Part shown: piece by piece, positions 1 through 22,902 of the stretch
Layout: every line of letters starts with the position of its first letter
How positions within the stretch are numbered: the stretch's first letter is position 1
From: a virus
Length of the DNA: 22,902 nucleotides
Reading direction: 5' to 3' (one strand)
Virus record (IMG/VR): IMGVR_UViG_3300022074_000400
Location: 1-22,902 of that record
Notes under the pieces: generated by a model
Seen by the model: only the letters and a program-made list of their open reading frames with translations
The model's database searches: none
Told to the model about the DNA's origin: nothing
Program-made: the position numbers and the translations under genes

Positions 1-73
1 CATTGGCTTCGGCCAACGTTACGAAGCTGTTGGCTGTCTCACTCTTCAGTGTGGCGTTGATCGTGGCAGCCAT
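1..73 (-). CDS. Head completion / DnaT-like adaptor protein, 5' end only
   Basis: Only the first 24 codons are inside the window; the gene runs off the left edge. The N-terminus contains ANSFVTLAEAN, which resembles the ANSYVSLAEADAYF-type start common in small phage proteins annotated as putative DnaT-like or head-tail connector proteins, encoded just downstream of the major capsid gene. The position here, directly after the capsid gene and on the same strand, agrees with a head-completion role. The ATG at 73-71 is the only obvious start and has no clear Shine-Dalgarno sequence. It sits five bases after the U-tract of a terminator-like hairpin. The family assignment rests on a short N-terminal motif and gene order. 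Confidence 0.55.
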   Translation of the reverse strand, partial: MAATINATLKSETANSFVTLAEAN

Positions 74-78
74 AGCGC

Positions 79-111
79 AAAAATAAGGTGGCCCCACCTA
101 ATGGTAGGGCC
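79..111 (-). terminator. Rho-independent terminator after the capsid gene
   Basis: Read on the minus strand, GGCCCTACC, a 4-nt loop and GGTGGGGCC form a 9-bp stem with one G-U pair, followed by ACC and a U-rich tail (TTATTTTT). It lies 18 bases after the capsid stop codon, so it probably ends or attenuates the abundant capsid transcript. The next start codon follows the tail by only five bases. Confidence 0.7.
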
Positions 112-128
112 TTTGCTCTGATTACGAA

Positions 129-1208
129 TCAGATGGTGCTCGTATCCAGCGAGCTATTGACCGTAACCTGAACCATAGGAATCAGGTCAACGTCATAGGT
201 GGCAGACCACTTGTTAGCCGTTGCCAAGTTGGCATTGGTTGGGTTGTCCCCAGCATCGCTCCACTTCGTGCCCATAACGTGATAGGCCGTGTGGTAGTCA
301 ACTGAAATCACGTCCTGCTTAGACATGATGTTGCGCTCAGCTTCAACGCGGAGATCTTGCTGCACACCTTCAAGGATGGTGCCGGACTTAACCAGATAGC
401 AGTAGAACTCACGCTGATGACCGCCGGTGCCAGGAGCGACAGTGTTGACTTGAGAATCAACAATGACGTTCATGCCAGCAAACTCACCAACTTGGCGAGC
501 GCCAATGCCGACGCCACCGCCACCCCAAGTCACCGCGCCAGAAGCGGCAAGTGCTGAAGTAGAGAAGGTCAGCATTCCTACCTGATACAGGTAGTAAGCA
601 ACAGAAGGATGGACAATCAGAGTGTCCAACTCTTCGCCACGCTCACCAAGCTTAGAACGAGCTTCCGCAACTGTTGCAGCAGTCAGGAAGTTGGATTCGT
701 CAGCACCAGAAGCAGCGGCCTTACCTTTGTCCAACGCATTGGCAGACAAAGCAGTACCGAACAAACCAGCAAGGTGAGAGAACAGACGTGCGCTGTTCAA
801 CTTGTTGATTGCATCGGCAAGCTGATTGCGGATGTGAAGCATTGGATCTTCACCAGCAGCCAAAACCGCCAGGTCGTCTACTGCATACGCAAATGAACGG
901 TGGCAGATGGTGGCGATTTGAGTGCCAGTACCGATCTTTTGAGGAGTCAGATAACCAGCGCCACTGGTGCCCCAAGTTGCTGTACCGTCAATAATCTCCT
1001 CGGTGGGAGACACGGGGTTGAACTCAGGAACTTGAATGCGGGTACCGCCTTCACGTGAATCGAGAAGGGCGTTACGAACGACAGCGCCAGACTTAATGAA
1101 AAGACTGCGCTCTTTGATTGCCTCAGACACATAGGTGCTGAGATTATTCCTTTTTACAATGTCCGCCAGAAGGACACCGCCGGAATAATTCTGAAATGGT
1201 GCGGCCAT
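129..1208 (-). CDS. Major capsid protein
   Basis: The 359-residue product is a plausible HK97-fold major capsid protein, the shell subunit. Supporting features are the length, the N-terminal segment DIVKRNNLSTYVSEAIKERS, the GGTRIQVPEFNPV region followed by EEIIDGTATWGT, a helical central part (residues about 115-150, with LADAINKLNSARLFSHLAG) and a beta-rich C-terminal half. These match the pattern of phage coat proteins encoded after a scaffold gene. The upstream neighbours on the same strand are scaffold and portal genes, and a terminator follows. The 140-bp leader holds three 16-bp direct repeats. The start is ATG with AAGAA just upstream, a weak ribosome binding site. The exact capsid subfamily was not determined. 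Confidence 0.85.
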   Translation of the reverse strand: MAAPFQNYSGGVLLADIVKRNNLSTYVSEAIKERSLFIKSGAVVRNALLDSREGGTRIQVPEFNPVSPTEEIIDGTATWGTSGAGYLTPQKIGTGTQIATICHRSFAYAVDDLAVLAAGEDPMLHIRNQLADAINKLNSARLFSHLAGLFGTALSANALDKGKAAASGADESNFLTAATVAEARSKLGERGEELDTLIVHPSVAYYLYQVGMLTFSTSALAASGAVTWGGGGVGIGARQVGEFAGMNVIVDSQVNTVAPGTGGHQREFYCYLVKSGTILEGVQQDLRVEAERNIMSKQDVISVDYHTAYHVMGTKWSDAGDNPTNANLATANKWSATYDVDLIPMVQVTVNSSLDTSTI

Positions 1209-1248
1209 TTCTTATTCAGGGATAAAGTTTGCGGGTCTTCTAGCCAAG

Positions 1249-1335
1249 ATGGTCACAGCCACGTCTTAGTTGGAAGAAAGGTTGCGATGGTCACAGCCAC
1301 GTCGCCTGACAAATCAACAATGGTCACAGCCACGT
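1249..1335. repeat. Three direct repeats of ATGGTCACAGCCACGT before the capsid gene
   Basis: Identical 16-bp copies occur at 1249-1264, 1287-1302 and 1320-1335, separated by 22 and 17 bp. They fill most of the 140-bp gap between the scaffold stop and capsid start, so in the minus-strand transcript they read ACGTGGCTGTGACCAT three times in the leader of the capsid gene. The copies sit in more than one frame and no convincing gene spans all three, so the conservation appears to be at DNA or RNA level. They could be protein-binding iterons, an mRNA regulatory element, or recent tandem duplications. They are too few and too short for a CRISPR array. Confidence 0.9.
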
Positions 1336-1348
1336 TGTTGAGTTGTAC

Positions 1349-2053
1349 CTACTGACCAGCTTCTCTTTTCAGCACGGCTGCAAGATCAGGGTCGGTAGCT
1401 TCCAAGGCCATTTGCCTCGTTAAGTTCATACTACCTTCTAACCAAGGATTAGCGACGCCTCCAGCACCAGAAATTCCTGTAACTGGTTTTGCACCCATTC
1501 CAGCCTGACTACTGGGCTTAAAATGATGCTCAAACCCAGAACCAGGGTTTTTTAGTTTGGCGAGGTAAACGTTAAGGTCTTCCTCAACGCCGCCATTCAA
1601 TACTTTGACGCTGCCGTCGTCAGCTTTTTTCAGATTGCTTTGAACAAGCTGCAGCATTTGCTCAGAATTGATTACGCCAGCTTGGTTAATCGTTGACAAT
1701 GCGGACGTTTTCATTGCAGCGGTCTCGTTAGAAGTCCGAAGATCTGCTAACTGACGCTCCAGGGCTGCTATCTGCTGCTCTTTGGTTTGAGCGGTTTTGT
1801 TAGCTTCTTCCCAAAGCTCTTTCCATTGACCTTGATCTTCAAGCTTTTGGCGCTTTTCTTGAGTCTGTTTTGTATGAAGCTCGTCTAGCTGCTGCTTTAT
1901 GTTTTTGAGGTTTTCCTCAGCTTTGTCTGCACGAAGCTTTTGAGCTGAAATTTGCTGTTCATACGCCGACAAATCAACAGCAGGAGTTTCAGTCGCAGCC
2001 ACGGGCTGTTCAGAAGACGCCACGGGCGTTTCCTGGATGACTTGTTCTTCCAT
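1349..2053 (-). CDS. Capsid scaffold protein
   Basis: The 234-residue protein has a Pro/Thr-rich start (about residues 1-28), a long predicted coiled coil rich in Gln, Lys, Glu and Ala (about residues 30-115, including AEENLKNIKQQLDELHTKQ), then a Gly-rich, less ordered C-terminal part. This architecture and the location between portal and major capsid genes are typical of the internal scaffold of tailed-phage procapsids. No protease motif is visible, so scaffold removal would depend on another factor. The start is ATG three bases after the stop of the tiny upstream gene, suggesting coupled translation. Scaffold sequences diverge quickly, so the call is mostly architecture and context. Confidence 0.75.
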   Translation of the reverse strand: MEEQVIQETPVASSEQPVAATETPAVDLSAYEQQISAQKLRADKAEENLKNIKQQLDELHTKQTQEKRQKLEDQGQWKELWEEANKTAQTKEQQIAALERQLADLRTSNETAAMKTSALSTINQAGVINSEQMLQLVQSNLKKADDGSVKVLNGGVEEDLNVYLAKLKNPGSGFEHHFKPSSQAGMGAKPVTGISGAGGVANPWLEGSMNLTRQMALEATDPDLAAVLKREAGQ

Positions 2054-2055
2054 TA

Positions 2056-2175
2056 TTAGGATTTAGTTGACTTCTCTACCTTACTACTTTTTGCTTGTTT
2101 AGTTGTTTTCTTGGGTGTAGGCATTGGGCATTCCTCTTTTTTGGGAGGATTGATCTCCTCAAAACGCATTCCCAT
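2056..2175 (-). CDS. Small basic protein between portal and scaffold
   Basis: A 39-codon frame fills the gap between portal and scaffold genes, starting at ATG 2175 and ending with TAA two bases before the scaffold start. The product starts MGMRFEEINPPKKEE and becomes a Lys/Thr/Ser-rich tail (PKKTTKQAKSSK). The first ATG has no Shine-Dalgarno sequence. An internal ATG at codon 18, preceded by GAGGA at suitable spacing, would give a 22-residue version. Tight packing and same-strand orientation support a real gene or a coupling peptide. I do not recognise a family. It may be a minor head component or a translational coupler; both are guesses. Confidence 0.45.
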   Translation of the reverse strand: MGMRFEEINPPKKEECPMPTPKKTTKQAKSSKVEKSTKS

Positions 2176-2189
2176 GGGAACAAAAGCTA

Positions 2190-3641
2190 TTACTCTTCTA
2201 CTGTACCGCTTGATTCTGCTTCTGCCGACATGGGTAGGATCTCGCCTTGCACCAGCATGTCGCGGAACTCTTCACGATCAATAATTTGATCTTGGAATAG
2301 CTGGCCCATGGCAGTAATGTCTTGGCCGATCAACCGCTGTAGATCAAAGTCACGACTAATCTTGACCTCAGGTGGTTCAATACCCAAGTAATCAGCAGCA
2401 AGGTTGTAAGACTTTTGCAAGCCTGATTCCAAATCCATCGATACCATCGACAGCATTGAATTCGTGTCGATACGATCCAAGCGGCGGGCGTCGGCAGATT
2501 CAGCAACAAACTTTTGCTGGCTCAGCGTGCTGATGCCTAACGTCGCCATTTGCTGCTGTAACTCTCGGATTTCTGACGTTTGCGCTTCAAATGCGCTTGA
2601 TGCAGGCTCCACGTAATAAACCTTATTGCCCGGCTGGGTTGCCATCGCGTAATTAACGCTAATGGCCATGTCTTTTGTTTGATCGTCCCAGCCCTCTAAT
2701 ACCAGCATCGGTTGGCTGGCAATATGCAAGCTATGTATAAGGTCAGCTTGTCGTTGGAAGTGAGCCAGATTTAAATGCGCTATGTCCAGCAGTGGTGGGC
2801 GGCTGGTCATCGTATCTTTTTTATCGGCATAAATCGTTACCAACGGAATTTGCCCAAGTGAAAAATCACCTGACTCAACCAGCTCGTACTCCGCTGTAGC
2901 GTCGGATTGATCGAATGAAGCGGGGTATGGAAATGGCCCTTGCATTTCCTGTTTTTTCTCTTCTTGTCTAAAGACGCGATAACGACCTGACTCAATGACA
3001 CGGACTTGGTCATAAACTTTTTCTCCGAACTCTCCATCGGCTACAACTGCTTTCTCGCCAATCCGAACTTGCGTAAGACTGCCATAATTCGCTTCGCGAT
3101 CCAGTCGCCACCCGTAGACATTGGTTGGATCCACTTCAATCCAGTAGGGCCGACGATTAAGAGCACGCTCTTCCGCCAAACTTCTTGCATCTGATGGAGC
3201 GGGAAAATCAACAAGAATATGTGAATGGCCATAGGTCAAAGCACAAGTGACCAATCGACGTGCATACTCATCCAGATCAGAGCCGCAACCGTCAACATCC
3301 TTGTTAAAAACTTCGGTCCAGTACGGCGCACCAGTAACACTAATGGGTTTACGTAAAATAAGTCCTGCGGCTGCTCGGATTAAACGCTGCGTATAAGGCG
3401 TAAATACAGCACGGTTTACACGCGCCAGGTAAGCCGTGTAGTCCTCACGGGGTTCTAGCGGTAAAAATGTTTCACTGTTTTCACGTAAATACTCCGTTCC
3501 ACATACCACGGCTTTCATAATCTCCCAGCCCTTCATCTGGTCGATTACTGCCCGTGTTCGTACAAACGGACTGTCAACAGTGCCCATATAGGAACTGCTG
3601 ACGAGATTCGTTCTAACGAGACCTGGAACGGAGTAAGTCAT
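2190..3641 (-). CDS. Portal protein, DUF4055-like
   Basis: The 483-residue product looks like the portal, the dodecameric ring at the unique head vertex through which DNA enters. The length fits, and the N-terminal half (about residues 40-110, with MKAVVCGTEYLRENSETFLPLEPREDY and an RAAAGLILRKP segment) resembles the DUF4055 portal family as I remember it. The C-terminal part (about residues 290-440) is helical, with AHFQRQADLIHSLHIASQP and QQMATLGISTLSQQKFVAESAD, as expected for portal crown and wing helices. It is preceded by a small basic gene and followed by scaffold and capsid genes, a standard head-module order. The C-terminus is acidic. The start is ATG. Confidence 0.85.
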   Translation of the reverse strand: MTYSVPGLVRTNLVSSSYMGTVDSPFVRTRAVIDQMKGWEIMKAVVCGTEYLRENSETFLPLEPREDYTAYLARVNRAVFTPYTQRLIRAAAGLILRKPISVTGAPYWTEVFNKDVDGCGSDLDEYARRLVTCALTYGHSHILVDFPAPSDARSLAEERALNRRPYWIEVDPTNVYGWRLDREANYGSLTQVRIGEKAVVADGEFGEKVYDQVRVIESGRYRVFRQEEKKQEMQGPFPYPASFDQSDATAEYELVESGDFSLGQIPLVTIYADKKDTMTSRPPLLDIAHLNLAHFQRQADLIHSLHIASQPMLVLEGWDDQTKDMAISVNYAMATQPGNKVYYVEPASSAFEAQTSEIRELQQQMATLGISTLSQQKFVAESADARRLDRIDTNSMLSMVSMDLESGLQKSYNLAADYLGIEPPEVKISRDFDLQRLIGQDITAMGQLFQDQIIDREEFRDMLVQGEILPMSAEAESSGTVEE

Positions 3642-3661
3642 GACACCTCAAAATTGAGTTA

Positions 3662-3922
3662 CTAACAACCCCATCGACGACGGGCTGCTTTACCCCGTTC
3701 ACCTGTCCAACTACGGCTGCGAGCGCAGAAAGAACGCTTACGGGCAGCTTCTTCCTTTGTTTTTGGCTTGCCTGTAACCGGTGGCTTTAAATTAGAACCT
3801 GTCTGACGATTGTACTTGGCTCGACCTTTAGCGGTTAAACCAGCACCTTTACTCGCAGGCAGCTTCTCGCCACGGCCAACACTAAGGTTGGGACCACGCT
3901 TTCGCTTTTTACGCTCTGCCAT
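3662..3922 (-). CDS. Small basic cyanophage-type protein, DUF6321-like
   Basis: The 86-residue, strongly basic protein starts MAERKKRKRGPN and contains AGLTAKGRAKYNRQTGSNLKPP, followed by AARKRSFCARSRSWTG and a C-terminal AARRRWGC. This block order matches a small family I recall from cyanophages, recorded as DUF6321; I cannot verify the number here. Two conserved-looking Cys residues lie in SFCARS and at the C-terminus. The function is unknown. Charge and position between tail tube and portal genes suggest a nucleic-acid-binding or virion-associated protein, which is inference. The gene is spaced 20 bp from the portal start. Confidence 0.65.
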   Translation of the reverse strand: MAERKKRKRGPNLSVGRGEKLPASKGAGLTAKGRAKYNRQTGSNLKPPVTGKPKTKEEAARKRSFCARSRSWTGERGKAARRRWGC

Positions 3923-3936
3923 TGGTTTAAAACCTA

Positions 3937-4365
3937 TTACAGATTAAAAGCAATAGTGCCGCTGGTGACGAAGTTGCAGGTAGCAACAACTAAATCTCCT
4001 ACGGTAGATGAAATGTCAAAGCTGGTAATAATTCCAGAAAAAGTTACGGAATTAGAACCAGCAGTAGTGCCAGTCGTAAACAACTCAAAAGATGCGTCTG
4101 CTGCATCGCTCCCGTTGAGAACTTCAGCAAACAATGTGTCTTGAGTGGCTTGAGCGTTATCGTAAACCAACTCAATCGTGCCAGAGCCCGATACAACGCT
4201 GCCAAGAGTTTTAGTGAAGGTGTCTCCCTGTTGAGTGGCTTCAATCGTACTTTTGGTAACGTTTAACGTCCAACTGCGAGTACCGGCAATAGCAGCAGCA
4301 GCTGTAGCGCCACTGCCGTCAACATCAAAGCTGACCGAGCCTTGGTCTCCTTGAAGGATGGCCAT
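3937..4365 (-). CDS. Tail tube protein
   Basis: The 142-residue protein is almost entirely predicted beta strand with few Lys or Arg residues. It has the pattern RSWTLNVTKSTIEATQQGDTFTKTLGS followed by GTIELVYD, then FSGIITSFDISSTVGDLVVATCNF. This matches phage tail tube subunits, which stack as hexameric rings to form the tail lumen. It implies a long-tailed phage, here probably non-contractile because no sheath gene is visible, although tail genes may lie outside the window. Its location between terminase and portal genes is unusual, since tube genes normally follow the head module. ATG start with AAGAAGG-like purines upstream. A decoration protein with a similar fold is the main alternative. 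Confidence 0.65.
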   Translation of the reverse strand: MAILQGDQGSVSFDVDGSGATAAAAIAGTRSWTLNVTKSTIEATQQGDTFTKTLGSVVSGSGTIELVYDNAQATQDTLFAEVLNGSDAADASFELFTTGTTAGSNSVTFSGIITSFDISSTVGDLVVATCNFVTSGTIAFNL

Positions 4366-4425
4366 GATTAGACATAAGAAGGGTCTATAACGCTTATTCT
4401 AACCGCCTATACGCCCCAAGCCATC

Positions 4426-4728
4426 TCAAGTTTTCTTTTTTCGGGTCTTGCGCCGCTTATGTTGATACGAGATTTTCTTTGAGCTGGTCTTTTCTTTCTT
4501 AAATCGAGCCTTCTCTGCTGCGCTCATCTCGCCTGTTGTTTTCGGCGTTTTGCCTGACACTCGCTTGGATGGACGACATGCTGGATAAGCGCGATCCTCA
4601 CCTTTTGAACGGCCACAAGGCTTTCCGGTCTTTACATCGACCCATTTCTCGTCAAACCATCGGCCAAGACCACCACGGCCTTTACTTTTTGGTTTTGCGG
4701 GTTTTCGTGCCTTTTTTCGTTCCGCCAC
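4426..4728 (-). CDS. DUF5872-like C-terminal module, small basic protein
   Basis: The 100-residue product contains GRGGLGRWFDEKWVDVKTGKPCGRSKGEDR, followed by YPACRPSKRVSGKTPKT and EMSAAEKARFKKEKTSSKK. This is a distinctive block I recall from cyanophages and algal viruses, often next to or fused with a KALYxRVKAEAKRKF module (DUF5872 from memory). It begins with GTG 47 bp inside the upstream gene in another frame, across an A-rich stretch. The two products could be made separately by re-initiation or joined by a frameshift. The Cys residues in PCGR and YPACRPS might bind metal. The function is unknown; high charge suggests nucleic-acid contact. Confidence 0.65.
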   Translation of the reverse strand: MAERKKARKPAKPKSKGRGGLGRWFDEKWVDVKTGKPCGRSKGEDRAYPACRPSKRVSGKTPKTTGEMSAAEKARFKKEKTSSKKISYQHKRRKTRKKKT

Positions 4729-4921
4729 TGGCTTTTGTGGTGTAGGGGGCTTTGCCTAACTTGGCCATACGTGCTTTGTATGTGCGTACCAGCCACGCAT
4801 TTGCATACGCGCTTGGGTAAACCGCGAACTTACGCTTTGCCTCAGCCTTTACACGGCTGTAAAGCGCCTTATTTGTTGGAACATTTTCACTTGCCACAGC
4901 TACAACGCATCTTTTTACCAC
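4682..4921 (-). CDS. DUF5872-like N-terminal module, small basic protein
   Basis: The 79-residue product carries TNKALYSRVKAEAKRKFAVYPSAYANAWLVRTYKARMAKLGKAP and then a Lys/Thr/Gly-rich tail. The KALYxRVKAEAKRKF...YPSAYAN block is, from memory, a widespread short module in cyanophages and algal giant viruses, where it can be fused to the GRWFDEKW module found here in the next frame. The chosen start is GTG at 4921, overlapping the upstream small gene; a second in-frame GTG eight codons later is an alternative. It is part of a run of three overlapping small basic genes. The function is unknown. Confidence 0.65.
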   Translation of the reverse strand: MVKRCVVAVASENVPTNKALYSRVKAEAKRKFAVYPSAYANAWLVRTYKARMAKLGKAPYTTKASGGTKKGTKTRKTKK

Positions 4922-4994
4922 CCTTCTTCATTCCCTTCTTTTTCTTGGGGGGACGGCCTTTTTGTGTGCCGTATGTTCCAGGGCCTTTGGGCAT
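4887..4994 (-). CDS. Tiny Lys-rich protein with CxC motif
   Basis: A 35-codon frame starts at ATG 4994 and reads MPKGPGTYGTQKGRPPKKKK, continuing through a Lys/Gly-rich stretch to a C-terminal RCSCGK. Small GTYG-KGRPPKKK proteins are familiar to me from cyanophages, which supports it as real despite its size. The 3' end overlaps the following gene by 35 bp in another frame, suggesting translational coupling. The Cys-x-Cys pair near the end could bind metal. No function is known; it is one of several Lys-rich small products between tail tube and terminase genes. Confidence 0.6.
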   Translation of the reverse strand: MPKGPGTYGTQKGRPPKKKKGMKKGGKKMRCSCGK

Positions 4995-5021
4995 GGTGGC
5001 GGATGGCTGGCTGGCTTTAGT

Positions 5022-5276
5022 TTAACTGTTTCTGGATGCGTATTCCAGCGTTACTTGGCGTCTGCTGCCTTGGGGGGAGTCCCAGCGGGAAAATTTTACG
5101 GTGATGGATGGATCTAAGAATTCTTCGGGGGATTGCAGTGTTCTCCAGCGGTGGCCACAGTCACGGCAAAGACGGTCGCGTACTGAGTCGCCTTCTTGAG
5201 ATGTGTATTTTCCGAGCACGCGGCTGTCGGTCGATTCGCATTTAGGGCAAAGTGGCGCGTTCAGTGGACGAAACAT
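5022..5276 (-). CDS. NrdR-like zinc ribbon protein
   Basis: The 84-residue product has two CxxC pairs, CPKC at residues 10-13 and CRDC at 37-40, followed by GHRWRTL. The spacing and the surrounding residues (STDSRVLGKYTSQEG, RDRLCRDCGHRW) resemble the N-terminal zinc ribbon of NrdR, the repressor of ribonucleotide reductase genes. The ATP-cone domain of NrdR is missing and the rest is short. It could therefore be a DNA-binding regulator reduced to its zinc ribbon, or a structural zinc protein. It starts two bases after the terminase large subunit stop, so the two are surely co-transcribed. ATG start. Confidence 0.7.
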   Translation of the reverse strand: MFRPLNAPLCPKCESTDSRVLGKYTSQEGDSVRDRLCRDCGHRWRTLQSPEEFLDPSITVKFSRWDSPQGSRRQVTLEYASRNS

Positions 5277-5278
5277 CC

Positions 5279-6532
5279 TTAGTACAGGCGGTATGTCGTA
5301 GTTCCCATGGCCTCGGGTTTGGCCAAGTTGAACTGCTGAAGCACAAGGTAGCCGAAGGCGTCGAATGCGTGGTCCACTCCAAGGTTTTTGTTAGGTAGGC
5401 CCGTTCCAGGGGCGTAGGTCAGGGTGCGGAGGGATTTAATGAGTTCTTTGCAGCGGGGGTGGATGTAAGTGCGGCGGGTGCCGGTTGCGTCGAGGAGGGC
5501 GGTGTTGACGGCGGTGATTTTGTCGCGGATTTTCCAGGGGGCTTTGGGGGATTGGACGGAGAAGCCGCTGCGGCGGAGGATGGTGTGGTCGGTGACGCCG
5601 ACGCCGCTGGTTTTGCGGGCGCCGCCGGTGGGGTCGGGGCAGGCGAATACGCGGCGGTCCACGCCGTAGCGGCGGGTGACTTCTTCGGCGAAGTCCCAGG
5701 TGGTGGCGCCGCCGCGCATCATGATTTCGTCGAAGACGTAGAGGGTGTCGTCTTTTTTGATGGCGCAGATGCCGCTCATTGGGTCGACGTTGAAGTCCAC
5801 GCCCAGCAGTAAAGGCAAGACAGATATGTCGTGGGCTTCCGTGGAGATGTTGATGTCGTCGAAACTTACGGCGACTAGGCCGCTTAAATTTTCGAAGGAT
5901 GCTTCGAATTCTTGGCGGAAGGTGCGGGCGTCTAGTTGGGCGCGGGCTGCTTCGATTTCGTGGGCTGGGACGTTGCCGCCTTGAATTGTTGTGTAGCACC
6001 AGCGGATCCAGTCGCCGGTTTTGTCTTCTTCGCAGAAGCACCACAGGTCGTAGAACCAGCTGGCCGTTCCATCCGGGGTGGATATGAATAATGCCCAGCC
6101 TTGTTTGTCGGCGAGGGCGGGACGAATGACCTCGAACCAGACTTCGGCGTCCATAAATGCGGCTTCGTCGAGTACAACTCCGGCGAGAGATCGGCCGCGA
6201 AGAGCCATGGCGTTTTCGGTGCCTTTTAGTTCGATTGTGGAGTCGTTTACTAGGTCGAGGCGGAGGTCGGTTTCGTTTTTGGAGCGAATGTATGACTTGG
6301 GAATTATCTTTTTTAGGGTTTTCCAGGCGATGTCTTTCGCCATTCGATAGGTGGGGGCGCAGTAAAAGAACGTTTCACCGGGGCGTTCCAGGGCTTTGGT
6401 GAATAGTTCGATGCAGGAAAGGTAGGATTTTCCGAAGCGACGGCCTGCGACGAGGACGCGGAATCTATTTTTGGCGCTAAATACTTCGCCTTGGGCGGGA
6501 CGAAGACTTATATCGAGCGTTTGTGGCGCCAA
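5279..6532 (-). CDS. terL: Terminase large subunit
   Basis: The 417-residue product is the DNA-packaging motor and headful or site-specific nuclease. The ATPase half shows a Walker A variant GRRFGKS (residues 30-36), an adenine-motif-like CAPTYRMAKD (58-66), Walker B VVLDEAAF (119-126) with catalytic Glu123, and motif III STPDG (151-155). The RNase H-like nuclease half starts with GVDFNVDP (244-251, Asp246 and Asp250 as metal ligands) and ends with DHAFDAFGYLV near residue 390. The length is normal. The start appears to be TTG at 6532, because an in-frame stop lies immediately upstream; no ATG is near. It follows the small subunit gene by eight bases. GC content in third positions is locally high, which opens long false frames on other strands. 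Confidence 0.93.
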   Translation of the reverse strand: MAPQTLDISLRPAQGEVFSAKNRFRVLVAGRRFGKSYLSCIELFTKALERPGETFFYCAPTYRMAKDIAWKTLKKIIPKSYIRSKNETDLRLDLVNDSTIELKGTENAMALRGRSLAGVVLDEAAFMDAEVWFEVIRPALADKQGWALFISTPDGTASWFYDLWCFCEEDKTGDWIRWCYTTIQGGNVPAHEIEAARAQLDARTFRQEFEASFENLSGLVAVSFDDINISTEAHDISVLPLLLGVDFNVDPMSGICAIKKDDTLYVFDEIMMRGGATTWDFAEEVTRRYGVDRRVFACPDPTGGARKTSGVGVTDHTILRRSGFSVQSPKAPWKIRDKITAVNTALLDATGTRRTYIHPRCKELIKSLRTLTYAPGTGLPNKNLGVDHAFDAFGYLVLQQFNLAKPEAMGTTTYRLY

Positions 6533-6540
6533 TTAGTGAT

Positions 6541-6957
6541 TTACTCGGGTTTTTCGATCTTAACGTGGATTTCAGGTAATGTGCTACTTTCTTCGGGTTG
6601 GTCGCAGCCGACCATACGTGCCAGGGAGTCGAGGACGTTGGCGGCGGTTTGCATTTGGCCGCGTTTTACGGCGGAGTTGTAGAGGCGGGAGCGCATTGAG
6701 AAGATGCGGGATGCCATATCTGCACGTTCGCGCTCAAAATCTTCGCGGTTTAGTGCTTGAACTGCTTTCCAATCGCGGAATGCAGTGGCACGACCCACCT
6801 GTTCTTTTGATGCGTGGTCTAGAACCAGCTGGAGGGCGGGTAATCCTTCTAATTGGCGGCGGTAAAGCCGCATAATTCGGGCTTCTTGGATGTCCTTCGG
6901 GTTTTTCGGACCACCGATTCTTCTTATTTCTTTGGGCTCAGTGGTGTTTTCGTCCAT
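6541..6957 (-). CDS. Probable terminase small subunit
   Basis: The product, about 138 residues from ATG 6957, has a disordered acidic start followed by helices: DIQEARIMRLYRRQLEGLPALQLVLDHASKEQVGRATAFRDWKAVQALNREDF, a second helical stretch with SRLYNSAVKRGQMQTAANVLDSLARM, and an acidic tail. Its size and helical build suit a DNA-recognition small terminase, and it sits directly upstream of the large subunit with an eight-base gap. A GTG at 6984 would add nine residues (starting SRKVVPF), but neither start has a good Shine-Dalgarno sequence. Small terminases share little sequence, so the identification is mainly by position. It is the first gene of the leftward structural operon. Confidence 0.6.
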   Translation of the reverse strand: MDENTTEPKEIRRIGGPKNPKDIQEARIMRLYRRQLEGLPALQLVLDHASKEQVGRATAFRDWKAVQALNREDFERERADMASRIFSMRSRLYNSAVKRGQMQTAANVLDSLARMVGCDQPEESSTLPEIHVKIEKPE

Positions 6958-7033
6958 AACAAAAGGCACGACCTTTCTCGACACAATAGCAACTTACAAA
7001 GCGATACATCAGGTGCTTTTTTATCTTGGTGGG

Positions 7034-7277
7034 TGTAGCACATAAGCGTAGTGTTTTTGACCCCTACCCCCGGTAGCACAGTAGAGAGGTTTAGCCGAAA
7101 TTATTTAAGTTCCCCGCAAGCCGCTAACGCATGTGTAAAATGCTACACTACCCCCTCTAATATGCTACAGTGTATCATTTGATAGTTGCCTGAGCCCGGC
7201 TACTGTAGTATATTTAAAGAGTGGAGGGGGATCACTACACCCGCAAACCTCCTACAGTCCAGCTTACCAGTGTAGCA
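7034..7277. promoter_or_regulatory. Cluster of TGTAGCA/TGCTACA motifs
   Basis: TGTAGCA lies at 7034-7040 and 7271-7277, its complement TGCTACA at 7141-7147 and 7163-7169, and the related GGTAGCAC near 7070. Similar sequence recurs close to other gene starts: TGCTACA at 8868, GTAGCAC near 12399 and GTGCTAC near 15861. The recurrence before rightward genes suggests a promoter component or operator for a phage-encoded regulator. This is inferred from recurrence only. Confidence 0.4.
7186..7214 (+). promoter_or_regulatory. Putative sigma70-type promoter for the rightward small-gene operon
   Basis: TTGCCT (7186-7191) and TATATT (7209-7214) are separated by exactly 17 bp, close to the bacterial vegetative consensus. 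The predicted transcription start, about 7221, would coincide with a GTG codon. It is the best promoter candidate seen in the divergent region. No experimental support. Confidence 0.45.
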
Positions 7278-7436
7278 CGCAAGCCGAAGGGCTGCGCAGA
7301 TCCGGACTCAGACCGCAAGGCTCCGGCGCGCAGACTCAAGCGGACATCCACGCTACAGGCGTCTCCAGCACCAGCATCAAACCGAACCTCGACAACAACC
7401 GTGAAAGCCGGGGAGATATTTACAACCGTTCTGTGA
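7221..7436 (+). CDS. Doubtful small ORF in the control region
   Basis: This frame opens with GTG and would give 71 residues that are basic and rich in Thr, Pro, Ala and Lys (TRKPPTVQLTSVARKPKG...). It has no ribosome binding site: the GTG lies at the predicted transcription start, so it could only be leaderless. A competing frame without a start codon is open across the same bases. Composition looks low-complexity and I recognise no family. The stretch may instead be the untranslated leader of the next gene. Listed mainly so the reader knows what occupies it. Confidence 0.25.
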   Translation: MEGDHYTRKPPTVQLTSVARKPKGCADPDSDRKAPARRLKRTSTLQASPAPASNRTSTTTVKAGEIFTTVL

Positions 7437-7446
7437 TTTCTTCATT

Positions 7447-7737
7447 ATGAGATGCACAACTGAGAAAACATTTGGCGGGCTGGATTCCTACAACATGGAA
7501 ATCAGCTGCAACATGTATAGCAAATCAGGCGAGATTTGTTGGCGTGAGACCAAAACAGGGAACAAGCTTACGTGCAAGGGCATGAGTAACGCGGCAATCC
7601 GTGATGCTGTGCTGTTGTTCGTACGTTCCCAGGAGTCTCACAAGGACAAGCCAGAGGTGAGGCGATTCCTAAAGGAGTTATCCGAAGGAATCAACAAAAC
7701 CCTGGCTGACTGGCAAAGAGAACAGGGGGAGGCTTGA
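7447..7737 (+). CDS. Hypothetical protein, 96 aa
   Basis: First confident gene of the rightward small-gene cluster. The N-terminal half looks beta-rich with three Cys residues (MEISCNMYSKSGEICWRET, NKLTCKGMSN). The C-terminal half is helical and charged (DAVLLFVRSQESHKDKPEVRRFLKELSEGINKTLADWQREQ). No recognisable domain or catalytic motif is visible. It overlaps or abuts the next gene, whose strong Shine-Dalgarno sequence (GGGGGAGG) is inside its last codons, so the two are likely coupled. Small helical early proteins of this kind often modify host functions, but nothing in the sequence shows a particular target. Confidence 0.7.
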   Translation: MRCTTEKTFGGLDSYNMEISCNMYSKSGEICWRETKTGNKLTCKGMSNAAIRDAVLLFVRSQESHKDKPEVRRFLKELSEGINKTLADWQREQGEA

Positions 7738-7739
7738 TC

Positions 7740-7919
7740 ATGCGATTCCGTGTGATGCGTTATGCGGGGATCAAGGCTGGCTACGTGCCGGCCTATGGTT
7801 CCCGGCCTATGACCAAAAAAAGTGCGGAGTTATTTCTCCGAGCTTGTAAAGCGGTCAATGGCGACCTTTACCTGTACAAGGTAAAAAGGCTTCCAATCGA
7901 ACTTCCTTCCTTTATCTGA
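7740..7919 (+). CDS. Hypothetical basic protein, 59 aa
   Basis: The ATG at 7740 is chosen because GGGGGAGG lies seven bases upstream; a TTG two codons earlier is less likely. The product is basic (MRFRVMRYAGIKAGYVP..., SRPMTKKSAELFLRACKAVNGDLYLYKVKRLP), with a short helix between two beta-like segments. I do not recognise the family. It follows the preceding gene with only a three-base separation and probably shares its transcript. The good ribosome binding site is stronger than those of most neighbours and suggests efficient translation. Confidence 0.65.
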   Translation: MRFRVMRYAGIKAGYVPAYGSRPMTKKSAELFLRACKAVNGDLYLYKVKRLPIELPSFI

Positions 7920-7923
7920 CGCT

Positions 7924-8178
7924 ATGTGGTCCTTACCTTTGATCGATCCAGGCACAAATCAGATACATGATGACGTCTGGGATCAGATCACGATGCAACA
8001 GCACAAAAGGTTCAGCCTGTGGAGCATAGAGACGGGCAAGTCAGTCATTGACTTGCTTCGCTCTGCTCGATTTGTCTGCCGTGAAAACGGCGGGAACTTC
8101 GGAGTAGTTCTTGAAGGAACACTGCCACACTGCAGCTTGCACGGTGGCTTGCATCCCGACGGATCGTGCCACACCTGA
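7924..8178 (+). CDS. Hypothetical protein, 84 aa
   Basis: The product begins MWSLPLIDPGTNQIHDDVWDQ and continues through a helix (SVIDLLRSARFVC) to a C-terminal part with PHCSLHGGLHPDGSCHT, where two Cys and four His residues are close enough to bind metal. No known zinc motif is complete, so metal binding is speculation. ATG start without a clear Shine-Dalgarno sequence, four bases after the upstream stop. A terminator-like hairpin follows the stop codon. No family recognised. Confidence 0.6.
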   Translation: MWSLPLIDPGTNQIHDDVWDQITMQQHKRFSLWSIETGKSVIDLLRSARFVCRENGGNFGVVLEGTLPHCSLHGGLHPDGSCHT

Positions 8179-8194
8179 CCCTCACCTATAAACG

Positions 8195-8229
8195 CTCCAG
8201 GGTTCACACTCTGGGGTACTCTTTTCTTC
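8195..8229 (+). terminator. Terminator-like hairpin, immediately before the next gene
   Basis: CTCCAG and CTGGGG can pair (one G-U) around a 10-nt loop, followed by TACTCTTTTCTTCT. The next ATG is at 8234, only a few bases past the U-rich tail. The right arm and tail closely resemble those of the hairpin at 8590-8623. The left arm contains one of the CGCTCCAG octamers. It may attenuate rather than fully stop transcription, because there is no room for a new promoter before the next gene. Confidence 0.5.
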
Positions 8230-8233
8230 TGAG

Positions 8234-8563
8234 ATGACTACCGCAACACTTCAAACAGACTACTTTGAACCTGACCAAATAGTATGTTCTAGTTTCGGCT
8301 ACGACATGACGTTGGTTGAGTATTACGTGGTTACCCGCGTGACAAAAGCTAGTGTTTGGCTTCGCCCTATTAACCGTATTGTCAGCAATGACGATGGCCG
8401 GGGAGAAGGTAAAGCAATGCCTGATACATCTTGGCAAGCCCCAGACAGCGCAATTTTCCGCAAGAAGATTAAGGTGTCTGACGGTAGGCAATTTGTATCA
8501 GACATGATCAAATACTTTCGTATTTGGGATGGCAAACCGCAGTACCACAACAGCTGGGATTGA
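8234..8563 (+). CDS. Conserved-type phage protein, 109 aa, function unknown
   Basis: The N-terminal half shows FEPDQIVCSSFGYDMTLVEYYVVTRVTKASVWLRPI, a block I recall from many phage proteins of about 90-120 residues (the usual form is SWGYDQTN..YYQVVKVT..TV.LRPI). The ending WDGKPQYHNSWD also fits that family, whose members end with WDGxPxYxSWY. The fold is probably a small beta barrel. Its function is not known to me. The gene is bracketed by terminator-like hairpins on both sides, which is the arrangement of an independent cassette. ATG start with GAG immediately upstream. Confidence 0.75.
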   Translation: MTTATLQTDYFEPDQIVCSSFGYDMTLVEYYVVTRVTKASVWLRPINRIVSNDDGRGEGKAMPDTSWQAPDSAIFRKKIKVSDGRQFVSDMIKYFRIWDGKPQYHNSWD

Positions 8564-8589
8564 CCGTCAAGTACAACCAGTAAGTTCAC

Positions 8590-8623
8590 GCCCCAGGTGT
8601 TAAATCTGGGGCACTATTTTTCG
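8590..8623 (+). terminator. Rho-independent terminator
   Basis: GCCCCAG (8590-8596) pairs perfectly with CTGGGGC (8606-8612) around a 9-nt loop, followed by ACTATTTTT. It follows a stop codon by 27 bases. The next ATG (8629) is just past the U-tract. Right arm and tail match those of the upstream hairpin in most positions. Confidence 0.75.
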
Positions 8624-8628
8624 AACTA

Positions 8629-8850
8629 ATGGACACTAACGTTTTCTATTTCGTGGCCGAACGAGTGTTAACTCGACGCGGGTGTACTGAGTACCACCGA
8701 GAGTTACTTCAGATAACTGCTCCCAGCTTTCGAGCTGCGGACCAGTGGCTCTGCGCCAATTACAAAGGTTGGACTCACTGGCACACCGACAGACCCGATA
8801 AGCATTTAATGGACAGCACAAACTTCTGCGCTTTCACTGCCCTCGCTTGA
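8629..8850 (+). CDS. Hypothetical protein, 73 aa
   Basis: The product starts MDTNVFYFVAERVLTRRGCTEYHRELLQI, followed by APSFRAADQWLCANYKGWTHWH, and is rich in aromatic residues. It looks like a small alpha/beta protein with a helix around SFRAADQWLCANY. No family is recognised. The ATG follows a terminator U-tract by five bases and there is no Shine-Dalgarno sequence. The stop codon lies in the loop of another terminator hairpin, so the gene ends exactly where transcription is expected to end. This self-contained organisation is typical of small accessory phage genes. Confidence 0.6.
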   Translation: MDTNVFYFVAERVLTRRGCTEYHRELLQITAPSFRAADQWLCANYKGWTHWHTDRPDKHLMDSTNFCAFTALA

Positions 8851-8863
8851 CGGGGGCTTTTTT
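8839..8863 (+). terminator. Rho-independent terminator overlapping a stop codon
   Basis: GCCCTCG (8839-8845) and CGGGGGC (8851-8857) form a 7-bp stem with one G-U pair and a 5-nt loop, followed by six T residues. The TGA of the upstream gene lies in the loop. ATGATG follows the T-tract directly and opens a 14-codon frame that overlaps the next gene's start. Confidence 0.75.
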
Positions 8864-8867
8864 ATGA

Positions 8868-8883
8868 TGCTACATTGTATGAG
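8868..8883 (+). promoter_or_regulatory. Possible promoter element TGCTACA-NNN-TATGAG
   Basis: TGCTACATTGTATGAG closely parallels TGCTACAGTGTATCAT at 7163-7178 and more loosely TGCTACGTTATCAG at 15863. In each case a TATSAK hexamer follows and a rightward gene starts downstream. It lies between a terminator and the gene at 8901, where a new promoter would be needed. Evidence is recurrence only. Confidence 0.35.
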
Positions 8884-8900
8884 TAGACTACTCACCACCC

Positions 8901-9131
8901 ATGAGTGACATTATCTTGATTGAGGACGTTGAAGTCCTGCCATCAACTGAAACGGACCAGGTAGAACTTCGCATCGCCGCGATCATCAGCGACATGGTTC
9001 AAACCAGTCCTTCAATCATTTTCCCGGCTGACATAGCCGAGCCAGCACAATTCGGACCAGCCAGAGCCGTCACCACCGTGATTGTTGATCTGGAAAACTC
9101 CGACCTTGAATGGGAGGTGCTGGAACAGTGA
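8901..9131 (+). CDS. Hypothetical acidic protein, 76 aa
   Basis: The product is acidic and rich in Ile, Val and Glu (MSDIILIEDVEVLPSTETDQVELRI...), with a Pro/Ala-rich middle (SIIFPADIAEPAQFGPARA) and a beta-like C-terminal segment ending DLEWEVLEQ. Its strongly negative charge could suit a DNA mimic or an inhibitor of a basic host protein, but this is a guess from composition. The start ATG follows a terminator and a possible promoter, so it may begin a new transcript. The stop codon overlaps the GTG chosen for the next gene. Confidence 0.6.
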   Translation: MSDIILIEDVEVLPSTETDQVELRIAAIISDMVQTSPSIIFPADIAEPAQFGPARAVTTVIVDLENSDLEWEVLEQ

Positions 9132-9610
9132 TCACTGAAAAAATTGTTTCCGGGGGCGCTGGTCAATTCCTCGATCCACCCAATTATCCGACTCACTTCC
9201 GCCACGTTGCAACTGAATGCAATCGCCACAAAGTAAACCGGGGCAGCATGTCCCTTGCCTACGCGATCGACTGCAACTGGCTACCAATCGAATTACGTTC
9301 CAGGTGTAGGGGCATCATCGCTAGCTGGCATGAACGCAACCCCGTTTTTGATCGGGACAATGCTGAAATGCTGGACTGGATGCACTCGGTGCTGGGTTAT
9401 TTCCGCAACTGCTGGCTAAATCCACGGTTAATCGATAACGGTCCAGGGGGAAGGGAGTTTGCGCGGAAGTGCGACAACCTGATCATCGATCCAGAGGATA
9501 CGCCCCAGGACATCACCTTGATGCGAGGCGTTGATCATGTGCGGGAGTTTTTTCCTGATTTCATGCCAACAAAGCAGGATTTTGCTGAAGCGTATTGGGG
9601 GAGCAAATGA
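9128..9610 (+). CDS. Hypothetical protein, 160 aa
   Basis: The GTG at 9128 overlaps the upstream stop (GTGA) and has GGGAGG ten bases upstream; an ATG at 9110 is an alternative with a 22-bp overlap. The product has QFLDPPNYPTHFRHVATECNRHKVNRGSMSLAYAIDCNW, ELRSRCRGIIASWHERNPVFDRDNAEMLDWMHSVLGYFRNCW and a C-terminal acidic part. It is mostly helical with several Cys and His residues. No known domain is recognised. The coupled starts and stops (GTGA before, ATGA after) place it firmly in one translated unit with its neighbours. Confidence 0.65.
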   Translation: MITEKIVSGGAGQFLDPPNYPTHFRHVATECNRHKVNRGSMSLAYAIDCNWLPIELRSRCRGIIASWHERNPVFDRDNAEMLDWMHSVLGYFRNCWLNPRLIDNGPGGREFARKCDNLIIDPEDTPQDITLMRGVDHVREFFPDFMPTKQDFAEAYWGSK

Positions 9611-9963
9611 GCAAGCGAACCAGCCAGCAAGTAACGGACCAGCAAGCGTTAGCAAAGCGTTTGCTGGATATGGGGCTAAAGAAAGCCGACGTCGCAGCCA
9701 CGCTCCAGCGCAAGTATGCAACAAGCAGGGCCACCAGTTACCGAGACTGCGACACCGCAGATATTGAGCGGGAATCAGAAGATCCAGCTATTGAAGCGGA
9801 GGCATTGCCTGCAATCGATTTTGATGATCGAGATGCGTTGATGCGGATGACGCGCCAGCTGCTGATTGATGCGTTCCAGGCAGGCAATGTTCAGGATTAC
9901 GCCCGCTTAGTGCGGGAATACGAAAGGCTCGCCCGTATGGGTGGGTTGTCTCAAACACACTAA
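9607..9963 (+). CDS. Probable HTH DNA-binding protein, 118 aa
   Basis: The ATG at 9607 overlaps the upstream TGA and has GGGGGAG just upstream. The N-terminal half, QQALAKRLLDMGLKKADVAATLQRKYATSRATSYRDC, reads as a helix-turn-helix: a helix, the turn at MGLKK, and a recognition-type helix followed by SRATSYRD. The C-terminal half has acidic residues and a helix (DALMRMTRQLLIDAFQAGNVQDYARLVREYERLARM). This layout is seen in phage regulators and in terminase small-subunit-like proteins. As a small terminase candidate already sits beside terL, I favour a regulator, with modest confidence. Confidence 0.6.
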   Translation: MSKRTSQQVTDQQALAKRLLDMGLKKADVAATLQRKYATSRATSYRDCDTADIERESEDPAIEAEALPAIDFDDRDALMRMTRQLLIDAFQAGNVQDYARLVREYERLARMGGLSQTH

Positions 9964-9976
9964 GATTTTGTCTCAC

Positions 9977-10246
9977 ATGGCTTTTTTATCTGACACAGGG
10001 CGAAAGTTTCTGGCGAACCAGCCGGATCCTTCACGTTCCACCTTTGAACAAGAGCTGCAGCAAGCGGCGGAGGATGGCATGGATGTCATGACCCAGATAG
10101 CTATGCGTATTAGGTATGAGCTGGCCAAAGAATACATCGATGAGCGGCTGTTTAATCCTGAAAAGGAATACCGAAAGCGTGAAAAAAGAAGTTTAAGAAA
10201 CTATCTTTACGCACTCTTAGAATCAATCAAAGCTAGTAAAAAATGA
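9977..10246 (+). CDS. Hypothetical charged helical protein, 89 aa
   Basis: The ATG at 9977 is chosen over an in-frame ATG at 9941 that would overlap the upstream gene by 23 bases. The product is predicted almost fully helical (FEQELQQAAEDGMDVMTQIAMRIRYELAKEYIDERL, then KEYRKREKRSLRNYLYALLESIKASKK), acidic first and basic later. No family recognised. The TGA overlaps the next ATG as ATGA, so translation of the two is coupled. There is no good Shine-Dalgarno sequence before this start. Confidence 0.6.
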   Translation: MAFLSDTGRKFLANQPDPSRSTFEQELQQAAEDGMDVMTQIAMRIRYELAKEYIDERLFNPEKEYRKREKRSLRNYLYALLESIKASKK

Positions 10247-10410
10247 GAATGAACAACTTCACGCTCCACGAGCTTCACTTGCTTGCAGACTCCCTGTACT
10301 GGGAGTTTGCGGTGTTTGAAAAGCAGGGCTGGGCTGACTCAGCACGTGCCAGGAAAATGGCACAACTACAAAACAAAATCCACGATTACATCGCAACCCA
10401 AAACCAATGA
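10243..10410 (+). CDS. Small helical protein, 55 aa
   Basis: A 55-codon gene runs from ATG 10243, overlapping the upstream stop (ATGA), to TGA 10410, which in turn overlaps the next ATG. The product starts MRMNNFTLHELHLLADSLYWEFAVFEKQGW and continues SARARKMAQLQNKIHDYIATQ. It reads as two amphipathic helices joined by a short turn, a shape common in small phage regulators and anti-host proteins. No family is recognised. The perfect chain of ATGA junctions with both neighbours is strong evidence that it is translated even though it is short. Confidence 0.65.
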   Translation: MRMNNFTLHELHLLADSLYWEFAVFEKQGWADSARARKMAQLQNKIHDYIATQNQ

Positions 10411-10571
10411 CAGACAAAAAGTCCTATTACTTCAAAGAATGTGGGATGACGGTGTGGTTAACGTCCCAGCAATACTTATCTTTGAAGCAGCAGTTTTTAG
10501 ATCTTGCTGAGATGGGTAGTCCTGTGGCGGCTGCGAGGTTGCAAGGATTCGGTCCAGGGCCTCAAGCATAG
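10407..10571 (+). CDS. Small protein, 54 aa, last gene of the rightward cluster
   Basis: It starts at ATG 10407 within the ATGA shared with the upstream gene and ends at TAG 10571. The product begins MTDKKSYYFKECGMTVWLTSQQYLSLKQQFLDLAEMG and finishes with a Gly/Pro-rich tail. It looks like a short beta hairpin followed by a helix. No family recognised. Its last 75 bases overlap the 3' end of a gene on the opposite strand, so the two transcripts are complementary over that stretch. It has no terminator of its own. Confidence 0.6.
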   Translation: MTDKKSYYFKECGMTVWLTSQQYLSLKQQFLDLAEMGSPVAAARLQGFGPGPQA

Positions 10572-10736
10572 GGCCATTACATAAGCGGTGCAAAGCTGTT
10601 TTAATCGTTCCAGAGGCATCCCCAAGTCCTGGGCCTGGACAGCCACGTTGGTCTGTCCTTTGTATAAACGCTCCAGGGCTTCCTCTAGTTGTTTTGGGCT
10701 TGCAGGGAATTCCACAAGTCCATCCTCTCTAGCCAT
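10497..10736 (-). CDS. Small helical protein with HTH-like region, 79 aa
   Basis: The ATG at 10736 has GGAG six bases upstream, a good ribosome binding site, and overlaps the end of the exonuclease gene by 52 bp. The product contains SPKQLEEALERLYKGQTNVAVQAQDLGMPLERLKQLCTAYV, in which TNVAVQAQDLGMPLERLKQL reads as a helix-turn-helix. I recall similar short proteins in cyanophages, without a named function. It would be translated from the same leftward transcript as exonuclease and ssDNA-binding protein. The C-terminus (residues about 58-79) is basic and overlaps an opposite-strand gene. Confidence 0.6.
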   Translation of the reverse strand: MAREDGLVEFPASPKQLEEALERLYKGQTNVAVQAQDLGMPLERLKQLCTAYVMALCLRPWTESLQPRSRHRTTHLSKI

Positions 10737-11485
10737 TGATACTCCGCCCCACGTAATTCTAACTCACTAAGCAAGCGAACTTGCGGGGCTCCGCTGCGAC
10801 GTGCCACCACAACAGCGCCTTTTTTGGGCTTTATGCCAGTCAGCGTCTGAAGTCCCAGGGAATAGGCGCCGGTTTGGCAGATGTAGTTAGACAACATTTC
10901 TTCACTGCGAGCGTTCACGCTGGTTTTCCAGTCGGTAATGCACAGCGTGCCGTCGATGTCCAGCAGGGCGTCAGCCGTTCCAGCCCAACCCCGTGGGTCA
11001 TGAATGGCGAATTCGACCGCATGAATGGCGGTTACGTTCTCCCCTATCCAAGACCGTAGACCTCGGGCGTACCCAGAGGCGCTCCAGGAGACCCTAGGGG
11101 CGCCTTGAATGGCCTTTTCGAGCGCCCAGGTTGTAATCCCTTTAGGGGCACGTTCCAGGCCGTCATCTCCAGTCCTCCAGCTTCCTCGCTTGTTAGCACT
11201 GTTACGCGCAAGTTTTGCTGCTGTTTTGAGGACATATTCCGCGTGATCGTGAGCCAGAGTGCCCCGCTGACAGGCAATGTCGCGCTCAGCAGGAGCAGTG
11301 GGTCTTTCAAGCCAACGGTCCAGGGCATCTTTTTGCCGTTGCGGTGAGGTCTCTTTAAGGATGTGGGTTACGGAGGCGTAAGTGTTGCCTCGTTTATCTC
11401 GGTACACACGATGCGGGCCGGAATCATCACGTTCCAAGGTCCAGCGGCGTAATCCTGCCAAGGCATTCTGTGTATCTACGAGCAT
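10685..11485 (-). CDS. PD-(D/E)XK exonuclease (RecB/Cas4-like)
   Basis: The 266-residue product carries the hallmarks of a PD-(D/E)XK exonuclease. Residues 74-80 (RGTLAHD, His79) correspond to motif I of RecB-type nucleases. GTADALLDIDGTLCITDWKTS provides the catalytic Asp172 and the D-x-K pair Asp185/Lys187. QTGAYSLGL (204-212) provides the downstream Gln and Tyr of the RecB family. Such phage enzymes recycle host DNA or resect ends for recombination and replication. It lies downstream of the ssDNA-binding protein gene, a sensible partner. No cluster of four Cys residues is seen, so it probably lacks the Cas4 iron-sulfur site. ATG start. Confidence 0.85.
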   Translation of the reverse strand: MLVDTQNALAGLRRWTLERDDSGPHRVYRDKRGNTYASVTHILKETSPQRQKDALDRWLERPTAPAERDIACQRGTLAHDHAEYVLKTAAKLARNSANKRGSWRTGDDGLERAPKGITTWALEKAIQGAPRVSWSASGYARGLRSWIGENVTAIHAVEFAIHDPRGWAGTADALLDIDGTLCITDWKTSVNARSEEMLSNYICQTGAYSLGLQTLTGIKPKKGAVVVARRSGAPQVRLLSELELRGAEYQWLERMDLWNSLQAQNN

Positions 11486-11514
11486 TTATTGCGGTGTTTT
11501 TATTATTCTACCTA

Positions 11515-11537
11515 ATACAAAAGGGCTCGAAAGCCCT
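11515..11537 (-). terminator. Terminator after the ssDNA-binding protein gene
   Basis: On the minus strand AGGGCT-TTCG-AGCCCT forms a stem closed by a stable TTCG tetraloop, followed by TTTT. It lies downstream of the ssDNA-binding protein gene and 30 bp before the exonuclease start, so the two genes may be uncoupled or expression may step down between them. Confidence 0.6.
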
Positions 11538-11571
11538 CTTGTAATGGTTGCGGGCTTACAGACATCTTGCC

Positions 11572-11685
11572 TTAGTACCAGCCGAGATTGGGGATCAACA
11601 TAAACCCCTGGAACCACCGGTACTCCTCAACGGGAACCCTGAGTTTCTGCAATCTGCAACTTAGGTGGGCCTCACCACCAACCAA
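11572..11685 (-). CDS. Doubtful small ORF between ssDNA-binding protein and exonuclease genes
   Basis: A 37-codon frame from TTG 11685 to TAA 11572 encodes GGEAHLSCRLQKLRVPVEEY followed by RWFQGFMLIPNLGWY. The aromatic-rich end reads like genuine protein, but there is no ATG and no ribosome binding site was confirmed. The surrounding gap (11538-11771) otherwise holds no recognised element. It could be the 3' remnant of a lost gene. Low confidence. Confidence 0.2.
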   Translation of the reverse strand: MVGGEAHLSCRLQKLRVPVEEYRWFQGFMLIPNLGWY

Positions 11686-11771
11686 CCGCGTGGCCCGGGC
11701 AGTTGAAGAGCAGATTGCGGGCAGGCAATTTACGGGGGACTAATGAAAACCCCTAGTCCTGCCGCACTCTG

Positions 11772-12356
11772 TTAATCGGCTTTGAACGGGTTTTCGCCGG
11801 TCAGCAAGCGACCGATCTCAAATCCGCCGTCCTTGGCTTCGGTCCAGGCATTATCAATCGCCTTGTCGGATCCCTTCTTACGGGGAACAGGGCGAAGGCT
11901 GTACTCAGTGTTAAGTCCGTTGCCCTCTTTGCCGAGAACAAAGTCATGCTCCAGCAGGTTGGTGTAGTCCTCCATTTGGGAGATGCCGTCCAGCTCACGG
12001 ATGATGCTCTTCTGCGAAAGCTGCATGATCTGCACAACCTCGGTCTCGAAGTTGTAGACAGGCACGGCGAGAGCAAACTTTGCTGGCTCAGGTGCAGTGC
12101 CGTCACGGTTTTGGCGACGGGTGTAGTCAGGCCCCATCTCGGCTTCGATGTCGTCGGACTTGGGATCCTCGGAGAAGCGAAAAGGCTTGAGAGAACCGTC
12201 ATCGGCTTCGCCCCAGCACTCGTAAAACTCAAGAGGCTGGTCGCTCAGCAATGCAAAGCGCACGCTGCTGCCGGATTGAATCTTGGAGGGATTGAGATAA
12301 CCACCACCAGTGCCTCCAGCGACTGCTGATACGGCTTTTTGGGAAAGGAAGGGCAT
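11772..12356 (-). CDS. Putative single-stranded DNA-binding protein
   Basis: The 194-residue product resembles cyanophage ssDNA-binding proteins I recall: GGGYLNPSKIQSGSSVRFALLSDQPLEFYECWGE near the start, KFALAVPVYNFETEVVQIMQLSQKSIIRELD in the centre (an OB-fold-like run of strands followed by a helix), NTEYSLRPVPRKKG, and GRLLTGENPFKAD at the end. The acidic tail usual in such proteins is weak. The role would be coating of single strands during replication by the polymerase and primase encoded to the right. It heads the leftward operon with the exonuclease. ATG start; the 148-bp divergent gap upstream carries a terminator-like hairpin in the same orientation. Confidence 0.65.
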   Translation of the reverse strand: MPFLSQKAVSAVAGGTGGGYLNPSKIQSGSSVRFALLSDQPLEFYECWGEADDGSLKPFRFSEDPKSDDIEAEMGPDYTRRQNRDGTAPEPAKFALAVPVYNFETEVVQIMQLSQKSIIRELDGISQMEDYTNLLEHDFVLGKEGNGLNTEYSLRPVPRKKGSDKAIDNAWTEAKDGGFEIGRLLTGENPFKAD

Positions 12357-12434
12357 TTTAAAGTTGCGGTGGGCACGTTGCCCGGTGCTTTATAAACGTA
12401 GCACAATGGCAGGGCCTGTCAACTGCTGTAGAAT

Positions 12435-12470
12435 GAAAAAACCCCTGGGGCCACAGAAGCCACCAGGGGT
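12435..12470 (-). terminator. Terminator or attenuator in the divergent gap
   Basis: ACCCCTGG (12441-12448) and CCAGGGGT (12463-12470) form a perfect 8-bp stem. On the minus strand the stem is followed by TTTTTTC. It lies 79 bases upstream of the leftward ssDNA-binding protein gene, between divergent genes, so it would act on leftward transcripts starting at or beyond the primase start. Confidence 0.65.
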
Positions 12471-12504
12471 GTCCATCAAAAGTTCAACAGCACTACTATA
12501 GCAA

Positions 12505-14934
12505 ATGAATCTCGCTGATTTCGTAAGGACTCTGCCCAAAAACTGGGCCACCGCACCGATCTATGCCGAGGGCGTAAAACTGCCTGGCGAAAAAGGTGGC
12601 GTGGCCTGCGGTAAGCAGCCTCTGGGTAGGGCGCATCACGAGAACCTCAGCCCACATGCTTCTGCTCGCTATATCGAGCGGCACCCCGACACCTACAAGG
12701 CGATCGGCGTGTTTACCGGTCCGCGTAGTGATGGCTTGGTGATCCTTGACGTTGACGCCAATCTTCCGTCGCTGAAAAGAAAGTTTGGAGCCACCCTCAA
12801 AAATGCTCCGGTTGTTGTTTCTCCCAGAAAAAACGCTGCCAAATATCTGTTCCGAGTGCCTAAGGAAAAATGGGGCCTGGTTGCTGGGATCAGCTTGAAA
12901 GCCAGCGGACAGGGCTGGGAGGTTTTGTGGGGCATACGCAAACAAGGACTTGTAGGGGGCGCCTATTACAAAGGTGGGGAATACAAACTCTCGGGCGATG
13001 TGAACGCCCTTCCAGAGGCTCCTGAGTGGCTTCTGGTGGAGATGGAGGAGTCCTTCAAAAAGCAACAGAGCGGAACAAGCAGATCACAAAAGAAAGATCT
13101 TCGTTACAGCTGCCGTTCCAGGGAGGAGAAAATTGCCCTTGCTGAGAACTGTTTGTCTGTCATCCCTCCGCAAGGACGAGGGTCTGATTACTCCTGGTGG
13201 CGCATCGGCGCGATGCTGCATTCCGAGCTGCCGAATGAAGATGGCTTAAACATCTGGCGGCAATGGTCGCAGAAAGACGAGGAGTATGCCGACGATTGGA
13301 AGAAAGGTGATCCCTGTGTTGACCGTTGGGAGGCGGGTTTCAAAGCTGACGGAGGGCTGAGTTTTGGCAGCTTGATGCACCTGGCAAATGAATACGACCC
13401 GGAGAAAACCCGATTTCAAGGGAACAATCTTGCATCGGTTGTGGCAGAGATCGAAACAGCGCCGACCCGTTACAGGCAGGAGATCCTCTCGTATGAGGAG
13501 GCGATGAATCAGATGAAGGAAGCCATGGATATTGAAAATCCAGGCAAACGTAATTACGAGATAAACCGCATTAAAAATGAGGCTGGTTACAAAGATCAGT
13601 CAAAACTTGAGGGCGTTTACGTTGACCACATTGGGTACATAGAAGACACCGGTGGGTTCACCTTGGATCAACTTAAATCGAAGGTTGAAAAACGAGACTT
13701 TCTAATTCCTGACGTTTTGGCAACACCTGCAGTAGTCGTGATTTATGCGGAAGGCGGTAAGGGCAAATCCACTGCTGCTTGGACGCTGGCTAAGCACGTT
13801 GTCACTGGATCACCTTTTGTTGTCCGGGGCAAGCACGCTCCTGTGGCTAAAGGCGGTTGTGTGATTCTCAACGGCGACCAGCCGCTGGCCGATTTGGATG
13901 ATCAGCTCGATGAAGTTGAGTTTCCGCGCACAAAAAATGTGCATATCGAGCCCAACTGGAACTTGGGGAATTACGCCCAGTTTCAGAATTTGCTGAAAAA
14001 AAGGGAGCCAAAACTTGTGATCATCGACTCCCTGATTGGTTGCTCCGGTGGTCGGGCGTTTGACGAGAACAAGTCTGACTTTGCCACGCCGCTGTACTGG
14101 TTGACCCGCAACAACGGCACCCTGTTCCCACGGACCACCATCCTGATCATTCACCACGCCAACAAGCAGGGCGGCTTCAGAGGCACCTCAGCCATCCGTG
14201 ACGCCGTTACAGAGACCTGGAGGCTTGCTGAGCCCACGGACAAGCAGGTTGAGGAGGAGATCGCTCCACGGCACAGCCGGATCATCCACGTGGAGAAGAG
14301 CCGGAGCGGCAGGAGCGGCACGGCGCTGATCATGCGGCAAGAGTCTGATCTGACTTTCTCGATCGCGGACTTCACTGCAGAGATCGACAGCACCAACACG
14401 TCGCCCAGCGGGATCACTGATCGCGTTTTATCGCGCGTTAGATCGATCTACCCACGCTCCATCAGTCGAACTGAGCTGAACGCGGATCCGATTGTTGGCG
14501 GCAATGTCACAGCAATTCGTAAGGCACTGCAACGCTGGGTCAGTCGGGGTCTGATTACGGCTAACGAGGCTGCCGTTCCAGGTAAGAAAGGCGGTAAAGC
14601 TCCGCTGCTTTACACAGCTGTTGTTGTACAACCCCCACACACGCGCGTGCGCGGAGAGGTTGAAGATAGTGTCCCATTGGGGGAAGAACCCAGTGATGGC
14701 GCGGCTTCTGCAATGGGACAATCAATGGGACACCAGCCAAAATCAGAGGGGGTGTCCCATTCACCTCAGAGCAATGGGACACTTTCCGAAAAAGAGGCTG
14801 GGTGTCCCATTGCTAAAGCGCCTGATACCAAGGGATCTGCCTCAATGGGACAATCAGATCAATATCCCCGCGCGAGGCGTTCATTTGAAGAGATTAACCG
14901 CTTAATGCGCCAAGCGGGGTCTAAATGGGACTGA
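12505..14934 (+). CDS. Primase-polymerase / helicase fusion, replication initiator
   Basis: The 809-residue product joins an N-terminal prim-pol primase to a RecA-type helicase. The primase part (about residues 1-190) has GLVILDVDAN (residues 77-86), the acidic hDhD metal site, and SPRKNAAKYLFRVP. A PriCT-like linker follows (about 210-310, DYSWWRIGAMLHSELPNEDGLNIWRQWS). The helicase resembles the RepA/AAA_25 group: Walker A YAEGGKGKST (about 414-423), Walker B KLVIIDSLIG (about 503-512), and TTILIIHHANKQGGFRGTSAI as the sensor region. A short winged-helix-like segment (about 640-700) precedes a low-complexity tail of roughly 90 residues whose DNA is packed with AATGGGAC iterons. It probably primes and unwinds for the family A polymerase. 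ATG start, no Shine-Dalgarno sequence seen. Confidence 0.9.
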   Translation: MNLADFVRTLPKNWATAPIYAEGVKLPGEKGGVACGKQPLGRAHHENLSPHASARYIERHPDTYKAIGVFTGPRSDGLVILDVDANLPSLKRKFGATLKNAPVVVSPRKNAAKYLFRVPKEKWGLVAGISLKASGQGWEVLWGIRKQGLVGGAYYKGGEYKLSGDVNALPEAPEWLLVEMEESFKKQQSGTSRSQKKDLRYSCRSREEKIALAENCLSVIPPQGRGSDYSWWRIGAMLHSELPNEDGLNIWRQWSQKDEEYADDWKKGDPCVDRWEAGFKADGGLSFGSLMHLANEYDPEKTRFQGNNLASVVAEIETAPTRYRQEILSYEEAMNQMKEAMDIENPGKRNYEINRIKNEAGYKDQSKLEGVYVDHIGYIEDTGGFTLDQLKSKVEKRDFLIPDVLATPAVVVIYAEGGKGKSTAAWTLAKHVVTGSPFVVRGKHAPVAKGGCVILNGDQPLADLDDQLDEVEFPRTKNVHIEPNWNLGNYAQFQNLLKKREPKLVIIDSLIGCSGGRAFDENKSDFATPLYWLTRNNGTLFPRTTILIIHHANKQGGFRGTSAIRDAVTETWRLAEPTDKQVEEEIAPRHSRIIHVEKSRSGRSGTALIMRQESDLTFSIADFTAEIDSTNTSPSGITDRVLSRVRSIYPRSISRTELNADPIVGGNVTAIRKALQRWVSRGLITANEAAVPGKKGGKAPLLYTAVVVQPPHTRVRGEVEDSVPLGEEPSDGAASAMGQSMGHQPKSEGVSHSPQSNGTLSEKEAGCPIAKAPDTKGSASMGQSDQYPRARRSFEEINRLMRQAGSKWD
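14671..14931. repeat. Eight AATGGGAC/GTCCCATT iterons, candidate replication origin
   Basis: AATGGGAC occurs at 14712-14719, 14724-14731, 14773-14780, 14844-14851 and 14924-14931; its complement GTCCCATT occurs at 14671-14678, 14754-14761 and 14804-14811. Most copies extend to CAATGGGACA. Copies at 14752-14761 and 14773-14782 form a perfect 10-bp inverted repeat. Because the copies are in both orientations and several reading frames (read as SVPL, AMGQ, VSH, SNGT, GCPI and KWD), selection must act on DNA. Position inside the 3' end of a prim-pol/helicase gene recalls SaPI-type origins lying next to their initiator gene. The last copy contains the next gene's start codon and ends one base into the primase stop codon. 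Confidence 0.8.
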
Positions 14935-15287
14935 CCGAAAAGGATCGGTTCCGCAAGTGGGAGGCCCAGCTCCAGGAATGGATGCCGGAGCCTCCCTCTA
15001 ATTGGCGAGACATCTTTGCCCTGCGTGACTACGTTCGGCAGGTAGCCAAAAAAGCAGAGCACCGTTATTGTGCTATTATACTAAAGCCGCTTCTTTTTGC
15101 CGTGACTGAAAGGCAAACCCTGGCGAGCATTAGGACGGCCCACCAATACGGTGGGTCGTTCATCAGCAAATTGGCTGAAGCAGCCTTGGCCGGGGATCCA
15201 CGCAATCGGGATCGCGTTTTACGCGCATTTCCTGAGATCGTTGCTCGTTACGGACCAGGCAGTGCCTTTTACACCGAAACACTTTGA
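14925..15287 (+). CDS. Hypothetical protein, 120 aa
   Basis: The start ATG lies within the last AATGGGAC iteron, overlapping the end of the primase/helicase gene by 10 bp. The product contains NWRDIFALRDYVRQVAKKAEHRYCAIILKPLLFAVTERQTLASIRTAHQYGGSFISKLAEAALAGDPRNRDRVLRAFPEI and is mostly helical; the ending RYGPGSAFY has the look of a conserved phage motif. No domain recognised. Adjacent location suggests a role in replication, for example at initiation or helicase loading, but this is only context. If a regulator bound the last iteron, this gene's translation start would be at the site. Confidence 0.65.
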   Translation: MGLTEKDRFRKWEAQLQEWMPEPPSNWRDIFALRDYVRQVAKKAEHRYCAIILKPLLFAVTERQTLASIRTAHQYGGSFISKLAEAALAGDPRNRDRVLRAFPEIVARYGPGSAFYTETL

Positions 15288-15289
15288 CT

Positions 15290-15535
15290 ATGAAACAACT
15301 GAAAATTACGTTGCATGAAAAAGATGCTGAGCGGTTTACAAGGGAGGCGGAGAGACAAGGCATTCCGCGTGCTGAGCTTCTCCGTCAAAAAGTTCTTCGT
15401 ACTGGTGAACCCATAAGCGTTCCGGCGGATATTTACGCACTGGTCCAAAGGGTCAGACGCAAGACAGGCTTTGGCTTGGACAATCGGATGCTTGAAAACA
15501 TCGTCATGTGCGTCGTCAGTGAAGTGGTTAATTAA
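15290..15535 (+). CDS. Ribbon-helix-helix-like DNA-binding protein, 81 aa
   Basis: The ATG at 15290 is preferred to an in-frame TTG two codons upstream. The N-terminus MKQLKITLHEKDAERFTREAERQGIPRAELLRQKVL fits the ribbon-helix-helix pattern: a short strand (KQLKITL), helix A (EKDAERFTREAERQ), turn (GIPR) and helix B (AELLRQKVL). Such proteins bind operators as dimers through the N-terminal strand. The C-terminal part (VPADIYALVQRVRRKTGFGLDNRMLENIVMCVVSEVV) is helical. A regulator of the replication operon is likely. It overlaps nothing, and is followed by a strong hairpin. Confidence 0.65.
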   Translation: MKQLKITLHEKDAERFTREAERQGIPRAELLRQKVLRTGEPISVPADIYALVQRVRRKTGFGLDNRMLENIVMCVVSEVVN

Positions 15536-15542
15536 ACGGCTA

Positions 15543-15569
15543 TACCGCCTGCTTTTGAAGTGGGCGGTA
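15543..15569. other. Intergenic hairpin TACCGCC/GGCGGTA
   Basis: A perfect 7-bp inverted repeat (15543-15549 and 15563-15569) with a 13-nt loop follows the stop codon at 15535. There is no U-tract on either strand, so it is not a standard terminator. It may be an RNA-processing or stabilising structure, or an operator. Position between two co-directional genes is the only context. Confidence 0.5.
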
Positions 15570-15596
15570 CACACTGACAAAAGGTACTTCGGCAGT

Positions 15597-15860
15597 ATGA
15601 AAAGCACCGTTAATTTTGCCTACTGCCAAGTGGGCGAATCTTTAGATGACGAAGCCTTAGCCCTGGTTCGCTTTACTAGCTACGGCAGCGACTCACGCCC
15701 CTTGGCGGTGGAGCAGGTGACATACCAGGATTCTTGGGAAGGGTTTGCGGACTTTGAGCGGCACGTAGCTGCAGCACTCGACTGCGGCGTTGATGTGGCT
15801 GTGTTGACTTCTTACGATTTGGATTATTTTCCGATTGTAGAGAGCCTAGTCACTGATTAG
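15597..15860 (+). CDS. Hypothetical acidic protein, 87 aa
   Basis: ATG 15597 is chosen because an upstream start (15471) would overlap the ribbon-helix-helix gene and add a non-conserved-looking basic segment. The product is acidic, alternating strand and helix: STVNFAYCQVGESLDDEALALVRFTSYG, then EQVTYQDSWEGFADFERHVAAALDCGVDVAVLTSYDLDYFPIVESLV. The last segment reads like a beta-alpha-beta unit. No family is recognised. A hairpin stands between it and the upstream gene. It could be an acidic partner or inhibitor; this is speculation from composition. Confidence 0.6.
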   Translation: MKSTVNFAYCQVGESLDDEALALVRFTSYGSDSRPLAVEQVTYQDSWEGFADFERHVAAALDCGVDVAVLTSYDLDYFPIVESLVTD

Positions 15861-15876
15861 TGTGCTACGTTATCAG
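15861..15876 (+). promoter_or_regulatory. Possible promoter element GTGCTACGTTATCAG
   Basis: GTGCTACGTTATCAG starts right after the upstream stop codon and resembles the TGCTACA-NNN-TATSAK elements at 7163 and 8868. If TATCAG acts as the -10 hexamer, transcription would start near 15880, 14 bases before the next ATG. Recurrence is the only evidence. Confidence 0.3.
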
Positions 15877-15893
15877 GGTTCACGACACCACAC

Positions 15894-16154
15894 ATGTCTG
15901 ATTCAGCTGCCCTTTACAGGGCCAAAGAAAACCTCCGCATGTTGGAGACCTGCCCCACTTGGTACGACCACCTAGACAAGGTCGAAGCCGCAATAGCGGA
16001 GCACGACCGCATTTACGAGATCCGCACCGCTGCTGGCTGGGAAGCAGATGAAGGCGGCTGGTACGCTCCACACCCTGACAATCCCGACGAGATGATCCCT
16101 GAATGGGAGTGGGAGTGTGAAACCGGTGGCCCTCTGCCCGAGGACGTGAAATGA
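15894..16154 (+). CDS. Hypothetical acidic protein, 86 aa
   Basis: The N-terminal half is helical (AALYRAKENLRMLETCPTWYDHLDKVEAAIAEHDRIYEIRTAAG). The C-terminal half is acidic and Trp-rich (WEADEGGWYAPHPDNPDEMIPEWEWECETGG). The stop overlaps the DNA polymerase start by four bases (ATGA), so translation is coupled and stoichiometry with the polymerase may matter. A polymerase accessory protein is possible but unsupported by any recognised motif. ATG start, no Shine-Dalgarno sequence seen; a possible promoter lies just upstream. Confidence 0.65.
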   Translation: MSDSAALYRAKENLRMLETCPTWYDHLDKVEAAIAEHDRIYEIRTAAGWEADEGGWYAPHPDNPDEMIPEWEWECETGGPLPEDVK

Positions 16155-17971
16155 GCTACCAAGTCTTGTTCGGTATGGAGCACCTCTCCAAGCTCGATAC
16201 CGCTATAAGCGTGTGCTTTGACACGGAGACGTGCCAGCTTCAGCCAGAAATGGGAAAGCTGCGGCTGCTTCAGCTCGGCTGCCAAAACCGAAAGATTATT
16301 GTGGTCATTGATTTTTTCCAAACAGATGAAAGCGACTGGAATAGTTTGCGGCGCTTCTTCAGCAATGGAGAGCGCCACTGGCTTGCCCATAACGCTGTGT
16401 TTGATATTGCGTGGTTGCAAGAGTACGGAATCCACCCAAATACGGAGTTCCTGGGCTGCTCCATGCTTGCCAGCCGCTTGTTATCTAACGGAAAAACTGG
16501 CAGAAAGCACGGTCTCGCAGATGTTGTAAATGAGTATTTAAAAATTAAATTAGACAAGGAACAACAAAAGTCTAACTGGGCAGGCACTTTAACTGAACAG
16601 CAGAAAACTTATGCCGCAAAAGATGTGGAGGTTTTGTGCGAGCTAGACCTAATTTTGAAAGACGAGCTTTGTCAATACAATTTAATGGAAGCCTTTAAAC
16701 TAGAGTGTAAGGCGTTGCCTGCTATGGCACAGATGTGGCGAACAGGTTTGCCGTGGAACAAAGAGAATCTCGCGCAAAGAAAGTTAGATTACGAGCACGA
16801 TATAAAAGAGTTGTCTAAAGAGTTTATTAGGGAGATTGATTCAGCCTTACCCGAAGGCCAAAAGCTGCCTAGAGATGAAGATGATTCTTTTAACCTACGT
16901 GCCAAGGACGAGGGTAGCGTTAGAGCGGGTACTAAAAAGCTTAAGGGCTTTAATTTGAACAGTCCTCAGCAGTTGAAGAGTAAGCTCTCCGCTGTTCTCA
17001 AGGTGGAACTTGAGGGCGTATCTAAGAAGGCGCTTAGCGAGTTTGCTGGGCACCACCCCGTTGTTCAGATGTATTTGAATTGGAAGAAGGCTGAAAAGAG
17101 GCGGCAGATGATTACTTCGATTCAGGAAAAGATGCGCCCTGATGGGTTTGTGAAAGCCAGCTACATGCAGCTCGGTGCTGAAACAGGGCGTATGACTTGT
17201 TTTAATCCGAACAATCAGCAGATACCGAAGGACAAACAGTTTCGTGGTTGCGTAGAAGCGCCGGAAGGTTGGTTGATTGTTGACGCTGACTTTGGTCAGA
17301 TGGAGCTGCGTTTAGCGGCAGCTGTAGCGCAGGACAAGAAGATGATCCAGGCGTTTAAAGACGGGGAGGATCTGCATACAGTGACCGCTGAAGCCATTGG
17401 GTGTACGCGGCAGATTGCCAAGTCTGCCAATTTTGGCCTTCTGTACGGGTCCGGAGCTAAGGGTCTTCGTAATTACGCTGCTGGGAGCGGCGTAAGTATG
17501 ACTTTAGAAGAAGCGAAAAAAGTTAGAACTAACTGGTTTAAAGAGTTTGAGGGCATAGCTGAATGGCATAAAGAAGAGAACAAAATAGCTAATAACCCCA
17601 ATCCCAGAATTAAAGGTAAGTGTGGCATTCAGCATATAGAAATACCGGAAACCGGTATGACTAGGTATTTGCCTGGTGATGCAAACCGTCTGACTGTTCG
17701 TTGTAACACACCTGTTCAAGGGGCTGGTGCGGCGATTCTTAAGCACGCCTTAGGCAAGCTTTGGCCGCTTGTCAAAGAAGCGGGGGAAAGAACGGTCCGC
17801 ATCGCGGCTGCGGTGCATGACGAAATTCTGTTGCTTGTTAGGGAAGATGCTGCTGAAGAGTGGGCGGCGACCCTAAAACAGGTGATGGAAGAGGCAGAGG
17901 CCAAGTGGCTGGACGAGATTCCTGCTTTGGCTGAGGTGTCTTTCGGCAAAACCTGGCAGGAGACCCACTGA
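16151..17971 (+). CDS. Family A DNA polymerase with 3'-5' exonuclease
   Basis: The 606-residue product has the proofreading exonuclease and polymerase domains of family A without a 5'-nuclease. Exo I is FDTETCQL (Asp24, Glu26), Exo II HNAVFDIAW (about residue 79-87), and Exo III YAAKDVEVL (about 156-164). Polymerase motif A is VDADFGQMELR (about 377-387), motif B RQIAKSANFGLLYG (about 420-433) and motif C VHDEILL (about 555-561). Motif A has Phe-Gly where many relatives have Tyr-Ser. The residue equivalent to E. coli Phe762 is Phe, which viral surveys have linked to lytic phages. Replication enzyme paired with the upstream primase/helicase. The ATG overlaps the preceding stop, and the TGA overlaps the next ATG. 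Confidence 0.95.
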   Translation: MSYQVLFGMEHLSKLDTAISVCFDTETCQLQPEMGKLRLLQLGCQNRKIIVVIDFFQTDESDWNSLRRFFSNGERHWLAHNAVFDIAWLQEYGIHPNTEFLGCSMLASRLLSNGKTGRKHGLADVVNEYLKIKLDKEQQKSNWAGTLTEQQKTYAAKDVEVLCELDLILKDELCQYNLMEAFKLECKALPAMAQMWRTGLPWNKENLAQRKLDYEHDIKELSKEFIREIDSALPEGQKLPRDEDDSFNLRAKDEGSVRAGTKKLKGFNLNSPQQLKSKLSAVLKVELEGVSKKALSEFAGHHPVVQMYLNWKKAEKRRQMITSIQEKMRPDGFVKASYMQLGAETGRMTCFNPNNQQIPKDKQFRGCVEAPEGWLIVDADFGQMELRLAAAVAQDKKMIQAFKDGEDLHTVTAEAIGCTRQIAKSANFGLLYGSGAKGLRNYAAGSGVSMTLEEAKKVRTNWFKEFEGIAEWHKEENKIANNPNPRIKGKCGIQHIEIPETGMTRYLPGDANRLTVRCNTPVQGAGAAILKHALGKLWPLVKEAGERTVRIAAAVHDEILLLVREDAAEEWAATLKQVMEEAEAKWLDEIPALAEVSFGKTWQETH

Positions 17972-18129
17972 TGATCAGCATCTACCGCACTGATCAAGGC
18001 TGGTACTCAAATTTTGGAGGGACGGTAACGTACCACCAAGACTTTCGAAAGGCGATGGATGCCGCGTACAGGCAGGCAACTTGTGATGGAGCGGCTCAAC
18101 AAAGCGATCCAAGGCGCAACGACCGGTGA
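17971..18129 (+). CDS. Small protein, 52 aa, coupled to DNA polymerase
   Basis: The ATG overlaps the last base of the polymerase stop (TGATG), so ribosomes could re-initiate. The product starts MISIYRTDQGWYSNFGGTVTY, has a short helix (DFRKAMDAAYRQATCDGA) and ends basic. It resembles a strand-strand-helix micro-domain but no family is recognised. Its 3' part overlaps the next gene by 44 bases in another frame. Short length lowers confidence; the junction geometry supports translation. Confidence 0.5.
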   Translation: MISIYRTDQGWYSNFGGTVTYHQDFRKAMDAAYRQATCDGAAQQSDPRRNDR

Positions 18130-18262
18130 TTTGCAACGGGCTGCGATGTTCTTAGAGGGGGCAAGAGAGGTGCGGGCGGGTTGCACTAACCAACGCGCCC
18201 AAGCCCGTCGCGCTCAAACAACTGCGTGGAAAAAGAAAGTTGATAATTCAATAGCGTGGTAA
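18086..18262 (+). CDS. Small basic helical protein, 58 aa
   Basis: ATG 18086 is preferred; a longer form from 18059 would add nine residues. The product is basic and helical: MERLNKAIQGATTGDLQRAAMFLEGAREVRAG, then NQRAQARRAQTTAWKKK. It overlaps the upstream small gene. Such Arg/Ala-rich helices can bind nucleic acid, but I recognise no family. It is followed by a short AT-rich gap that includes AATGTAG repeats before the next start. Confidence 0.5.
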   Translation: MERLNKAIQGATTGDLQRAAMFLEGAREVRAGCTNQRAQARRAQTTAWKKKVDNSIAW

Positions 18263-18286
18263 TGTAGTTGTAGTAATGTAGCGTTC

Positions 18287-18538
18287 ATGGCTCTTCGGCA
18301 CGGCAATAAAACGTACTTCCAAATTCTTCTGGATCCTCATCGGGCTCAGATGATTCAGGAAGCTGCGTCAAAAGCTGACAAACGAGCCACGGCATGGATA
18401 AGAGAAGCTGTTTATTCGGAATTGAAGCGGGTAAGCCCGGCTAATGTTTACAACGAGGCTGTGGCCAAAGACCAAGCTGAGTGGGCACACTCCGTCCGCA
18501 AGCGCGTCGAAGGCCGAGCCAAACCAAAAGACGATTAA
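18287..18538 (+). CDS. Ribbon-helix-helix-like protein, 83 aa
   Basis: The N-terminal half (NKTYFQILLDPHRAQMIQEAASKADKRATAWIREAVYSELKR) fits the ribbon-helix-helix order: strand KTYFQILL, helix PHRAQMIQEAASKA, turn DKRA, helix TAWIREAVYSELKR. The C-terminal tail is charged and probably disordered (AEWAHSVRKRVEGRAKPKDD). A small DNA-binding regulator is likely, and the window has a second such gene at 15290. ATG start; the upstream gap holds AATGTAGTTGTAGTAATGTAG, which could contain its own promoter or operator. Confidence 0.65.
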   Translation: MALRHGNKTYFQILLDPHRAQMIQEAASKADKRATAWIREAVYSELKRVSPANVYNEAVAKDQAEWAHSVRKRVEGRAKPKDD

Positions 18539-18546
18539 GTCATTTT

Positions 18547-18732
18547 ATGCGTTTTGCTCTCAAAGCGGCTTCTGAAGAGTCGCTGTTTCTCGCCGCCTAC
18601 TACGAAAAATCAAACCAAGCTTTTTGGACGGACCAGCTAGATGATGCCTGTGATTGGAGCACTCTAGAACGGGTTGTAGGGGTAAAAGTAAGCCTAAATA
18701 AGGAGGTAGAAATTATTCCTGTGGCAGGCTGA
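18547..18732 (+). CDS. Hypothetical protein, 61 aa
   Basis: ATG 18547 follows the preceding stop by eight bases; a longer frame from 18481 would overlap that gene. The product reads MRFALKAASEESLFLAAYYEKSNQAFWTDQLDDACDWSTLERVVG, then a strand pair (VKVSLNKEVEIIPVAG). No family recognised. Its last 20 bases overlap the 3' end of a leftward gene. It closes the rightward replication operon, with no terminator hairpin of its own. Confidence 0.55.
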   Translation: MRFALKAASEESLFLAAYYEKSNQAFWTDQLDDACDWSTLERVVGVKVSLNKEVEIIPVAG

Positions 18733-18925
18733 CGCATTTTGATTCAAGAGCCCCAATCCGACCAACAGCTTGGCGCAACATCAAGCCTTGATAAAAGTTC
18801 TGCTGAATAAGCGCTACACACAGATCTCGTACTTCAGCTAAATCCGTGGTCTGCTTGATTCCACGACAACTGCATTCAAGGTTTAGCTTCTGTTCCAAGC
18901 TTGGCTCAATGATCATCCAGTCCAT
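18713..18925 (-). CDS. Small two-helix protein, possibly NblA-like
   Basis: The 70-residue product reads MDWMIIEPSLEQKLNLECSC, then DLAEVRDLCVALIQQNFYQGLMLRQAVGRIGALE. I recall similar short proteins in marine Synechococcus and its phages. The SLEQ start followed by two helices is reminiscent of NblA, the phycobilisome-degradation adaptor, which some freshwater cyanophages encode. The match is short and could be chance, so NblA is only a possibility. It is the last gene of the leftward lysis-region operon, overlapping the upstream gene by 20 bases. ATG start. Confidence 0.6.
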   Translation of the reverse strand: MDWMIIEPSLEQKLNLECSCRGIKQTTDLAEVRDLCVALIQQNFYQGLMLRQAVGRIGALESKCVSLPQE

Positions 18926-19118
18926 TGGAACGCTCCAGTGAATTCAGGTAACGGCGCTCGGAAGCGTAAGGCTCCCTTGCACGCATGATGTCACCGACAA
19001 CAGGAAACAACCACTGGTCTACCCGTACACAATATTTGAAATTGTATGGGTCCATACAACCTATGACGACCGTTGTCCAAAAAGCTGTCAGGTAACTCCA
19101 AATTACGTACCAGCTCAT
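18906..19118 (-). CDS. Small membrane protein, 70 aa
   Basis: The N-terminal segment WYVIWSYLTAFWTTVVIGCM (residues 3-22) is a likely membrane anchor, followed by a polar part ending SERRYLNSLERSNGLDDH. The ATG overlaps the stop of the C39-like peptidase gene (ATGA), so the two are coupled. Its size, membrane segment and lysis-region location would allow a holin or spanin-like helper, but no family motif confirms this. A later in-frame ATG (residue 22) would remove the membrane segment and is less likely. Confidence 0.55.
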   Translation of the reverse strand: MSWYVIWSYLTAFWTTVVIGCMDPYNFKYCVRVDQWLFPVVGDIMRAREPYASERRYLNSLERSNGLDDH

Positions 19119-19876
19119 AGATCATCGACCAAGATGGCCCAGCCAGTATTACTACCTTCTGGTTGCCATCTAGCGTCAAACTCTGCTTGGCGCACTCGTA
19201 CGTTACGCCCCAAATGCGGGTTGGAATGACCACCGTTTTGCATATCAGGCAAACCGCGTGGATCCTGCATTATCCACTCAGGGTCTGAACTATTCTTTGC
19301 TCGATAGCCATTTATAACACTATAGTGTCCGCAACTAACTGAGTTGCATGTTGGTGCGTGGATCGGTCCTTTATCGAGCCAACCAACAATAACTGGACGC
19401 CCCATCTCTATTTCTATTTCAATAATGTCTCGGTCTGCATTTTTAATAAATTTAGCATTTAGCCCAAGGCTTTCTAGCGCTTGTATCTGCGCTTCGACAG
19501 AAGTTGTGTCGCCATATTTAGCACGTATTTGATTATATTCATCATCTGATTTAACTTTGCCCCAGAAATTTGCAACCATCCCGCTTGCACTTGAGAAGCA
19601 CTCACGTAGGCCCGTACCGGTTTCATTGTCCAGTTGCGTGAAATAGCGCATGTAGACCTCTTGGTCAATGCCGCTTTCTTTCCACGCATCAAACCATGCG
19701 TTGTCTTCTTCCGCCAAAAGGTCTTGAGGCATTCGCTCCTCAAGTTCCTTAATTGCAGCCAACTGGTGGGGTGTACCACGGAACCAATGGAAGAATGGAA
19801 GCAAACTAAGGCCCATCGCTGCCCCAAACAACAATTGTCTGGTCACAACCTTAGTTGCGATTACTGTGGCCTTCAA
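19115..19876 (-). CDS. C39-like cysteine peptidase with N-terminal membrane segment
   Basis: The 253-residue protein has a C39-type papain-fold peptidase domain. RECFSSASG supplies the nucleophile Cys93, GHYSVINGY supplies His184, and MQDPRG supplies Asp205; DNETGTG upstream of the Cys and the GDTTSVEAQIQALESLG helix also match cyanophage homologues I recall. The N-terminus has a basic start and a hydrophobic stretch (QLLFGAAMGLSLLPFFHWF, residues 14-32) without an obvious cleavage site, suggesting a signal anchor. The position beside small membrane genes suggests peptidoglycan cleavage during lysis, possibly as an endolysin. Two further Cys (177, 182) could form a disulfide. The start overlaps the upstream gene by 26 bases. 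Confidence 0.7.
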   Translation of the reverse strand: MKATVIATKVVTRQLLFGAAMGLSLLPFFHWFRGTPHQLAAIKELEERMPQDLLAEEDNAWFDAWKESGIDQEVYMRYFTQLDNETGTGLRECFSSASGMVANFWGKVKSDDEYNQIRAKYGDTTSVEAQIQALESLGLNAKFIKNADRDIIEIEIEMGRPVIVGWLDKGPIHAPTCNSVSCGHYSVINGYRAKNSSDPEWIMQDPRGLPDMQNGGHSNPHLGRNVRVRQAEFDARWQPEGSNTGWAILVDDL

Positions 19877-20105
19877 GCCTTGCTACTGATTGTTCCAGCA
19901 TTGAAAGGCGAGCAAAAATTTCTTGATCTCTCGTTCTGATGTCCGTGTGAAGGATGTCCATCCTGCTGGCTAAATTATCGACAGCAGTCGTCAAACGCAC
20001 CAAGGATTCCCTTCCTTGCTGGCTTTGGCGGTTTATTCCCGTTAGACCAGCAGAAGCAGCTCCAACAGATGCTCCTGCTATCGCAGCCCAGATTTCAACC
20101 ACCAT
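19851..20105 (-). CDS. Membrane-anchored coiled-coil protein, lysis region
   Basis: The 84-residue product has an N-terminal membrane segment (VEIWAAIAGASVGAASAGLTGI, about residues 3-24). It is followed by a long coiled coil (ESLVRLTTAVDNLASRMDILHTDIRTRDQEIFARLSMLEQSVARLEGH). The layout resembles XhlA-type haemolysins and small cyanophage proteins encoded beside peptidases. It may form part of a holin or spanin complex. It heads the leftward operon and overlaps the peptidase gene by 26 bases. Its ATG is just 23 bp from the divergent gene's ATG, so both starts share a very short control region. Confidence 0.65.
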   Translation of the reverse strand: MVVEIWAAIAGASVGAASAGLTGINRQSQQGRESLVRLTTAVDNLASRMDILHTDIRTRDQEIFARLSMLEQSVARLEGHSNRN

Positions 20106-20128
20106 TCGACCTATAGCGTCACTTCATC

Positions 20129-20392
20129 ATGGCAGAGTCACCAGAAAAGCAAGAACAGGAGGAATCCAACTCGCGGCTAGGCGACGTAATCAAGGTTGTG
20201 TTGCTTGGCTGGGCAATGGCAATCTTGACTGCCAACTACCTTGGCGTCTTCAAGCAATCCCTAGATCCAACCTACCCAGCCAGTATCTTAAGTGGCACAG
20301 CTGCTTCCTTTGGACTGTCGGTCGGCAACAACAGGAAGAAAAAAGAGGAGTCTACAATTAAGGAACAAACCCCTACGGCAAAGCCAAAATGA
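20129..20392 (+). CDS. Small membrane protein, holin candidate
   Basis: The 87-residue product has an acidic N-terminus, a clear membrane helix (VIKVVLLGWAMAILTANYLGV, about residues 20-40), a second weaker hydrophobic stretch (YPASILSGTAASFGLSVG, about 48-66) and a basic C-terminal tail (NNRKKKEES...). This is a usual holin shape: two membrane helices with a charged tail, beside a peptidase gene. I recall similar proteins in cyanophages with DPTYPAS in the loop. It is divergent from the lysis operon with only 23 bp between starts. The stop overlaps the next ATG (ATGA). Confidence 0.6.
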   Translation: MAESPEKQEQEESNSRLGDVIKVVLLGWAMAILTANYLGVFKQSLDPTYPASILSGTAASFGLSVGNNRKKKEESTIKEQTPTAKPK

Positions 20393-20886
20393 AACGCTTA
20401 GCTCTGGTATTGGGCTTCACACTGCTGGCCGTTCCAGTGCAAGCAGACTTGACTCATAAAATACAAAATAGCGTGCAGCTGACAGTTGATGGAGCGGGAT
20501 CAATCACAACTCGCCTTCCGAGTTCAATGTCAGTATCTGGGTCTAACGTTACTTTGGACACTGCTCCTGTGCTGGGCACATTATCTTCCGGCACTGCCCT
20601 TGGTTACACTCCTGGCGCTTACAGTATTACTACTGCTGGTGACGCATTTTCGTATGCAGAAAATTACATTGAAGGAGACGACGTACCAACACTCCTGTCA
20701 ACAACAGTCACGTCAGGAGTAGTGCCAGTTTTGCCGATCATGGGGCAAACAACCACAACTTCAGCTGGAGTTGCTGGTTCTTTAGCCGGTTCAATAGCCA
20801 CGGACGGTGCAATTTCCGTTACTGCAGGTGGAGCGGGAACAACAGTAATCGGCCAGAGCATTATTTCTATTTTTGCAGGAGACTGA
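20389..20886 (+). CDS. Secreted cyanophage-type protein, 165 aa
   Basis: A Sec signal peptide is clear: MKR, hydrophobic core LALVLGFTLLAV, and cleavage after VQA at residue 19. The mature part starts DLTHKIQNSVQLTVDGAGS and is beta-rich, Thr/Ser/Gly-rich and almost free of Lys (TTTTSAGVAGSLAGSIATDG...). I recall ADLTHK..SVQLTVDGA proteins from Synechococcus phages, without known function. It is the first of three successive genes with signal sequences. Possible roles are a periplasmic protein during infection or an exported virion-surface component. ATG overlaps the upstream stop. Confidence 0.75.
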   Translation: MKRLALVLGFTLLAVPVQADLTHKIQNSVQLTVDGAGSITTRLPSSMSVSGSNVTLDTAPVLGTLSSGTALGYTPGAYSITTAGDAFSYAENYIEGDDVPTLLSTTVTSGVVPVLPIMGQTTTTSAGVAGSLAGSIATDGAISVTAGGAGTTVIGQSIISIFAGD

Positions 20887-21278
20887 TGCGCTGGTTATTG
20901 CTTCTTTTCTTGTACGCTCCAGCGGTAAATGCTGTCCCCGTTATTCCAAATTTTCAGACTGGCTCACTCACGTCCCACACAGAAACCACGAGCTTAGTGA
21001 CGGAGAGTATCGTTAGTGAGGATTTTGCTACTGGGTACGAGTACAGCATCTCTGGCACAAACATCCAAGTCAACGGCAACTTGAATCCTATCGCTGAAAC
21101 CACAGTTAACGGATGGACTTCCCTAGGACAAAGACCAGAATGGTCAGTCGTAAACCCTGGCAGTGCCTTCAGTTATGCCGAAAGCTACCAAGGCCCAGGG
21201 CTGTCAAATCGAACTACGATTCAGCGCACAACAGAAATAACAAGTATTACGGATACTGTAAGTACCTTCTCTCAGTAA
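20886..21278 (+). CDS. Secreted cyanophage-type protein, 130 aa
   Basis: The signal peptide is short (MRWLLLLFLYAPAVNA, cleavage after residue 16). The mature part begins VPVIPNFQTGSLTSHTETTSLVTESIVSEDF and continues with YEYSISGTNIQVNG, PGSAFSYAESYQGPGLSNRTTI and a Thr/Ser-rich end. It is a beta-rich protein that I recall in related form from cyanophages (VPVIPNF...SHTETT), of unknown function. The SAFSYAES/YAENY elements are shared with the upstream protein (DAFSYAENY), so the two are likely diverged relatives. The ATG overlaps the upstream stop. The 3' end overlaps the next gene in another frame. Confidence 0.75.
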   Translation: MRWLLLLFLYAPAVNAVPVIPNFQTGSLTSHTETTSLVTESIVSEDFATGYEYSISGTNIQVNGNLNPIAETTVNGWTSLGQRPEWSVVNPGSAFSYAESYQGPGLSNRTTIQRTTEITSITDTVSTFSQ

Positions 21279-21928
21279 TACTGCTTTCCGCTCCAGTAAA
21301 CGCAGAAGGTATCGGGGGAATATCTGCTACAGCGTCACCAACGGCAACTAGCAGCGGTTCAGTAAGCAACCAAGCCGTGCAAATCTTGCAGGGCAATAGT
21401 ATTACAAATTCTTATGGCAACAATATACAGTGCCAAGGCCCTACGCTGACCACCTCTGTTTATGGCAACCGCAACAAGTCGTGGAATTTGCCCTATGAAT
21501 ATGCTTACGATGACCCCGTCTATGACCTGACAGATATTGATGATGACGGAAGACTAGATAATCCAGGAGAGGTGTATTTCTACAAGGACACACGAACGGG
21601 CCAAAAAGATACGCATAACTACAATTTTGGCGTTTCAATACAGGCGACAATGCCTTTAGATGGTGGCTTGCAAGAGCGTTGCAAAGAAGCAGCAGAAACT
21701 CAAATTGCCTTGCAAAAACAAATACTGGCTAACAAGAGGCTTGATTTTGAATTGTCACGCGCCAGGGTCTGTTCAGAGCTACTAACGAAAGGTGTGCGTT
21801 TTGCCAAGAAATCACCTTACGCAAAAGTCTGCGCTGACATTCAGATCTATCAACCCGTTCCACATACACATCCTATTTCCGTAAAGCCCGCTGCTGCTGT
21901 CTCCGCTGGTAAGGAGCCTGCGCCTTAG
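21140..21928 (+). CDS. Third secreted protein, start codon uncertain
   Basis: From the signal-like segment KYLLSVILLSAPVNA (cleavage before EGIGGIS) onward, the protein resembles another cyanophage secreted family I recall (GISATASPTATSSGSV, YGNNIQCQGPT, DPVYDLTDIDDDGRLDNPGEV, RTGQKDTHNYN). A helical C-terminal part follows (ERCKEAAETQIALQKQILANKRLDFELSRARVC). In this frame no ATG, GTG or TTG occurs just before the signal peptide: the codon preceding Lys is TGT. The nearest proper start is ATG 21140, adding about 40 unconvincing residues that overlap the previous gene. The true start may be a non-standard codon, or the original ATG may have been lost. The 3' end overlaps a leftward gene by 56 bp. 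Confidence 0.65.
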   Translation: MVSRKPWQCLQLCRKLPRPRAVKSNYDSAHNRNNKYYGYCKYLLSVILLSAPVNAEGIGGISATASPTATSSGSVSNQAVQILQGNSITNSYGNNIQCQGPTLTTSVYGNRNKSWNLPYEYAYDDPVYDLTDIDDDGRLDNPGEVYFYKDTRTGQKDTHNYNFGVSIQATMPLDGGLQERCKEAAETQIALQKQILANKRLDFELSRARVCSELLTKGVRFAKKSPYAKVCADIQIYQPVPHTHPISVKPAAAVSAGKEPAP

Positions 21929-22394
21929 GTGCTTTGCCCAGTGCCTTCTGGATTTTGACCGCTAGCTTTTTGATTGTTGGTTTGATTAGTTTCAACAAAA
22001 AGGGTGTTGCAAGAGCTGTTGAAACTGCAATGGCAGAAGACAAGCTGACGTTCACTGCCTGCGGCAAACTCGGAACAGCCTCGATCACTTGCTGGACAAT
22101 TGGGTTGACTGGTTTTTCAACTTCTTGTTGTACAGGTTCTGGAGGCTTAGGCTTTGGCAGCTGTACTGGTGGAGCGGGTAAAGGTTCAGGTTGTTTGCTT
22201 TTTGCTGGCGCAACTTTTGGTGCTTGCACCTCTGGCTCAAAATCCAAAGGGTCAAACGCTGGCATATCAATGATTGGCGTTCCAATCTCTAGCGTTACTG
22301 GTGGTGCGCTAGGTACTGATGGAGGTTCTGTCAGCCATGTACGCACTTCCGGCAACTGAATCGATCTAACCCCAATTTCAGGAATTTCTGGCAT
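21873..22394 (-). CDS. Pro-rich membrane protein, cyanophage type
   Basis: The ATG at 22394 is chosen because MPEIPEIGVRSIQLPEVRTWLTEPPSVPSAPPVTLEIGTPI matches the start of a cyanophage protein family I recall. An upstream extension to 22442 would add 16 residues inside the divergent gene. A Pro/Lys/Glu-rich linker (about residues 50-110, TonB-like in composition) is followed by a hydrophobic segment (LSSAIAVSTALATPFLLKLI) and a very basic tail (IKKLAVKIQKALGKAPKAQAPYQRRQQQRALRK). It looks like a membrane protein with an extended arm; a role in adsorption, lysis or virion structure is unproven. Its start codon overlaps the divergent gene's start codon by two bases. Confidence 0.7.
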   Translation of the reverse strand: MPEIPEIGVRSIQLPEVRTWLTEPPSVPSAPPVTLEIGTPIIDMPAFDPLDFEPEVQAPKVAPAKSKQPEPLPAPPVQLPKPKPPEPVQQEVEKPVNPIVQQVIEAVPSLPQAVNVSLSSAIAVSTALATPFLLKLIKPTIKKLAVKIQKALGKAPKAQAPYQRRQQQRALRK

Positions 22395-22671
22395 GAAGTC
22401 TGAACGGTTTACAGCAGGCGAGCTTTGGATTGAACGTACCAAGCAACGCGAAGGTCCGCCTTATGTCTATACCTGCCTTAGTGGCAAGACATCTAGGTTA
22501 TTTACTGACCCAAAAGCTCTGCTGAAATTTGTCCGTTGGCCTAAGGGAACTCAAACGGGAGATCAGTTACGCGAATGGCTTTCCTTTTTTAAGGAAACGG
22601 AATCGGTAGGCCAGTCTCCGTTGGTAGTTCAGGCATCACCTGCTCAATCTGATCAGGAATCATCTCAGTAA
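22393..22671 (+). CDS. Hypothetical cyanophage-type protein, 92 aa
   Basis: The product starts MKSERFTAGELWIERTKQREGPPYVYTCLSGKTSRLFTDPKALLKFVRWPKGTQTGDQLREWLSFF, an alpha/beta core that resembles a small cyanophage protein I recall (RFT..ELW..R....GPPYYYTCL...FTDPKALLKFVRWP). The last 25 residues are polar and variable. The ATG overlaps the divergent ATG in the palindrome CATG. AGGA lies nine bases upstream, within the other gene. The 3' end overlaps the leftward gene at 22589-22816 by 83 bp. Function unknown. Confidence 0.7.
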   Translation: MKSERFTAGELWIERTKQREGPPYVYTCLSGKTSRLFTDPKALLKFVRWPKGTQTGDQLREWLSFFKETESVGQSPLVVQASPAQSDQESSQ

Positions 22672-22816
22672 CCTTTCCGGTTACGTCACCAGTGATGCTG
22701 TCCGCATAACGAGTGATCATGCCTGGCAGCCTTGAGTACAGCATCACAGAACTGCCAAGCATCCCTGCTGACATGATGAATGCCAAGACAGACAGAACGT
22801 TGAATAGCTTTTGCAT
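22589..22816 (-). CDS. Small membrane protein, cyanophage type, 75 aa
   Basis: The N-terminal segment MQKLFNVLSVLAFIMSAGMLGSSVML (residues 1-26) is a membrane anchor or uncleaved signal. The remainder is acidic and Pro-containing (SRLPGMITRYADSITGDVTGKVTEMIPDQIEQVMPELPTETGLPIPFP). The MQKLFNVLSV start and the Pro-rich acidic end match a cyanophage family I recall, of unknown role. The start codon directly follows the U-tract of a strong terminator hairpin, so no Shine-Dalgarno sequence is present. The 3' third overlaps the rightward gene at 22393. Confidence 0.7.
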   Translation of the reverse strand: MQKLFNVLSVLAFIMSAGMLGSSVMLYSRLPGMITRYADSITGDVTGKVTEMIPDQIEQVMPELPTETGLPIPFP

Positions 22817-22854
22817 AAAAAAGACCCTCCTTGCTGTGTGAGCACCAAGGAGGG
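22817..22854 (-). terminator. Strong terminator abutting a start codon
   Basis: CCCTCCTTG (22825-22833) and CAAGGAGGG (22846-22854) form a perfect 9-bp stem with a 12-nt loop. On the minus strand it is followed by TC and six T residues, which run directly into the ATG at 22816. It probably ends the gene lying off the right edge of the window. Confidence 0.8.
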
Positions 22855-22879
22855 GTAGCAGTTCTGTATTTAGGTTAGC

Positions 22880-22902
22880 TCAGAAAACGTACTTGCTGCC
22901 AA
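22880..22902 (-). CDS. Possible 3' end of a gene beyond the right edge
   Basis: On the minus strand the last bases read GSKYVF followed by TGA, a plausible protein C-terminus placed 25 bp before a terminator hairpin. Only six codons are visible, and two other frames are also open, so the reading frame is uncertain. Confidence 0.3.

Follow-up and report, generated by a model that had tools for sequence, protein, structure and literature searches.

Does a phage initiator carry its replication origin inside its own coding sequence? The question is raised by an octamer clustered at the 3' end of a primase/helicase gene in the virus record IMGVR_UViG_3300022074_000400 (IMG/VR), of which positions 1 to 22,902 were analysed (22,902 b, here called the window). 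A preliminary description of this DNA had read eight octamers as iterons bound by the helicase itself and had proposed an origin within the gene of its own initiator. With considerable confidence, we interpret seven of these octamers as iterons of the helicase winged helix, forming a replication origin or an initiator-assembly site in the coding tail of the same gene.

The octamer array and its helicase gene

The window contains portal, terminase, head, exonuclease, SSB-like and PolA genes in addition to the helicase gene, and the features relevant to the array are as follows.

5279-6532, terminase, far from the array
12505..14934, + strand, prim-pol / PriCT_2 / AAA_25 helicase gene (Pfam), 809 aa plus stop, the proposed initiator
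14413..14619, + strand, C-terminal winged helix, about residues 637-705 (AlphaFold2 model)
14506-14547, + strand, predicted recognition helix H3, residues 668-681
14518..14520, + strand, R672 codon; of all protein columns, this residue covaries best with octamer positions 2 and 3
14671..14678, - strand, iteron 1, exact AATGGGAC
14712..14719, + strand, iteron 2, exact AATGGGAC
14724..14731, + strand, iteron 3, exact AATGGGAC
14754..14761, - strand, iteron 4, exact AATGGGAC
14773..14780, + strand, iteron 5, exact AATGGGAC
14804..14811, - strand, iteron 6, exact AATGGGAC
14844..14851, + strand, iteron 7, exact AATGGGAC
14924..14931, + strand, eighth AATGGGAC copy, Trp-Asp codons at the C-terminal tip, probably not an iteron
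16151..17971, + strand, family A DNA polymerase (Pfam DNA_pol_A and exonuclease), presumed to be the elongating polymerase of the phage

As first described, eight exact copies of AATGGGAC, five direct and three inverted, lie at 14671-14931, and none was found elsewhere in the 22,902-b record. Dinucleotide shuffling of the whole window gave a mean of 0.8 copies (100 shuffles, largest 4), synonymous-codon shuffling of the gene tail gave a mean of 0.57 (5,000 shuffles, maximum 4), and AATGGGAC was the most clustered 8-mer of the window, with 8 copies in 300 bp compared to 3 for the next unrelated 8-mer. The copies extend to CAATGGGACA in six cases and to AATGGGACA in seven and, again as described earlier, occupy all three frames and both orientations of what is coding DNA for a fast-evolving protein tail. 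The start-to-start spacings of 41, 12, 30, 19, 31, 40 and 80 were reproduced, corresponding to 3.9, 1.1, 2.9, 1.8, 3.0, 3.8 and 7.6 turns at 10.5 bp per turn; as they are only loosely periodic, the proposal that they lie near multiples of a helical turn was dropped and no weight was given to helical phasing. At 14640-14660 and 14866-14876, on either side of the array, lie GC stretches of alternating purines and pyrimidines (cacgcgcgtgcgcgg, cccgcgcgagg), and stretches of a similar kind lie beside the arrays of other phages (L010, L022, L036).

In the helicase, Pfam domains were assigned to residues 14-175 (Prim-Pol), 214-294 (PriCT_2) and 387-556 (AAA_25), followed by the winged helix and a variable tail. 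An AlphaFold2 model of residues 603-712 had a pLDDT of 74-88 over the winged-helix part, and its Foldseek matches, with weak E-values, included winged helices of the MarR and PadR families; R672 is placed by the model in the third helix, which is the usual recognition helix. The earlier parallel with SaPI-type elements and phage P4 held for iterons at the initiator's own gene and failed for the type of helicase: Pfam places the protein in the AAA_25, Prim-Pol and PriCT_2 families and not in DUF927 / D5, and instead of a TOPRIM primase fused to an SF3 helicase (the P4 alpha type) there is a prim-pol with AAA_25. As in SaPI-type systems, the element encodes a helicase with a C-terminal DNA-binding domain, here the predicted winged helix. 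Among named phages no relative covering most of the protein was found, the best being S-CBS4 with 29% identity over the ATPase.

Conservation of the array in relatives

Pattern scans of viral DNA returned 58 stretches for a two-copy inverted pattern and 67 for a three-copy pattern, many with 4-14 copies in under 600 bp and often beside replication helicases of differing kinds (AAA_25 prim-pol, VapE and others). Shuffle controls are unfair to such loci, as they were selected for the motif, and the argument rests on relatives fetched by protein only, which gave a main sample of 103 prim-pol/AAA_25 helicases, non-redundant at 95% and almost all from uncultured contigs. A scan of bacterial genomes also matched some Bacillota MAGs (L127, L136 and others) at chromosomal TGGGACA...TGTCCCA palindromes, of which two lie close to a transposase-like gene (MLRGxN...). 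The palindromes are probably REP-type elements with no relation to the phage arrays, and because of this resemblance the Bacillota loci were left out of the statistics. In the open-licence literature, no description of the TGTCCCA motif as a phage iteron was found.

The array and its conservation at the DNA level were directly observed. In 93/103 relatives a de novo octamer array scoring above the best of 40 shuffles was found just after the winged-helix domain, so that, as in SaPI-type systems, multiple short iterons lie at the 3' end of the helicase gene or directly downstream. No clear array was found in some relatives (L004, S-CBS4), nor any in phage 7201. In most relatives the array lies within the open reading frame, in others it extends beyond the stop, and in some (L035, L038, L060) it is mostly noncoding and directly follows the helicase stop; a coding location is therefore not required. 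The density of TGGGACA in the first 79 relatives was 4.84/kb in the 3' tail compared to 0.063/kb elsewhere. At least three TGGGACA copies were present in only 35 of these 79, and most of the others had a different octamer in the same place (GGTGGACA, GCTGGACA, GGGGGACA, ATGCGACA or ATTGGACA), with the copies within one genome agreeing with each other. Between clades, the octamer NNNNGACA changes in concert, to ATGGGACA, GTGGGACA, GGTGGACA, GCTGGACA, GGGGGACA, ATAGGACA or ATGCGACA, and the order -++-+-+ of sites 1-7 is common to clades with different octamers.

The preliminary description had suggested comparing the tail in relatives at the DNA and protein levels, and this comparison showed that the DNA sites are kept. 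Identity between relatives with the same octamer label was 0.925 (92.5%) in sites and 0.673 (67.3%) in spacers, a comparison that somewhat favours the sites, as sites were called by the motif in one member of each pair and the pairs were selected for a common label. At third codon positions the identity was 0.88 in sites compared to 0.67, with sites in every frame and orientation.

The eighth copy stood apart, and of the eight proposed iterons only the seven at 14671-14851 are retained as true iterons. It is spaced 80 from the seventh, has T where the final A would be, and specifies Trp-Asp just ahead of the stop. Relatives with iterons changed to GGTGGACA, GCTGGACA or GGGGGACA often still end the gene with TGGGA(C/T) before the stop, and Trp was found within the last four residues in 64/72 relatives with changed iterons, compared to 35 Trp among 6,885 other tail residues. 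Because the tip stays while the iterons of relatives change, we do not count the eighth copy as an iteron; it probably matches the octamer by coincidence, through the Trp-Asp codons of a conserved tip. The idea that the protein tail is a by-product of the origin accordingly does not hold for the extreme C-terminus, which is instead a conserved peptide. This tip (14865-14934) may be a protein-interaction motif, and an ATG at 14925, inside the eighth copy, could start the next open reading frame (14925-15287).

Covariation of the octamer with a helicase residue

If the octamer is read by a trans-acting protein, a contact residue is expected to change when the octamer does. Among all columns of the helicase alignment, none predicted octamer positions 2 and 3 as well as column 672, and in a tree-aware count of co-changes this column ranked first of 684 testable columns for both positions (p of 2e-8 and 6e-7 with the full tree, 3e-6 and 6e-5 with a tree of the N-terminal 600 columns). 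R672 occurred with TG in 50/59 cases and K with GG in 7/9, Q with GT, CT or TT (xT) in 16/16, H with CT in 5/6, T with CT or GT in 3/3, and G with GT or A in 5/5. The exceptions include relatives with R at 672 but T at octamer position 3 (L222, L227, L230), and residues other than 672 must therefore matter too. Some pairs of proteins share 95-98% identity across the N-terminal 600 residues, yet their winged helix and iterons differ together. In the pair L481/L505, DNA identity was 84-96% up to the winged helix, fell to 62-71% over the winged helix and array, and returned to 88-94% beyond, as expected of an exchanged cassette of winged helix and iterons.

An independent replicate was obtained in VapE-type proteins, which have a Pfam helicase domain other than AAA_25. 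In eighty of these, fetched by protein, the 1.2 kb that follows the gene has TGGGACA at 2.5/kb, compared to 0.094/kb elsewhere; the densest arrays seen, in three VapE phages (L281, L282, L283), pack 15-18 TGGGACA into some 300-430 bp behind the helicase gene. A clear octamer was present in 42 non-redundant members, and in 42/42 it agreed with a single residue close to the C-terminus (the last residue of GWR[R/K], R or K), R occurring with TGGGAC (28/28) and K with TAGGAC or TTGGAC (14/14). The normalised mutual information of this residue, uncorrected for the tree, was 0.88, with 0.47 for the next of 582 variable columns. Taken with column 672, this indicated that the same octamer base is tracked by one C-terminal residue in two families.

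Given this tracking in AAA_25 and VapE proteins, the helicase very probably recognises the sites through its own winged helix. That the protein encoded by the gene itself recognises them is the well-supported part of the reading, and both the concerted changes of the octamer and the covarying residue favour the original idea that the helicase recognises iterons in the 3' end of its own gene. As in SaPI-type systems, the C-terminal domain would set iteron specificity, here as judged by covariation.

We lean, by a narrow preference, towards a broader reading in which the two helicase families (AAA_25 prim-pol and VapE) share the iteron family NNNNGACA and read its variable bases largely through one residue (in AAA_25, R for TG, K for GG and Q or H mostly for xT; in VapE, R for TG and K for TA). 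These would make up a class of phage origins, widespread and mostly uncultured, located within the helicase gene or immediately behind it, in which winged helix and iterons are one exchangeable cassette and origin specificity would therefore be predictable from protein sequence. Such a test at the level of sequence, of which protein and which residue recognises a phage origin, is applicable to phages that have never been grown, and the locus would offer a case of an origin evolving within its own initiator's coding sequence under protein and DNA constraints together. Prediction of replication specificity from sequence bears on the compatibility of co-infecting phages, on parasitism of phages by satellites, and on origin-based phage resistance of the Sfi21 type.

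Role of the array and comparison with known systems

If the array works like the SaPI Rep, SCCmec Cch2 and phage Sfi21 systems, replication would start there. Helicase monomers would bind the sites through the recognition helix, with R672 helping to read the TG of xTGGGACA, and, once bound, would assemble on the two-way array as a single ring or a pair of rings; opening of the DNA by the ATPase, priming by the prim-pol domain and extension by the phage PolA would follow. No extreme of GC skew and no AT-rich unwinding element or AT-rich step was seen at the array in seven long contigs, so neither adds support to an origin function. Of the proposed origin in the initiator's own coding sequence, it is the pairing of helicase and iterons that gained from the covariation, with nothing added by GC skew or AT content.

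The lack of an AT-rich element or skew switch marking the array as a start would also suit a regulatory role, in which the helicase binds the sites for copy-number control, autoregulation or regulation of downstream genes, and replication starts elsewhere. Control of copy number by certain iteron sets is known from iteron plasmids, and the array lies at a gene end just before the next open reading frame. We consider such a role unlikely, since the same position is that of the experimentally studied SaPI origins (PMC7581432), the annotated Sfi21 origin and the pRN1 origin (PMC4234260), and no second octamer cluster was seen in 15 long contigs. A further alternative is that recognition of the origin depends mostly on a folded stem-loop, as has been proposed for pRN1, and that the octamers are no more than its paired arms. 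It was suggested by the strong folding of the window array as single-stranded DNA (z -4.7, and -3.0 with iterons fixed) and by the 100-nt stem-loop that pRN1 uses 3' of its prim-pol/helicase/winged-helix gene. When spacers were shuffled with iterons fixed in 40 arrays, however, the mean z was -0.6 and only 20% were below -2, and a stem-loop was rejected as a general feature of the arrays; as the octamer sequence also tracks a recognition-helix residue, this explanation is very improbable.

Equally slight is the chance that the octamers are packaging or regulatory sites recognised by some other protein of phage or host, for example the small subunit of the terminase. This would fit a group of enterobacterial prophages (L191, L143, L147 and relatives) in which 8-10 TGGGACA overlap the start of the gene for that subunit, with no VapE or DUF927 helicase found in the contigs, but in the window family the terminase (5279-6532) is far from the array, and the octamer is tracked by a helicase residue in both the AAA_25 and the VapE family. 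In the prophage group as a whole (L191, L143, L147, L142, L189, L159, L170; contigs L155, L143) arrays of 7-10 TGGGACA overlap or abut this terminase gene, which has a Nu1-like HTH start, and the L155 contig has a gene resembling an O-type replication protein about 10 kb from the array. These arrays are possibly terminase (cosB-like) sites using a similar octamer, and the octamer alone is therefore no proof of an origin.

We infer an origin role for the window array from the position and logic that it shares with the Sfi21, SaPI and pRN1 origins, and consider it likely to be a SaPI/Sfi21-like origin embedded in the coding tail of its initiator. Iterons inside an initiator gene are also found in phage lambda, where ori lies in gene O; the O protein, which is no helicase itself, brings in DnaB by way of P, and lambda ori has an AT-rich element, whereas no AT-rich step was found at the array in seven contigs. 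The pRN1 protein ORF904 combines prim-pol, helicase and C-terminal winged helix, as does the window protein, and its origin likewise lies 3' of the gene (PMC4234260). It differs in having an SF3 helicase and a long stem-loop without iterons; in the window family the helicase is AAA_25, iterons are present and pairing of spacers is not general. SaPI origins (Ubeda et al. 2007, cited through PMC7581432) are described as downstream of the Rep gene. SaPI Rep and SCCmec Cch2 are self-loading initiator helicases whose C-terminal domain recognises short iterons directly downstream of their own gene, to which we liken the window; they have DUF927 or D5-type helicase domains and a downstream origin, in contrast to the prim-pol/AAA_25 protein with its array inside the coding tail. 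The record of Streptococcus phage Sfi21 (NC_000872, origin 34487-34784) annotates a 302-bp origin and phage-inhibitory sequence immediately 3' of the gene for a helicase whose C-terminal domain is of the D5 type. An AT-rich tract in this origin is surrounded by AGTAAC repeats of both orientations. Its position is that of the window array, but the repeat, the central AT-rich tract, the almost wholly noncoding location and the helicase family differ. The VapE phages with TGGGACA or TAGGACA arrays (L281, L307, L331, L327 and others) have another helicase type and an array 0.01-0.65 kb downstream of the gene, rather than inside an AAA_25 gene, but share with the window the octamer family and, with the AAA_25 family, the tracking of the same octamer base by one C-terminal residue.
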